Assembly: GCA_014377015.1 (NCBI GenBank)
Contig: JACMQL010000047.1
Coordinates: 17,105 to 81,104, forward strand
Length of the DNA: 64,000 bases
Direction: 5' to 3'
Source: Actinomycetota bacterium
Lineage (GTDB): Bacteria > Actinomycetota > Actinomycetes > Nanopelagicales > Nanopelagicaceae
Both the position numbers and the translations under genes were made by a program. Below the pieces are notes generated by a model. It was not told where the DNA came from. It was given only the letters and a program-made list of their open reading frames with translations, and did no database searches. Positions 1 through 64,000 of the stretch are shown piece by piece (position 1 is the stretch's first letter; every line of letters begins with the position of its first letter).

Positions 1-333
1 GAGAAACGCGCGGTCCTCAAAATTGACCATCGATTGGCGCCCGTGAAAGTAGCTGTTCTGCCTTTGTCACGTAATGCTGACCTCTCTCCTAAGGCGCGGG
101 ACTTAGCGGCGCAGTTGCGAAAGAATTGGAATATCGATTTCGATGATGCGGGTGCCATCGGACGCCGTTATCGTCGCCAAGATGAAATCGGCACTCCTTT
201 CTGCATCACAGTCGATTTCGACTCCCTTGACGATCATGCGGTGACGATTCGACATCGCGACACCATGGCGCAGGAGCGCATTGCTCTGGATCAGGTAGAG
301 GCATGGTTAGCGCCACGACTTCTCGGCGCATAG
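1..333 (+). CDS. glyS: Glycine--tRNA ligase, C-terminal part (5' truncated by window edge)
   Basis: Frame open from base 1; ...[23 protein letters not shown]...[42 protein letters not shown], typical class II GlyRS anticodon-binding C-terminus. Confidence 0.93.
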
Positions 334-1469
334 CCCCGCTTACCCTTCGACTTGCGACGGGGGAGCACCAGATTGATCCGCCAGTGGTACTCGCTCCCAT
401 GGCTGGAATAACCAACGCGCCATTTCGAACTCTTTGTCGCGAACAAGGCGCGGGTCTTTTTGTTTCAGAAATGGTTACTGCGCGCGCTCTCATAGAAAGA
501 CGTCCCGAGACGTTGCGCATGATCGCTCCCGGTCCTGGCGAGTGGCCGCGATCAGTGCAGTTGTACAGTGTCGATCCAGCGACAATGCGCGCAGCCGTGA
601 CCATGCTCGGTAAGGAAAATCTGGCAGACCATATTGATATGAATTTCGGTTGCCCCGTTCCGAAAGTGACTCGCAAAGGAGGCGGTGCAGCCCTGCCGTA
701 TAAGCGCCGCCTTTTCACATCAATAGTTGGTGCAGCCATAGAAGCTGCCAAGCCTTTCGGTTTGCCGATAACCGTCAAGATGCGTATCGGCATCGATAGC
801 GACCACGAAACATATTTAGAAGCGGCAAAAAGTGCTGCTGACTTAGGCGTGAATTGGGTGGCGCTGCACGCGCGCACGGCAGAGCAGATGTACGAGGGCA
901 AATCCGATTGGAGCGCCATCGAACGTTTGGTCGATCACCTGAAACCGACGGGCGTGCCCGTTTTGGGCAATGGAGATATTTGGTCCGGCGCGGACGCGAT
1001 GGCAATGGTCGAACAAACGAATTGTGCAGGAGTTGTTGTTGGCCGCGGATGTCTGGGCCGGCCGTGGTTATTTAATGATTTAGTCGCATCTTTTCGCGGC
1101 GCGAACGTCAAGTCGCTTCCGACGCTTCACGAAGTTCGCGAAGTTATGTTTCGACATGGTCAATTGATTGTCGAACACTTCGAATCCGAAGACCGTGGCT
1201 GCCGAGACCTTCGCAAACATATGGCTTGGTATCTCAAAGGGTTCAGAGTCGCCGGCCCGCTGCGGCGCCAGTTTGGAATGGTCTCTTCGCTTTCAGAACT
1301 TCGCGCATTGCTGGATCAACTTGAAGATCAGCCTTATCCGAATGCAGTCGGAGATATGCCACGAGGTCGAACTAGTCATGGAAGGCCAGTGACGCTTCCG
1401 CAAGGTTGGCTCGATGACCCGGATGAATTGGCAGTTGTTGATTTAGAAGACGCATTTTCGGGCGGCTGA
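303..1469 (+). CDS. dusB: tRNA-dihydrouridine synthase DusB
   Basis: [62 protein letters not shown] motifs. Confidence 0.95.
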
Positions 1470-1470
1470 G

Positions 1471-2100
1471 ATGTTTGCGTTTCGAATAATTCGTCGCGTA
1501 ATCAGCGCGATCATCTTGCTGGCCATTGTGATTCCGCTAGTGGCGGGCGGCAAGACTTGGATGGCTGCGCGCGATTCCACCGCGGGCAAAGCGGATGTGA
1601 TCGTGGTGCTTGGTGCAGCACAATTCGATGGTCGTCCTAGTGAGGTTTTTGAATCTCGGCTAGTTGAAGCAAAACGAATTTTTCTTCTAGGTTACGCGCC
1701 ATCCATAATCACCGTCGGTTCGGGCGCTCCGGGAGATCGCACAACTGAAGCGGCCTCCGCAAAAAAGTGGTTGTTAAGTAATGGAATTAAGTCCGTCAAC
1801 GTGACCGCCATCGAAGAAGGTCGCGATACTTTCGTAAGCACTGAAAGTTATATTGCATTGATGAAAGCGAAAGGATGGGAAAGCGTGATTATTGTGACTG
1901 ACCCGTATCACTGCCTCAGGGCGATGACGATGGCCTCGGATCTGGGTGCGAGAGCAACGTGCTCTCCTGCTCGTACAGGTGTCAACTCATTGGAGAATTT
2001 CAACGTGCGTTATTTAATTCGAGAAACTGGCGCGTATCTTGCATATATAACATTGGGCAGACGTGGAATTCACGTGAGTGATCATCTAGGTCGCGAGTAA
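1471..2100 (+). CDS. YdcF/SanA-like (DUF218) membrane-anchored protein
   Basis: N-terminal hydrophobic segment, then DVIVVLGAAQFDGRPSEVFESRL...TVGSGAPGDRTTEA...VSTESY DUF218 pattern. Confidence 0.85.
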   Translation: MFAFRIIRRVISAIILLAIVIPLVAGGKTWMAARDSTAGKADVIVVLGAAQFDGRPSEVFESRLVEAKRIFLLGYAPSIITVGSGAPGDRTTEAASAKKWLLSNGIKSVNVTAIEEGRDTFVSTESYIALMKAKGWESVIIVTDPYHCLRAMTMASDLGARATCSPARTGVNSLENFNVRYLIRETGAYLAYITLGRRGIHVSDHLGRE

Positions 2101-2110
2101 GGTAAGGCGC

Positions 2111-3343
2111 ATGGATTCTTACAACGGCACAGACAAGGAGAGATTCCTCGACGAGCCGGCCAAACGTGCAGGACGTACTGAATTTATGCGCGACCGTGCT
2201 CGAGTAATTCATTCCGCGTCGCTGCGTCGACTTGGCGCAAAAACGCAAGTGGCCGTGCCGTGGGAAAATGATTTTCAACGTACTCGTCTGGCCCACTCCT
2301 TAGAAGTTGCTCAAATCGGCCGCGAATTGGGTGATTCACTTGGCGCCGACCCCGATCTACTTGATACTGCCTGCCTTGCTCATGATTTAGGTCATCCACC
2401 GTTCGGTCATAACGGCGAAACTGCGTTGGCCGAGATTGCACACGAGTGTGGCGGCTTCGAGGGAAACGCCCAGAGTTTTCGGCTACTTACCCGCCTGGAA
2501 GCCAAGACCTATGACATGCACGGCCGCTCCTTTGGTCTAAACCTCACACGCGCTTCGTTGGATGCGGTTTCAAAATATCCCTGGCCCTATGCGCGCACAA
2601 ATCGCAAATACGGTGTGTATGCGGAGGATCTAGAAATTTTCGATTGGATGCGCCTGGGCGCCCCCATCGAGAGGCGTTGCATCGAGGCGCAAATTATGGA
2701 TTGGTCGGATGATGTCTCCTATTCAGTTCACGATTTAGAAGATGCTCTGGTAGCACACCAAGTCAAAGTTGAAGATTTCGCCAGCGATCTTCCTCTTCTT
2801 CACAAAGTGATGCTGGCTGACTATGGCGTGCAGGCAAGTGAAGAAGAAACCGTAGAGTCTCTCAAGCGTTTGGAGAGCCTGTCCTGCTGGCCGACTCAAT
2901 ACGACGGCTCGCATCAAAGCCTGGCCCGCACCAAAGATCTCACCAGTCAATTGATAGGCAGATTTGTGTTGACGGCCGAGACTGAGACGCGCAAAGTTCA
3001 CGGGCGTTCGCCACTCGTGAGGTACTGGGCTAACTTGGAAGTTCCGCGCGACTTACGTTTAGAAGTTGGCCTGCTTAAATCTATTGCCGGGCACTACTTA
3101 ATCAATTCTCCAATTGCGCAAGATAGATATGCACGTCAAAGAGTAGTTATCACCGAACTTGTCGAAATGATTTTGGCTAGCGCGCCACACACTCTCGATA
3201 CGATATTTCTTGAAGACTGGAAAAACGCCGCCACTGATGCGGCGAAGTTGAGAGTGGTCATCGATCAAGTCGCTAGCCTCACCGATCCCGGCGCTTATGC
3301 CATGCACGCGCGCCTGACGGCGCAGATAGAATCGCAAACATGA
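2111..3343 (+). CDS. dgt: Deoxyguanosinetriphosphate triphosphohydrolase-like protein
   Basis: HD-domain: RTRLAHSLEVAQIGRELG...ACLAHDLGHPPFGHNGE...IMDWSDDVSYSVHDLED. Confidence 0.93.
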   Translation: MDSYNGTDKERFLDEPAKRAGRTEFMRDRARVIHSASLRRLGAKTQVAVPWENDFQRTRLAHSLEVAQIGRELGDSLGADPDLLDTACLAHDLGHPPFGHNGETALAEIAHECGGFEGNAQSFRLLTRLEAKTYDMHGRSFGLNLTRASLDAVSKYPWPYARTNRKYGVYAEDLEIFDWMRLGAPIERRCIEAQIMDWSDDVSYSVHDLEDALVAHQVKVEDFASDLPLLHKVMLADYGVQASEEETVESLKRLESLSCWPTQYDGSHQSLARTKDLTSQLIGRFVLTAETETRKVHGRSPLVRYWANLEVPRDLRLEVGLLKSIAGHYLINSPIAQDRYARQRVVITELVEMILASAPHTLDTIFLEDWKNAATDAAKLRVVIDQVASLTDPGAYAMHARLTAQIESQT

Positions 3344-5193
3344 GCGGTCGCATAAAAGATGAAGATGTTGCGTACATCCGCGAACGCGCACCTATCGATG
3401 AAGTCGTAGGCGATTATGTCCAACTCAAAAATGCCGGAGGAGGCCAGAAAAAAGGTCTATGTCCTTTTCATGATGAAAAATCGCCTTCTTTTCACGTAAC
3501 GCCGAGCAAAGGATATTTTCATTGTTTCGGTTGCCAGGTGGGTGGCGACGTTATTGCGTTCTTGATGAAGATCGATCACCTTTCATTTACCGAAACTGTG
3601 GAGCGTCTTGCCGAACGAATTGGCTACACCTTGCATTACGAGGAGGGCGCGACTGGGAAAGTCACTCCGCCCGGCCAGCGGTCCCGTTTAATTGCGGCGA
3701 ATTTGGCGGCCGCAAAGTTCTATCAATCTCAATTAAACGAATCTTCCCAGGCGCAGTACGGACGCGAATTATTGCTCAAGCGCGGATTTGATAAAGATGC
3801 ATGCGCAAAATTCGAAGTGGGCTATGCACCAGATGAATGGGATGCGCTGACGAAGTTTTTGCGCGCGCAAAGTTTTACGATGGACGAACTAGAAATTGCT
3901 GGACTTTCAAAAATGGGTCAACGTGGTCCAATTGACCGCTTCAGAAATAGATTGATGTGGCCGATTCGAGATATTTCTGGAGATGTGGTCGGTTTCGGTG
4001 CGCGCAAGTTAGCGTCGGACGATGTTGATACTGGTCCGAAATATCTCAATACCCCCGAGACGCCGATTTACAAGAAGAGTCAAGTTCTCTACGGATTAGA
4101 TATGGCGAAGAAAGAGATTGCTAAATCTCGACAGGCCGTGATCGTTGAAGGCTATACGGACGTGATGGCTGCCCACTTAGCAGGAATACCAACTGCGGTA
4201 GCAACGTGCGGGACCGCGTTTGGCACCGACCACATTCGAATTTTACGCCGACTTCTGATGGATGACGATGCTTTCCGCGGTGAGGTTATTTTTACATTCG
4301 ACGGAGATGCAGCGGGACAGAAAGCGGCCCTCCGCGCATTTAGTGAGGATCAGAAATTCGTCACGCAAACTTTTGTGGCCGTTGAACCAAACGGATTAGA
4401 TCCCTGCGACTTGCGACAACACAAGGGCGATGCCGCACTTCGCGACCTCATAGCAAGACGGGTGCCACTTTTCGAATTCGCCATTAGAAGTGAGATAAAT
4501 CGTCACAACCTTGAAACCGCTGAGGGGCGCGTTAATGCACTCAATGCAGCCGCTCCGGTTGTTGGACAGATTCGCGATAAATCTCTGCGCCCTGAATATA
4601 TCCGTCTTTTGGCTGGATGGCTGGGTGTCGAAGTGGAGATAGTCGCATCAGCCGTTAACAGAGTTGCCCGTTCAAACGCTGCGCCAGAAAATCCCGCCCC
4701 CGAAGCCAGCACCCTGGCCATCAACGATTCCAGGTGGCGTCCCGATCCGGCCGAACCCCGACTCGCCCTTGAGCGCGAAGTCCTTAAAGCAAAATTGCAG
4801 ATGCCCGAACTTGTCAGTGACTGGTCGGCGATCGAGGCCGATGCTTTCACTCACCCTGCTTACCGCCAGTTGCGAATCGAGATTGATTCGCACAGCAGTG
4901 CAAACGTGCGACTTGAAGATGTGGACGATGCCCGCATGAAATCCTTGCTGGCGGAGTTATCGGTCGAACCGATTCGCGCTGACGGGGAGATTTCTCAACG
5001 CTACGTGGAGAGCATCGTGGCCCGCTTGCGGGAAGTGGCAATGAGTCGGGCGATAGCGGATGTGAAATCCACCTTGCAACGGCTTAACCCGCTGACTCAA
5101 GAGGAGCAATACACGGCCCTTTTCACGCAACTCGTGGCTTTGGAAAGCACCCGCCGCACCATGCACGAACTTGCTTTGGGGGAGTTAGCTTGA
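3340..5193 (+). CDS. dnaG: DNA primase
   Basis: Zn-finger CPFHDEKSPSFHVTPSKGYFHCFGC, Toprim EGYTDVMAAHLAG...FTFDGDAAGQKAALR; ATGA overlap with dgt. Confidence 0.97.
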   Translation: MSGRIKDEDVAYIRERAPIDEVVGDYVQLKNAGGGQKKGLCPFHDEKSPSFHVTPSKGYFHCFGCQVGGDVIAFLMKIDHLSFTETVERLAERIGYTLHYEEGATGKVTPPGQRSRLIAANLAAAKFYQSQLNESSQAQYGRELLLKRGFDKDACAKFEVGYAPDEWDALTKFLRAQSFTMDELEIAGLSKMGQRGPIDRFRNRLMWPIRDISGDVVGFGARKLASDDVDTGPKYLNTPETPIYKKSQVLYGLDMAKKEIAKSRQAVIVEGYTDVMAAHLAGIPTAVATCGTAFGTDHIRILRRLLMDDDAFRGEVIFTFDGDAAGQKAALRAFSEDQKFVTQTFVAVEPNGLDPCDLRQHKGDAALRDLIARRVPLFEFAIRSEINRHNLETAEGRVNALNAAAPVVGQIRDKSLRPEYIRLLAGWLGVEVEIVASAVNRVARSNAAPENPAPEASTLAINDSRWRPDPAEPRLALEREVLKAKLQMPELVSDWSAIEADAFTHPAYRQLRIEIDSHSSANVRLEDVDDARMKSLLAELSVEPIRADGEISQRYVESIVARLREVAMSRAIADVKSTLQRLNPLTQEEQYTALFTQLVALESTRRTMHELALGELA

Positions 5194-5252
5194 GTTAGAA
5201 GCCCGCGGGCGCGTGCGCTAGAGTTGCGCCCTTGCCAGTGTCTTCACCGTAA

Positions 5253-5328
5253 TCCCTGATAGCTCAATTGGCAGAGCAGCCGGCTGTTAACCGGCAGGTT
5301 CTTGGTTCGAGTCCAAGTCAGGGAGCCA
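5253..5328 (+). tRNA. tRNA-Asn (anticodon GTT), CCA encoded
   Basis: Cloverleaf folded by eye: acceptor TCCCTGA/TCAGGGA, anticodon arm GCCGG-CTGTTAA-CCGGC, T arm CTTGG-TTCGAGT-CCAAG, 3' CCA. Confidence 0.96.
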
Positions 5329-5371
5329 GATTCCCTTCCAAGCTTTAGGCTCCTTGCTTTAGGCTAACCAC

Positions 5372-6268
5372 ATGCTTTATCTCAAAAATTATTTTCACTC
5401 TGTCATCTCCTCGTGGAGGGTGCAATCTCCCTCTGTGAGGATCATTCGCCTCTGGCTGGGTGTCACTTGGATTTACGGAGGATGGGATAAAGCCATTGAC
5501 CCTGGTTTCCTGGCCAAAACGGGCGCGACCTCCATTGCGCGTCAATTAGAGGGCTACTCACAATCATCGCCTTTGGGCTTTCTTTTTCAACATTTGATTG
5601 AACGCGCAAATTTGGTGGGCGTGATAGTAATGATCTCGGAATTCGCCATTGGCTTGGCAACGCTTTTCTGGGTCGCACCGACGCTATTCGCTTTTTCAGG
5701 TTTTGCGATGTCAATTGGCCTCTGGCTCTCCGCGACCTGGCACGTGCAGCCGTATTTTCTCGGAAGTGACACCGCCTATGCGATTTTGTGGCTTGCCTAC
5801 CTACTTGCCGTAATCGGTGCGCGCAGAAAAATCGATATCTCATTGGATCGTCGCGGGACAATTCGGTTGGGATTAGTAGGTGCGTTTGCGGTCATGGCTA
5901 GCGCGGTAGGACGCGTACTTCAACAAAGTCCAAAGGGTGACGCTTCAGCTTTGAATGCAAATGCAACTGGAGCGCAAATTCTCGCATCCAGCAAATTGGC
6001 GGTCGGTGCAAACCACGAGTTCACAACGACTTCCGGCGAGCCTGCAATACTTTTCCGAACTGCAGTTGGAGTTTTTGCATATTCTGAGATTTGCACTCAC
6101 CAAGGCTGCACCGTCTCATACTTGGAATCAGAGAGATCCTTACGGTGCCCGTGTCACGGAGCCAGTTTCGACCCATTCAACGGAGCCGCGGTGAAAGCCG
6201 GACCTGCCCTCAGCCCCCTCCCGAGCATCAAAGTTGTAGAAGAGTCGGGCTGGATTGTGTACGCCTAG
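5372..6268 (+). CDS. DoxX-like membrane domain fused to C-terminal Rieske [2Fe-2S] domain
   Basis: N-terminal multi-TM DoxX-like region (RIIRLWLGVTWIYGGWDKAIDPGFL), C-terminal Rieske motifs CTHQGC and CPCHGASFD. Confidence 0.85.
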   Translation: MLYLKNYFHSVISSWRVQSPSVRIIRLWLGVTWIYGGWDKAIDPGFLAKTGATSIARQLEGYSQSSPLGFLFQHLIERANLVGVIVMISEFAIGLATLFWVAPTLFAFSGFAMSIGLWLSATWHVQPYFLGSDTAYAILWLAYLLAVIGARRKIDISLDRRGTIRLGLVGAFAVMASAVGRVLQQSPKGDASALNANATGAQILASSKLAVGANHEFTTTSGEPAILFRTAVGVFAYSEICTHQGCTVSYLESERSLRCPCHGASFDPFNGAAVKAGPALSPLPSIKVVEESGWIVYA

Positions 6269-6423
6269 GGAGTTCGCTTTCGCAGATGAGCCAGGATTAA
6301 GAAACTCTGACAAAATGCTCAGCAAACGTAAGGTTTTCTAATAGGAAATTTCGTTACGGTTCCGGGCATGCGGTGTTGTGACGCTACTTCGCTAACGGTG
6401 ATTCAGAAAGGCTAGGTCTTACG

Positions 6424-7572
6424 GTGCAATCAAAAATGTCTTCAATTAGGTTTCGCATTGGGAAATCCACTGGAATGAAAATCATGGCTGGTTTTATTCT
6501 TGGAGCGAGCGTGATCGGGGGAGTCGCAACAGCGGTGACTCCTGGAAGTACGACCGCTCGCGCTTGTGTCGATAACCGAACCAATGCCATGTATTACTCA
6601 GAGGACGGAACCTGCGCAAAGAACCGCACATTGGTGGAGTTGAGCGAAGGCGGCATTAGCGTCAAGGCTGTCGCGGCTGCAGTAACTCCTAGCGTCGTAT
6701 CAGTGTTGGTAACGACTGCTAATGGTGGAGGAAATGGATCTGGCTCTGTCATTAGGACTGGTGCCACGACTAGTTACATCTTGACGAACAACCACGTTGT
6801 AGAGGATGCCGTTAGCACCGGAACAATTAAAGTTGAATTCAGCAACGGTGATACCGTGCCCGCCACTATCGTCGGGCGTGATGCAATCTACGATCTCGCT
6901 GTCCTCAAAATTTCAAAAGGCAATCTGCCGGTTATAGCTTTTGGAGATTCTTCAAAACTCACCATTGGCGATCCTGTGGTTGCAATCGGATCTCCACTTG
7001 GGCTAGCAAGTACCGTGACGAGTGGAATCGTCTCCGCCCTTAATCGCCCAGTGACAACTGGAAATGCCGGTTCTGAATCATTTATCAATGCAATTCAGAC
7101 CGACGCTGCAATCAACCCAGGTAACTCTGGCGGTGCCCTCCTCGACTCGCAGGGCAAGATGGTTGGTGTGAACTCTGCGATCGCGACCTTGTCGTCGGGC
7201 GGGTCGAGCGGAAGTATCGGGCTCGGTTTCTCGATACCGATAAATGAAGCAAAACGAATCGCTACGGAGTTGATCGACAATGGCGTGTCAACTCGTCCAG
7301 TGTTGGGCGTCTATTTCGATACGAGTTACCTAGGCATAGGTGCCAAGGTTTCCCAGCTCAGCTTTGGAGAAGCGGCGGATAAGGCAGGCATGCCGGTCGG
7401 TTCGATAATTCGTTTTATCGACGGGGCGCGGATATCAGATTTCATTTCCTGCGTCGTGAAGATTCGTTCGTATGCGCCAGGCACAACTGTGTCGGTTTTG
7501 GTGGATCTTCCATCTGGATTACAAAAGACGTTTAGGGTCGTACTGGGTTCGGCGCAAACAATAAATTCCTGA
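6424..7572 (+). CDS. Trypsin-like (HtrA/DegP, S1C) serine protease with PDZ domain
   Basis: Signal/TM segment; triad contexts TNNHVV, YDLAVLKI, INPGNSGGALLD; C-terminal PDZ-like; GTG start. Confidence 0.92.
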   Translation: MQSKMSSIRFRIGKSTGMKIMAGFILGASVIGGVATAVTPGSTTARACVDNRTNAMYYSEDGTCAKNRTLVELSEGGISVKAVAAAVTPSVVSVLVTTANGGGNGSGSVIRTGATTSYILTNNHVVEDAVSTGTIKVEFSNGDTVPATIVGRDAIYDLAVLKISKGNLPVIAFGDSSKLTIGDPVVAIGSPLGLASTVTSGIVSALNRPVTTGNAGSESFINAIQTDAAINPGNSGGALLDSQGKMVGVNSAIATLSSGGSSGSIGLGFSIPINEAKRIATELIDNGVSTRPVLGVYFDTSYLGIGAKVSQLSFGEAADKAGMPVGSIIRFIDGARISDFISCVVKIRSYAPGTTVSVLVDLPSGLQKTFRVVLGSAQTINS

Positions 7573-7633
7573 GTCAGTTAAATCGCGCCGAAAAATGAAC
7601 GAGAAATTGATAGTGGTCAGGCTAAGGTGAGAC

Positions 7634-7873
7634 ATGGCTCTTTTTAGACTCCATGTTTCCCTGCCCGATCGTCCAGGCTCGCTCGGAGCCGTCGCATCGG
7701 CGATCGGATTTGCGGGTGGAGATATTCGTGGACTAGTTGTGATGAAGAGTGAAGACGGTCGTGGCTATGACGACATCACAGTTGCGATTCCGGGATCGGA
7801 TCCCACAGATCTCCTGACGATTCTTAAAGATATCGGTGGGGTTGAAGTTTTGCGCGTATTGCCAGTCGAATAA
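7634..7873 (+). CDS. Stand-alone ACT-domain protein
   Basis: MALFRLHVSLPDRPGSLGAVASAIGFAGGDI... ACT fold pattern. Confidence 0.85.
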   Translation: MALFRLHVSLPDRPGSLGAVASAIGFAGGDIRGLVVMKSEDGRGYDDITVAIPGSDPTDLLTILKDIGGVEVLRVLPVE

Positions 7874-9385
7874 TTATTCGATCCAGTCAAAAGATCGAGT
7901 GACGGCCTTCTTCCAAAGTCGAAAACCCTCTTCACGTTCTTGACTCGTTGAATTTGAGGTCCATGTTCGGGAAGGTTTCCACAACGCCTTTATTTCAGAG
8001 ATATCCTTCCAATAACCAACCACCAATCCCGCCGCGTAAGCCGCCCCGAGCGCGGTAGTCTCGGCGATCATTGGACGCGTTATATCTAAACCCATGATGT
8101 CAGCCTGCAATTGCATGCAGAACTCATTTGCACTTACCCCGCCATCGACCTTCATCATCGTCAGTGGAACTCCACTATCAGCCGACATTGCATCCATGAT
8201 CTCGCGAGTTTGATAACAGATCGCCTCAAGGGTGGCTCGCACGATGTGCGCTTTCGTTGTTGCCCTAGTCAGACCGACAATCACTCCTCGTGCATCGCTA
8301 CGCCAATACGGAGCAAATAAGCCGGAGAAGGCTGGCACAAAATAGACACCGCCATTATCGGGTACCGAAGCTGCTAGCGCTTCAGTCTCGGCAGCACTAG
8401 TAATGATTTGTAATTGGTCGCGCAGCCATTGGATGGCCGAACCTGTCACCGCAATGGAACCTTCGAGTGCATACTGGACGGGTTGACCTTTGAATTGGAA
8501 TGCAACCGTTGTAAGTAGACCATTCGAAGATCGCACAATCTCACTGCCCGTATTTAGTAGCGCAAAGTTGCCAGTGCCATACGTGGTTTTTGATTCACCA
8601 CGATCGAAGCAAGTCTGACCAACGAGTGCGCCTTGTTGATCTCCCAAGATTGCCGATAGGGCAACCGCTGCCCCCAGCGGACCGGCTGGATCGGTGTAAG
8701 CATAAATTTCGGAGGATGAGCGAATTTCAGGTAGCAAATTCCTAGGCACTCCAAAAATGTCAAGCAATTGCTGATCCCAATCCAGAGTTTCAAGGTTCAT
8801 CAGTGAAGTGCGGCTGGCATTTGTGACGTCAGTGAAATGAACACCGCCGTTTGCCCCGCCCGAGAGATTCCACAGCAACCAGGAATCAATCGTGCCAAGC
8901 AGGGCACTTCCATCTTCGATCTTTTCTTTCGCGCCCGAAGCGTGGGTCATCAGCCATTTCATTTTCGCGGCCGAAAAATACGGTGCGACCGTTAAACCTG
9001 ATTTACTTTTTATTACTTCCTTCTCTAGTTCAGTAAGAGTCGCAAGAAATTCCGCGGTTCGCGCGTCCTGCCAAACAATTGCGTTATGCAAAGGTGCACC
9101 CGTGAGTGAATCCCACATCACCGTCGTTTCGCGCTGATTAGTAATTCCAATGGCAGCAAGATCAGAACCAAGAATTTCGGAATTCTTGAGAGCGCCGATT
9201 ATTACCTCTTTCGTTCGATGCCAGATTTCTTGCGCATCATGTTCGACCCATCCTGATTTTTCTAGAATCTGCCGATGCTCAAGTTGATGCTGTCCAACTA
9301 CATTGCCTTTGCAATCGAAAATCATGAATCGCGTACTGCTGGTACCTTGGTCTAAGCTCCCAACAAATTTCATCAGGGTCTCCAA
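7874..9385 (-). CDS. glpK: Glycerol kinase
   Basis: FVGSLDQGTSSTRFMIFD, ITNQRETTVMWD, DGGVSANEFCMQLQADI; likely true start at Met5 (about 9373). Confidence 0.97.
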   Translation of the reverse strand: METLMKFVGSLDQGTSSTRFMIFDCKGNVVGQHQLEHRQILEKSGWVEHDAQEIWHRTKEVIIGALKNSEILGSDLAAIGITNQRETTVMWDSLTGAPLHNAIVWQDARTAEFLATLTELEKEVIKSKSGLTVAPYFSAAKMKWLMTHASGAKEKIEDGSALLGTIDSWLLWNLSGGANGGVHFTDVTNASRTSLMNLETLDWDQQLLDIFGVPRNLLPEIRSSSEIYAYTDPAGPLGAAVALSAILGDQQGALVGQTCFDRGESKTTYGTGNFALLNTGSEIVRSSNGLLTTVAFQFKGQPVQYALEGSIAVTGSAIQWLRDQLQIITSAAETEALAASVPDNGGVYFVPAFSGLFAPYWRSDARGVIVGLTRATTKAHIVRATLEAICYQTREIMDAMSADSGVPLTMMKVDGGVSANEFCMQLQADIMGLDITRPMIAETTALGAAYAAGLVVGYWKDISEIKALWKPSRTWTSNSTSQEREEGFRLWKKAVTRSFDWIE

Positions 9386-9435
9386 TTCATGAATGCGTTA
9401 CACTCCACTTTACTGGTATAGAAATCAGGTGACAC

Positions 9436-11088
9436 ATGTTCGACTCGCGATTGAACCCCAAACAACATCGCACCGCCGTGTCCGAGTTAGCCAGACAAAG
9501 TTTTGATGTACTCGTCATAGGCGGCGGCGTTACAGGGGTTGGGGCAGCGCTGGATGCTGCCTCTCGTGGACTTCGAGTTGCCCTGGTTGAATCGGGAGAT
9601 ATTGCTTCGGGAACCTCTAGTCGTTCGAGCAAGTTGATTCATGGGGGTCTTCGTTATCTGGAGCAATACGATTTCAGGTTGGTACGAGAGGCTCTACAAG
9701 AGCGCGAAGCAATGGTTACCACGCTAGCGCCGCACTTAGTCAAACCCGTGGCCTTTCTTTTCCCGTTGCAAGACAAGGTTAAGGATCGGACATATGTAGG
9801 CGCTGGCCTCACTCTTTACGATGTACTTCGCGGTTTCCAACGCACCTTGCCGTGGCATAAGCACCTAAGCCAGAAAGGGGTTGCGGAGGTTGCACCCTCT
9901 ATCCGGCAGGATGTTGTTATAGGGGCGGTTAAGTATTTCGATGCGCAAGTTGACGATGCTCGACATACCATGATGATCGCTCGCACAGCGCTCAAATATG
10001 GCGCAATCATTGCTACTGGAGTTAAGTGCGAAACTCTCATCAAAGATGGAAGCAAGGTGGTAGGCGCCAATGTACGTGATAGCGAGTCCGGAAATCTCAT
10101 CAAGGTCTCGGCTGGCGTAACAGTAATGTGTGCAGGTATTTGGAGTGACGAATTGCATGAGCAATTTGGCTTGACGCCGGGTTACGAAGTGCGGATGAGC
10201 AAGGGCGTTCATATTGTGTTGCCAGGTAGTGCTATTGCTTCCGAAGTAGGGATAGTTCTCAAGACCCCAGTCTCAGTTCTTTTCGTAATTCCTTGGGACG
10301 GCAAGTGGATATTGGGAACAACAGATACGGAGTACACGGGCGATCGAGCGCGACCACTTGCCACGCGCGAAGATGTTGATTACATCATTGATCAAGCCAA
10401 TCGTATTTTAGCGCCGGAAATCCGAATTGAAGATGTGATCGGCGTGTACGCAGGGCTGCGACCGTTGGTATCAAGCAAGGCGGATACTTCCACCACAAAG
10501 TTATCTCGAGAGCATACAGTTGACCGTCCGATGGCCGGCTTTGTGAGTGTGGCAGGTGGAAAATATACGACCTATCGAATTATGGCTGAAGATGTAATCG
10601 ATGTTGCCACACAGGATTTGCCAATCGAAGTAGGCAAGTCTATTACTGACAAATTGCCTCTCGTTGGTGCGGAAGGCTACAACGCGCTACTAAACCAGAT
10701 TCCTATGATCTCCTCAGATACTGGAATTTCCGAAGCCTCACTTACGCACTTACTGAATAGATATGGATCTTTAATTTCGGAAATCCTCACTTTGATTGAA
10801 AGGGATTCTTCGTTGGGTGAATTGCTTACTGAAGATCTTCCATATCTAAAAGCCGAGATTTTTTACGCGGCAAGCCATGAAGGCGCGCGCTGCGTGGAAG
10901 ACGTGATTGCACGTCGAACTCGAATTTCCTTTGAATCACCTGATGCCGGAATCGGAGTTGCGGACGAGATTGCCTGCATCATCGCCCCAGTTCTTGGCTG
11001 GAGTAGCAGAGATAGAAAGCGGTCAGTGAAAGCTTACGAGCAATATGCAGAACGTGAGCTGGCCAGCAAGCAGGGCGTTAATTCCTGA
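9436..11088 (+). CDS. glpD: Glycerol-3-phosphate dehydrogenase
   Basis: VIGGGVTGVGAALDAASRGLRVALVES...SSRSSKLIHGGLRYLEQYDFRLVREAL. Confidence 0.96.
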   Translation: MFDSRLNPKQHRTAVSELARQSFDVLVIGGGVTGVGAALDAASRGLRVALVESGDIASGTSSRSSKLIHGGLRYLEQYDFRLVREALQEREAMVTTLAPHLVKPVAFLFPLQDKVKDRTYVGAGLTLYDVLRGFQRTLPWHKHLSQKGVAEVAPSIRQDVVIGAVKYFDAQVDDARHTMMIARTALKYGAIIATGVKCETLIKDGSKVVGANVRDSESGNLIKVSAGVTVMCAGIWSDELHEQFGLTPGYEVRMSKGVHIVLPGSAIASEVGIVLKTPVSVLFVIPWDGKWILGTTDTEYTGDRARPLATREDVDYIIDQANRILAPEIRIEDVIGVYAGLRPLVSSKADTSTTKLSREHTVDRPMAGFVSVAGGKYTTYRIMAEDVIDVATQDLPIEVGKSITDKLPLVGAEGYNALLNQIPMISSDTGISEASLTHLLNRYGSLISEILTLIERDSSLGELLTEDLPYLKAEIFYAASHEGARCVEDVIARRTRISFESPDAGIGVADEIACIIAPVLGWSSRDRKRSVKAYEQYAERELASKQGVNS

Positions 11089-12721
11089 TCTGATTCTTGC
11101 AAGGGTCAGTAGTCCCAGTACTTGATGGCTTAGGTGATGGGACAGACGTGGTCGTCGGTGTCGGTGTCGGAAAAGGTCCTTGCGCAATCGTGAGAGTAAG
11201 GGGAGCAATACTTTTGGCATGCGTTCCAGTGCCATCGGTGAAGGAGACTCTGCCGAGCCAGGTTCCGACAGGCATACCCTTTACAATTAATGAATACCGT
11301 CCGCTTGATGAACGAGTGACGCTTTGGATGATGGGAAGATACACAGGATTTGATTTATCTGGCACGAATTTCACAGTACCCGTGACGACAGGCTCGCCAG
11401 TCGGTCGGGTAACTTGAATAGAGATCACAACTGGCTTATCGGTCGTACTCGCTTTTACATTAACGATCTGGGTTTGACTAGGTTCCTTAATAGGCATCAA
11501 GTCAGCGACTTCTGGCTCCCAAGTTCCCTGCATGAGTTCTAAGAAGGCATTCGGCGTTCCACGAAACACATTGAGATCAAGTCGACCTCCAGGTACACCG
11601 TATTTCTTAGCTATTCCGCAAGAGGTGTACTGCCACATCATCCAGAGAGAAGAGCAATTTGCTGTCGTCCATGAATGCACATAACAGCCGGAATTCTTCT
11701 GACCTGGTTGTGCGAGTGGATCTGCCGGGTTGAGTGAATAATGAGCAATCCATAATGGATATTGGTTGAGCGCGGGGCTACGCATCATCGCGTTTTCAAG
11801 AAATTGTGAATACGAATATAAGATAGGGGTACGGCCAGTTTTCGCGGCGACATCGGCTAACCAGGTTTCGGCCCATAGGGTGACGAGCGCCTTTGAGGTG
11901 TATTTGGTGCAGGCACCGTTTGAAAATCGTACGCAGTTATTTTCTAAATCAAGTGCGTAGGAGAGATCTCTACTCGTGTAACCCCCGAGACTTGCTAATC
12001 GCCAGACAGCCTTCTGCGCCTGAGCCCGTGCATCAGTTTCAATCACGTTTGGATCTGTTGAATCTGGCAGTGTCGCGTAGTGATAAAAACCGGTGTAGAT
12101 ACCAGCCGCCTGCGCAGCATCGTGATCCATCGCAACATATTTGAGTGTGATTGCGTCCGAAGTGTCCCGTGTATCGGAAGCCTTAATCATCACGAATCTC
12201 ACGCCGGCTGCATACATCTTGTCGAAATCTATTGGAGCGTCACCAGGATGCTGCCAGCGACTAATGTCCGCCCCGTGAATTCGCCCTCCTGGCCCCGTCT
12301 CTTCTATAAGGGAAGTTGGGTCATACTCACTCATCTGCGGCCCCTGTTTTATGGAAATGGTGCGAAAAGGTGAGTACAAGCGTGTGCCACCGGCCACGGT
12401 CGTGGCGCGATAGGTCGCAGTTGCATTTAATGCGGTTGCTACAGTTTCAATCTTCCAGGTCCCAGCGAGATTTGTTCTAGTTGAAAGAGATGTCTCTTGC
12501 CACTTCCCGGCGATCTGGACATTTATTTCAACTTTCAATGCGGACCTACGAGGTGTGATCTGTCCATACAGCGTTACGAGAGGTTCGCCCACACTAGGCG
12601 TCTGTTTGAGCGCCAAGGAAAGAGAATAGCTACCAGCATCCGCGCTCGAGGAGTTGAGTCCGAAGGCGATAAGAATTACTCCGAGAATAATCGCGACATA
12701 TCGTCGAGAAATTGCAATCAC
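11078..12721 (-). CDS. Secreted GH25-family lysozyme with Ig-like accessory regions
   Basis: Signal peptide; GADISRWQHPGDAPIDFDKMYAAGVRFVMIKASDT...AGIYTGFYHYA...YALDLENN...WMMWQYTS; Pro/Thr-rich tail. Confidence 0.9.
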   Translation of the reverse strand: MIAISRRYVAIILGVILIAFGLNSSSADAGSYSLSLALKQTPSVGEPLVTLYGQITPRRSALKVEINVQIAGKWQETSLSTRTNLAGTWKIETVATALNATATYRATTVAGGTRLYSPFRTISIKQGPQMSEYDPTSLIEETGPGGRIHGADISRWQHPGDAPIDFDKMYAAGVRFVMIKASDTRDTSDAITLKYVAMDHDAAQAAGIYTGFYHYATLPDSTDPNVIETDARAQAQKAVWRLASLGGYTSRDLSYALDLENNCVRFSNGACTKYTSKALVTLWAETWLADVAAKTGRTPILYSYSQFLENAMMRSPALNQYPLWIAHYSLNPADPLAQPGQKNSGCYVHSWTTANCSSLWMMWQYTSCGIAKKYGVPGGRLDLNVFRGTPNAFLELMQGTWEPEVADLMPIKEPSQTQIVNVKASTTDKPVVISIQVTRPTGEPVVTGTVKFVPDKSNPVYLPIIQSVTRSSSGRYSLIVKGMPVGTWLGRVSFTDGTGTHAKSIAPLTLTIAQGPFPTPTPTTTSVPSPKPSSTGTTDPCKNQIRN

Positions 12722-12975
12722 GAGCTTGAGATTTCTAATTCTAAGTTGCAGATTTCTTTTATGGACTCAATGAGCGCTATTCGATGATGATCGCGAACCT
12801 GCGCGTAATCAAATCCGGTCGCAAATTTCGTGGCATCTGAAAAATCCAAAGTAAGTGTCAATCCGTCTAACTTGGCAAGACGGGCATCAAAAAAAACAAT
12901 CCACGCCATGCGATCGCGACGTTCAAGAGCGTCGAGTACATCGTTCCACCGAGAGCGCAAATCCGTGAGATCCAT
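12718..12975 (-). CDS. Small protein resembling the C-terminal domain of DNA polymerase III gamma/tau
   Basis: LRSRWNDVLDALERRDRMAWIVFFDARLAKLDGLTLTLDFSDATKF resembles the tail of actinobacterial DnaX; 4-bp overlap with the downstream gene. Confidence 0.6.
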   Translation of the reverse strand: MDLTDLRSRWNDVLDALERRDRMAWIVFFDARLAKLDGLTLTLDFSDATKFATGFDYAQVRDHHRIALIESIKEICNLELEISSS

Positions 12976-13013
12976 AGAGGGGAAGATACCTGACGAACCT
13001 TAAGAACAAGCCA

Positions 13014-13691
13014 TCAGGAAGCGGACGAGCCCACCCATCGGTTGAACTCGTTAGTCATGAGGACGCGCATATTGCGTTTTCTGTCGCACTGAAACCCCAT
13101 CGCCAAGGCAATTCTTGCCACAATCTGTTCGACCGCCTTCTCACTCACAAAACGTACTTTGGCAATTTCAGCGTTGCTCAATCCTTGCGAAAGAAACCTG
13201 AGAGTCTCTACTTGGATATTTGTGAGGTCTTGGACTACTGACATGAAAGAGTTTTCAAGGAGTTGAGGGAAGCGATTGACCCAAAGAATCTTCTCGTTGT
13301 TGATGCGCGCAAGCGTTGAGTGAAGAATGGCATCGCATAGAACCTCAATGTCTCCGATGCGGCGCTTCATGACCATAAGTGCAGAAGGTGCGATTTCGCA
13401 CTCCTGAATACCAAGAAGTCGCAGATCAGAACATGTGGAGGTATGCACTACTCCAATGGCTTGATTGCGGGCTCTCATACGGGTAGCAAAGGACACTCCG
13501 TCGAAGTGATTAAAATCCACGTCCACAACAATTACTTCTGGATGTAGGGTGCGAAACAGACTCTCCGCCGCGACGAGACTTCGAGCGGTACCTACAATAT
13601 TTATTCCACGAAGATTGAGTACCTCAGAAAGTGTTATTAATTCGAAAGCGTCGTCATTGATAAGTAAAACTTTCTCATTCATGGTGGTCAT
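13014..13691 (-). CDS. Response regulator with LuxR-type HTH (no histidine kinase adjacent)
   Basis: REC-like LLINDDAFELITLSEVL...VIVVDVDFNHFDG; C-terminal LTNIQVETLRFLSQGLSNAEIAKVRFVSEKAVEQIVARIALAMG. Confidence 0.82.
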   Translation of the reverse strand: MTTMNEKVLLINDDAFELITLSEVLNLRGINIVGTARSLVAAESLFRTLHPEVIVVDVDFNHFDGVSFATRMRARNQAIGVVHTSTCSDLRLLGIQECEIAPSALMVMKRRIGDIEVLCDAILHSTLARINNEKILWVNRFPQLLENSFMSVVQDLTNIQVETLRFLSQGLSNAEIAKVRFVSEKAVEQIVARIALAMGFQCDRKRNMRVLMTNEFNRWVGSSAS

Positions 13692-13823
13692 TCATGGTGT
13701 TTATGAGCCTATGGCGATTTATGCAATACGGTGGACAATCTCGGTTCAATCTGCGGGAATTGCCTTATTTAAGTGGAATTTTAGGGGTAGCCCCAGGAAG
13801 TGGCACCAACTGATATCAGACTT

Positions 13824-14684
13824 CTATGTGGCGAGCAGATCTCGAATTACGTTAGAAATTTCGGAAATGATGTCGGATGCGCAAATAGGTCCGCCGCCGC
13901 TAGCCCTGTCAGCTGCTTGTGCATGGAGTAATGCACCGGTGGCGGCAATACCAACAAGGCTGGAAGCCTCACTAAGAATCTTGTCTGATTGGGTTGCCAT
14001 AAGCGCTCCGATAATTCCCGCTAAAACATCACCCGTTCCAGCGGTGGCCATCCAAGAAGTTGCCATCGGAAGTTCAATGCAATGGTCAGGTGCCGCAATA
14101 AATGTGACGGTTCCCTTGAGAAGTACGCATACTTTTAATTCATCAGCGGCACGACGACACCATTGACGAGGATCTTTCTTAATTTCCGCAGCGCTGACTT
14201 TGACACCCGTGCTTTCAAAAAGTCGTGCCAACTCTCGGTAATGCGGCGTGATGAGTGTCGGACCGTGGAATCTTCCGACAAACTCCAGCGCACCTGCATC
14301 GAGAAGCACGGGAGTCCTCTGGTTGAGCGCGGTTTCGATTACCGCTTCCCGCGCACGATCTAGATTCTTAGGATCCACTCCTGAGCCAATAGCCCACGCC
14401 TGAACTTGCCCCTCCATAATTACAACTTCCGGACAGGAATTAAGTACCAGCATTTGAGATTTTTCGGTACCGAAATATCTGATCATGCCAATCCCTGTTC
14501 GCAATGCCGCCTTAGAAGATAGGACGGCGGACCCGGGGTACTCGTCAGATCCCGCAACTAAGCCGAGAACTCCGCGCGAATATTTGTCATCTGAGTTGAG
14601 GGGGACGGGCAAGAAATTGCGCGCCTCTTGCGGGTTCCACACTTTCCAATCATTCATTTTGCACCCATCATGTTGCTCTCGCAT
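13824..14684 (-). CDS. nnrD: ADP-dependent NAD(P)H-hydrate dehydratase
   Basis: GVLGLVAGSDEYPGSAVLSSKAALRTGIGMIRYFG...LITPHYRELARLF...MATAGTGDVLAGIIGALMA. Confidence 0.93.
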   Translation of the reverse strand: MREQHDGCKMNDWKVWNPQEARNFLPVPLNSDDKYSRGVLGLVAGSDEYPGSAVLSSKAALRTGIGMIRYFGTEKSQMLVLNSCPEVVIMEGQVQAWAIGSGVDPKNLDRAREAVIETALNQRTPVLLDAGALEFVGRFHGPTLITPHYRELARLFESTGVKVSAAEIKKDPRQWCRRAADELKVCVLLKGTVTFIAAPDHCIELPMATSWMATAGTGDVLAGIIGALMATQSDKILSEASSLVGIAATGALLHAQAADRASGGGPICASDIISEISNVIRDLLAT

Positions 14685-14742
14685 GAGTATATTTGCCTTC
14701 TGGCCGTTAGTGAATGGTTACCTAATTCGTAGGGAGAAGCTT

Positions 14743-15630
14743 TTGAGCAAAGTTCTTGCTGTCATCGCGACCGAGACAAATCCGAGACAACTTGTTCAAA
14801 CCGATGGAGTCGATTACTGGTTGATCTCTGGCGTGAACACTCTAGGGGACGCGCTGCGCATGCGACTCCACGACTTTCGCGCAGCACTCGACGGCCCTAT
14901 TGGTGAGAAAGTAGCGGGACGGCTAGGTGTGCCGATCTCGGATGAAATTGAAATATGGGGTGCTGGAGTTACCTACCTTCGCTCTCGTGATGCCCGAAAA
15001 GAAGAAAGTGGCATGCCCGATGTGTATCAGCGGGTTTATGAGGCCGATCGTCCAGAGATATTTTTGAAATCAACCGCTATTCGATGTGTTGGTGACGGAG
15101 ACAAAATTGGAATGCGAGGTGATGCTTCTGCGACGGTTCCAGAGCCTGAAGTTGTCATCGTCATCAACCGTTATGAAGAAATTATCGGACTGACAATCTG
15201 CAACGACGTGACTGCACGTTCTATTGAAGGAGAGAACCCCCTTTACCTTTCACAGGCGAAGATCTACATCGGTTCGACCTCCATGGGACCCACCATCACA
15301 CCCTCATGGAACATCACCGAGTACAAAAATGTCGGAATTCGCTCCTCCATTGAACGAAATGGGGCAACAGTTTGGAAAGCACAGACATCTCTGGGTGACC
15401 TAAATCGTACTTTCGAAGATCTTGTCTCCTACCTTTTTCGGTGCCAGGTGTTTCCAGATGGCGTCGTTTTATCAACTGGAACAGGCATTATTCCGCCGCT
15501 GGATGTAGCGCTGGAAGAGGGGGACATAGTCTCAATTACCGTCGATGAGGTGGGCACCTTGACGAATCAAGTTGAGATTATTCCGATTGACAGCAACGCT
15601 CGAGCAAATGAAACCGAAGGGAAAGCGTGA
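14743..15630 (+). CDS. Fumarylacetoacetate-hydrolase-family protein, possible 2-keto-3-deoxy sugar-acid dehydratase (KdaD/XylX-like)
   Basis: GAGVTYLRSRDARKEES...RVYEADRPEIFLKST...GLTICNDVTARSIEGENPLYLSQAKIY; start set at TTG 14743 behind AGGGAGAA, shorter than the ORF track. Confidence 0.8.
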   Translation: MSKVLAVIATETNPRQLVQTDGVDYWLISGVNTLGDALRMRLHDFRAALDGPIGEKVAGRLGVPISDEIEIWGAGVTYLRSRDARKEESGMPDVYQRVYEADRPEIFLKSTAIRCVGDGDKIGMRGDASATVPEPEVVIVINRYEEIIGLTICNDVTARSIEGENPLYLSQAKIYIGSTSMGPTITPSWNITEYKNVGIRSSIERNGATVWKAQTSLGDLNRTFEDLVSYLFRCQVFPDGVVLSTGTGIIPPLDVALEEGDIVSITVDEVGTLTNQVEIIPIDSNARANETEGKA

Positions 15631-16556
15631 TGAAATCGCTCGGAAAGCAGATTTTGTGGTCCGAATGGGACGACCTCGAAGTTCCGGCGGGTATGCGCAC
15701 GCTATCTCCAGCCACCGCGCCACTAGATCAGATGGATGAGAAGATCCTTTCGGAGATTACTTTTTACGTCGCGCCGTATCTAGGCGGCCGGAAGGGACTT
15801 GCGTACGCAAATCGCATGTCATCACTTTCAGTTCTCCAACTTTTGACTGCGGGATTCGACGACGCGATGGATTATGTCCGCCCAGAAATTACTTTGTGCA
15901 ACGGACGAGGTATACACGATGCGTCGACAGCCGAACTCGCCGTCGGGCTCACAATTGCTTCACTACGCGGAATTCCAGATTTTGTGCGCAACCAAGAAAA
16001 AGGCGAATGGAAGCCAGGCCGCTACAAATCTATTAATGATCGTAAAATCGGCATCGTAGGCTTTGGGGCTATCGGCAAAAATATTGCGCGAATACTTTCC
16101 GGCTTCGATGTCGATGTTGTGGCGTTCTCGCAATCAGGGCGTGATGGCGCAATAAAGATGACTGATTTCGACGCGCACCTTCCAACTTTGGATGTAGTGA
16201 TTTTGATTCTCCCGCTCAATGATTCCAGCTACCACCTCTTTGATGAACGCAGATTTTCACTCATGAAAGACGGCGCACTTCTGGTAAACGTTGCTCGTGG
16301 CGCAGTCGTGGATACGGATGCGCTAGTTGCGGCGCTGCATACTGGCAAGATCACTGCCGCTGTTGATGTTACAGATCCGGAGCCTCTACCGGCCGATCAT
16401 CCGCTTTGGGGCGCACCTGGCATCTTGATCGCCCCACATGTAGGAGGAAATTCAAGTGCATTCGAACCGCGTGCCAGAAAGCTTATTGAACAACAATTGA
16501 ACAGATTGGCCGAAGGAATCGAACTCGAAAACATTATTGTTCGCGCCACGCGATAG
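15627..16556 (+). CDS. D-isomer-specific 2-hydroxyacid dehydrogenase
   Basis: KIGIVGFGAIGKNIARIL...SLMKDGALLVNVARGAVVDTDALVAALHTGKITAAVDVTDPEPLPADHPLW...APHVGGNS. Confidence 0.92.
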   Translation: MMKSLGKQILWSEWDDLEVPAGMRTLSPATAPLDQMDEKILSEITFYVAPYLGGRKGLAYANRMSSLSVLQLLTAGFDDAMDYVRPEITLCNGRGIHDASTAELAVGLTIASLRGIPDFVRNQEKGEWKPGRYKSINDRKIGIVGFGAIGKNIARILSGFDVDVVAFSQSGRDGAIKMTDFDAHLPTLDVVILILPLNDSSYHLFDERRFSLMKDGALLVNVARGAVVDTDALVAALHTGKITAAVDVTDPEPLPADHPLWGAPGILIAPHVGGNSSAFEPRARKLIEQQLNRLAEGIELENIIVRATR

Positions 16557-16570
16557 GTAGTATTTCGCCC

Positions 16571-18304
16571 ATGAGCGAAGACATGGGAAAAGGCAAGCGA
16601 CGAAGTTCGGAATGGTTTGGAGACACAGGAAAGAATGGTTTCATCCATCGTTCCTGGATGCGCAATCAAGGCTTCGCGCCGGATCTTTTTGACGGCCGAC
16701 CTGTCATCGGAATCGGCTCGACTTGGTCTGAGTTCACGCCGTGCAATGCCCACCTCAATCGGGTAGCTGAATCGATCAAGCGCGGAGTATGGGAAGCCGG
16801 TGGATTTCCACTTGAGTTCCCCGCAATGTCACTTGGCGAGCCGATCATGCGCCCGACCACGATGTTGTATCGCAATCTATTGGCTATGGAAGTTGAAGAA
16901 TTAATCCGGGCCAATCCTATGGACGGCGTTATTCTGCTGGCTGGCTGCGATAAGACAACACCGGGAATGCTTATGGGGGCCGCCAGCGTTGACATTCCAA
17001 CTTTGATGATGACTGGCGGACCGATGCTCAACGGCAAGTTCCGTGGAACAGATATTGGTTCAGGCACCGACGTCTGGAAATTCGCTGACGAAGTTCGTGC
17101 AGGTCGGATGAGCGAGGAAGAATTCACCGAGGCGGAAACCTGTATGGCCCGCAGCGCAGGTCACTGCATGACTATGGGCACGGCATCGACGATGGCTTCG
17201 GTCACTGAAGCACTCGGCATGCAACTGCCGGGCAGCGCTGCTATTCCGGCAGTTGATTCACGCCGCTATGCCTTGGCTCAGATTGCGGGTCGCCGTATCG
17301 TGGCGATGGTCCAAGAGGATCTGCGCCTGTCAAAGATTCTCACGCGCAAAGCATTCGAGAATGCCATCCGCGTCAACGCCGCTGTCGGTGGGTCTACGAA
17401 CGCAGTCGTTCACTTGTTAGCACTAGCGGGCCGCGTCGGAGTGGATCTAGAGCTTTCAGATTTTGATTCGTTAGCGCGCGACATTCCAGTGGTAGTTAAT
17501 CTCATGCCTTCAGGAAAATATTTGATGGAAGATTTCTTCTATGCGGGCGGCATTCCGGTAGTGATGTCTGAGCTCGGCGATCTCATTCACCGCGATCACA
17601 TCACCGTCACTGGAAAGACTGTTGCGGAAAATATCGAGAAAGCCAAAAACTGGAACAAAGATGTGATCACTTCGGTCGCGGAGCCTTTCCAGGTGGCAGG
17701 TTCGGGGACTGTCGTCTTGCGCGGGTCCCTTGCACCTGATGGAGCAGTACTGAAAATTTCCGCCGCCTCTCCGCACTTACTTAAACATCGTGGCAGAGCG
17801 CGCGTTTTCAGCACGGTTGAGGCGTACAACATCGCAGCCGATGACATGAACATGGATATAGATGAAGGCGACATCATTGTTTTGCAAAATTCCGGACCAA
17901 AGGGTTATCCAGGATTTCCTGAGGTGGGTAATGTGTCTATGCCCCGCAAACTTATGGCCATGGGGATCATGGATTGCATTCGAATCTCTGACGCTCGGAT
18001 GAGTGGAACTGCCTACGGCACCGTCGTTTTACACGTGGCTCCTGAATCGGCAATCGGTGGCCCACTTGCACTCGTGCGAAATGATGACGAGATCGAACTC
18101 GATGTTGCGAATCGGCGCCTAGATCTACTCGTGTCTCCCGAAGTTCTTGAACAACGTCGAGCAGATTGGAAAGCTCCTGTTGGCGGACCAACGCGCGGGT
18201 GGAGCAAAATCTATGTTGATCATGTTTTGCAAGCCAACAAAGGCGCAGACCTTGACTTCCTGGTAGGCGGCTCAGGCAGCGATGTCCCGCGCCACTCCCA
18301 CTGA
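16571..18304 (+). CDS. IlvD/Edd-family dehydratase, probably sugar-acid (L-arabonate/xylonate-type) dehydratase
   Basis: FIHRSWMRNQGFAPDLFDGRPVIGIGSTWSEFTPCNAHL, LLAGCDKTTPGMLMGAASVDIP, GHCMTMGTASTMA, DARMSGTAYGTVVLHVAPESA. Confidence 0.9.
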   Translation: MSEDMGKGKRRSSEWFGDTGKNGFIHRSWMRNQGFAPDLFDGRPVIGIGSTWSEFTPCNAHLNRVAESIKRGVWEAGGFPLEFPAMSLGEPIMRPTTMLYRNLLAMEVEELIRANPMDGVILLAGCDKTTPGMLMGAASVDIPTLMMTGGPMLNGKFRGTDIGSGTDVWKFADEVRAGRMSEEEFTEAETCMARSAGHCMTMGTASTMASVTEALGMQLPGSAAIPAVDSRRYALAQIAGRRIVAMVQEDLRLSKILTRKAFENAIRVNAAVGGSTNAVVHLLALAGRVGVDLELSDFDSLARDIPVVVNLMPSGKYLMEDFFYAGGIPVVMSELGDLIHRDHITVTGKTVAENIEKAKNWNKDVITSVAEPFQVAGSGTVVLRGSLAPDGAVLKISAASPHLLKHRGRARVFSTVEAYNIAADDMNMDIDEGDIIVLQNSGPKGYPGFPEVGNVSMPRKLMAMGIMDCIRISDARMSGTAYGTVVLHVAPESAIGGPLALVRNDDEIELDVANRRLDLLVSPEVLEQRRADWKAPVGGPTRGWSKIYVDHVLQANKGADLDFLVGGSGSDVPRHSH

Positions 18305-18325
18305 CTTTGATGCAACGGAGGGACC

Positions 18326-19204
18326 ATGATTAGAGCTTCCGTTTTTGATGAACGAGTCAATTTGCTGGGTGAAGGTCCGACCGCAACTGGGGTGGCGAAC
18401 GAACAAATCTCGTGGGTCGACATTATGGGAAGAAAAGTGCGCTCGCGTAATTTTCTTACCGGAGAAATCATGGAGTACGCAACGCAAGAAGACGTCGGCT
18501 TCGCGATTCCGCGAGTTACCGGCGGTGCCATCCTGGGAGTTGTCTCAGGTCCAGTGTTGCGCGATGCGGACGGCTCGCTACACCAACTACCGTCACGCGA
18601 AGATGCGGACGGATTTCCTGCGCGTCGTCCAATTCGATGGAACGACGGGAAAGTCTCCCCGCAAGGTGATCTATTTATGGGCACCATGCCTTACGACTTT
18701 GCGGCCAATGGGGGAGCCTTTTATCAACTTCGTGGTGACGGCAAACATATCCGACGCCTCTTTGGCGACGTTACGGTCAGCAATGGGCTTGACTGGACGG
18801 TCGATGGTTCACGAATGTTCTACATAGACACCGCCTTGGGCGGAGTGGACATATTTGATGTTGAAGGTCATGACATCAGAAATCGTAGAACTCTGATCCA
18901 TTTCCCGAAGGAGATGGGATCCCCAGACGGAATGAGCGTGGATGCCAATGACAATCTTTGGGTTGCCTTTTGGCTAGGCGCGGCGGTTCGCTGCTTTGAC
19001 GGTCGGACGGGCATCCAAATTGAGGAAATCACCTGCCCCGCGCCCAGGATCACCTCGTGTGTCTTCGGCGGGGAAAAATTAGACCAGATATTTATCACAA
19101 GTGCGCGTGAAGATACCGACCTGGCACAATATCCTGAGGCAGGAATGGTCTTTATGGCCAGTCCTGGCGTGGTCGGCCAGAAAACCACACATTTTCGAAT
19201 TTGA
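18326..19204 (+). CDS. SMP-30/gluconolactonase/LRE family protein (putative sugar lactonase)
   Basis: LGEGPTATGVANEQISWVDI, VSNGLDWTVDGSRMFYIDTALGGVDIF, GSPDGMSVDANDNLWVAFW. Confidence 0.9.
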   Translation: MIRASVFDERVNLLGEGPTATGVANEQISWVDIMGRKVRSRNFLTGEIMEYATQEDVGFAIPRVTGGAILGVVSGPVLRDADGSLHQLPSREDADGFPARRPIRWNDGKVSPQGDLFMGTMPYDFAANGGAFYQLRGDGKHIRRLFGDVTVSNGLDWTVDGSRMFYIDTALGGVDIFDVEGHDIRNRRTLIHFPKEMGSPDGMSVDANDNLWVAFWLGAAVRCFDGRTGIQIEEITCPAPRITSCVFGGEKLDQIFITSAREDTDLAQYPEAGMVFMASPGVVGQKTTHFRI

Positions 19205-19264
19205 TTTTTAGGTTCGCCTTGGAGTCACCTAGGGATCCCACTTCTGGTGGGCGAAGGAGTTTTA

Positions 19265-21886
19265 GTGAAAATCACATCCTCATTTGGTAGTCGTCGGCGC
19301 CAAGTTGGTGCGCTGCTTGTTTCCCTAGCGTTACTGGCAATCTCCTTACCTTCGCAGGCTAGCGCCACTCCCTCGACCGTACATCTCACCATTCACTATC
19401 AGCGCCCAGGTGAAGATTACAAAGGCTGGAACTTGTGGCTCTGGAAAAATGTTTCTGGGAGTTCAGGTGATGTCGATGTAAACGCCAACGGCACAGAATT
19501 CAACGGGGATGATGCTTTTGGAAAAGTGCTGAAATTAGACATTCCTGACATGGCAAATTTTGAAAGCGTGGGATTTATTGTTCGATTAAACGCATGGCAA
19601 TCAAAGGATGTCGGCGACGATCGCTTCGTTACTAATTTTGATGCGAACGGAAATGCAACCATCTGGCTAATCCAGGGGGACAAGACTGTATATACAAGTG
19701 CCCCCACAAGTAACGCTTCAATTCGTTCGGCCAGCATCGACGGATTCCGTCTACTTACGGTAGAACTCAGCCAGAAGATGGCACTCACCGGTTCAGGAGC
19801 TGAAGGGTTTACTCTTTCCGACGGAAATAGTGTCACCTCCGTAAAAGCGCTCAACGGTACCTCGACTAGTGCAAGTCAAGTTCAACTTACTCTCGGTGCT
19901 GACGTCGTCCTTGGTAAGACCTACACGCTCTCGCATCCAACGTTTGGAAAAGTTGAAACAACCCCAGGCAAGATCATGAACTCCGATGGGTTCAACACTC
20001 GCTTTACGTACGCAGGCAACGATCTTGGGAACACATATTTCACGGATCGCACTGATTTTCGTCTTTGGGCACCAACTGCAACTGCAGTCAAGTTAGTGAC
20101 TTATGCCAAGGCTGACACTTCTGCGAATGAAGGTATCACTACACCGATGCTCGCTGATCAGAACGGAACGTGGATAACCACTCAGAAAGTCAATGCCAAC
20201 GGTCTCATTTATAACTACCGCGTCACGGTCGGTGGAGTTGAGCGTGAGGCAGTAGATCCCTATGTGCGTGCTACAACAATCAATGGCACGCGTGGCGTAG
20301 TCGTGGATCTGTCGAAGACCGATCCGCAGGGCTGGAGCAAGAAGAAACCTTCATTCAGCGGGAAAGGTACTGATGCCGTAATTTATGAATTGCATGTACG
20401 AGACTTGTCGATGGATGCATCAGGAAATTTCCCAGCCGCCCAGAAAGGAAAATATTCGGCACTTTCCAACATGACGGCCAAGACAAATGCCGGTGGTCTC
20501 GCTGGTGTTGCGGCGATAAAGGACCTTGGCGCAACTCATGTTGAGTTACTTCCAGTTTTTGATTACGCATCGGTCGATGAAGCTAATCCGACTTTTAACT
20601 GGGGGTATGACCCGCAGAACTACAATGTGCCAGAAGGCTCTTACTCATCAGATCCCAGGAACCCCACTGCACGTATCGTTGAACTGAAGAGCGCAATTCA
20701 GTCTCTGCACGACAACAACTTACGTGTGATGATGGACGTGGTGTATAACCACGTATTTAGCGTTTCAAGTTTCAGTCAAGAAAATATAGTGCCCGGCTAC
20801 TTTTTCCGAACCAATTCCGATGGCACTCTCACTAACGGCAGTGGAGTCGGAAACGATGTGGCCTCCGAGAGACCGATGGTGCGTAAATTTATCGTCGACT
20901 CAGTTAAGTACTGGGCGACCCAATATCGCCTCGATGGATTTCGCTTCGACTTGATGGGGCTAATTGACCTGACAACAATGCAGCAAATCCGCATGGAACT
21001 TACGAAGATCGATCCTTCCATATTGATTATCGGCGAGGGTTGGGACATGGGCACCTTGCCCGCTATAGAGAAATCAACCCAACAAAACATAGGCTCTTTG
21101 GTCGGCATTTCTGCCTTCAATGACCAACTTCGTGACGGTATAAAGGGCTCAGTCTTCGATGCTACTGATACCGGTTATGCCACGGGTAAGTTGACGCAGA
21201 TCACAAGCACAAAAGCGGGCATTGTCGGCAATGTTTTCTATAGCCGGGACGTTTTGGGGAAGTGGATAACCACAGATCCCACCCAATCGGTTAACTATGT
21301 TGAGTCACACGACAATTTAACTTTGTTTGACAAGTTGACCGCCAGCGTTCCTAATGCCCCAACCGCCAAAATAGATACACTCGATCGATTCGCAACCTCG
21401 ATAGCATTCCTAGCTCAAGGTGTGCCATTTATGCAGGCCGGTCAGGAGTTTTTGAGATCCAAAAATGGTGATTCCAATAGTTATCGCTCAAGTGATGCCA
21501 TCAATTCCCTCAAATGGGATTTGCGAGGTAAGAACATTGCAACAGTGAATTACTACAAGGGGCTGCTGGCTCTACGAAAGGCGCATCCGGCTTTTCGAAT
21601 GTCGACGACTACTTCGATACAGAAGAACCTGACATTTCTCAAAGCCTCTAATGATGTTATCGCGTATTCACTCAATGGATCCGCCGTGAAAGACAGTTGG
21701 AAGTCAATCGTCGTGGTTCATAACCCTAACTCGACTTCCCAGAAAATCGCCCTACCATCGAAAGGTAATTGGAGCGTTGTGGTGAATGAGAAGAGCGCAG
21801 GAGTAAAAGTAATCAAGACTTTGAAAGCTACCTCGAAAATTACCGTTGCAGGATTGGCGACTACAGTTCTGCAAAGAGTTAAATAA
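19265..21886 (+). CDS. Secreted type I pullulanase (GH13)
   Basis: Signal peptide; N-terminal CBM41/PUD-like TVHLTIHYQRPGEDYKGWNLWLW; FNWGYDPQNYNVPEGSYSSDP, VMMDVVYNHVF, DGFRFDLMGLID, YVESHDNLTLFDKL; start at GTG 19265 (ORF track gives 19247). Confidence 0.93.
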   Translation: MKITSSFGSRRRQVGALLVSLALLAISLPSQASATPSTVHLTIHYQRPGEDYKGWNLWLWKNVSGSSGDVDVNANGTEFNGDDAFGKVLKLDIPDMANFESVGFIVRLNAWQSKDVGDDRFVTNFDANGNATIWLIQGDKTVYTSAPTSNASIRSASIDGFRLLTVELSQKMALTGSGAEGFTLSDGNSVTSVKALNGTSTSASQVQLTLGADVVLGKTYTLSHPTFGKVETTPGKIMNSDGFNTRFTYAGNDLGNTYFTDRTDFRLWAPTATAVKLVTYAKADTSANEGITTPMLADQNGTWITTQKVNANGLIYNYRVTVGGVEREAVDPYVRATTINGTRGVVVDLSKTDPQGWSKKKPSFSGKGTDAVIYELHVRDLSMDASGNFPAAQKGKYSALSNMTAKTNAGGLAGVAAIKDLGATHVELLPVFDYASVDEANPTFNWGYDPQNYNVPEGSYSSDPRNPTARIVELKSAIQSLHDNNLRVMMDVVYNHVFSVSSFSQENIVPGYFFRTNSDGTLTNGSGVGNDVASERPMVRKFIVDSVKYWATQYRLDGFRFDLMGLIDLTTMQQIRMELTKIDPSILIIGEGWDMGTLPAIEKSTQQNIGSLVGISAFNDQLRDGIKGSVFDATDTGYATGKLTQITSTKAGIVGNVFYSRDVLGKWITTDPTQSVNYVESHDNLTLFDKLTASVPNAPTAKIDTLDRFATSIAFLAQGVPFMQAGQEFLRSKNGDSNSYRSSDAINSLKWDLRGKNIATVNYYKGLLALRKAHPAFRMSTTTSIQKNLTFLKASNDVIAYSLNGSAVKDSWKSIVVVHNPNSTSQKIALPSKGNWSVVVNEKSAGVKVIKTLKATSKITVAGLATTVLQRVK

Positions 21887-22517
21887 TGAGTGTCAGCCGG
21901 TCGTTTATCGCTAGTTCTAAAGCTGTGCCGGTGCGCGAGTCGAAGAGTTCGACCTGTACATCTTTGCCCTTGAATGCTGTATAGACATTCTGGGGTAAAT
22001 CCTTGTAATAAAGAATCTGATTTCCATTGACGTTGGTGAAAGAGATGGAGTCTGGCTCTTTGGCCGCTTCACGGAAAAGATGGAAGCTGTTATTAGTTTT
22101 GTAGGTAGAGACGACGCGATAGTTTGATCCCAGATCTTCAAGACCGTGGCCCTTAGGCAGATATCGTATGGAGATGCGATCATTTTCAGATGCGTCGAGG
22201 ACGTACTTGGCATTCGCTACTGGGCCAACCCAATAAGCTTCTAGGCCCTTTAGTTTGACAATTTGTTTTAGTTCGCCAAGAGTCAAAGCGTAGAGCCCAT
22301 GAGTCATCAAGTATTGATCGACGTCGCGTATAGGAGTCCTTCCCTGCAAATCTTCGGTGCTAAGGGGAATGAGAGTAACTAAGAGGGCGAAGATAAATAC
22401 CGCTGCGCGTAAGGCAGAGCCGTGGCTATAACTTCTCGTCACGCGGGCAACAAGACCAGAGTTACCCTGGCTCGGAATATCGCCTGCAACTCCATCCTTG
22501 CTCATAATCATCTCCAA
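21879..22517 (-). CDS. Hypothetical single-TM protein
   Basis: ORF with one hydrophobic segment (AAVFIFALLVTLIPL); overlaps the pullulanase 3' end tail-to-tail by 8 bp. Confidence 0.6.
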   Translation of the reverse strand: MEMIMSKDGVAGDIPSQGNSGLVARVTRSYSHGSALRAAVFIFALLVTLIPLSTEDLQGRTPIRDVDQYLMTHGLYALTLGELKQIVKLKGLEAYWVGPVANAKYVLDASENDRISIRYLPKGHGLEDLGSNYRVVSTYKTNNSFHLFREAAKEPDSISFTNVNGNQILYYKDLPQNVYTAFKGKDVQVELFDSRTGTALELAINDRLTLII

Positions 22518-22705
22518 TTCGCTATCTATTATCAGTCGTGGAGCACCTCTCCGCTACTATTTTTTGTGATTTAGTAAACTGTGACCGAAGCTAGGATTAC
22601 GGCGCTGGCTTGTTTCGAATAGGCACAAATTTCTGGTCCGGGAGCCCTCGACGTGCTAGGCATGCTTGAGAGATGTGGCTAAGGTAGAGAGAAGGGGGAG
22701 AGAAC

Positions 22706-23140
22706 ATGAAACATATAAAGATACTTGGATTAGCTCTTCTGGTGATCTTCGCGGGCACCGTTTTTTCCGTACCAGCAAGTAACGCCGCCTCGCTGCCTTC
22801 CAAATGCGTCGGCGTAAAGACGCAAGTTCGGGCTTTCGAAAAGATGGAGAAGCCTCTATCAGTGAAATATGGACCAGTAAACGGGAAATGGTCCTGGTAT
22901 TTTGCCACAGATAATTCCGATTTCTACATTGACCTACAGAAGACAATCGTCGACCTGCAAGTGAAGATGTTCAGTTTTGATAAGGCAAATATTGAATGTT
23001 TCACGCCTACGCAAAAGGAATACATCACCTCCAGTCTGAAGATCTGGAAAGATTTGCAATCAGAAATGAAGGTCCGGCCCAGTTGGCTGGCGGGATTCTC
23101 ATTCGTCGCCATAGTGTGGGACTCTATTTACAGTAAGTGA
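22706..23140 (+). CDS. Small secreted protein of unknown function
   Basis: Signal peptide MKHIKILGLALLVIFAGTVFSVPASNA; RBS-like GGGGGAG upstream. Confidence 0.65.
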   Translation: MKHIKILGLALLVIFAGTVFSVPASNAASLPSKCVGVKTQVRAFEKMEKPLSVKYGPVNGKWSWYFATDNSDFYIDLQKTIVDLQVKMFSFDKANIECFTPTQKEYITSSLKIWKDLQSEMKVRPSWLAGFSFVAIVWDSIYSK

Positions 23141-23214
23141 TAGTAAGTGAGTGGTGCAGGCTGTGCGATAAGAAATGAACCACTGGCTGTTCAACGGAGA
23201 GGATTTTTAGGTTC

Positions 23215-26001
23215 ATGACGAATAGGGCTCTGGTCGGAGCGCTAGAGGCGGCTGTGCCCGGTGGAGTGTTTGCTCATATCTTCGACCGCACATCTATGGC
23301 TAGTGATGCGTCGCATTATGCGCTAATTCCTGAAGTAGTTGTGCGGCCGAAACACGCTGGCCATGTAGGTCAACTCTTTCGGGTGAGCCACGAGATGAAC
23401 ATCGCACTGACGTTCCGTTCGGGTGGCACGAGCCTAAGTGGGCAGGGCGTTTCATCTGGCTTGCTCGTTGACGTGCGCAGACATTTCAAAGAAATTGAAG
23501 TACTCAATGATGGAGCCCGAATTCGACTGCAACCAGGTTCAACTGTCAAGCAGGCAAATCTTGCACTGATGAAATACGGCCACAAACTAGGACCTGATCC
23601 TGCAAGTGAGATCGCATGCACGATAGGCGGAGTGGTCGCTAATAACTCGAGTGGGATGGCTTGCGGAACTAAATTCAACACCTATGCAACTTTGGACTCG
23701 ATGATATTTGTTTTGCCAAGTGGCACGGTTGTGGACACTCGACGCCCAGATGCTGATGATGAGTTGCGGAGCAAAGAGCCAGAATTGTATGAAGGTCTCG
23801 CTGGATTGCAGAAGCGTATTCATGCAACTAGTGAATCGGTGGAGAAGATTCGCCAGATGTATGCGATTAAGAACACCATGGGTTATTCGCTCAATTCTTT
23901 TGTAGATTACAAACGACCCGTCGACATTCTTCAACACCTGATTGTGGGGAGTGAAGGAACGCTGGCTTTTATTGCAGAAGTCACCTTCAACACTGTCCCG
24001 CTATTGCAGAAACAGGCTACTGGGTTGCTAATTTTTGAGACCTTGGAGGCAGCTACCGACTCGTTGTTGGCTCTAAAGGAGTCGCGGGCTAACGTGATCG
24101 AACTTCTTGACGCCTCGTCCCTGCGAGTGGCGCAGCGGGAGCACATGGCGGATTCAGTTTTGGTCCATCACACATTCGTCGATCATGCGGCCTTGTTGGT
24201 TGAGTATCAAGCAGCGAGCGTAGCTGAACTTGAGTCCTTAATGGAGAGTGGTCAGAGAACTTTCGCGAAATTGCCCATTGCACCAACAGTTTTGACACAG
24301 GAACTCAAGACTCGCAACGAACTTTGGAAAGCACGTAAAGGTCTCTATGCGGCAGTTGCGGGCAACCGTCCATCCGGCACGACTGCGATATTGGAAGATA
24401 TTGCGGTGCCAAGTTGGGCACTGCATGAGACGACAAAAGAGTTAGCGGAGTTGTTGCGCAAGCATAAATATTTCGACAGTGTGATTTTCGGTCATGCCAA
24501 AGACGGGAATCTGCATTTCTTGCTGAATGAGCGATTCGACATACCAGAGATGTTAGAGCGTTATCGCAATTTCACTGAGGAGATGGTGACACTTGTACTT
24601 TCCAATAATGGCTCACTTAAGGCTGAGCATGGCACGGGTCGCATCATGGCGCCTTACGTGCGCAGGCAATTCGGAGACGAACTCTACGAAGTCATGGTCG
24701 AGATCAAGCGACTTTGTGATCCGCGTAACGTCTTGAACCCTGGAGTGCTTATCAATTCCGATCCGGAGATTTATGTGCAAGATTTGAAAACGAGCCCAAC
24801 GATTGACGTAGAAGTCGATAGGTGCGTTGAGTGCGGATACTGTGAGCCGGTCTGCCCGAGTCGCGATTTGACTCTTACCCCGCGCCAGCGAATCGTGATT
24901 AGACGTGCTATCTCCGAAGCCGAGTCGGCGGGTGATGACGCACTCGTGAAAGACCTGTCTGGCAGATTCGACTATGACGTAGTCCAAACTTGTGCGGCCG
25001 ACAGCATGTGCGCGGTCAACTGCCCCGTTCATATTGATACAGGAGCTTTGGTAAAGCGATTGCGCGCGGAAGAACATGGCGCAATTGCGAACAAAATAGG
25101 TGCTATCACCGCTTCAAATTGGGCGCCAATCACCTCGCTTGTGGGTAAGACCTTGTCGCTGGCGCAGAAACTGCCTGCGACTCTGATCACTCCTCTGAAT
25201 AAAGTGGCAAGAAACGTGATGGGTGCTGATGCTGTGCCACTGTGGAACAAATTCTTGCCTGGTGGAGGAGTTCGACGGGAGGCGATCATCAATCCTGCTG
25301 CTGACGTTATCTTCTTCCCTTCGTGTCTCAACACAATGTTTGCAAGTTCCGACGAGGGTCTTGGAGCGCAAGGAGCGTTTCTATCTTTGTGCAAACGCGC
25401 TGGAATCGCAGTCGCTGTTCCAGAAAATATTTCAGAACTGTGTTGCGGGACTCCGTGGATATCCAAGGGGCTGACAGCGGGTTACGAGACGATGGGAAAG
25501 CGCACCGCTTCTGCCTTAGCAAAGTTGGCCGTTGATCAGAAACTTCCAGTCGTCTGCGATTCAACCTCTTGTACCTATGGATTGAACGAACTGAAGATGA
25601 CTGGTACTGCTGACCTCAAATTCGAAGACGCGTTGGAATACGTAGCCACACATGTTTTACCCAAATTGAAAATTTTTAAGAAGCTCGAATCTATAACTTT
25701 GCATCCAACTTGCTCTGGCATGCAACTCGGACTTAATGAAGCAATGGCAAAGATTGCAAGTGCGGTCGCTGACACGGTAGTGACGCCCGAGAATTGGGCT
25801 TGCTGCGGATACGCGGGCGATCGCGGCATGTTGCATCCCGAACTCACTGCCTCCGCCACAAAATTTGAATCTCAAGAAGTGCGTGCGAACAAAACTTCCA
25901 AGTATGCGTCTTCTAATCGTCCGTGCGAAATCGCAATGTCGAATGCGACAGGCGAGACTTACGTTCATCTTTTGGAAGTCTTGGAGGAAGTTACGCGCTA
26001 G
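23215..26001 (+). CDS. FAD-binding and [4Fe-4S]-binding oxidoreductase, D-lactate/glycolate dehydrogenase-like
   Basis: FRSGGTSLSGQGVSSGLLVD, IGGVVANNSSGMACGTKFNTYAT, VDRCVECGYCEPVCPSRDLTLTPRQR, CCG domains SELCCGTPW and ENWACCGYAGDRG. Confidence 0.92.
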   Translation: MTNRALVGALEAAVPGGVFAHIFDRTSMASDASHYALIPEVVVRPKHAGHVGQLFRVSHEMNIALTFRSGGTSLSGQGVSSGLLVDVRRHFKEIEVLNDGARIRLQPGSTVKQANLALMKYGHKLGPDPASEIACTIGGVVANNSSGMACGTKFNTYATLDSMIFVLPSGTVVDTRRPDADDELRSKEPELYEGLAGLQKRIHATSESVEKIRQMYAIKNTMGYSLNSFVDYKRPVDILQHLIVGSEGTLAFIAEVTFNTVPLLQKQATGLLIFETLEAATDSLLALKESRANVIELLDASSLRVAQREHMADSVLVHHTFVDHAALLVEYQAASVAELESLMESGQRTFAKLPIAPTVLTQELKTRNELWKARKGLYAAVAGNRPSGTTAILEDIAVPSWALHETTKELAELLRKHKYFDSVIFGHAKDGNLHFLLNERFDIPEMLERYRNFTEEMVTLVLSNNGSLKAEHGTGRIMAPYVRRQFGDELYEVMVEIKRLCDPRNVLNPGVLINSDPEIYVQDLKTSPTIDVEVDRCVECGYCEPVCPSRDLTLTPRQRIVIRRAISEAESAGDDALVKDLSGRFDYDVVQTCAADSMCAVNCPVHIDTGALVKRLRAEEHGAIANKIGAITASNWAPITSLVGKTLSLAQKLPATLITPLNKVARNVMGADAVPLWNKFLPGGGVRREAIINPAADVIFFPSCLNTMFASSDEGLGAQGAFLSLCKRAGIAVAVPENISELCCGTPWISKGLTAGYETMGKRTASALAKLAVDQKLPVVCDSTSCTYGLNELKMTGTADLKFEDALEYVATHVLPKLKIFKKLESITLHPTCSGMQLGLNEAMAKIASAVADTVVTPENWACCGYAGDRGMLHPELTASATKFESQEVRANKTSKYASSNRPCEIAMSNATGETYVHLLEVLEEVTR

Positions 26002-26020
26002 AAGTTGTAAGGTTTCATTT

Positions 26021-27184
26021 ATGAAAATCACGAAAATCACTACGACAATTGTCAATGCCAAAATGCGCAATTGGGTAATTGTGCGAATTTACACTGATGT
26101 ACCAGGCTTAATTGGCATTGGTGAGGCAACCGTCGAATTTCAATCGCAAGCAGTTGTAGGTGCGGTAGAGGATATTGCACCGCTCATTATCGGTAAGGAT
26201 CCGCGCGACATTGAGCGAAATTGGCAAATCCTTTATCGACACCCGTTCTTTAAGGGCGGCGTGGTGACGATGTCGGCAATCAGTGGAATTGATCAGGCGA
26301 TGTGGGACATCACAGCGAAGGATCAAGGAGTGCCGCTCTACCGAGTTCTGGGCGGCTTGGCGCGTGATCGAGTACGAATGTATGACCATCTCGGCGGCGG
26401 CAATTCCGATGCGGTCTACAATTCTGATTCGGAAGCCGAGTTCCAGGAGAAGATGCGACAGAGCATCGCGGAAGGATTTACCGCAGTAAAAATTTTGGCC
26501 GTTCCGCATACAGAGCCTTTAGGTAGCAATGATTCACTTCGCCATGCCGAGTCGTTGATGGCAACGGCGCGCGAAGCCGCTGGGCCGGACGTTGACATCA
26601 TGATTGATTTTCACGGACGCACGACGGCGGCAATGGCGATTCAATACGGGAAAGTCTTGGAGCCATTTAACCCGTTCTTCCTCGAAGAAGTGGTGCAACC
26701 TGATCAGATAGAGGCGTTCAAGCAGGCGCGTTCGGGAATCAATGTGCCACTTGCCGCTGGAGAGCGACTTCTATCGCGATTTGAATTTTTGCCGATGTTG
26801 CAAGCTGGAATCATCGATGTCGCCCAACCGGATGTTTGTCATGCGGGAGGAATTACGGAAGTGCGGAAAATTGCCGCACTCTGTGACACGTTCGGGGTTG
26901 TGATGGCGCCGCATAATCCGCTCGGTCCAATTGCAACGATGGTAAATGTCCATTTGGGGCTGACGATGCCGAACTTTCTGATTCAAGAAGTGATGCGCGC
27001 AGATGTTCCGTGGCGCAACGAAGTCTTTCAAGGCGTCCCGGATATCAACGACGGATTTATTTACCCGCCTACCGCACCAGGAATCGGCGTCGACATGGAC
27101 GAGATTGGTGCGGCATCGCATCCTTACGTGCCGGTGACCTCAACGCAGTGGTTTCACCGAGATGGGTCTGTTGCAGACTGGTAG
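26021..27184 (+). CDS. Enolase-superfamily dehydratase, galactonate-dehydratase-like (DgoD-like)
   Basis: MKITKITTTIVNAKMRNWVIVRIYTD...GIGEATVEF...SAISGIDQAMWDI...MIDFHGR...EEVVQPDQ...AGERLLSRF...MAPHNPLGPIATMVNVHL; start set inside the ORF-track entry. Confidence 0.87.
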   Translation: MKITKITTTIVNAKMRNWVIVRIYTDVPGLIGIGEATVEFQSQAVVGAVEDIAPLIIGKDPRDIERNWQILYRHPFFKGGVVTMSAISGIDQAMWDITAKDQGVPLYRVLGGLARDRVRMYDHLGGGNSDAVYNSDSEAEFQEKMRQSIAEGFTAVKILAVPHTEPLGSNDSLRHAESLMATAREAAGPDVDIMIDFHGRTTAAMAIQYGKVLEPFNPFFLEEVVQPDQIEAFKQARSGINVPLAAGERLLSRFEFLPMLQAGIIDVAQPDVCHAGGITEVRKIAALCDTFGVVMAPHNPLGPIATMVNVHLGLTMPNFLIQEVMRADVPWRNEVFQGVPDINDGFIYPPTAPGIGVDMDEIGAASHPYVPVTSTQWFHRDGSVADW

Positions 27185-27201
27185 AAATTGTTAGGATGAA
27201 A

Positions 27202-27222
27202 TTGCCGAACCGTGTTCGGCAA
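27202..27222. promoter_or_regulatory. Candidate regulator operator, perfect 9-3-9 inverted repeat TTGCCGAAC-CGT-GTTCGGCAA
   Basis: Arms are exact reverse complements; lies between the dgoD-like stop and the IclR-family start. Confidence 0.65.
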
Positions 27223-27272
27223 CGCCGAGCATCGCGACAACCCGCGAGTCGGCATGAAGGGTAGGCACTGTC

Positions 27273-28055
27273 GTGGCGGCACCGACTTCAGATCGCGTTG
27301 CAGGAGTGGCACGCGCCCTCAAGCTTCTCGAGATCATCACTCTCGGTCCCGCCGATGGTATGAATCTCACCGAACTTTCGAAGAAAATAGAGATATCTAA
27401 GAGTTCAACTCTGGCGCTCCTGCGCACCATGACAGATGCGGGTTTTGTACGGATTAAGGAACCTGGCCCGCGTTATCTACCCGGGATGACTTTGCTTCGA
27501 TTAGGCGATCTATCGCGAACAACTCAGCCGATCGATGAAATTGCGCAAACGTATATTCCTGCCCTTGCCCAGGAGATAGGCATGACAATTCGCGTTGCCC
27601 TCAATGAAGGTGGACGACCCGTGTTTATCTCTCGTGCCGATGCGCCAGGTTCAGTTCGCTTCCATACAATGCTGGGGGCGAAAGAATTCCCCAGTGTCTC
27701 CTCGGCCGGTAAGGCTATTTTGGCCAATCTTTCTGATGAAGAAATTGCCGCAGTTATCGATGAAACGGGTTTGCCGACGCGCACCAAACATTCGCACGGC
27801 TCACTCTCGTCATTGATGCGCGATATCAATCAAGTACGTGCGCGCGGTTACGCCATCGATGATGAGGAAGATGTTGAGGGAATTTTCTGCATTGGTGCCG
27901 CATTCTTCGACCACGCGGGCCGATGCGGAGGCGCAATAAGTGCGACGGGAATTAAGACGGCAGCGCGCCAGAAGCGGACCGCCTTCTTCGGCGCCCAAGT
28001 GGTCAAATGCGCGGATGCCATCACGAAAGAATTGCACGGGCGGCGCGCGCGATAG
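27273..28055 (+). CDS. IclR-family transcriptional regulator
   Basis: RVAGVARALKLLEIITLGPADGMNLTELSKKIEISKSSTLALLRTMTDAGFVR; SVSSAGKAILANLSDEE; GTG start. Confidence 0.94.
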   Translation: MAAPTSDRVAGVARALKLLEIITLGPADGMNLTELSKKIEISKSSTLALLRTMTDAGFVRIKEPGPRYLPGMTLLRLGDLSRTTQPIDEIAQTYIPALAQEIGMTIRVALNEGGRPVFISRADAPGSVRFHTMLGAKEFPSVSSAGKAILANLSDEEIAAVIDETGLPTRTKHSHGSLSSLMRDINQVRARGYAIDDEEDVEGIFCIGAAFFDHAGRCGGAISATGIKTAARQKRTAFFGAQVVKCADAITKELHGRRAR

Positions 28056-28078
28056 ACAGCGCTACGAAATTTACATAA

Positions 28079-28107
28079 TTGCCTAACTCAGTTCGGCAGT
28101 GCCTAAC
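28079..28107. promoter_or_regulatory. Imperfect copy of the same operator (TTGCCTAAC-TCA-GTTCGGCAG) plus an extra half-site TGCCTAAC, ahead of TTGACA at 28115-28120
   Basis: Differs from the 27202 palindrome by one base in each 9-nt arm; second TGCCTAAC lies 20 bp after the first. Confidence 0.6.
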
Positions 28108-28219
28108 ATTTCTATTGACAATGGTTTTGCGAAGCAATTCACTTAAGCCACCCTGGGTCAACTTCGATTGTGGAAGGGACTCAATTCAATGAACGACCAA
28201 GGAATGTGGAAGGAAGTAG

Positions 28220-29752
28220 ATGCTTCAGTCACATATGAGCAAAAGAAAAAAACTGCTAGCCGCAGCCGTCACGGCCGGACTAGTGCTATCCATCACTTCA
28301 ACTGTTGGCGTTGCACAAGGTGCAGCGAAGACGAACCTCGTAGTGGCATCCACTCAAGGTATTCCTCAACTCAACCCAATTATCCGTACCTTTGCATTTG
28401 AAGAGTCGCTTTTCCCACTTTTGTGGTCAGGTCTCTCAAAGTGGAAATCAACCGGAGCAGTCGGACCAGATCTAGCAAAATCATGGAAGGCGAATGCCGC
28501 GGCAACGCAGTGGACATTTAATCTTCGCAGTAACGCCAAGTTCTCTGATGGAAGCCCATTGGATTCAAAGGCAGTAAAGGCAGTTTTTGACTACGCACTC
28601 GAAGATAAGACCGTTACTCAGGAGCGCAACAAGATCAAGATGATTTCCAAAGTCACCGCATCTGGCGACAAGGTTATTTTTGATCTCAGCACACCTAACG
28701 CGCTCTTCCCAGAGGCAATCGCATGGATCAAGATGATCAAGGTAAGCGAAGTTGCAAAGTTCAACGTTAATCCGAGTACGTCTGGACCATACAAGGTCAA
28801 GTCGTTCAGCCCTAACGTTTCACTTGAAATGGTTTCTAACCCTAGTTATTTCGGCATCAAGTCAAAGATCACCTCAATTAAGTTCGTGAAGGCATCTGAC
28901 CCAACTGCTGCAGTGACATCACTTCGCTCTGGCGATATTGATTTCCTCTATCAATTGCCTTTGGCAGATGCAGCACCATTGAAGAAGGACAAGAAACTTC
29001 AGCTTGTAAAGGCCAAGGTTTCATCTGTTTCTGTTACATGGGAATACGACATGAAGTCAGCTCCATTCAATGACTTGCGCGTACGTCAAGCCGTTGCATA
29101 TGCAACTGACCGTGCTGCAATCTTGAAGTCTGCCTATTATGGCTTCGGCGCAGTATCCGCATACAACACCATCGTTCCTGATAAGAGCGAATGGCAGTGC
29201 GGTACTGCAGGTGGACTTACCAAGTACACCTACGATCTTGCAAAGGCAAAGGCACTTTTTGCTGCAGCAGGCGTCACTGGCTTCACATGGTGGGGCGTTT
29301 CAGGTGCGCTACCTGAGTTCGATGCGATGGGACAGGTACTACAAGCATCACTCAAGTCGATCGGAATCACGATGAAGATTGAGAACAACGAAGTTGGAAC
29401 ATGGGCAGGAAAGTTCTACCCAGCCGGAAAGACCTACCCAGGTCTTTTGCTTCCTAACTATCAATCAGTACCTGGCGAGCCAGCATTCTCAATGAACTTC
29501 CTTCTAACGGGACGCGCAGAGAGTAACTGGGAGAGCAAGGCATACGACGCTCAATACACCAAGGCAATCGGAACGCTGGACAAGAGCGCTCGTAAGGCTG
29601 CCTGGTGCAAGGCAATGTTGATGGAAAACCAAGAGCTTCCACTTATCACCCCATTCGTATTTGACGTTCTGCACGCATCACGCGCAAACGTAAAGGGTGC
29701 TTGGGTTGAGGCCGGTGGACAGATTCACCTGGAGGATGTCCGCATTATCTAA
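28220..29752 (+). CDS. ABC transporter substrate-binding protein, family 5 (SBP_bac_5)
   Basis: Signal peptide; NLVVASTQGIPQLNPIIRTFAFEESLFPLLWSGLSKW...KSWKANAAATQWTFNLRSNAKFSDGSPLDSKAVKAVFDY. Confidence 0.92.
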   Translation: MLQSHMSKRKKLLAAAVTAGLVLSITSTVGVAQGAAKTNLVVASTQGIPQLNPIIRTFAFEESLFPLLWSGLSKWKSTGAVGPDLAKSWKANAAATQWTFNLRSNAKFSDGSPLDSKAVKAVFDYALEDKTVTQERNKIKMISKVTASGDKVIFDLSTPNALFPEAIAWIKMIKVSEVAKFNVNPSTSGPYKVKSFSPNVSLEMVSNPSYFGIKSKITSIKFVKASDPTAAVTSLRSGDIDFLYQLPLADAAPLKKDKKLQLVKAKVSSVSVTWEYDMKSAPFNDLRVRQAVAYATDRAAILKSAYYGFGAVSAYNTIVPDKSEWQCGTAGGLTKYTYDLAKAKALFAAAGVTGFTWWGVSGALPEFDAMGQVLQASLKSIGITMKIENNEVGTWAGKFYPAGKTYPGLLLPNYQSVPGEPAFSMNFLLTGRAESNWESKAYDAQYTKAIGTLDKSARKAAWCKAMLMENQELPLITPFVFDVLHASRANVKGAWVEAGGQIHLEDVRII

Positions 29753-29807
29753 ATCAGTAAAGAAGTAAATAGACCGACCATGTACGTGAGAGGAATGAAG
29801 GAGTTGT

Positions 29808-30779
29808 ATGCGGAAGTTTTTAATCCGACGAGCTGCATCAAGCGCGATCGTTCTAGCAATGAGCGTTGTCTTGGTCTTCGTCTCGATTCGACTTCTGCCA
29901 GGAGATCCGGTGCTCGCAAAACTTGGAGCAGCGACTGAAGTAACTCCGGAAGCCTTAAAGGCGTTGCGCGAGGAGGCGGGCTTAAACCGCCCCCTCCTCG
30001 CGCAACTCTTCTCATGGATTTGGAATGCTTTGCATGGAGATCTAGGAAGTTCGTATCACTCGCAATTACCAGTTGCTCAATTGGTGAGCGAACGAATTCC
30101 TGTAACGCTCGAGCTAACCTTCTTCATCATTCTTATCGCGATAATTTTCGCCCTTATCTTGGCGCCACTTTCAACACATCGTCCAGGTGGTCGGGTTGAT
30201 CGCATCATTGGATACGGAACCTCGATGGGATTATCCGTCCCTGGTTTCGTTATTGGAATTATTCTGATTCTTGTCTTCTCACTTCGACTCGCGTGGCTGC
30301 CTTCGCGCGGGTATGTGCCATTTACTGAAGACCCCGTAGAGAATCTCAAACTTATGATTTTGCCGGCGATTACTGGCGGTCTCACGGCGACGCCTTACCT
30401 GGTGCGTTATTTGCGCGCCTCCATGTTAGAAATTAAGCAATCCTCTTTCGTGCGTACCGCCGAAGGAAAAGGATTGTCAGATCGAAGAATTCTGTTTCGC
30501 CACATTTTGCCTAACTCTCTTGTGCCTACATTGACGATGTTGGGTTTGATCGTGGGATACACACTGAGTGGCGTTCTAGTTATTGAGTATATGTTTGGCT
30601 TACCTGGCATTGGCTCGCTGGCGATTGAGAGTGCAACCAAACGAGATTACGCAATGATCCAAGGGGTATCTTTAACAATCATCGCCTCATTTATTCTCAC
30701 CACTTTCTTATTCGACATTTTGTGCGGGCTCGTGGATCCTCGTCTGCGTCTGGACAAAGGGGAGAAGAGTGAAGTTTAA
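29808..30779 (+). CDS. ABC transporter permease, DppB-type
   Basis: MRKFLIRRAASSAIVLAMSVVLVFVSIRLLPGDPV; HILPNSLVPTLTMLGLIVGYTLSGVLVIEYMFGLPGIG. Confidence 0.94.
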   Translation: MRKFLIRRAASSAIVLAMSVVLVFVSIRLLPGDPVLAKLGAATEVTPEALKALREEAGLNRPLLAQLFSWIWNALHGDLGSSYHSQLPVAQLVSERIPVTLELTFFIILIAIIFALILAPLSTHRPGGRVDRIIGYGTSMGLSVPGFVIGIILILVFSLRLAWLPSRGYVPFTEDPVENLKLMILPAITGGLTATPYLVRYLRASMLEIKQSSFVRTAEGKGLSDRRILFRHILPNSLVPTLTMLGLIVGYTLSGVLVIEYMFGLPGIGSLAIESATKRDYAMIQGVSLTIIASFILTTFLFDILCGLVDPRLRLDKGEKSEV

Positions 30780-31581
30780 AGACCGCTTCTCCTTCTCCGG
30801 CACTCTCATCATTCTTATTTTGGGAGTCTGTCTAGCTTGCCCATGGGTCGCGCCATACGATCCGTACGCAATTGGTGGCGATATTCCATTCGCTGGTCCA
30901 AGCAAAGCACACTGGTTTGGTACTGATGATTTAGGACGTGATTTGTTGTCACGAATCTTGTATGGCGGCCGTATCTCAATTCTCATTGCAATCTCCGCAA
31001 CTCTTATTGCTCTGATCATCGGAACTCTCTGGGGGGTGACTGCTGGAGTGCGACGCGGATGGATTGATGAGTTCTTGATGCGAACCGCGGATGCGATGAT
31101 GGCGATTCCACAGATTCTCTTTGCTCTCATTGCACTATCTGCCGTAGGAGCAAGTGTTTATTCCGTCCCAGTGGTGGTGGGAGTGCTGCTCTCTCCGACC
31201 ACGGCGCGTATGGCGCGAAGTGCCGTGGTTGCCGAACTCAATGCAGATTACGTAGTGGCTGCAACGGCGAGTGGCGTGAAGCGCTCCAGACTCATCATGT
31301 CGGAAGTTATGCCAAATATTGCACCTCAACTCCTTGTTCAATTGAGCATTAACGCGGCCGCAGCCGTGATGCTGGAGGCAACATTGAGTTTCATCGGTTT
31401 GGGTATTCAGCCCCCAGATGCGTCATGGGGAACATTGATGTTGCAGGGGTATGCAAAAATTTGGAACACTTACTGGTTCGTTGCATTTCCTGCTTTAGCA
31501 GTAACAATTACCATCCTTGCCTTTAACGCTTATGGGGAGAGAATTCGAGTTTCACTTGATTCACGGCGGTCATCTTCATGA
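30769..31581 (+). CDS. ABC transporter permease, DppC-type
   Basis: WFGTDDLGRDLLSRILYGGRISI; MPNIAPQLLVQLSINAAAAVMLEATLSFIGLGIQPPDASWGTLM. Confidence 0.94.
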   Translation: MKFKDRFSFSGTLIILILGVCLACPWVAPYDPYAIGGDIPFAGPSKAHWFGTDDLGRDLLSRILYGGRISILIAISATLIALIIGTLWGVTAGVRRGWIDEFLMRTADAMMAIPQILFALIALSAVGASVYSVPVVVGVLLSPTTARMARSAVVAELNADYVVAATASGVKRSRLIMSEVMPNIAPQLLVQLSINAAAAVMLEATLSFIGLGIQPPDASWGTLMLQGYAKIWNTYWFVAFPALAVTITILAFNAYGERIRVSLDSRRSSS

Positions 31582-32567
31582 CGAAAGTTTTGAGTGTAAA
31601 GAATCTTTCAATTTCAGTTCCGTCTTCACAGGGGCGCGCGACGGTTGTAGATGACCTTTCATTCGCCATTGAAGCGGGCAAGAAGGTGGGGCTGGTAGGA
31701 GAATCAGGAAGCGGCAAATCGCTCACGGCACTTGCGTTGATGCGACTCATCAAGAGTCCAGTTCAAATTGATGCTGGCCAAATCTTCCTTGGTGATCGCA
31801 ATGTCTTGAGCATGGACATGCAGGATTTTCGCCATATTCGTGGCAACGAAATTTCGATGATTTACCAAGATCCTATGTCAGCGTTAAATCCGATTATGCG
31901 CGTGGGCCAGCAGATCGTAGAGAGCATTCAGTTGCAGTCAAATGCTACCGGTAGGCAGGCCCGCGCTATAGCGGTGGACCATTTGGCAAGTGTGGGAATT
32001 CCTGAACCAGAACGTCGCTTTGATTCTTACCCTTTCGAAATGTCAGGTGGAATGCTGCAAAGAGTAGTGATAGCCATAGCACTTAGCGGAGAGCCCAAAG
32101 TCCTGATCGCGGATGAGGCGACAACAGCTCTTGATGTGACAACGCAAGATCGAGTTCTGACGTTGATTGACAAGTTAGCCGCTGAACGTGGACTTTCGGT
32201 TCTGCTGATTACACATGATCTAGGGGTCGCCGCTCAATTCAGCGATGACATATTGGTGATGTATGCGGGCAAGTTGGTGGAGTGCGGTTCGGTAAATCAG
32301 ATTTTTTCTCAACCAGTGCATCCATATACCAAAGCGCTGTTGGATTCGCGTTGCGACTACACAATCGACATCACCAAGCCCATCAAGTCGATTGCGGGCC
32401 AGCCTCCTCGACCCGACAATCGTCCGAGCGGTTGCGTTTTCTCTCCCCGTTGTGAACATGCACAACCACAATGCAGCGCCTCTGTACCGCCGCTTGAATT
32501 TATCCAGGATCGGTACACCGCATGCTTTCGCGCCGAGGATCTTTTCCATATTGGGCAGGTGAACTAA
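31578..32567 (+). CDS. ABC transporter ATP-binding protein, DppD-type
   Basis: GESGSGKS, MSGGMLQRVVIAIAL, LIADEATTALDVT, C-terminal oligopeptide/dipeptide signature CVFSPRCEHA. Confidence 0.95.
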   Translation: MTKVLSVKNLSISVPSSQGRATVVDDLSFAIEAGKKVGLVGESGSGKSLTALALMRLIKSPVQIDAGQIFLGDRNVLSMDMQDFRHIRGNEISMIYQDPMSALNPIMRVGQQIVESIQLQSNATGRQARAIAVDHLASVGIPEPERRFDSYPFEMSGGMLQRVVIAIALSGEPKVLIADEATTALDVTTQDRVLTLIDKLAAERGLSVLLITHDLGVAAQFSDDILVMYAGKLVECGSVNQIFSQPVHPYTKALLDSRCDYTIDITKPIKSIAGQPPRPDNRPSGCVFSPRCEHAQPQCSASVPPLEFIQDRYTACFRAEDLFHIGQVN

Positions 32568-33545
32568 ATGTCGAGCCATTCTGAAATCGTTGCCTCTGCC
32601 AATGGAGTCAGCCGAATCTTTCGATCGAAAACTGGCGAAGTCCGTGCCCTCGATAATGTCTCTTTCACGCTAAGTAAGGGTAAGACACTTGCGCTAGTTG
32701 GGGAATCTGGAAGTGGAAAAACTACTGCTGCACGTATTCTTTTAGGCCTTGATAATCCCAATTCTGGCATCGTGGAGATTCTTGGAAGAGTGCTCGGAAG
32801 CCTGAAGCATGAAGAAATGCGTTTGCTCCGCCGCGAAATTCAAGTTGTGCAGCAAGATCCATTTAGCCAACTCAATCGGCGACATTCTGTCGAGCGCATC
32901 GTCTCTGGTCCGCTTATGGCTTTTGGTGTTGGCGATAAGGAGTCGCGTCGAACCCAAGTTATTGCACTTTTAGAGGCGGTGGGCTTGGAGAAGGAACACC
33001 TGAAGCGCCGCCCGCATGAACTTTCTGGCGGTCAGTGCCAGCGCGTGGCTATTGCGCGCGCGTTGGCGCTGGATCCAAAGATTGTGGTGCTAGATGAGGC
33101 GGTCTCGGCGCTTGACGTGTCAGTACGCGCTCAAGTTCTCAATCTTCTACGCAAGCTTCAGCAAGAGCGCGGCCTGACATACCTTTTCATCACGCATGAT
33201 CTTGGAGTCGCCCACTATATGGCGGATGAAATAGCTGTCATGTTCCGTGGCAGGATTGTTGAGCGTGGAAGTCGCGAAGATGTTTTTGAGAATTCCCGTC
33301 ATCATTACACGGTCGGACTTTTGTCATCTGTACCGCTGGCTACGCCCACCCTCAGTAAGGCGATTCGCGACCAAGTTCAATCGCTACCCAGTCCCGGTGA
33401 AGGAGATGCCTGTCTTTACCGTACGCGATGCACAGTTGGATTGACCCGCGAAGATTGCAAGTCCACGTCACTCGTGATAACTCAAGGCACGTCAACACAC
33501 TCATGGCTTTGCCATTCCCCGGTACAAGATTCAATTCCTGCGTAG
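32568..33545 (+). CDS. ABC transporter ATP-binding protein, DppF-type
   Basis: GESGSGKTTAARILLGL, LSGGQCQRVAIARALALDPKIVVLDEAVSALDVSV. Confidence 0.95.
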   Translation: MSSHSEIVASANGVSRIFRSKTGEVRALDNVSFTLSKGKTLALVGESGSGKTTAARILLGLDNPNSGIVEILGRVLGSLKHEEMRLLRREIQVVQQDPFSQLNRRHSVERIVSGPLMAFGVGDKESRRTQVIALLEAVGLEKEHLKRRPHELSGGQCQRVAIARALALDPKIVVLDEAVSALDVSVRAQVLNLLRKLQQERGLTYLFITHDLGVAHYMADEIAVMFRGRIVERGSREDVFENSRHHYTVGLLSSVPLATPTLSKAIRDQVQSLPSPGEGDACLYRTRCTVGLTREDCKSTSLVITQGTSTHSWLCHSPVQDSIPA

Positions 33546-33591
33546 CACCATCAGCTGGAAAAAACGATTTACTAAAAAGGAGGCAACGCGC

Positions 33592-34434
33592 ATGAGCACA
33601 TCAACTCTCCCTGTAGTGGTTGTAACTGGAGCGGCATCTGGGATTGGACGCGGAATCGCGTTGCGGCTTGCGCAGGATTACCAAGTGGTGCTGGTTGATC
33701 TCAACCCAACCACGCTTCCTAACGTCGAGAAGGAAATCAACGATGCGGGTGGTCTCGCTTTCAAGTCGTTAGGTGATGTAGGAAAGAGAGACACGCATCA
33801 TCGCGCTCGTGCCCTTGCCGAAGAGAAGGGGCTTTTGGCTGCCTGGGTCAATTGCGCGGGTTGGACCCGCGGCGCTCCACTTCACGACTTTCCCAATGAT
33901 CCTGCTGTGCTTGAAGAACTCATCTCTGCCAACCAAATCGGCACCTTTTGGGGATGCGCCGAAGCAGTCAATGCCTTCGTTTCAAAGAAAACCAAAGGCG
34001 CGATTGTAAACATTTCATCCGTTCACGGTCGCCGGGCCTGGCCAGATCATGCGGTATACGAGATGACGAAAGCGGCGGTCGATGCACTCACTCGAAATGT
34101 GGCGGTTGCTTACGGACCTTTCGGAATTCGATGTAACGCAGTGGCACCGGGTGCAATCATGACTCCTGCCTTAGCGCAAAGTTTTATAGATGCGCCAGAT
34201 GCAAGAGAGCGGCGCCAATCTCTTGAGTTGCTTACGCCGCTCAAACGGATTGGTGAGCCAAGTGAGATAGCCGAAGTCGTGGCCTTTTTGCTCTCCGAAA
34301 AGGCGTCATATGTCTCGGGACAAAGTGTTGGTGCCGAAGGCGGTTGGACTTCCGCTCTAGGTGTCCCTGCGATTGATGCAAGGCTGGCAGAACAGTACGG
34401 CCTTGATCCTGCAACAGGTCTTCCGCAGGACTGA
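33592..34434 (+). CDS. SDR-family oxidoreductase
   Basis: VVVTGAASGIGRGIALRL, WVNCAG, VYEMTKAAVDALT; AGGAGG upstream. Confidence 0.93.
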   Translation: MSTSTLPVVVVTGAASGIGRGIALRLAQDYQVVLVDLNPTTLPNVEKEINDAGGLAFKSLGDVGKRDTHHRARALAEEKGLLAAWVNCAGWTRGAPLHDFPNDPAVLEELISANQIGTFWGCAEAVNAFVSKKTKGAIVNISSVHGRRAWPDHAVYEMTKAAVDALTRNVAVAYGPFGIRCNAVAPGAIMTPALAQSFIDAPDARERRQSLELLTPLKRIGEPSEIAEVVAFLLSEKASYVSGQSVGAEGGWTSALGVPAIDARLAEQYGLDPATGLPQD

Positions 34435-34438
34435 GCGC

Positions 34439-35524
34439 ATGACACAACTTGGTCCAAGAGATCCTTTCATCCGCCGCGCGGTCGGCCATTTTGGTCGGGT
34501 CGCGCTTTGGGAAGGTCACGAAATTGTAGAAATGTCATCGCCGCATATTCATCTAAAAATCAGTTTAAGTAGGGGCGCCGAGATTCTGGAAATGCGCTCG
34601 CGCCGACTCGACATGGATATTCTTTGGCACGGTCATGAGGACATTGTCCGGCACCGACCTGCAACGCAGACATCTGCGCCGTCTATCGGTAACTTCTTGG
34701 ATCATTTTTCGGGTGGATGGCAAGAGGTTTTGCCGACGGCTCAATACCCAGTGGAATACAAGGCGGCGCCGATCGGTGCACACGGGGAGGTAGCCATGCT
34801 CTCGTGGAATTACAGGGTCATCAGCGATGAGTCTGATTCCATTTCGGTTGAGTTCTTTGTGGACTTACGACGCTTCCCGTTGCGATTAACTCGGCGCATG
34901 ACCCTCACTGACGGTGTATTAAGAATGGATGAATCGGTCGAAAACCTCAGCGCTGAAATGATTGAATTTCAGTGGGGACATCATCTGGTTTTGGGAGGGC
35001 CATTTGTCGACCCAGGGATGGAAATGATCGTCAATACGGGAGAGCGGATCGAGATCCCAAGTTATCCCTCACCTACATATAGATACAAAGTAGAAACTGA
35101 ATCCACATGGCCGAGCGCCTATCTGGCTGATGGGAGCCTTGCAGATGTCAGCATCGTTGGAGAAACAGATGGCACGGATGGTCATTTGATACTTGGTCCG
35201 ATGAGCGACACGACAGTAATTTTCCGTAACCATAAATTCGAAACAGATGTGAAAATCGCCTGGGATATGAAAGTATTTCCCTATTGCTGGATCTGGATGG
35301 TGCTCGGAGGCATTCCCCAGTGGCCGTTGTGGGGAAGAGATCGTCTGGTGACTCTCGAACCTTTCTCGTCTCCGGTTATTTCCTTGACCGATGCCATCGC
35401 GCAAGGCAGTGCCTTGAAGTTGAATCCCAAAGAGAAAATGCGAACATGGGTCCTCTGCGAGATTTCTGCTTTTTCTGACTCAATTGAATCGATCTCAACT
35501 AAGAATGGTGTGAAAAGTGAGTAA
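34439..35524 (+). CDS. Aldose-1-epimerase-like (galactose-mutarotase fold) protein
   Basis: FLDHFSGGWQEVLPTAQYPVEYKAAPIGAHGEVAMLSWNYRVI...FQWGHHLVLGGPF...WIWMVLGGIPQWPLWGRDRLVTLEP; paralog at 50027; start set at ATG 34439. Confidence 0.75.
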   Translation: MTQLGPRDPFIRRAVGHFGRVALWEGHEIVEMSSPHIHLKISLSRGAEILEMRSRRLDMDILWHGHEDIVRHRPATQTSAPSIGNFLDHFSGGWQEVLPTAQYPVEYKAAPIGAHGEVAMLSWNYRVISDESDSISVEFFVDLRRFPLRLTRRMTLTDGVLRMDESVENLSAEMIEFQWGHHLVLGGPFVDPGMEMIVNTGERIEIPSYPSPTYRYKVETESTWPSAYLADGSLADVSIVGETDGTDGHLILGPMSDTTVIFRNHKFETDVKIAWDMKVFPYCWIWMVLGGIPQWPLWGRDRLVTLEPFSSPVISLTDAIAQGSALKLNPKEKMRTWVLCEISAFSDSIESISTKNGVKSE

Positions 35525-36428
35525 CTTCAAAAACCTCCATGGCGTTTTGCCGGTACTGCATACGCCATTTGATGAGCAGGAAGAAATCGATCGCCCAATT
35601 CTTCACAAGGAAATTGCATGGCTGCACGGTCTTGGCGTGGACGGTGTCACGACAGGGATGGTCACTGAAATTCTCAAACTTTCACCAGCCGAGCGAATGT
35701 CCCTCCATGAAATAATTGCAGAATCATCAGTGCCACTTGGTCTCATCACCGTGCTGAGCGCTGGGGCAGAGTCGACGAAGCAGGCGATTGCCTACGCAAA
35801 ACATGCTCAATCAATCCAAGCCGACGCGGTCATGGTAAACCCGCCTTTGAGCACGTCGCTGAGCGAAAATGATCTGTATGGCTATTATGCAGCCATATTT
35901 AACGCAACTGATATTCCACTGATTGTGCAGGATGCGTCAGGTTATGTAGGACGCCCTGTCTCATTAGAACTTCAAGTAAAACTCCTTAATGACTTTGGCT
36001 CACGTATTTACTTTAAGCCAGAAGCCGTTCCGATTGGTCCGCGATTGTCACTCTTCCTTGAAGCTACCAACGGACAAGCGCGCGTCTTGGAAGGATCCGG
36101 TGGCGGGGCTTTGATTGACACCCATCAGCGCGGAGTCGTAGGAACTATGCCAGGCGCCGATAATGCATGGGCATTAGTCGCTCTGTGGCGGGCCCTTGAA
36201 GCGGGCAACTTCGATCTTGCAGATCGAATCAGCGGCCCCTTGGTAAATATCATCGCACTTGAGTTTTCGCTCGACGCCTACTTGGCAATTGAGAAGTACT
36301 TTATGAGAAAACAAGGTATTTTTATCAATGAGATTGTCCGCCAACCTTTCGGATTTAGATTGGACGAGAAAACTAAATTGCGGTTGGACCGTCTCTTTGA
36401 TCTGCTTCACGCAAGCGTCTATAACTAG
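35517..36428 (+). CDS. DapA/NanA-family (class I, Schiff-base) lyase or synthase
   Basis: NLHGVLPVLHTPFDEQEEIDRPILHKEIAWLHGLGVDGVTTGMVTEILKLSPAER; YFKPEAVPIGPRL presumptive Schiff-base Lys. Confidence 0.88.
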   Translation: MSNFKNLHGVLPVLHTPFDEQEEIDRPILHKEIAWLHGLGVDGVTTGMVTEILKLSPAERMSLHEIIAESSVPLGLITVLSAGAESTKQAIAYAKHAQSIQADAVMVNPPLSTSLSENDLYGYYAAIFNATDIPLIVQDASGYVGRPVSLELQVKLLNDFGSRIYFKPEAVPIGPRLSLFLEATNGQARVLEGSGGGALIDTHQRGVVGTMPGADNAWALVALWRALEAGNFDLADRISGPLVNIIALEFSLDAYLAIEKYFMRKQGIFINEIVRQPFGFRLDEKTKLRLDRLFDLLHASVYN

Positions 36429-36478
36429 CAAATCCAAACTGAAACCAGCTGCAAGCGAAGAATAGAAACTAGGAGATT

Positions 36479-37243
36479 TTGTTAATGAGCGAGACCCTCA
36501 CGGATTTCAAGGATCAAGTTGTTGTCATCTCAGGCGCTGCGCAAGGAATCGGGTTGGCGGCGGCCAAACTTATTCACGGGCGCGGCGGACAGGTTGTCCT
36601 GCTCGATGTTCTGGTTGAGAAACTTCAGCACGTCAAGGTCGAACTCTCCTTGGAGGCTGATCAAGTTCATCAAATTGACGTCGGTGATCCTGAGTCAGTA
36701 AGGAATACGATTGCCGAAATTGAAAAATGCTACGGTCAGATTCATGCACTCATCAATACAGCTGGAATTGTTGGTCCAACTAATGTCGGAACTGAACTTA
36801 TTGATTGGACAGATTTTGAGCGCACGGTGCGTATCAACCTATTCGGAACGATTTGGCTGACTCAAGCCGTGTTGCCACTTATGAAAGAGAAGAAATATGG
36901 ACGCATCGTCCACGTGACTTCTATTGCAGGCAAAGAAGGAAATCCGGGCATGTCTCCATACAACACCTCCAAGTCAGGGATGATTGGCTTTGTAAAGGGA
37001 GTCGCCAAAGAGGTCGCCCCATTGGGTATCACCGTAAACGCACTTGCTCCAGCGGTAATCAGCACTCCGATGAATGCCAACACCAGCGATGAAACGCTGA
37101 AGTACATGATTTCGCGGATTCCCATGGGACGAGTGGGCGAGGCTGAAGAGGTTGCAGAGATGCTTGCCTTCATTGCATCGAAGGCATGTTCCTACACAAC
37201 TGGCTTCACGTTCGATACCTCTGGTGGCAGAGCTACGTATTAA
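36479..37243 (+). CDS. SDR-family oxidoreductase
   Basis: VVISGAAQGIGLAAAKLI, INTAGIVGP, YNTSKSGMIGFVKGVAKEVAPLGITVNALAPA; start may be 36485. Confidence 0.92.
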   Translation: MLMSETLTDFKDQVVVISGAAQGIGLAAAKLIHGRGGQVVLLDVLVEKLQHVKVELSLEADQVHQIDVGDPESVRNTIAEIEKCYGQIHALINTAGIVGPTNVGTELIDWTDFERTVRINLFGTIWLTQAVLPLMKEKKYGRIVHVTSIAGKEGNPGMSPYNTSKSGMIGFVKGVAKEVAPLGITVNALAPAVISTPMNANTSDETLKYMISRIPMGRVGEAEEVAEMLAFIASKACSYTTGFTFDTSGGRATY

Positions 37244-37277
37244 TTTGTATTTCTCGCACTTCGAAGAAAGGAAGACG

Positions 37278-38075
37278 ATGTCCAACCGAACCATTCAACA
37301 ATTGTTGGATATGCATGGGAAAGTCGCGATCGTGACAGGTGGCGGAACTCACTTAGGTAGGGCGATGACGGAATCTCTTGCCGAACTCGGGGCGGTTGTG
37401 CATATCGCATCTCGTCGTGTGGATTTGTGTGAAGAAACCGCGATAGAGATGCGCTCCCGCGGCTTGCAGGTTCATGCCCACGGATGTGATGCGACGAAAG
37501 AGGATCAAGTAAGACAACTCGTTGAAAATGTCTTTGCGCAATCCGGGCGACTTGATGTAATGGTGGCAAATGCTGGTGGAAATTCGACAACCTCACATCC
37601 ACCTCATGCCAGCCTGGCTGAATTTCGCAATACTTTCGAATTGAATGTGGTGTCGACATTCATCAGCGCCCAAGAGGCAGCCAAAGTTATGATTCCGCAA
37701 GGCAAGGGCGCGATCGTTACGATCGGTTCGATCGCTTCACGCCTGGCGATGGATCCGCGAATTTATGAGTCAACTTCTTTTATGCGATCAGGTGCGCCGT
37801 ACATAACAGCTAAGGCCGCTGTTCTCAACCTGACTCGAGCGCTGGCAGCTGAATTTAGTCCTCATGGGGTGCGTGTTAATTGCATTTCTCCCGGTCAGAT
37901 TCCTAACGATGAGACCGACAAAGATCAAGTGGAAATATTTAGAAAGATGAATGCCTTTCATCGCACCGGGCTCGCGGAAGATCTCAAAGGTGCGGTTGCT
38001 CTACTTGCAACTGATGCGGGTGCGTGGATAACCGGACAAGAAGTGTTAGTCGATGGCGGCTGGTCAATATGGTAA
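37278..38075 (+). CDS. SDR-family oxidoreductase
   Basis: VAIVTGGGTHLGRAMTESLAELGAVVHIASRRVD, VANAGGNST, YITAKAAVLNLTRALAAEFSPHGVRVNCISPGQ; start set at ATG 37278. Confidence 0.92.
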   Translation: MSNRTIQQLLDMHGKVAIVTGGGTHLGRAMTESLAELGAVVHIASRRVDLCEETAIEMRSRGLQVHAHGCDATKEDQVRQLVENVFAQSGRLDVMVANAGGNSTTSHPPHASLAEFRNTFELNVVSTFISAQEAAKVMIPQGKGAIVTIGSIASRLAMDPRIYESTSFMRSGAPYITAKAAVLNLTRALAAEFSPHGVRVNCISPGQIPNDETDKDQVEIFRKMNAFHRTGLAEDLKGAVALLATDAGAWITGQEVLVDGGWSIW

Positions 38076-38773
38076 GCAAATTTGATTCAAGTCGAGCCGA
38101 CTGGAGTGCCTGGCGGGCAAGTCGGGTCGAAGGCGCCAAGAGCCCGCTGGGCAAGTTAGCCCTTGTACAAACGACATGGCTGCCCGAGGACGCAATATTC
38201 GATCCCAGAAAAGCAACCTTGGACCAGCCAACAACAGTTACAGCAACAGAGATTGAAAGAAGAGACTTCGACGGGAATTTGCTGGCGCATGGTTATCGGC
38301 TATGGGATTCCAACTCTGAGGCAATCCAGAATTTTATCGGAATAGAAACATTTGATTTCGACGCCAAGTGGATTATTGAAGGTAAATTCAAAGCTTACGA
38401 GAACAGCAAGCCAATTGCATTTGAATTCATAAAAGACAATGGTGGAACTCGCGATTTGGCTGTCCCCGGAGTAATCGAGGCCACTATTGAAGGAGTTGAG
38501 TATCGCCTCTTCGCATTTGATGATGATGGGCAATTAATTCTCCCGTTCACTGATCTCACCAACTCTGTGGAAACTTATGAGTCCGGACGATTTCTGCTTG
38601 TGGACCATATCGCTGGAATTGAATATGTAGTCCTGGATTTTAATCGCGCCTTCGCTCCGCCATGTGCTTTTTCAAATCATTTCAACTGCCCGTTGGCTCC
38701 AGCCGGAAACCGGATAGGAATCGCGGTGCGTGCAGGAGAGAAACGGCCACTCTTCAAGAACCAAGTTAAGTAG
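38069..38773 (+). CDS. DUF1684-family protein
   Basis: DWSAWRASRVEGAKSPLGKLALVQTTWL, TYESGRFLLVDHIAGIEYVVLDFNRAFAPPCAFSNHFNCPLAPAGNRIGIAVRAGEK. Confidence 0.82.
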   Translation: MVSKFDSSRADWSAWRASRVEGAKSPLGKLALVQTTWLPEDAIFDPRKATLDQPTTVTATEIERRDFDGNLLAHGYRLWDSNSEAIQNFIGIETFDFDAKWIIEGKFKAYENSKPIAFEFIKDNGGTRDLAVPGVIEATIEGVEYRLFAFDDDGQLILPFTDLTNSVETYESGRFLLVDHIAGIEYVVLDFNRAFAPPCAFSNHFNCPLAPAGNRIGIAVRAGEKRPLFKNQVK

Positions 38774-38780
38774 GTCGGTA

Positions 38781-39947
38781 ATGGCGGAGGACATTGTGCA
38801 ACTGCTGCAAAGACTAATAGCTATTGATTCGGTTAATTCACATCTCGGCGGAAAAGCAAACGCCGAATTTGCTCTGCATGTATTCCTCGAAAGCTGGGCC
38901 AAGTCAGCAGGATTCATAACAACGCGCCTGCCGATTGGATCCCAATCTGAGGGTCCTAACTTCAACCTGCTGATCACTTACGAGGTTTCCGAACATGCGC
39001 CTTGGTTGTTGTTCGAATCGCATTCAGACACTGTCGGGATCGACGGAATGAAAATTGATCCATTCGCATCGCTGATTTCTGAGGGCAAACTTCATGGTCG
39101 CGGAGCCTGCGATACAAAAGGAAGCGGTGCCGCAATGTTGTGCGCGCTTGTCGAGTACACGGCCTTGCATTCGCATAGCCAAAACATCGCAGTCCTTTTT
39201 GTCACGGAAGAAGAGATTTCCAAATCAGGCGTGAATGCCTTTGTGACCAAACAACTACCTGGGCTTTCATGGGTACCGCGTGGTGTCATTGTGGGAGAAC
39301 CTACTAATTGCGAGCTCGTGGTGGCACACAACGGAGTGATTCGCTGGAAGGTTGCCGTTAAGGGATTGGCCGCACACTCCTCAAATCCCTCCTTAGGTAA
39401 GAGTGCAATTTCCAAGATGGCCAAACTTCTGCTGGTATTTGAGAAGCAATATTGTGAAAAACTGGACTTGGTGCATCCGCTTACAGGTCGCGCCGCATGC
39501 TCAGTGAATGTGATTTCTGGGGGAGATTCCGTAAATATTATTCCGGCGCACTGCGAGGTAACTATTGATCGTAGGGTGCTGCCAGGAGAGATCTCCTCGC
39601 AGATTATTCGTGACTACTCGAAAGTCATAAATGATATTGCCGCTCGAGATGGCGATATGGAAGTTGAAATTCAACTTGCTTTTATTGATCGCGCCTTGGA
39701 TCCACTTACAAATCGCGAATTGGCATCCAAGGTATCGGAAGTTCTGGACAGTCTAGGTTTCCATTCGGCTGAACGTGGCGTTGGATACGGGACCGACGCT
39801 TCTACATATTCCTATGCAAACATCCCTGCCATTGTTTTAGGACCCGGAAGCATCGAACAAGCTCACACGAGTGATGAATGGGTGGATATTTCGGAATTGC
39901 ATAAAGCTCAAGCCATCTACTTGGAGTTGATGAGAATGAAATTCTAG
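38781..39947 (+). CDS. M20-family metallopeptidase/deacylase (ArgE/DapE-like)
   Basis: FESHSDTVGIDG, GRGACDTKGSGAAMLCAL, TEEEISKSGVNAFV, VGYGTDASTY. Confidence 0.92.
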   Translation: MAEDIVQLLQRLIAIDSVNSHLGGKANAEFALHVFLESWAKSAGFITTRLPIGSQSEGPNFNLLITYEVSEHAPWLLFESHSDTVGIDGMKIDPFASLISEGKLHGRGACDTKGSGAAMLCALVEYTALHSHSQNIAVLFVTEEEISKSGVNAFVTKQLPGLSWVPRGVIVGEPTNCELVVAHNGVIRWKVAVKGLAAHSSNPSLGKSAISKMAKLLLVFEKQYCEKLDLVHPLTGRAACSVNVISGGDSVNIIPAHCEVTIDRRVLPGEISSQIIRDYSKVINDIAARDGDMEVEIQLAFIDRALDPLTNRELASKVSEVLDSLGFHSAERGVGYGTDASTYSYANIPAIVLGPGSIEQAHTSDEWVDISELHKAQAIYLELMRMKF

Positions 39948-40876
39948 TGCCAAGCACATTGAGCATCGGTATAGTCGGATTTGGCAGGATGGGGCAAGAG
40001 CACGCTCGCCATATTGAAGAGTCGACTGAAATGCGAGTTGCCGTGGTCGTCGAGCCAATGGAAGAGAATTTTGAACGTATCAGCCGATCATTCATTGATT
40101 CAGAAGTAAGACTTTTCACCGAACTAGCCGATGCGATCTCATTAGAACAAGTTGATGGATGGATCATCTCGTCGCCCACTTCCTCACATGTCCAAAGTGC
40201 GCGCATTTTGCTTGAAGCGGGCCAGCGAGTAATGCTGGAGAAGCCGATTGCCGAGTCGCTGGAAAACGCAAAACTCTTGCAAGACCTCGTTCGAGCGGAT
40301 TCAGCTAATTTAATGATGGGTCATATTCTGCTGTGGAGCCCAGAATTTCAGGAGTTGCGCAATAAGGTTCAGCCAAGGGGAGCCATCCGCGAAATCAAAA
40401 CTTTACGCCAGCGCTCTCAATCACACAGGATCGACTATCCCAACGAATCCTTGTTTTCGTTGCTTATGGTGCATGACCTTTATTGCATTCAAGCGCTGAC
40501 TTTAGGCAAAGAGCCCCTGAAATTTGTGGGACGCACCCGCAACCATCAAGCTGGCGGAATTGATTTCGCTAGCGCAGAGTTAGTTTGGGCCGATTCGACC
40601 GTAGCCACTGCGAAAGCAAACTACTTCTTAGCCAATGATCCGCCCGGTCTTATTGATGATGAAATTTCCGTACGTGGCGATGACTGGAGCGAGTTCGTTC
40701 ACTTCCGCGGCAATTTTGCGCAAGCCCTGCGCAACGAGCATGCGCATTTTGCAGAACTTCTCCGCGGGGAAGTGGCAGTTCCGATCGGAGCGCGCTACCA
40801 AGACGCACTGCAAATTCAGGGATGGGTGGATGCTTTGATATCGTCGGCTGCTGTTGGAAACTACGAAGGAGAGTGA
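39947..40876 (+). CDS. Gfo/Idh/MocA-family oxidoreductase
   Basis: LSIGIVGFGRMGQEHARHIEES, WIISSPTSSHVQSARILLEAGQRVMLEKPIAESLENAK; GTG start overlaps the preceding TAG. Confidence 0.93.
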   Translation: MPSTLSIGIVGFGRMGQEHARHIEESTEMRVAVVVEPMEENFERISRSFIDSEVRLFTELADAISLEQVDGWIISSPTSSHVQSARILLEAGQRVMLEKPIAESLENAKLLQDLVRADSANLMMGHILLWSPEFQELRNKVQPRGAIREIKTLRQRSQSHRIDYPNESLFSLLMVHDLYCIQALTLGKEPLKFVGRTRNHQAGGIDFASAELVWADSTVATAKANYFLANDPPGLIDDEISVRGDDWSEFVHFRGNFAQALRNEHAHFAELLRGEVAVPIGARYQDALQIQGWVDALISSAAVGNYEGE

Positions 40877-40877
40877 T

Positions 40878-42011
40878 GTGTTAACTGAGTCGAGTCGCCA
40901 GCAGGACTTCCCCAGCCTCGCTGGCCGCGTTTATCTCAACACTTCGGCAGAAGGAATTCCTCCTACCTCGGTTCTTGAATCGTTGGCGCAATACGGGCAA
41001 GACAAGTTGCTCGGCATGGACGGTCGTTTACTTCATGCCAAGCGCTACGAAGATGTAAAAGTTAAGACTGCGAAATTCTTTGGTCTTAGTGCATCCGATA
41101 TCGGACTTTGCTCGTGTTCCTCAGAGGCATACAACCTGGCATTTGCCGCTCTTAGGCTTAAAGAAGGCGACGAAGTTGTCATCAACGATCTAGATTTTCC
41201 CGCGGGAGCAACTCCTTGGTTGGTTCCTGGGTCTTCTGCAACTGTCAAAGTGTGGCGTAATCGCGATGGCGTACTGGATGCCAAAGATCTGGCTTCATTA
41301 CTAAGTCCTAATACTAAATTTGTAAATACCTCACTTGTGAGTTTCTACAATGGATTTCGAATTGATCTGGACGAGGTTTCGCAGACTGTCAGAGCGAACT
41401 CACCCGCCATGCTTGGCGTGGATGTGACGCAAGCACTTGGACGCCACGAACTAAACCTTCAGGGAGCGGATCTGATCGTGAGTTCTACCCATAAGTGGTT
41501 GCTTGCATCGCATGGCGGGGGTCTTGTCGGAGTCAATCCTGAGCGAGCAGACGAGTGGACAGTACCGGTAGGCGGTTGGCTCAATCTGGAGAACGCCTTC
41601 GATGAATCTCGCTTCGCTGGTGTGCAGCCCAAGAAAGGGGCGGCAAGTTTCTCAGTAGGTATGCCGAATTATTCCGTCATTTACGCAATTGATGCTGCTC
41701 TCGATTACATCGACAGCATTGGAGTTGCCGAAATAGATGCGAGCACGCAGGAACTTGTCATGCTTTGCCGTGAAGGTGTTGCTGCACTGCCTGTTGAACT
41801 TCTCGGACCTCGCCATCCAAAAAATTCCTCAGCAATTATCGCGTTTAGGCACCCTGATTTCGAATTGATTAATGAAGCCTTGCACGATGAGGCAATCCAC
41901 GTGATGGCCCACGCTGGTCGCATCCGAGTTTCGATTCATGGATATAACACCAGGGCTGATATTGAACGATTTCTTTATTGCTTGGAGAATGCGTTGCAGA
42001 TAGCAAATTAG
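40878..42011 (+). CDS. Class V aminotransferase-family PLP enzyme
   Basis: GRVYLNTSAEGIPPTSVLESL...LMVSSTHKW-type Lys motif DLIVSSTHKWLLASHGGG; start set at GTG 40878 behind GAAGGAG. Confidence 0.88.
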   Translation: MLTESSRQQDFPSLAGRVYLNTSAEGIPPTSVLESLAQYGQDKLLGMDGRLLHAKRYEDVKVKTAKFFGLSASDIGLCSCSSEAYNLAFAALRLKEGDEVVINDLDFPAGATPWLVPGSSATVKVWRNRDGVLDAKDLASLLSPNTKFVNTSLVSFYNGFRIDLDEVSQTVRANSPAMLGVDVTQALGRHELNLQGADLIVSSTHKWLLASHGGGLVGVNPERADEWTVPVGGWLNLENAFDESRFAGVQPKKGAASFSVGMPNYSVIYAIDAALDYIDSIGVAEIDASTQELVMLCREGVAALPVELLGPRHPKNSSAIIAFRHPDFELINEALHDEAIHVMAHAGRIRVSIHGYNTRADIERFLYCLENALQIAN

Positions 42012-42031
42012 ATGGCTGGTAGGGTGAAGAG

Positions 42032-42916
42032 ATGAGCGGTCAGAGCGCAGGGCAAAGATTTAGAGAAGCGGTCGCAACTGAGTCGCCCTTGCAGATTATT
42101 GGAACCATCAATGCCAACCACGCATTAGCGGCCAAAGAGATTGGCTACAAGGCGATCTATCTCTCAGGAGGTGGAGTTGCGGCAGGTTCTCTCGGAGTGC
42201 CAGATTTGGGAATCACGAATCTGGCCGATGTCTTGATTGATGTTCGACGCATAACTGACATTTGCGATGTTCCGTTGCTAGTTGATGCCGATACCGGATT
42301 TGGCCCGTCTGCTTTCAATATTGCTCGAACTATAAGGGATATTGTTAAAGCCGGTGCGGGAGCCTTGCATATCGAGGATCAAGCTGGCGCAAAGCGATGC
42401 GGACATCGTCCAAACAAGGAAATAGTCAGCAAGAGTGAAATGGTGGATCGAATAAGGGCCGCAGTAGACGCGCGCACCGATGATTCCTTCGTGATTATGG
42501 CCAGAACGGATGCCGTAGCCAGCGAAGGCGTTGAATCGGCGTTAGATCGTGTCGGGGCATACGTTGAGGCAGGCGCGGACATGATTTTTCCAGAAGCTAT
42601 TACAGATCTTGAAACCTACTCAAAATTTACTGCTGATGCGGGAGTTCCAGTTCTGGCCAATATCACGGAATTTGGCTTGACCCCCATGTTCACTGTTGAA
42701 GAATTGCGGGCAGTCGGTGTCGCCATGGTTCTTTATCCGCTCTCCGGCTTCCGTGCAATGAATAAGGCGGCAGAAAGTGTCTTTAATGCAATTCGTCGCG
42801 AGGGTACTCAGCGGGGAGTGCTCGATCAGATGCAAACTCGAGAAGAACTTTATGCGCGAATTAATTATTATGAATACGAGCATGTGCTCGATGACTATCA
42901 GAATCCGGAAAGGTAA
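42032..42916 (+). CDS. prpB: Methylisocitrate lyase
   Basis: [65 protein letters not shown]. Confidence 0.95.
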
Positions 42917-42923
42917 AGCCTAA

Positions 42924-44072
42924 GTGAGTGAATTTAGGGCCAAGAAATCAGTTGCACTTTCTGGAGTAGTGGCAGGCAACACGTCCCTTTGCTCGGTTGG
43001 TCGAAGCGGGAACGATCTTCATTATCGAGGTTATGACATTAAGGACCTTGCTGAAGAGTGCGAATTCGAAGAAGTTGCGTACTTACTGATTCACGGAAAG
43101 TTGCCCACCTTCGCAGAACTGCAGTCCTACAAGAACAAACTTGGGTCAATGCGAGGAATACCTGATGAGGTGAAGGTTGTACTCGAAGCGCTTCCAAAAG
43201 ATGCAAACCCAATGGATGTCCTGCGAACTGCGATATCCGCCTTAGGTTGCATACAACAGGAGCCACTTGCCCATCGACCAGAGGACGCGCAAGAGATTGC
43301 AGATCGTCTCTTAGCCTCGAGTGCTTCCATGCTCATGTATTGGTATCACTTCAGTTTGTTCGGCACTCGGATTTCGGTAGAAACTGATGAAGAATCTATA
43401 GGTGGACATTTTCTCCACTTATTGCACGGAGAAAGACCGCCTGCTTCCTGGGTGAAAGCTATGCACGTGGCACTAATTCTGTATGCAGAGCATGAGTTCA
43501 ATGCTTCGACGTTCACATGTCGCGTTATCGCAGGCACGGGATCAGATTTCTATTCAGCCATTACAGGGGGGATTGGCGCACTTCGCGGTCCAAAGCACGG
43601 CGGAGCCAATGAAGTCGCCCTCGAAATTCAAGAACGATACGCAAACTCAGAAGTTGCCGCAGTTGACATCTATGATCGAATCACACGCAAAGAGGTAATC
43701 ATAGGATTCGGTCATCCCGTATATACGGTCTCCGATCCGCGAAATGACATTATCAAGGGAGTTGCGCTCAATTTGTCGGTGGAATCCGAGTCAGTGCAAC
43801 TATTCGATATTGCCGACAGAATTGCCGAAGTAATGTGGGATGCGAAGAAGATGTTTCCTAACTTGGACTGGTTTTCAGCGGTTGCCCTCAATGTAATGAA
43901 AATACCAACCACATTCTTCACCCCCATTTTTGTGATGGCACGTCTTTCAGGTTGGTCTGCTCACATTATTGAGCAACGCATCGATAACAAGATCATTCGG
44001 CCCAGCGCCAACTACGAAGGTCCAGAGAATCTGACGTTTGTTTCTATTCTCGATCGAGAGGCGACTTCCTGA
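42924..44072 (+). CDS. prpC: 2-methylcitrate synthase / citrate synthase family
   Basis: [13 protein letters not shown]...[44 protein letters not shown]...[13 protein letters not shown]. Confidence 0.93.
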
Positions 44073-45529
44073 TGTCAATTCAAGTAGATCGAGTACCTCA
44101 AGATTTTGATCAAGTGATGATTGACATTGTTGATTACGTTGAGAATTATAAAATTATCTCGGATGTTGCTTACGAGACTGCTTGGAATTGCTTGCTTGAT
44201 ACCATCGGATGCGGGCTGGAAGCTCTGGAATACGCGGCGTGCACCAAATTACTCGGACCTGTCGTGCCTGGCACCTCCGTTCCGCATGGGACACGGGTTC
44301 CCGGCACCAGTTACGTCTTGGACCCCGTTCAAGGGGCATTCAATATTGGTGCCACGATTCGCTGGCTCGATTTTAATGACACGTGGTTAGCTGCTGAATG
44401 GGGACACCCTTCTGACAACCTTGGCGCAATTCTGGCAGTAGCCGATTGGCTCTCCCAAAATGCGATCGCGGAAGGGAGGCAACCCCTGACGATGCGTGAT
44501 GTTTTGACGGCCATGATTAAGGCGCATGAAATACAAGGTTGCATCGCACTTGAAAATTCGTTCAATCGTGTTGGGTTGGACCACGTGGTGCTGGTAAAAG
44601 TAGCCTCAGTAGCTGTCGTTTCACAGATGCTTGGACTCACTAGAGAACAGTCGCTTAATGCTTTATCTCTCGCGTGGGTTGATGGTCAAGCCTTGCGAAC
44701 GTATCGTCATTTCCCCAATGCTGGATCTCGGAAATCATGGGCAGCAGGTGATGCAACCTCCCGTGGCGTGCGCCTCGCACTCATGGCCAAAGCCGGTGAG
44801 ATGGGTTATCCCTCAGCGCTAACTGCCAAAACGTGGGGATTTTACGATGTGCTCTTTAAGGGCCAGCCATTCACTTTCCAACGTTCATACGGATCCTACG
44901 TTATGGAAAATATCCTCTTCAAGATTTCTTTCCCTGCTGAGTTTCATTCGCAGACTGCTGTCGAGGCGGCCATGACATTACGAGATCAGATGGTCTCCTT
45001 AGGAAAAACCGATGCTGATATTGCGTCCATAGTTATCCGAACGCACGAAGCCTGCATTCGGATAATAGATAAACACGGCCCCTTGAATAATCCGGCGGAT
45101 CGCGACCATTGCATCCAATACATGGTTGCAGTCCCGCTAATCTTTGGACGTTTGATTGCTTCGGACTACGAAGATGCAATCGCATCAGACCGAAGAATTG
45201 ATGCTTTGCGTGAGAAAATTTCCTGCGTAGAGGATCCTCAATACACACTTGACTATCACGATCCGTCTAAGCGAAGTATTCCGAATGCGTTATCAATTGT
45301 TTTCACAGATGGCTCTTGTCTTGCGGAAGTTGCGGTTGAATACCCAATTGGGCATGCTAATCGTCGCGTTGAAGGTATTCCGCTCTTGATTGAAAAATTC
45401 AAGAAGAACCTCAGTCGTCAGTTTTCTACTCAACGGCAAAACGAAATTTTGTCTATAACTTCGGATCGTAATGAATTTGAGGCAACCAGTGTGAACGATT
45501 TTATGGAACTCTTTGTCAAGGAAAGTTAA
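44072..45529 (+). CDS. prpD: 2-methylcitrate dehydratase (MmgE/PrpD family)
   Basis: AWNCLLDTIGCGLEALEYAACTKLLGPVVPGT...RWLDFNDTWLAAEWGHPSDNLGAILAVADW...HSQTAVEAAM. Confidence 0.95.
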   Translation: MSIQVDRVPQDFDQVMIDIVDYVENYKIISDVAYETAWNCLLDTIGCGLEALEYAACTKLLGPVVPGTSVPHGTRVPGTSYVLDPVQGAFNIGATIRWLDFNDTWLAAEWGHPSDNLGAILAVADWLSQNAIAEGRQPLTMRDVLTAMIKAHEIQGCIALENSFNRVGLDHVVLVKVASVAVVSQMLGLTREQSLNALSLAWVDGQALRTYRHFPNAGSRKSWAAGDATSRGVRLALMAKAGEMGYPSALTAKTWGFYDVLFKGQPFTFQRSYGSYVMENILFKISFPAEFHSQTAVEAAMTLRDQMVSLGKTDADIASIVIRTHEACIRIIDKHGPLNNPADRDHCIQYMVAVPLIFGRLIASDYEDAIASDRRIDALREKISCVEDPQYTLDYHDPSKRSIPNALSIVFTDGSCLAEVAVEYPIGHANRRVEGIPLLIEKFKKNLSRQFSTQRQNEILSITSDRNEFEATSVNDFMELFVKES

Positions 45530-45549
45530 TCCCAAAAAATGAAAAGGAA

Positions 45550-46992
45550 TTAATCTTTGACCCGTTCGAGTGCGCGAAGGGCTGCCTGAACGGCTTGTTG
45601 TTCGGAATCGGGATGCCAGAGAGCTGGTTGGCAGTACACCTGCGGCAACAAGTCCGGTAAAGCGTAAGTATTCGGCCACTTCCAACCGCCTTCAGGGAAG
45701 TCTTCTTTTCGTGGCAAATACATAATTGTTCCGTTGGTGTACCCCAGAACAAAAGTATTCTCCCAAGGGGAATTGGCTTTTATCTGTTCTCCAGTTTGAT
45801 AAAAGGCCTCAACGCCTAGCCCCACCAAAACGATGTCGCCGATGCGCAGGGCCTGCGCCATGAAATCACAGGTTGGGTCCTTCTCCTTCGTCCGCTCCAA
45901 CACGCTGAGAGTCCATGCATGGATAGTCCGCGCAGCACGAATCTCCCAACTAAGGGCACCCCGATCCTCTCGGTCCTTAATTTCGATACGCCATTTTTCA
46001 ACTTCTGCGGAAATAACTTCTTTAGAAGGCAAGGGGGAAAAGCGGAAGGGGACGACTTCTTCGCTGCCTTTTAAAGTGATATCCAGATGGTCAGTAACTA
46101 GGGTCCAAGGCTTGAAAAGAATATTTGGCACCCCATTGAGTGTGACTCTTTCATTTTGACGACGATGCGTGTTCAACCCAAGAGCGACTTTTACAACTTC
46201 CGCGCCAAGGGCCGTACCGACCTGGTAGACAGATTCCGTGCAATCTTTCTCGTACCCGATCCCAACTTTAGGATTGATGTTGCCTCCGCACCCTTGGAGA
46301 AACAGGGCAACGCCGCCAATTTTCTCTTCAATTATGCGCTTGGCTGGCCCGGGAAAATCCGCCGAGAGTGTCGGCGAAGCTGCGCCATTGACTACCGGAT
46401 GGCAGGAGTATCGAAATAGCGTGGCAATCGCCTTTCCAGATAAGTCATCGACTCGGATGACCCCTACGCTGCTATCTACTTCATGGCCCGGGACTTCTCC
46501 GAGAATGTCCTGACTGCCGTTCCATTCACGACGATACACATTAAGGTCAGCATCGCCCCATGCACTTGCGATGCGGGCATCTTGAATTGAGTCGTGAGCA
46601 GTCCGCGTACATTGCGCGATCTTCTCCAATAGAAAATCGTAATATTTCTTTTGTGCCTCGTAGTCTTCCGCCATAACTGCATTGCCATTATTGCGCGGAA
46701 GGGTTGGAGAACTGTGATTATGGCTGTAATTAAAAAGTACATGTGCTCGAGGTATGTTAAGAATTCCGGCAACCAATTCTCGTATTTCCGTTGCTTCTTC
46801 AGGAACAGCATTTCCGATATCACATGCTATGACGGCGACGCATTCGCCTTTTGATCGCAATACAAGCACACCTAATTCCATATCATCGTCAATCGCGGTA
46901 ATCGGCCCAGCAAAAAGTCTAAACCCGCCTTTCTTCAATCCGAGCGGCGGATTTATAGTGACTGACGCTGCACCTGCCTGCAAACCTGCCAT
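45550..46992 (-). CDS. Neutral/alkaline non-lysosomal ceramidase N-domain-like hydrolase
   Basis: MAGLQAGAASVTINPPLGLKKGGFRLFAGPITAIDDDMELGVLVLRSKGECVAVIACDIG...VLFNYSHNHSSPTLPRNNG...YSCHPVVNGAASPTLSADFPG; start moved to ATG 46992. Confidence 0.82.
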   Translation of the reverse strand: MAGLQAGAASVTINPPLGLKKGGFRLFAGPITAIDDDMELGVLVLRSKGECVAVIACDIGNAVPEEATEIRELVAGILNIPRAHVLFNYSHNHSSPTLPRNNGNAVMAEDYEAQKKYYDFLLEKIAQCTRTAHDSIQDARIASAWGDADLNVYRREWNGSQDILGEVPGHEVDSSVGVIRVDDLSGKAIATLFRYSCHPVVNGAASPTLSADFPGPAKRIIEEKIGGVALFLQGCGGNINPKVGIGYEKDCTESVYQVGTALGAEVVKVALGLNTHRRQNERVTLNGVPNILFKPWTLVTDHLDITLKGSEEVVPFRFSPLPSKEVISAEVEKWRIEIKDREDRGALSWEIRAARTIHAWTLSVLERTKEKDPTCDFMAQALRIGDIVLVGLGVEAFYQTGEQIKANSPWENTFVLGYTNGTIMYLPRKEDFPEGGWKWPNTYALPDLLPQVYCQPALWHPDSEQQAVQAALRALERVKD

Positions 46993-47016
46993 GGCGATCT
47001 CTCCAATTTTCGACAC

Positions 47017-47065
47017 CTAGTGCATGCAAATTAGTAACGAGAATGCATTAAGTCAACAGTTTTTT
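47017..47065 (-). promoter_or_regulatory. Putative sigma70-type promoter for the ceramidase-like gene
   Basis: On the minus strand TTGACT-17 bp-TAATTT; ATGCA/TGCAT arms overlap the core promoter. Confidence 0.45.
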
Positions 47066-47127
47066 ATCGTAGGAATAAACTGGAATTTCCTGGAAAAATA
47101 GAAGCAGTGCGCTGGAAAAACTGGCAA

Positions 47128-47802
47128 TTACAAAAATAATACGAAAGCCGCTACCGGAAAGAGGGCGATGACCCATAAATACTGCGCCATGCCGTGAAGT
47201 AGAGCGATTGCACTTACCGAACCGAAACGACCGTGATTGAAAGTGGACATTACTGTGGTCATGACGGGGTACATGGCTAGCGCCCCTGAAAGGTTTGGTC
47301 CTAAATCGGCTGCAAAATGTGTGATTATGAAAATTAAAGCCAGTGCGGAAGCGATGCGCAGCAAAATTTCCCACCAAGGAGAGGCATGGGAGATGAAGCT
47401 TCGATCGTAAGTGGGATAAGTCTTAAGAACGATGAGCCACACAACCGTCCAGAGACTCAAGCCAACCCAAACGTGCGTAATGAATGGGCTGAGCGACAAT
47501 ATTGAAATCAAATATGCAGAAGTCGCACCAAGAATAGAGATTGGCCAAGCGAATTTGCTTGCCAGGCGTGAATACGTGAATATGAAGAGGAGTATGCCGA
47601 TTTGGCCCGCATAATTTGCCACAATCGCATCGCGAAAGAATGGTTTTCCTTCCTGCAGATATATAACGATCAAGATTGGCGTGAGAATAAAGGGAATGGA
47701 AACGAAGACTCCGCCGATTCGAGCTCCGTATTTCTTCTGAAGGAAGGAAGTGATCACGATAAATGTAGGAGCCAGGAAAAGTTTTATCGCGAGAATCAGC
47801 AT
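47128..47802 (-). CDS. Integral membrane protein of unknown function
   Basis: Several hydrophobic segments; no confidently recognised family. Confidence 0.65.
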   Translation of the reverse strand: MLILAIKLFLAPTFIVITSFLQKKYGARIGGVFVSIPFILTPILIVIYLQEGKPFFRDAIVANYAGQIGILLFIFTYSRLASKFAWPISILGATSAYLISILSLSPFITHVWVGLSLWTVVWLIVLKTYPTYDRSFISHASPWWEILLRIASALALIFIITHFAADLGPNLSGALAMYPVMTTVMSTFNHGRFGSVSAIALLHGMAQYLWVIALFPVAAFVLFL

Positions 47803-47847
47803 GGTGGACAGAATTTAGCGAATGTATGACGTTTTAAGGGGATGGTG

Positions 47848-47921
47848 TGGGGCGGGTCGGGCTCGAACCGACGACGACGGAATTATGAGTTCCGGGCTCT
47901 AACCAACTGAGCTACCGCCCC
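47848..47921 (-). tRNA. tRNA-Met (anticodon CAT; Ile2-type not excluded), CCA not encoded
   Basis: Minus strand: GGGGCGG-TA-GCTC..GAGC-C-CGGAA-CTCATAA-TTCCG-TCGTC-GTCGG-TTCGAGC-CCGAC-CCGCCCC-A. Confidence 0.92.
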
Positions 47922-47956
47922 TGCGAGGAGAGTTTATGACATTTTCGGAGACCATC

Positions 47957-49093
47957 TCACCAGGCCAGGATTCCGTGCGGATCGTGTATCTCTTGCTGAG
48001 ATATCCATTGACGGTTAAGTAATTCATTAAAGCCTGGCCCCTGTGGCAAGGGCAACATTCTTCCATCAGCGTCAATAACTGGCGCAATCAGGCTATCTGA
48101 ATATGGATCTACGCCCGTCCACGGGACTCCCCATTCAATTGGCAGATCCGTGTGCCCTAGCGCGCTGAGAACTTGGCTATGCACGTGCGCAAACATGTGG
48201 GGGGAAAGTTGCTTTCCCTCAGACGCAAGTTGATTAATTGGATCGCGCATCTCAGTGATTCCGCCCATGCAGGTTAAGTCAAATCGGATAACGTCAGATG
48301 CGGCGCTACTTATCAACGCTTGAGGAAAGTAACTTCCACCTTGTTCATCACCCATCGCAATAGGAATATTTGTTAATGACTTCAATTTTACCAACTCTGT
48401 TATCTCGCCAGGAGCAAACACATCTTCAAGCCAACTCAGATTGAGGTTTTCTACCAAAGCGAGAAACTCAAGTGCATCCTCTGATTTGCTAAACCTCCAT
48501 GCCGCATCGCACCCTACCCATGCATCAGGTGCCAGTTTGCGAATGCGTGCTAATTTTTCCGCAGTGACTTCTGGGGTAATGCTATAGGGAAGTTTAAATC
48601 GCTTCCAATTCGCCGCAAGAAGTAAACGAATTTGTTCATCCAGATCTTGAATAGTAATTTCACTTGGTGGATAACCCACGATGGCGGTGGCTGGCATTGG
48701 CTTACAGTTGCCGCCAAGAAGCTCAGAAATAGATTTATCTTCAGATTTAGCAGCAAGATCCCATATTGCTAAATCCACGAGAGATAAAGAACGTAATCCG
48801 ACCCCATTGGAGTGTGTACTTAAGTTACTCCTCTTTGTTTGCCAATACGTTTCTTCTCGAGCGTCGAGTTGAGTTCCAACGTATTTGTTAGCGATCGACT
48901 TCTCTATTTGCTCGAGTATGGCACCATCACGTGTCAAGCCAAATGACTGCCCCTTCATGCCATCGTTACATGAAACTTGCACTACGGCATATTCGCGATG
49001 AGTCATTTTCCACGCACCAAAATCAATTGGCTTCGGAAGGATTGCTCTTACTAGCGCAACTTCAACAGACTTAACAGTCTTCGATCGTGACAC
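47957..49093 (-). CDS. Enolase-superfamily (mandelate racemase/muconate lactonizing-type) enzyme
   Basis: LRSLSLVDLAIWDLAAKSEDKSISELLGG, WVGCDAAWRFSKSEDALEFL, WLEDVFAPGE, PIAMGDEQGG, DVIRFDLTCMGGITE, SPHMFAHVHSQ. Confidence 0.87.
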   Translation of the reverse strand: MSRSKTVKSVEVALVRAILPKPIDFGAWKMTHREYAVVQVSCNDGMKGQSFGLTRDGAILEQIEKSIANKYVGTQLDAREETYWQTKRSNLSTHSNGVGLRSLSLVDLAIWDLAAKSEDKSISELLGGNCKPMPATAIVGYPPSEITIQDLDEQIRLLLAANWKRFKLPYSITPEVTAEKLARIRKLAPDAWVGCDAAWRFSKSEDALEFLALVENLNLSWLEDVFAPGEITELVKLKSLTNIPIAMGDEQGGSYFPQALISSAASDVIRFDLTCMGGITEMRDPINQLASEGKQLSPHMFAHVHSQVLSALGHTDLPIEWGVPWTGVDPYSDSLIAPVIDADGRMLPLPQGPGFNELLNRQWISQQEIHDPHGILAW

Positions 49094-49104
49094 GAATTAC
49101 TCCC

Positions 49105-49977
49105 TTATGACCCAATCAGTTCCGACGTTGGAAAATGCGGTAGAACGCCTGCAATATTGAAATTGGCACGTGTAAGGTGCCAGCACCCAAGATTTGCGAA
49201 GACTATGGTTTTACGATCGACTCCCATAAAATCGAAATTTGTGGGGGCAAAAAGAAGTACTCCTTGTGGATCTAGCGCCAGAGTTACAAGGACACCTTCT
49301 TTAGTCAAGTGTGCAACCAGGTTCGGCTGGAAGAAGCTAATGATCAATGACCCATCTTCGACTTCCCTAATGCCATCTGGAACTAAGTTTCCAAGTTCAA
49401 TCAATATTCTCCGAGTTCCGGCGCTGCCATCGGGGTTGATATTAATTTCGCAAATAGAACTTGGGGCCGACTCAACTACGAACAATTTTGTTCCATCGTA
49501 GGAGACTGCACATCCATTCGGAAAATTAGGGGACTCCCTAGTGAATATCTTTAAAGCCTCATGAGGATGCTTAACCCAAATAAGGCCATCGCTCTCATTC
49601 CAACTTCCGGAATCGGTGAGATAGTACGAACCGTCGGGACCAAATGATCCCCAATTTGGCACATTAAGGGGCATATTGTTCGGACCTTCCAGCCATTTCG
49701 TACTCTCTTGAGTTAGGGGGTCATATCTCCAGACACATTTGTTCGCACTATCTATCGCGTACACACGATTAAGCGCATCGCTGGCGAGTCCGAGCATGAA
49801 TCCAGCGAGGTTAGCCACCGTTACGGGTTGATCATTATCAATTCGGTAAATTTGCCCCGCCTCACCACCTGCATAAAGCGTCCCATCAAGTGTGACAGTG
49901 ACGCCTTCGGAATGATCAACACCTGCGGCAAAGACTTTCAACTTATCTAAATTCAAGGGTTGATCAACTTTTAGCAT
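49105..49977 (-). CDS. SMP-30/gluconolactonase-like beta-propeller protein
   Basis: HSEGVTVTLDGTLYAGGEAGQIYRID...NVPNWGSFGPDGSYYLTDSG...PNGCAVSYDGTKLFVVESAPSSICEI...VPDGIREVEDGSLIISFFQPN. Confidence 0.85.
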   Translation of the reverse strand: MLKVDQPLNLDKLKVFAAGVDHSEGVTVTLDGTLYAGGEAGQIYRIDNDQPVTVANLAGFMLGLASDALNRVYAIDSANKCVWRYDPLTQESTKWLEGPNNMPLNVPNWGSFGPDGSYYLTDSGSWNESDGLIWVKHPHEALKIFTRESPNFPNGCAVSYDGTKLFVVESAPSSICEININPDGSAGTRRILIELGNLVPDGIREVEDGSLIISFFQPNLVAHLTKEGVLVTLALDPQGVLLFAPTNFDFMGVDRKTIVFANLGCWHLTRANFNIAGVLPHFPTSELIGS

Positions 49978-50026
49978 TTAGACTCCTTCGTTGGGTGGCA
50001 AATCATCTTCATTATCTTTTGTTGAC

Positions 50027-51022
50027 TCATGTGGATATTGTTAAGTTGCCCTCTCTGTCAATATTCGAAATAGACGAGATGGCATCTTGCCCCAATTCCG
50101 AAATTGAAAAAGTTGTCCATGCTTTTCTAGTTTCACCCGGCTTCAACCAAAAAGATTGACCATTCTTTATGGCTGCTTCTAAGCCGTAAGACGGCCACGT
50201 GGAAGCTGGTTCCAATGCGGTGATATTGCTACGTCCAAACCAAGGGAAAGACGGTCCCTTAATTTCTTGCCACATCCACAAGTGAGGAAATGCGGTTAAA
50301 TCCCACGAGAGTCCAATTAAGGTCTCACCGTGAGTCATGGCAACCCAACCCGCGGGACGATCATGCAAGTAACACAATCTTTCAACTCCACCACTTGGGA
50401 CAATAGAAAGGTCGATAATCTCACCAGAAATACTTTCGATAGATGGCCAGGTTCCCTTCGTACCAACTGGAATGTCTTGTAACGGACCAGCTTCATTTAG
50501 GTCAGCGGTGATGGGTCCCTTTGGCATATGAATTTTGGAGCCAGGGGGCAATGAGAAGGCCGGGTGCTCTCCCCAGATAAAGGGCCATTCAAAGTCGGAC
50601 TCATTTGTTACCTCTTGTTCAATCAATAACGCGCTTTTGCCTGGCAATAGCGAATACTTCCTTGTCAAAATCAACGGAATACGCGCGCCAGCAGTGACCA
50701 ACAATTCGGTCGTAGTGCTATTCAGGATTTCGACATGGGTACGCGAGAATTCTCCATGAAATGGAATGGGGGTGCCCTCAATTGTGGCTTCACTTCCAGC
50801 GTTTGGAAAAAGAACCTGCCAGCCCCCGCGGTACTCGGAAAGCCAGTCCTGAATAGCATTTCCGTAACTGCGAGAACTTTCCGATGGAATGGGAGCCTTC
50901 CAATTGTAGGAAGCTAGAAAACTTTTACCCGCTGCCTCTATTGAATGAATTTCAGCGCCCAGCTCTTCGTTAATCTGCACCCGTAGAATTCCATTATCCA
51001 AAACGAGCACAATTCCCCCCAA
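50027..51022 (-). CDS. Aldose-1-epimerase-like protein (paralog of 34439..35524)
   Basis: WLSEYRGGWQVLFPNAGSEATIEGTPIPFHGEFSRTHVEIL...FIWGEHPAFSLPPGSKI...LWMWQEIKGPSFPWFGRSNITALEPAS. Confidence 0.78.
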   Translation of the reverse strand: MGGIVLVLDNGILRVQINEELGAEIHSIEAAGKSFLASYNWKAPIPSESSRSYGNAIQDWLSEYRGGWQVLFPNAGSEATIEGTPIPFHGEFSRTHVEILNSTTTELLVTAGARIPLILTRKYSLLPGKSALLIEQEVTNESDFEWPFIWGEHPAFSLPPGSKIHMPKGPITADLNEAGPLQDIPVGTKGTWPSIESISGEIIDLSIVPSGGVERLCYLHDRPAGWVAMTHGETLIGLSWDLTAFPHLWMWQEIKGPSFPWFGRSNITALEPASTWPSYGLEAAIKNGQSFWLKPGETRKAWTTFSISELGQDAISSISNIDREGNLTIST

Positions 51023-51194
51023 AGTTTTGGTCTGCGGTCACTCGATTAATACGAAAAGGTATACGAAAATCTAGAACGAGGGAAGCATCGCCAACGGATG
51101 AATCAGGAAGCCTAAACCAATTGATTGCTACTAAAGCGAAAGATATGAAAGTAGACTGACAATTTGAAACCGTCTACTGAGTAAGGAGAATTAA

Positions 51195-51983
51195 GTGAAT
51201 AAGAGCGCAGTGGTTACTGGCGTAGGCTCCGGCATTGGTAGAGCAATTCTTAAAAAGCTCACAGAGGAGGATTACTTCGTAGTTGGGATAGAAAAGGATC
51301 TAATTTCTGGAAAGTCTGTGCAAACTGAATACGGTAATAAAGTTTCTGTAATAATCGGTGATACGTGCGAAGAAAGCATTCTTAAAGAAGCAAAAGACAC
51401 TGCGATTGCAAATGCGCCGCTCTGGTCATGGGTTAACAACGCCGCTATCGCACTATCTGGCAATCTTCATAATCCAAAGCGAGCGGAGGTTGAGCGTCTT
51501 TTCGACGTCAACCTTCAGAGTGTGTATTGGGGTTGTTCTGAAGCAATACGAGCTTTTATAGATCAGAAAATCCGTGGCGCAATCGTAAACATTTCCTCCA
51601 TCCATGGTCGAAGTGCATTTAGCGGTTGGGCAGCCTATGACTCAGCCAAGGGTGGAGTCGATGCGCTGACTCGTTATATAGCCGTGGAATATGGCCCACT
51701 CGGGATTCGTGCAAATGCGATTGCGCCTGGCGCGATTCGCACTGAAATGTTGACTCGCGTAATCAACGAGGCGGCCGATCCCGCAAAAGCTGAATTGGAA
51801 ATGTCAATTCTGCATCCATTGGAGAGATTGGGCGAACCACACGAGATTGCCGACGTAGCGGCATTTCTGTTGTCTTCGCAATCATCCTTCCTCAGCGGGC
51901 AATCAATTGCTGTAGACGGTGGCGCAACGGCTCGTTGCTTCAGGTATGACTCCTCTGAAGAGATAAACGCCCTGAAGTTTTAA
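51195..51983 (+). CDS. SDR-family oxidoreductase (paralog of 33592..34434)
   Basis: AVVTGVGSGIGRAIL, WVNNAAIALSG, GAIVNISSIHGRSAFSGWAAYDSAKGGVDALTRYIAVEYGPLGIRANAIAPGAI. Confidence 0.93.
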   Translation: MNKSAVVTGVGSGIGRAILKKLTEEDYFVVGIEKDLISGKSVQTEYGNKVSVIIGDTCEESILKEAKDTAIANAPLWSWVNNAAIALSGNLHNPKRAEVERLFDVNLQSVYWGCSEAIRAFIDQKIRGAIVNISSIHGRSAFSGWAAYDSAKGGVDALTRYIAVEYGPLGIRANAIAPGAIRTEMLTRVINEAADPAKAELEMSILHPLERLGEPHEIADVAAFLLSSQSSFLSGQSIAVDGGATARCFRYDSSEEINALKF

Positions 51984-52133
51984 GTGGCTGTCTATTTCGG
52001 GATGTACCGAAATGGCGCGCCGTGGAGTAGATCTCGGGTGGTATTCCTCTTTCGACGTTCATTAAAAATTCTTTCGTCGTCAGCGCAACTTTTGTTTCGG
52101 GAAAGAACTAGCGCTAGATGAGATACTTACGCG

Positions 52134-52862
52134 CTAGACAACTCCAGATAAACTGTCCCAGCCAGCATCAATGAGGATATTCACACCGGTCGTACGCCTG
52201 AAATCTGGTCCGGTTAACGCAAAAATACTGTCAGCAAGAGCTTCTGGCTCTATGAGGGTCCGCATCGGCGTGTGTTTAATGATGCCTTCATAATTTGTTA
52301 GTCCGTTCTTAATTCCTTCCTCGGACATAGGCGAGTTCACAAATCCAGGGCTCACACAAATGGCACGTATTCCATACTCTGCCCATTCATTTCCTAAACA
52401 TCTTGTGAGCGCGACGACAGCAGCCTTGGAAGCAGAATAACCTGCTCGGTGGTGGAAACCATTTACCGCTGTAATAGAGCCGATGGTGATGAGAGTGCCT
52501 TTGCCTTGGGCGAGGGCTTCGAAGGTTGCGATAGCTGTGTTGGCAGTACCAGCAAGGTTGACGGAAATAACTCTTTGGAAATCTTCATACCCCAAATCAA
52601 CCAAAGAACCTCTTGCGCTGACTCCAGCACAAGTGATGACCGCATAGAGCGGAGGCAACGAGGATGATGCTGACTTAACAGATTCTGGATCGGACACGTC
52701 AACTCTTGACCAACTTGTCTCAATTTCGGTTGGGGCAACTAAATCCCATGCGATCACCTTAAAACCCGCGGCTATGAATCGACGTGCAACTGCTAAACCG
52801 ATTCCCGATGTAGCTCCAGTTATTAGGACGTGGCTAGGCGCTAATTGCACAATTTTTTCCAA
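52134..52862 (-). CDS. SDR-family oxidoreductase
   Basis: VLITGATSGIGLAVARRFIAAGFKVIAWD, VITCAGVSARG, YSASKAAVVALTRCLGNEWAEYGIRAICVSPGFV. Confidence 0.92.
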   Translation of the reverse strand: MEKIVQLAPSHVLITGATSGIGLAVARRFIAAGFKVIAWDLVAPTEIETSWSRVDVSDPESVKSASSSLPPLYAVITCAGVSARGSLVDLGYEDFQRVISVNLAGTANTAIATFEALAQGKGTLITIGSITAVNGFHHRAGYSASKAAVVALTRCLGNEWAEYGIRAICVSPGFVNSPMSEEGIKNGLTNYEGIIKHTPMRTLIEPEALADSIFALTGPDFRRTTGVNILIDAGWDSLSGVV

Positions 52863-53053
52863 TTCTCAAAGACGTGTAGGTGCAACTCAGATACGCCTTT
52901 TTATGCGGCGGTGATAGTAATTTCACACGGGCACTTTTGGCTTAAATTCAAGTTGAATCGCTTTGGACATTTACCGTATCAGGAAATCGGGGGCACGGAA
53001 ATGAGCGGTGCAGTCGAGGGTAACCAATAAAGTTGCAAGGGGCGGAATTTACC

Positions 53054-54250
53054 TTAGGTTCGCCGAATGACCAACGCAGTGACGTCATCGTTAACGTCGG
53101 CATTTTGCGCCACCCTTTCGAGGAGGCTGACTACCTCTTTCGCAGTATCTCCAGCGAGCACGACGTCACTAATTTCATCGAGGGCTTCCAATGTGCCAGA
53201 GAAAATATCCAACATTCCATCACTTAGACATAAAAGCGTGTCACCAGGGTACATCACTAAAGATTTGATATCCCATTTCTCGGCAAAGCCGATCCCTAGC
53301 GGAAAATTAGTGGTAGCGAGTCGAGTGACGTCCCCTTGCTTTGATACGTGCAAGGTGAGCCCATGTCCGGCGTCAATATACCTAACGGTGTTTGTTTCAA
53401 CATTTAGCCTGCCATGAATTAACGTCACAAAGGCACCGGCTTCGGTTAAGTCTGCCTCCAAGATCTCGGCGGCAATTTGAACCACTCGATCCGCTTCATG
53501 GTCATATGCTGCGGCGCGAAAAACTGCTCGTACAGTTGCCGCAATTATGGCGGAACCCATTCCTTTACCCATGACGTCAGCAACTGTGAATGCGGCTCCG
53601 TGTTTAGTTGCGCGCCAATCATAGAAATCGCCGCCAACAGATTGGGTCGGCCGACAAAAACCGGCAATTTCGTACCCAGGCAAATGGATAAATGCGGTTG
53701 GTTTAAGTCCGCGCTGAACTTGAGAGGCTCGGTCGAGCTCGCGAGCTCGAATGACTTCACGTTGCACCCAATAAACAACGTCGTTGAACATTTCGAGTTC
53801 GTCGGCGCTAAATTCTCTGGGCTTTGTATCCCACGCACACAAGACACCTACTGCTTCACCGGAACTGGTCTGCAATGAGTGGGCAAGGTAGCTTTTCAGA
53901 TCAGGCACATCGTTCAATATTTCGTGGCTGAGAATACGTGGATCGGTTTCGGCGTTCGTGATTAAGATTGTTTCATTGCTAAGCAGCGTTGTATCACAGG
54001 GATTTTTGCCGTCCCTTATTTGGTGAACCGGAGTTCCGCTCTCCATGCGGACCCAGTTTCCATCAGCACCGATTAGTCGAATAAATACATGTTGAATTCT
54101 AAAAATTTGGCGGATGAGATTGGCAGTCCGTGCTAGGCGTTGTTCCCACTCAAGATCACGACGAAGTATTTGCTCTTCCGGAAGAATTTCACCGGAAACC
54201 CCCATTCCAGATACTTGGATTTCAACAGACGAAATCTTAGTGTCACTCAT
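53054..54250 (-). CDS. GAF + PP2C (SpoIIE/RsbU-type) serine phosphatase
   Basis: GAF-like ETILITNAETDPRILSHEIL...AHSLQTSSGEAVGVLCAWD; PP2C GYEIAGFCRPTQSVGGDFYDW...VADVMGKGMGSAIIAATVRAVFR...CLSDGMLDI...NDDVTALVIR. Confidence 0.93.
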   Translation of the reverse strand: MSDTKISSVEIQVSGMGVSGEILPEEQILRRDLEWEQRLARTANLIRQIFRIQHVFIRLIGADGNWVRMESGTPVHQIRDGKNPCDTTLLSNETILITNAETDPRILSHEILNDVPDLKSYLAHSLQTSSGEAVGVLCAWDTKPREFSADELEMFNDVVYWVQREVIRARELDRASQVQRGLKPTAFIHLPGYEIAGFCRPTQSVGGDFYDWRATKHGAAFTVADVMGKGMGSAIIAATVRAVFRAAAYDHEADRVVQIAAEILEADLTEAGAFVTLIHGRLNVETNTVRYIDAGHGLTLHVSKQGDVTRLATTNFPLGIGFAEKWDIKSLVMYPGDTLLCLSDGMLDIFSGTLEALDEISDVVLAGDTAKEVVSLLERVAQNADVNDDVTALVIRRT

Positions 54251-54657
54251 TGTGTTCTCTTTCTAAGAATGCGCCAAACATTTTGTTCGCCTTCACGCGC
54301 ATAAATGAATTCATCAACAAGTGCATTGATCAAGGCAATTCCTCGTCCACTTTCGGAATATGCGTCTGGCATTTCAACTCCGGTTAATTGAATATCACCA
54401 GGCTGACCCGTATCACGTAAGTTTGCCTCAATTTTGTCCGCCGAAATTTCTACCGACAGCAAGCAGGAAATCCCACCTCCATCGTCTGCGTGCCGAAAAA
54501 TGTTGGAAGCTAGTTCGATCAAGGCTGTCTCAAATCGGATCTGATCTTCGGCACTTACATCAGGTGATTTTTCCCAAATTATGCGGAGAAGTTCATGCAC
54601 CGAATCAAGCGTATCTGGCGGCGTATCAATGATGAGTGTGTGGGCTGCATTATTCAT
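54247..54657 (-). CDS. RsbW-like anti-sigma factor / HATPase_c serine kinase
   Basis: RFETALIELASNIFRHADDGGG...NLRDTGQP...SESGRGIALINALVDEFIY; start set at ATG 54657 overlapping the STAS stop (ATGA), overlaps the phosphatase start. Confidence 0.88.
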   Translation of the reverse strand: MNNAAHTLIIDTPPDTLDSVHELLRIIWEKSPDVSAEDQIRFETALIELASNIFRHADDGGGISCLLSVEISADKIEANLRDTGQPGDIQLTGVEMPDAYSESGRGIALINALVDEFIYAREGEQNVWRILRKRTQ

Positions 54658-54989
54658 TCGATCACATACGCACTCTCTGCACTCGCGTACGGAGTTAGCA
54701 CACGATCTAAATTGGTCAACTGAAGGACCAATTTGACCTGCTCCGTCGCTGCCGCAATCCGCAAATCCCCGTTGGCTTGGCGGGCTGCCTTCAGACACCC
54801 AATGAGCGCTCCCAAACCCGACGAATCTAAGAAATCAACAGATGACAGATCAACGACGATTCGATTTTGGCCATCAGCCAAAACTGAATCGACAACTTCA
54901 CGCAGGCGGTGAGCGTGAACCATATTTAGCTTTCCTACAGGAAGGAGGACTGCTACTCCGTCTGCCGTTACCCGCTTAGTAATCTCCAT
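54654..54989 (-). CDS. STAS-domain anti-sigma factor antagonist (RsbV/SpoIIAA-like)
   Basis: VVDLSSVDFLDSSGLGALIGCLKAARQANGDLRIA; start at internal Met of ORF 54654..55019. Confidence 0.9.
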   Translation of the reverse strand: MEITKRVTADGVAVLLPVGKLNMVHAHRLREVVDSVLADGQNRIVVDLSSVDFLDSSGLGALIGCLKAARQANGDLRIAAATEQVKLVLQLTNLDRVLTPYASAESAYVIE

Positions 54990-56934
54990 CTTTTTCCTCC
55001 CTTTGGATATCAGATCCACGATATAAAACAGCCGGGATAAGCACCCTTAGTAGTGATAGGTCGAATATTACCCACATGACGTTGATTACCGTGGCCAGCA
55101 ACGGAGCTCGCCCAGTGGCATAACGGGCGATGCCTACAAATAGCGAAATAACAAAGGCTGCCATAAATATAAGTTGCGGACGAACGAGCCTCCAGTTTGG
55201 AGAATTGTCACTGCGAGTTTTTGGTGTCACGACGAAAGTCATGGGCCGATTGAAGTAAACATTCGCGAATGAAGTAAATGATGCCTTGATCCAGACGGGG
55301 AAAAGCGCATAACTATATTGCTGACCTCGCCAAGTAGATATACCTCGACTTGCCAGAATAAAAATAAGTTGGTTTGCCAACATAAACGGAATAAATCTCA
55401 AGAAGAATTCGAGGGGATCCGTACTTACGGGAAGGATGCCAAAACACAGAAAGATTATTGGGGCGGCGAAATAAAATAGCGCAGCAAATCCACTGAAGTA
55501 GCTCCACATCGTGGAGAAATACATGAGTCTTTGCGGCCAACTCATACCCTTTTGGAGTAATGGATTCTCTTTTAGGAAGACTTGCATTGTACCTTGTGCC
55601 CAACGCAAACGCTGAGTGAGCATAGATCCAATATCTTCTGGAGCTAAGCCAATTGCAAGTATTTCGTGGTGATAAACGCTTTTCCATTTCATACCGTGCA
55701 ATCGCATACTTGTCGCCATGTCCTCCGTAATAGATATGGTGGAAATAGGCATGATTGGAATTGCTTCGTGAGAGCGGTCAACATCCAAAGATGTTAGAAG
55801 TTCCATAACAGATTCGAGTGCAGTAAGGGGACTGAACTCTTGAGAGGAAAGTTGATCGAGTGAATCCTCAAGACTGTCCAACCATTCCGCTGCCCAATTT
55901 GCATCGTCAGATTGGTTAATCCCGATTTCAGTTAAGTCATGTTTGATTTGCGCCACATCGATGGATATTAGTTCTTGCGATATTTTGGCGATCCGATCAT
56001 GCAAAATGTAGGTCGATTCTCCCAAGGTCATCCCCTGTCGAACGTTCTCCTTTGTTTCGCGAACTGATTCAAGTATTTGGTCTAGGGCACGCTTAAGTTC
56101 CTCATCAGTCGCCGTGAGTTGTTTCTTTGCTTTCTTAACGATTTTTTCTGACTGATTGAGCGATCGGTCTATAGCCGCCGCTAATTCAATTACATAACGC
56201 TTAATTCCTAATTGCATCAGTGCTTCTCTGCGAAGCACTGCGTTAGAACCGCAGAAGTAAGCAGCGCCCCAGCCGTCTTTTCCCTGTTGAATAGGCCCGT
56301 AGAAAAGAGGTGCCGCGCTTCCTAGTGGATCTGCGATTGAGACGTTTCCGAATTCTTGGGGAGTTTGGACGAGGGCAACGCCAGCGTCCCTAAAGTAGCC
56401 CAAAGTGTGATCGAGGATTTCTGGCATTGGGACTTGGTCGGCATCAAGGATGAGAATAAATTCCCCGCTAGTTAGCATAAGCGCGTTGTTTACATTTCCA
56501 GCTTTTGCGTGGCGAGGACGATTGCGCCACTCGGCACCTCGAGAGATGTAGCCAATTCCGAGCGCTTCGACTTGAAGGCGCAATTCTTCACGTCCACCAT
56601 CGTCGAGTACCCAGGTACTGTGCGAGTGTCGAATATTTTTGGCTGCAATCGCTGTATTTATTACCAGGTCGATAGGTTCATTGTAGGTAGTGATGAAAAC
56701 ATCAACGGTCAGACCTTCCGGTGGCGCAAGTGGAGTCGGTCTGGCTTTCGCGCGCCAAACTGTCATGCTAAAAAATAGGGCGTCAATAATGCTGTACGTC
56801 TCACAAATAACTAGGGGAACTGCTATCCACCAAGCCTTCATATTTAGAGAAAAAAGCCATCTCCAGGTGATGTATGAGGTTCCAAGAATTGCGGAAAGGA
56901 CTATCGTGAATCGCAGAGCTGTCAGTCGACTCAC
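54976..56934 (-). CDS. BcsA-like family 2 glycosyltransferase with a large internal helical insertion
   Basis: VDVFITTYNEP, VLDDGGREELR, LILDADQVPMPEIL, VQTPQEFGN, FCGSNAVLRREAL, SITEDMATSMRLH, QRLRWAQGTMQVF, multiple TM segments. Confidence 0.92.
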   Translation of the reverse strand: MSRLTALRFTIVLSAILGTSYITWRWLFSLNMKAWWIAVPLVICETYSIIDALFFSMTVWRAKARPTPLAPPEGLTVDVFITTYNEPIDLVINTAIAAKNIRHSHSTWVLDDGGREELRLQVEALGIGYISRGAEWRNRPRHAKAGNVNNALMLTSGEFILILDADQVPMPEILDHTLGYFRDAGVALVQTPQEFGNVSIADPLGSAAPLFYGPIQQGKDGWGAAYFCGSNAVLRREALMQLGIKRYVIELAAAIDRSLNQSEKIVKKAKKQLTATDEELKRALDQILESVRETKENVRQGMTLGESTYILHDRIAKISQELISIDVAQIKHDLTEIGINQSDDANWAAEWLDSLEDSLDQLSSQEFSPLTALESVMELLTSLDVDRSHEAIPIMPISTISITEDMATSMRLHGMKWKSVYHHEILAIGLAPEDIGSMLTQRLRWAQGTMQVFLKENPLLQKGMSWPQRLMYFSTMWSYFSGFAALFYFAAPIIFLCFGILPVSTDPLEFFLRFIPFMLANQLIFILASRGISTWRGQQYSYALFPVWIKASFTSFANVYFNRPMTFVVTPKTRSDNSPNWRLVRPQLIFMAAFVISLFVGIARYATGRAPLLATVINVMWVIFDLSLLRVLIPAVLYRGSDIQREEKDGDY

Positions 56935-57061
56935 ATTGGGTCCTTTTCAGTGCAAAGGGTCTTCAAATATGCAACTGCCTCGAAGCAAGTTAGCGCAGAA
57001 TATCAGAGTAGTAAGGGGCTTTCATCTATGAATTACTTCGTCCTGCCTTTAGAATCCTAGG

Positions 57062-57856
57062 GTGCATATCAAGAAAGCCGTCGTTCCGGCAGCAGGACGT
57101 GGGACTAGATTAGAAAGAATCACATTGGTCAATGCCAAGGAGTTAATACCTCTAGTAGACCGACCGGCAATTGACTGGATCGTGAAAGAAGCCACGTCGG
57201 CAGGCATCGAAGAACTATGCATCGTCACGAGCGTAAATAAACTGGCGGCTCTATACGCTCACACTGAAGATCTTCCCATTCAGGTGACTTACTTGATTCA
57301 GTCCAAACCGCGTGGTCTCGGGCATGCAGTGCAAGTCGCGCGTGACTGGTGTGGAGATGACCCGTTCGCGCTGTTACTTCCTGATGACCTTGTTATGGGC
57401 GACCCGATCTTAACCAGACTGGTCGCGCACGTGAGTGCAACTGGCAACTCGGCATTGGCATTGACAGAAGTTCCGCAGACGAAGGCATTTATGTACGGTG
57501 TTGCGGCAGGAGAAAACATTGATGGTGTTGTTCAAATTTCTGATTTAGTTGAGAAACCGCCTAGCGGGACAGAACCATCAAATCTCTCTGTTACGGGTCG
57601 TTATGTACTGACTCCAGACATTTGGCCGCTGCTTGAGAAAGTTGAACCAGGTGCCGGAGGGGAGATTCAGATCACGGATGCGCTTCGCGGATTGGCACAT
57701 GAAGGCAAGCTTGCCGGCTTGGTTACGCAAGGAATGCGCCACGATCTTGGCTCGGCTGAATCTTGGTTGAAGGCGAACATCGCCTATGGTGTCGAGGTCT
57801 ACGGAATAGATTGGTTGGACGACTTTCACGCGTTGATAAATAAGAGTTCGCAATGA
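57062..57856 (+). CDS. galU: UTP--glucose-1-phosphate uridylyltransferase
   Basis: KKAVVPAAGRGTRLERITLVNAKELIPLVDRPAIDWIVKEA; ALLLPDDLVMG; TGRYVLTPDIWPLLE; GTG start. Confidence 0.9.
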   Translation: MHIKKAVVPAAGRGTRLERITLVNAKELIPLVDRPAIDWIVKEATSAGIEELCIVTSVNKLAALYAHTEDLPIQVTYLIQSKPRGLGHAVQVARDWCGDDPFALLLPDDLVMGDPILTRLVAHVSATGNSALALTEVPQTKAFMYGVAAGENIDGVVQISDLVEKPPSGTEPSNLSVTGRYVLTPDIWPLLEKVEPGAGGEIQITDALRGLAHEGKLAGLVTQGMRHDLGSAESWLKANIAYGVEVYGIDWLDDFHALINKSSQ

Positions 57857-58971
57857 AATCTCGTGCTGTTCTTCTGAAGAATACCGTTACAACTCCGCCA
57901 TATGCCTCATCCGATGCTTGGGAAATCGTCGAAGTCGATCTTGCCGCACCGGGCAAAACCGAAGTGCTTGTACGAATTGAAGCGGCAGGTATTTGCCATT
58001 CTGACCTTTCGGTAATGAATGGAACTCGCCCTCGTCCCTATCCAATTGTGCTTGGGCACGAGTCCGCCGGAATTGTGGCGCATGTTGGATCTGAAGTTCA
58101 TAACCTCAAAGTTGGCGACCACGTAACTTCCATCTTCTTGCCGAGTTGTGGTGCGTGTTCGACCTGCCAGGCAGGCGTGCCTGCCAATTGCTCAGTCGCT
58201 GCGGCAGTGAATGCGCGGGGAGAAATGATGGAGGGCGGATCGCGCATCTCGTTGGATGGTCAGCCAATAAGTCACTACAACGGGGTCTCGTGTTTTAGCG
58301 AGTACGCGGTAATGGACGAACGATCCCTTGTGAAAATTCCTGAAGAAATTCCGTTTGACCTTGCGGCACTTTTTGGATGCGCACTACTTACTGGAATTGG
58401 TGCAGTGCGAAATTCGGCGCTCACAAAACCAGGTCAGTCGGTGGCAGTCTGGGGTCTGGGAGGAGTTGGGCTCTCGGCAATACTTGGAGCGGTTATTGCG
58501 CAGGCTTCTCCGATTATTGCCATTGATCCAATCGAGTTCAAGCGCCACCTTGCTCTCTCACTCGGGGCCGACATAGCGCTAGATCCGAGTGAGAATCTGC
58601 GCGACCACTTATCGCAAGGAGTAGAAGTTGCGATAGAGGCGGTGGGGCGCGCGAGTTCACTCAAAGCAGCTTATGAAGCCACCGCGCGAGGGGGAGTCAC
58701 GGTCACCGTCGGCTTGCCTCCCGCATCGGAACAACTTTCCATATCAGCGCTTTCACTTGTTGTGGATGTAAAAACGATTAAGGGTTCTTACGTTGGGTCT
58801 GCAAATCCGCGAGTGGATATTCCTGAATATGTGAAATTGTGGAGCGAAGGCAAACTTCCCGTCGAGCGCTTGCTTTCGCTGGCGCATCCGATGTCGAAGG
58901 TTGGCGAAGCAATGGATCTGCTTGATTCCGCGCAAGTAGTTCGTCAGGTAATTCATCCGCATGCGCTCTAG
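57853..58971 (+). CDS. Zinc-dependent alcohol dehydrogenase (MDR family)
   Basis: EAAGICHSDLSVMNG, LGHESAGIV, structural Zn CGACSTCQAGVPANC, AVWGLGGVGLSAILGA. Confidence 0.94.
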   Translation: MKSRAVLLKNTVTTPPYASSDAWEIVEVDLAAPGKTEVLVRIEAAGICHSDLSVMNGTRPRPYPIVLGHESAGIVAHVGSEVHNLKVGDHVTSIFLPSCGACSTCQAGVPANCSVAAAVNARGEMMEGGSRISLDGQPISHYNGVSCFSEYAVMDERSLVKIPEEIPFDLAALFGCALLTGIGAVRNSALTKPGQSVAVWGLGGVGLSAILGAVIAQASPIIAIDPIEFKRHLALSLGADIALDPSENLRDHLSQGVEVAIEAVGRASSLKAAYEATARGGVTVTVGLPPASEQLSISALSLVVDVKTIKGSYVGSANPRVDIPEYVKLWSEGKLPVERLLSLAHPMSKVGEAMDLLDSAQVVRQVIHPHAL

Positions 58972-59575
58972 AATTACAATCATGTCAAGATTATTTAGGT
59001 GCTCACTATCAATTGTTATGTTCATGGTGCTGTTTCCCGCTGCATCTGCGACACCAAAATATGTATTTCCGATTGAAGGGTGTTCTGTAAAATATGTGCG
59101 CGCTCATCATGATTATCCAGCCACAGATATTCTTGCCAAGGCAGGCTGTAAATTTGTTGCGGTCACGGCAGGAGTGGTTGATGAGGTGAGTCGAACCGAT
59201 AGTTGGAGTGGCAAAACCAATCTTCCTGACCAGCGCGGCGGTCGTTTCGTTTCGTTAATTGGCACTGATGGGGTGCGTTATTACGGATCTCATCTGCGCA
59301 AAGTGGCAGACGGTATTGCGCCCGGAGTCAACGTAAGCGCCGGACAACTCTTGGGATATGTCGGGTCTTCTGGCTCGGCGCGCGGTACATCGCCACACGT
59401 ACATTTCGGCATCTCTTGGCCCACGCCAGTCAGCGCTTGGTGGGTGCGAAGGGGTGAGGTTTACCCGTGGAAATATTTGGATGCTTGGAAGATTAGCAAG
59501 GATTTGTCACCGGTAAAAAGTGTTTCAGCGGTGCGGGCAAAGTTGGGTGAATTGCCAGCGGAGCCAAAGAAATGA
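58961..59575 (+). CDS. Secreted M23/LytM-like peptidase
   Basis: Signal peptide; HHDYPATDILAKAGCKFVAVTAGVV...YYGSHLRKVADGIAPGVNVSAGQLLGYVGSSGSARGTSPHVHFGI. Confidence 0.88.
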   Translation: MRSRITIMSRLFRCSLSIVMFMVLFPAASATPKYVFPIEGCSVKYVRAHHDYPATDILAKAGCKFVAVTAGVVDEVSRTDSWSGKTNLPDQRGGRFVSLIGTDGVRYYGSHLRKVADGIAPGVNVSAGQLLGYVGSSGSARGTSPHVHFGISWPTPVSAWWVRRGEVYPWKYLDAWKISKDLSPVKSVSAVRAKLGELPAEPKK

Positions 59576-60363
59576 GCACTTCACGCTTTAGTTTGCACGG
59601 CAAAGTAGCTGTGGTAACTGGGGGCAATGGCGGGATTGGACTCGGATGCGCGCTTGGTTTAGCCGAGGCGGGCGCCGACATTTCGATTTGGGCTAGAGAT
59701 ATTGCAAAGGGCGTAGCGGCGATTGCTGAGATTGAGGCCAGGGGAGGACGTGCAAAGTTTTACCAAGTTGATGTAACTGATCGGATTCAAATCGACGCAG
59801 CAGTACAAGACACCATTGCGGAATTTGATGGCATAGACATCTTGGTCGCGAACGCTGGCATGAATTTGCGAAAGCGCCCCGAGGATTTTTCGTTAGAAGA
59901 GATGCAACAAATGTGGAATGTGAATATTTCATCACCATTTGAGTGTGCGCAAGCGGTTTACGCGGAGATGAAGCGGCGCGGTGGCGGAAAGATAATCACC
60001 ATCGGTTCGGTTACAAGCGTTTTTGGTTTCGGAGTATCACCGGCTTACAGCGCTTCCAAAGGGGCGATTGTGCAACTTACTAAGAGTTTGGCTTCCGCGT
60101 GGGGTGCTGACAACATTCAAGTAAACTCAATTCTTCCCGGCTGGATCGAAACGGAGATGACTGTGCAGACGCGCGGCATTCCGGGGGTTAACGAGCAGAT
60201 TGCTTCGCGTACACCTGCAGGTCGATGGGGAACGCCGGACGATTTGGTGGGCGCTGCTATTTTTCTGAGTAGTCGCGCTTCAGATTATGTTACGGGCATA
60301 GCACTTCCCGTCGATGGCGGCTTTATCTCCACGCTTTTTCAAGTTGATCCGCCAACTGATTAA
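59572..60363 (+). CDS. SDR-family oxidoreductase (2-deoxy-D-gluconate 3-dehydrogenase-like)
   Basis: VAVVTGGNGGIGLGCALGLAEAGADISIWARD, VANAGMNLRK, YSASKGAIVQLTKSLASAWGADNIQVNSILPGW. Confidence 0.93.
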   Translation: MSTSRFSLHGKVAVVTGGNGGIGLGCALGLAEAGADISIWARDIAKGVAAIAEIEARGGRAKFYQVDVTDRIQIDAAVQDTIAEFDGIDILVANAGMNLRKRPEDFSLEEMQQMWNVNISSPFECAQAVYAEMKRRGGGKIITIGSVTSVFGFGVSPAYSASKGAIVQLTKSLASAWGADNIQVNSILPGWIETEMTVQTRGIPGVNEQIASRTPAGRWGTPDDLVGAAIFLSSRASDYVTGIALPVDGGFISTLFQVDPPTD

Positions 60364-60398
60364 TTTGCCCGCCAGCCGGTTGAAAAGCTTTCGGGCAT

Positions 60399-60434
60399 AA
60401 AAAATTCCCCAAGTTTCCTTGGGGAATTTTTTTT
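60399..60434. terminator. Intrinsic, probably bidirectional, terminator
   Basis: AAATTCCCCAAG-TTTC-CTTGGGGAATTT with flanking A and T tracts, between convergent SDR and csp genes. Confidence 0.92.
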
Positions 60435-60444
60435 TAGAAAGTGA

Positions 60445-60648
60445 TTAGTTAGCGTTTACGGCGTCGGCCTGTGGACCCTTTGGACCCTGGACAACCTCGA
60501 ACGAAACTGACTGACCCTCTTCAAGGGACTTGTAACCATTTCCTTGAATTGCTGAGTAGTGAACGAATACATCTTGTCCGCCACCGTCAACTGCAATGAA
60601 ACCGAAACCCTTTTCAGAGTTGAACCACTTAACTGTACCTGTTGCCAT
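60445..60648 (-). CDS. Cold-shock protein (CspA family)
   Basis: [70 protein letters not shown] track extends too far 5'. Confidence 0.97.
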
Positions 60649-60970
60649 GTTTTGCTTTTCCTTCGATATGTGTGGGGTGAGCGAGAAATCCTCGTTCACC
60701 AGTCTTCCTCTTGCGCCAGCGATACCGAGTGCAACCTTTAGGCCATGAAACGGGTACTGATTAAGCGTCCGACTGGACATAAGGGTACTAGTTCACGGGC
60801 TGATTGCCTAAACCTTTCTGAGAAAAACATCAGTCTCAGGAAATTATGCGGTCATTACTAGCCAGTTTGACCCGAATTCACTAGCGCGCCAGGCCCTGGA
60901 AGTGTCAAAATAGGGAGCAACTCGTAACGGTGGACTGGGGAAGGTCGCGCCAACAGTTACGGGGAGTTAT

Positions 60971-61477
60971 ATGGAGCTTATTTCGCCACCTCAGAGAGGT
61001 TTTCCTCTCTCACGAGGTTATCTCGCCATTCACTCTGCCCCCTCGGCACTCTGCCGACATCTTGATTGGGCGCTGGTAAATCTCCTTGGACCTAGTGCGA
61101 CTCTGTCGTGGAGACCGCAACCGCTCCTGCCTGGGTCACATCGGGCAATCTGCGAATGGCGCGATAGAGAAGGCGCCGGGGCTGACCTGGCAAGCACGTT
61201 GAGAGGTTGGCACTACGTGCGATTTGAAATTCGCGAGGAGTCAGATAGAGAGAAAGTTTTGTATCGCTATACACCGAACCTCGGAATTCACAGAGCGGTC
61301 ATAGATGAATTGGGATCGGTCCTAATTTCTGAAAACCAAATTATGCACGCTCTCGCGCAACATGATGACGACATGCGAGAAACAATGGATAAGGCGCTTG
61401 GTACATCATGGGAACGTGAGTTGGATCAATTCCGTCGCGTTGACTTGGAGGCTATCTCACAGAGTCAGGCAATATAA
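60971..61477 (+). CDS. DUF3145-family protein
   Basis: RGYLAIHSAPSALCRHLDWALVNLLG...GWHYVRFEIREESD...RYTPNLGIHRAVIDELGSVLISENQIMHAL. Confidence 0.83.
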   Translation: MELISPPQRGFPLSRGYLAIHSAPSALCRHLDWALVNLLGPSATLSWRPQPLLPGSHRAICEWRDREGAGADLASTLRGWHYVRFEIREESDREKVLYRYTPNLGIHRAVIDELGSVLISENQIMHALAQHDDDMRETMDKALGTSWERELDQFRRVDLEAISQSQAI

Positions 61478-61507
61478 AAAAATCAGATCGGATATAGACT
61501 CGTTTGC

Positions 61508-62272
61508 ATGAGCGAACAAAACGAAAGTCCGATTATCACTATCGAAAGACGTAAAGCTGTCACCATCATTATTTCTGCGATTATTGTGTCTATTGCTCTC
61601 GCCGGCGGACTCATGAAAGTTGGATCTGGGTTCGCAGCACGTTCGACTGAGGGCATTATTGTGACAGGTTCTGCAAAAGTTGCAGCGGTTGCTGATAATG
61701 CAGTTTGGACTCTCAACGTACAAGAGTCTTCAGCCAAAGTTTCTGACGCAGTTGTCCGAGTCGGTAGTGGCGTTGCGGCGTTGACAAGATATCTGACAAG
61801 GGGCGGCGTGCCAGCCAACGCGATCACTCTCGGCGCAGTTTCTACCTATGCCAATCCAGAATACATCAACGGAAATGCAACCGGGCGAATACTTTCCTAC
61901 AACGCCGGAAGGGATGTGACGGTGCGCTCGAAGGATGTATCGCTGATTGCGAAGTTGAGTCAAGGAATCGGAGCGCTGTTGCAAACCGGCGTCAACGTTA
62001 ACAACTACGGTCCGGCGTATTACGTCTCAACACTTCCCACCCTACGACCACAATTACTAGAAGATGCCATGAAGGATGCCCAAGTGCGCGCAGTTGCATT
62101 GACTAAGGCAGTCGGCGGAACAATTGGGGCAGTGCTGAGTGTGCGAAGTGGACCGTTCCAGGTCACCACGCCTGATTCAACCATGACCTCCGATGCTGGT
62201 GCGTATGACACCAGCACAATCGAAAAGACCGTCACTGCAACGGTGAGTGTTACATTTAAAACTAAGCAGTAA
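61508..62272 (+). CDS. SIMPL (DUF541) domain protein
   Basis: TM anchor; EGIIVTGSAKVAAVADNAVWTLNVQESSAKVSDA...DVTVRSKDVSLIAKLSQGIG...KDAQVRAVALTKAVGGTIGAVLSVRS. Confidence 0.85.
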   Translation: MSEQNESPIITIERRKAVTIIISAIIVSIALAGGLMKVGSGFAARSTEGIIVTGSAKVAAVADNAVWTLNVQESSAKVSDAVVRVGSGVAALTRYLTRGGVPANAITLGAVSTYANPEYINGNATGRILSYNAGRDVTVRSKDVSLIAKLSQGIGALLQTGVNVNNYGPAYYVSTLPTLRPQLLEDAMKDAQVRAVALTKAVGGTIGAVLSVRSGPFQVTTPDSTMTSDAGAYDTSTIEKTVTATVSVTFKTKQ

Positions 62273-62276
62273 AAGC

Positions 62277-63674
62277 CTAGAGCGGTATGTTGCCGTGCGA
62301 ACCGCGTCGTTGTGGCGCGTTCGCAATGGCACGGGCTATGGCCCTCCTTGTCTGAGACGGATCGATAATTTCGTCAACGACGCCGATTTCAACTGCCTTT
62401 GCAACTCCTCCCGAAATTTGATCGTGCTCGGCTGCTAATTCAAGTTCCATAATTTCACGTTGCTCTTGCGGCAAGTTAGCAAGGAGGCGACGGTGCAGGA
62501 CTCGTACAGCCGCAACGGCGCCCATCACCGAGACTTCCGCGTTGGGCCATGCGAATACCTTCGTAGCACCGAGTGCTTGCGAGTTCATCGCGACGTATGC
62601 TCCGCCGTACGCTTTGCGGGTAATCAAGGTAATGCGCGGCACCACTGATTCTCCAAAGGCATGTAGTAATTTTGCGCCACGACGAACCGCGCCTTCCCAC
62701 TCTTGGCCAGCTCCTGGCAGAAATCCGGGGACGTCTACAACGACAATCAACGGAATTCCAAAGGAATCGCAGGTGCGAACAAAACGTGCGGCTTTTTCGG
62801 CCGCTGCCGAATCCAAGGCGGCGCCAAGATGTTGCGGATTATTCGCCACGATTCCCACCGTGCGACCCCCGAAGCGACCCAGCGTAGTTACGATGTTCTG
62901 CGCCCACATAGGTAGGAATTCAACGCTGGATTCATCATCAAGCAACGCGTGAATAAGTGGCTGCACTTCATACGCGCGGCGTTCTGGGCCAGGCACGAAA
63001 ACTGCCAGATCACGTTCGACGAGTTCGGTTGAGATTTCGCGTTGATCGGCGAAGAGTGAAGTTAGGTTGCGAATTGCGGTAAATGCCTCGTCTTCGGTGT
63101 GTGTGATGACATGTGCGACGCCGCTGTTTCGTCTGTGCGCATCAGGGCCACCAAGCTTTGCCATGTCGATGCTTTCACCTGTGACACTTTTTACAACGTC
63201 AGGTCCAGTCACGAATATTCGACCTTCAGGAGCTAAGACCACCACGTCAGTGAGGGCGGGTCCGTAGGCACCGCCACCGGCAGTTGGGCCGAGCACCAAG
63301 GAAAGTTGCGGGATCTTTCCACTTGCGCTGATCATCCATTGGAAAACTTCGCCAAAAGCGTTGAGGGACAAAACGCCATCGCGCAATCGAGCTCCACCGG
63401 AATGCCAGATGCCGATTACTGGTACTTGTAGTTCCATCGCGCGTTTGTATGCCGTGACAATCACGTGTGCACCTTCGGGGCCTAGCGCGCCACTTTGAAT
63501 CGTCGCATCGGAGGCGAACATTACAACTTGGTTGCCATCGATGACGCCAAGTCCGGCGAGCATTCCGGATTTGTCACGCGGGCTAATGAGTTGGAGAGAT
63601 CCAGAATCAACTAGACGATTCATTCTCAGTTCAGGATCGCGCGGATCCGCTACTTCAGCCATTACATTTCCCAA
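62277..63674 (-). CDS. Acyl-CoA carboxylase carboxyltransferase (AccD/PccB-type)
   Basis: GGGAYGPALTDVVVLAPEGRIFVTGPDVVKSVTGE, DVPGFLPGAGQEWEGAVRRGAKLLHAF, YGGAYVAMNS; next to fabF, so acetyl-CoA carboxylase is plausible. Confidence 0.92.
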   Translation of the reverse strand: MGNVMAEVADPRDPELRMNRLVDSGSLQLISPRDKSGMLAGLGVIDGNQVVMFASDATIQSGALGPEGAHVIVTAYKRAMELQVPVIGIWHSGGARLRDGVLSLNAFGEVFQWMISASGKIPQLSLVLGPTAGGGAYGPALTDVVVLAPEGRIFVTGPDVVKSVTGESIDMAKLGGPDAHRRNSGVAHVITHTEDEAFTAIRNLTSLFADQREISTELVERDLAVFVPGPERRAYEVQPLIHALLDDESSVEFLPMWAQNIVTTLGRFGGRTVGIVANNPQHLGAALDSAAAEKAARFVRTCDSFGIPLIVVVDVPGFLPGAGQEWEGAVRRGAKLLHAFGESVVPRITLITRKAYGGAYVAMNSQALGATKVFAWPNAEVSVMGAVAAVRVLHRRLLANLPQEQREIMELELAAEHDQISGGVAKAVEIGVVDEIIDPSQTRRAIARAIANAPQRRGSHGNIPL

Positions 63675-63684
63675 TCGAGTGAGA

Positions 63685-64000
63685 TCAGTATGAATTGAAA
63701 GCGAGGACTACGTTATGTCCGCCGAATCCGAATGAGTCGTTGAGAGCCGCGATATCGCCACTAGGTAGCGCCACAGGCTTGTCACGGACCACATTGATGG
63801 TGACGGCTGGATCTAAATTATCAATGTTGATTGATGGTGGGGCTAAGCGCGCTTGCAGTGCCTTTACGATGAAAACAGATTCAATTGCGCCAGCTCCACC
63901 AAGCAAGTGTCCGGTCATGGACTTCGTGGCTGAGACGGCCACCTGATCAACGTCCTTACCAAGTGCCAAGCGAAGCGCGTTGGCCTCTGCAACATCGCCA
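63685..64000 (-). CDS. fabF: Beta-ketoacyl-ACP synthase II, C-terminal part (truncated by window edge)
   Basis: VAVSATKSMTGHLLGGAGAIESVFIVKAL...LNDSFGFGGHNVVLAF. Confidence 0.93.
   Translation of the reverse strand, partial: GDVAEANALRLALGKDVDQVAVSATKSMTGHLLGGAGAIESVFIVKALQARLAPPSINIDNLDPAVTINVVRDKPVALPSGDIAALNDSFGFGGHNVVLAFNSY

Follow-up and report, generated by a model that had tools for sequence, protein, structure and literature searches.

A helical insertion in BcsA/CelA-like synthases of actinobacteria and its linkage to a partner-switching cassette

A BcsA/CelA-like synthase gene of a freshwater actinobacterium, located in the window (the whole stretch of 64,000 nucleotides that was analysed), carries an insertion of about 150 residues in its catalytic core and shares an overlapping operon with genes for a STAS protein, an RsbW-like HATPase and a SpoIIE-type phosphatase. 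The earlier note on this DNA did not mention this STAS/HATPase/PP2C cassette, which holds the key to the locus. What is understood of how bacterial cellulose-type synthases are controlled after translation concerns mainly c-di-GMP and PilZ domains, and partner switches of the RsbU/V/W type normally control sigma factors in bacteria; the locus brings together two puzzles, a synthase that lacks PilZ but has an unexplained insert, and a partner switch that has no sigma factor. On balance, we think that the insert probably serves as a docking site for the partner switch, which would thereby gate the synthase in place of PilZ and c-di-GMP. Synthase, insert and switch make up a real, conserved and apparently unnamed combination, and the open-access literature gave no report joining cellulose synthase, partner switching, STAS and anti-sigma, one Clavibacter paper listing the genes separately.

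The synthase and its operon

The features of the locus are as follows.

57062..57856, plus strand: GalU-like nucleotidyltransferase, divergent neighbour, probable UDP-sugar supply
54976..56934, minus strand: GT2 synthase, BcsA/CelA-like, 652 aa, GTG start, without PilZ
55735..56196, minus strand: helical insertion, aa 247-400 of the synthase, between FCGSNAVLRREALMQLG and SITED, with three confident helices and two less certain ones
54654..54989, minus strand: STAS protein of 111 aa, an RsbV/SpoIIAA-like anti-sigma antagonist carrying a DSSGLG phospho-site motif
54247..54657, minus strand: RsbW-like HATPase_c_2 protein (serine kinase/anti-sigma type), ATG start at 54657, about 136 aa
53054..54250, minus strand: GAF + SpoIIE-type PP2C phosphatase, RsbU-like, 398 aa

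The synthase has all core features of BcsA/CelA, namely D, DxD, TED, Q(Q/R)xRW and the FxVTxK gating loop, found here as DDG (residues 111-113), DAD (164-166), TED (403-405), QRLRW (441-445) and FVVTPK (567-572). TED and QRLRW-type motifs were present in all 105 insert-bearing sequences collected and FxVTPK in 100 of them. The top curated-family matches were the cellulose synthase models PF03552 and TIGR03030, the score against the latter, the CelA equivalog model, lying far below its cut-off (332.4 versus 699.1 bits). The AlphaFold2 model (mean pLDDT 78.6) was closest to structures of BcsA (9b8v, E 1.2e-25), the UDP-forming cellulose synthase catalytic subunit, which gave the best match in both sequence and fold (4p00, 9b8v) and shares the GT2 core, the motifs, the TM layout and the FxVTxK loop. 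The protein would be a processive beta-glycan synthase that is embedded in the membrane and belongs to the cellulose-synthase superfamily. As it scores below the cut-off and has no PilZ domain, it is not a BcsA equivalog; it differs from BcsA further in the insert of about 150 aa before TED and in the partner-switch genes of its operon.

The synthase and cassette genes overlap throughout: the first 14 nt of the STAS gene lie within the synthase gene, with a GGAGG ahead of its start codon, and the STAS/HATPase and HATPase/phosphatase junctions are both ATGA. Family matches of the HATPase (HATPase_c_2, 49.3 bits, cut-off 27.4) and of the phosphatase (SpoIIE/PP2C, 108.6 bits, cut-off 25) were well above threshold, and the HATPase shows N-box E..N and G-box ESGRG motifs. 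The three protein families are those of the RsbU/RsbV/RsbW sigma-B switch, with signature residues intact in the window; N-box, G-box and PP2C metal-site residues are conserved in the cassette proteins, and the DSSGL phospho-motif was found in 72 of 75 STAS proteins. A promoter and terminator scan at the locus gave nothing beyond chance. The divergent GalU-like gene, which adjoins the synthase gene also in the two closest relatives (L031 in genome G235, and G520; identity 88-90%) and was not detected near the synthase in other genera, points to a probable UDP-sugar substrate.

A conserved insertion in the catalytic core

The earlier note had described a helical insertion of about 150 residues in the GT2 region at 55745-56200, and alignment to BcsA confirmed it, placing it at residues 247-400 (56196-55735). 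When the family profile was aligned with BcsA of E. coli (7lby), family positions 7-241 corresponded to BcsA 201-447 and positions 394-627 to BcsA 449-683, and the stretch between FCGS-NAVLRR and SITED comprised about 150 residues in the synthase versus about 2 in BcsA. In 20 of 20 insert-less actinobacterial relatives, no more than about 10 residues lie between these two blocks. Full-length insert-bearing homologues occur in many genera (overall identity 53-79%), so the insert is no chance feature. Two AlphaFold2 runs agreed on long helices at 236-271, 278-299 and 304-336, followed by two less certain ones, and helices 1-3 had block pLDDT values mostly of 85-95 when the insert was modelled alone; the helical nature proposed from the letters was thus recovered in both models, and the insert is predicted to form a helical bundle. 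Searches against Pfam, PDB sequences and PDB folds found no convincing known-domain relative, only generic helical or designed bundles, and the PDB fold search matched no known partner-binding fold. Searching with the insert alone, as the earlier note had proposed, likewise gave no specific relative in the PDB, either for the insert profile or for the isolated-insert model.

In the tree, a single branch with full support (100/99) sets the insert family apart from all other sequences, and judged from these sequences the insert characterises one monophyletic group among the actinobacterial synthases. The insert therefore most simply arose once, and the linkage counts given below are not independent events. 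One outcome that the earlier note had named as refuting it, that the segment is a standard element of a known GT2 subfamily, applies by half: the segment is constant within a clade of GT2 enzymes, but Pfam and NCBIfam have neither a name nor a model for this clade. Across the phylum, the insert was seen in the window genome and in one further synthase (G061), with one marginal match, among 397 genomes, a sparse sample in which only nine candidates per genome were scored and which is not a measure of absence.

One alternative is that the insert is a mere spacer in the structure that has no particular partners and was kept by descent, cassette and synthase being linked only through the inheritance of the operon as a unit. 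Its divergence, faster than that of the core (mean pairwise identity 41% for the insert, 73% for the catalytic part), would fit such a spacer, as would the dependence of the linkage counts on one ancestor. However, its length is nearly constant across genera (mostly 148-154 aa, extremes 148-172 among insert-bearing homologues), and six residues inside it, T308, P369, A372, R387, E390 and A391, are invariant in a 35-member alignment. With the linkage and decay data described below, we regard a mere spacer as highly improbable.

Plant cellulose synthases offer a positional precedent. At the corresponding point of its GT2 core, plant CesA (7d5k, 6wlb, 7ck3) carries about 116 inserted residues, the matched blocks in CesA7 (7d5k) ending at 621 and resuming at 738. 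The class-specific region is located in this gap. The insert could then be a bacterial counterpart of that region, tethering synthases together or to other components, with the partner switch acting elsewhere on the synthase, for example on the gating loop. The common site and the predicted long helices speak for such an assembly element, yet the insert profile gave no CesA match and found no similarity to the plant region; the parallel is one of position. Plant CesA also carries a plant-conserved region and a RING domain, both lacking in the synthase studied here, which is bacterial and linked to a phospho-switch. A role in assembly would, moreover, leave the near-perfect linkage of insert and cassette without a reason, and we consider it unlikely.

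Absence of PilZ from insert-bearing synthases

The FxVTxK gating loop of BcsA is tied to its PilZ switch. Pfam searches found no PilZ domain in the synthase or in 34 relatives, nor in any protein of the host genome, where GGDEF proteins are present. Insert-less relatives differed, with PilZ in 6 of 20 as against 0 of 35 insert-bearing members. The tail after the gating loop is also short in the insert family, at 71-116 residues, compared with 79-304 residues in the 11 insert-less relatives that have the loop (at least 189 in six of them). No PilZ match and a short tail together support the absence of c-di-GMP control through a fused PilZ domain, other effects of c-di-GMP being possible, and the earlier claim to this effect was borne out.

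The cassette accompanies the insert

A HATPase gene adjoins the synthase gene in 102 of 105 insert-bearing loci (81 of 83, and 21 of 22 from a class-wide search, where the sole locus without it lies at a contig end), and STAS and PP2C genes also accompany most of them. Beside insert-less synthases of the same class, by contrast, neither STAS nor HATPase was found within flanks of about 5 kb (0 of 20). That the synthase is nearly always accompanied by the three-protein switch suggests that the switch controls the enzyme itself. The earlier note had offered the insertion as a regulatory or oligomerisation element; the kinase gene beside nearly every such synthase lends its regulatory half indirect support, and oligomerisation is still a possible role.

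The arrangement of the genes varies. The PP2C gene leads at most loci of Arthrobacter and Nocardioides and stands at the end in the window and in several Microbacteriaceae, and at L057 the whole cassette precedes the synthase. Paenarthrobacter aurescens TC1, a laboratory strain from soil, has the complete operon (L058). Persistence of the linkage despite this reshuffling again argues against a spacer inherited passively with its operon. Synthase and HATPase were the only such genes within about 5 kb at 28 loci, those whose record titles were inspected being Curtobacterium. Correlated divergence of the insert with its potential partners, corrected for the catalytic core, was weak and singled out no binding partner (partial correlations 0.22 for STAS, 0.21 for PP2C and 0.10 for HATPase).

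No SigB-type sigma factor found with the switch

STAS proteins, SpoIIE phosphatases and short HATPases of the RsbW type were each found just once in the host genome, all in the synthase operon; other HATPase matches lie inside open frames of 400-530 aa. The only substantial SigB/F/G-type match was a 591-aa open frame scoring 132 bits against a cut-off of 234, which we read as the housekeeping sigma factor, so that the cassette differs from the sigma-B switch in having no cognate SigB-type factor found in its genome. The search for sigma factors covered 12 genomes. No SigB/F/G-type factor exceeded the cut-off in G000, G014, G018 or G235, the first three having no match except one of housekeeping size each, and G235, which is 99% complete and has one STAS protein and one SpoIIE phosphatase, having no match at all.

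Presence of the switch followed presence of the insert-bearing synthase. Among 251 genomes of the family, SpoIIE scored over the cut-off in 5 and the insert was found in 6, all 5 SpoIIE genomes being among those 6; in the sixth (G520), synthase, STAS and HATPase were present and a PP2C/SpoIIE phosphatase was not found. In same-genus genomes with an insert-less synthase (G008, G009, G013 and G020), neither STAS nor SpoIIE was found. A remnant operon, L174 (G366:C53), indicates joint decay, its synthase being interrupted by a stop and its phosphatase reduced to an 87-residue remnant, with STAS and HATPase not found there. With a partnerless spacer, one would not expect synthase and switch to occur together and to decay together in a family with so few copies of the operon. 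As the partner switch occurs only where the synthase exists and no SigB-type sigma factor accompanies it, the synthase is most simply its client.

The cassette could nevertheless serve in the canonical way, controlling an alternative or primary sigma factor that transcribes the synthase operon, while the insert does something else. STAS/RsbW/RsbU trios classically target sigma factors, linkage of genes in an operon could reflect transcriptional control, and the Chlamydia Rsb network, which reportedly acts on the primary sigma factor, would be a precedent for a target of housekeeping type; the sigma-factor search, moreover, spanned only 12 genomes. Against this stand the lack of any SigB/F/G-type factor beyond housekeeping size in the four genomes named above, the absence of a sigma gene from the flanks examined and the confinement of the SpoIIE phosphatase to insert-bearing genomes within the family. 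We give transcriptional control through a sigma factor a low probability.

In a tree that held insert-bearing sequences, with insert-less rows absent, the window synthase (L001) and L031 lay on a separate branch from L002 and L003 (G018 and G014, same genus) among Microbacteriaceae sequences, which suggests separate acquisitions within Nanopelagicaceae.

Proposed mechanism and comparison with known switches

Under the favoured reading, in which the insert is a docking site for the switch, the cassette encoded in the same overlapping operon would control the synthase post-translationally. In the idle state, the RsbW-like HATPase would be bound to the insert and keep the synthase switched off. 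On sensing a signal, through a GAF domain in the window or a receiver domain in an Arthrobacter example, the phosphatase would dephosphorylate STAS at the DSSG serine, and dephosphorylated STAS would then capture the HATPase and release the synthase. The association of insert and cassette is observed, whereas the synthase as client, the insert as contact site and the sign of control are inferred. The HATPase is favoured over STAS as the direct ligand of the insert because the Curtobacterium loci keep the HATPase alone. Alternatively, STAS itself might bind the insert, by analogy with the binding of SiaC to SiaD. The more general proposition, that actinobacterial polysaccharide synthases are controlled directly by a sigma-type partner switch whose kinase or STAS component docks on the insert, we judge to be evenly balanced.

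Known systems provide partial parallels. In SiaABCD of Pseudomonas aeruginosa, likewise built on a trio of phosphatase, kinase and STAS-like protein that directly switches an enzyme, the STAS-like protein SiaC attaches to a helical stalk, similar to a coiled coil, in its target enzyme SiaD, a diguanylate cyclase (PMC8457831). SiaC is a DUF1987 protein, and the target proposed here is instead a polymer synthase, with c-di-GMP bypassed. STAS-based partner switches are also tied to polysaccharide or biofilm loci in SypA/SypE of Vibrio fischeri and HmpU/V/W of Nostoc punctiforme, and a review gives the targets of SypA and HmpV as unknown (PMC8256260); the operon described here, in contrast, holds a candidate target together with a candidate docking site. 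If the proposed mechanism is true, a cellulose-synthase-like enzyme would be gated independently of c-di-GMP, a partner switch at a polysaccharide locus would have a concrete target other than a sigma factor, and the output of a surface polymer would be tied to a phosphatase-sensed signal without a second messenger. The hypothesis is testable with small soluble proteins, and in Curtobacterium the local module comprises just synthase and kinase.

Variant loci

Arthrobacter sp. ISL-30 has two insert-bearing synthases, one without a cassette nearby (L059) and one with it (L102), and the cassette could possibly act on the L059 synthase in trans. At L104 (Pseudarthrobacter sp. NamE5, in a record titled plasmid pE5100), the synthase is read as two ORFs with the break close to query residue 390, and the cassette genes lie upstream; no plasmid copies of the insert-bearing synthase were found in PLSDB. 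Directly after the HATPase gene, a Curtobacterium locus (L061:7357-9870) and a Nocardioides locus (L041:7704-10193) each carry a gene for a protein of about 830 aa, with no Pfam match in its N-terminal half and a domain of the OpgC_C glucan acyltransferase type as its C-terminal half; this protein may modify the polymer.
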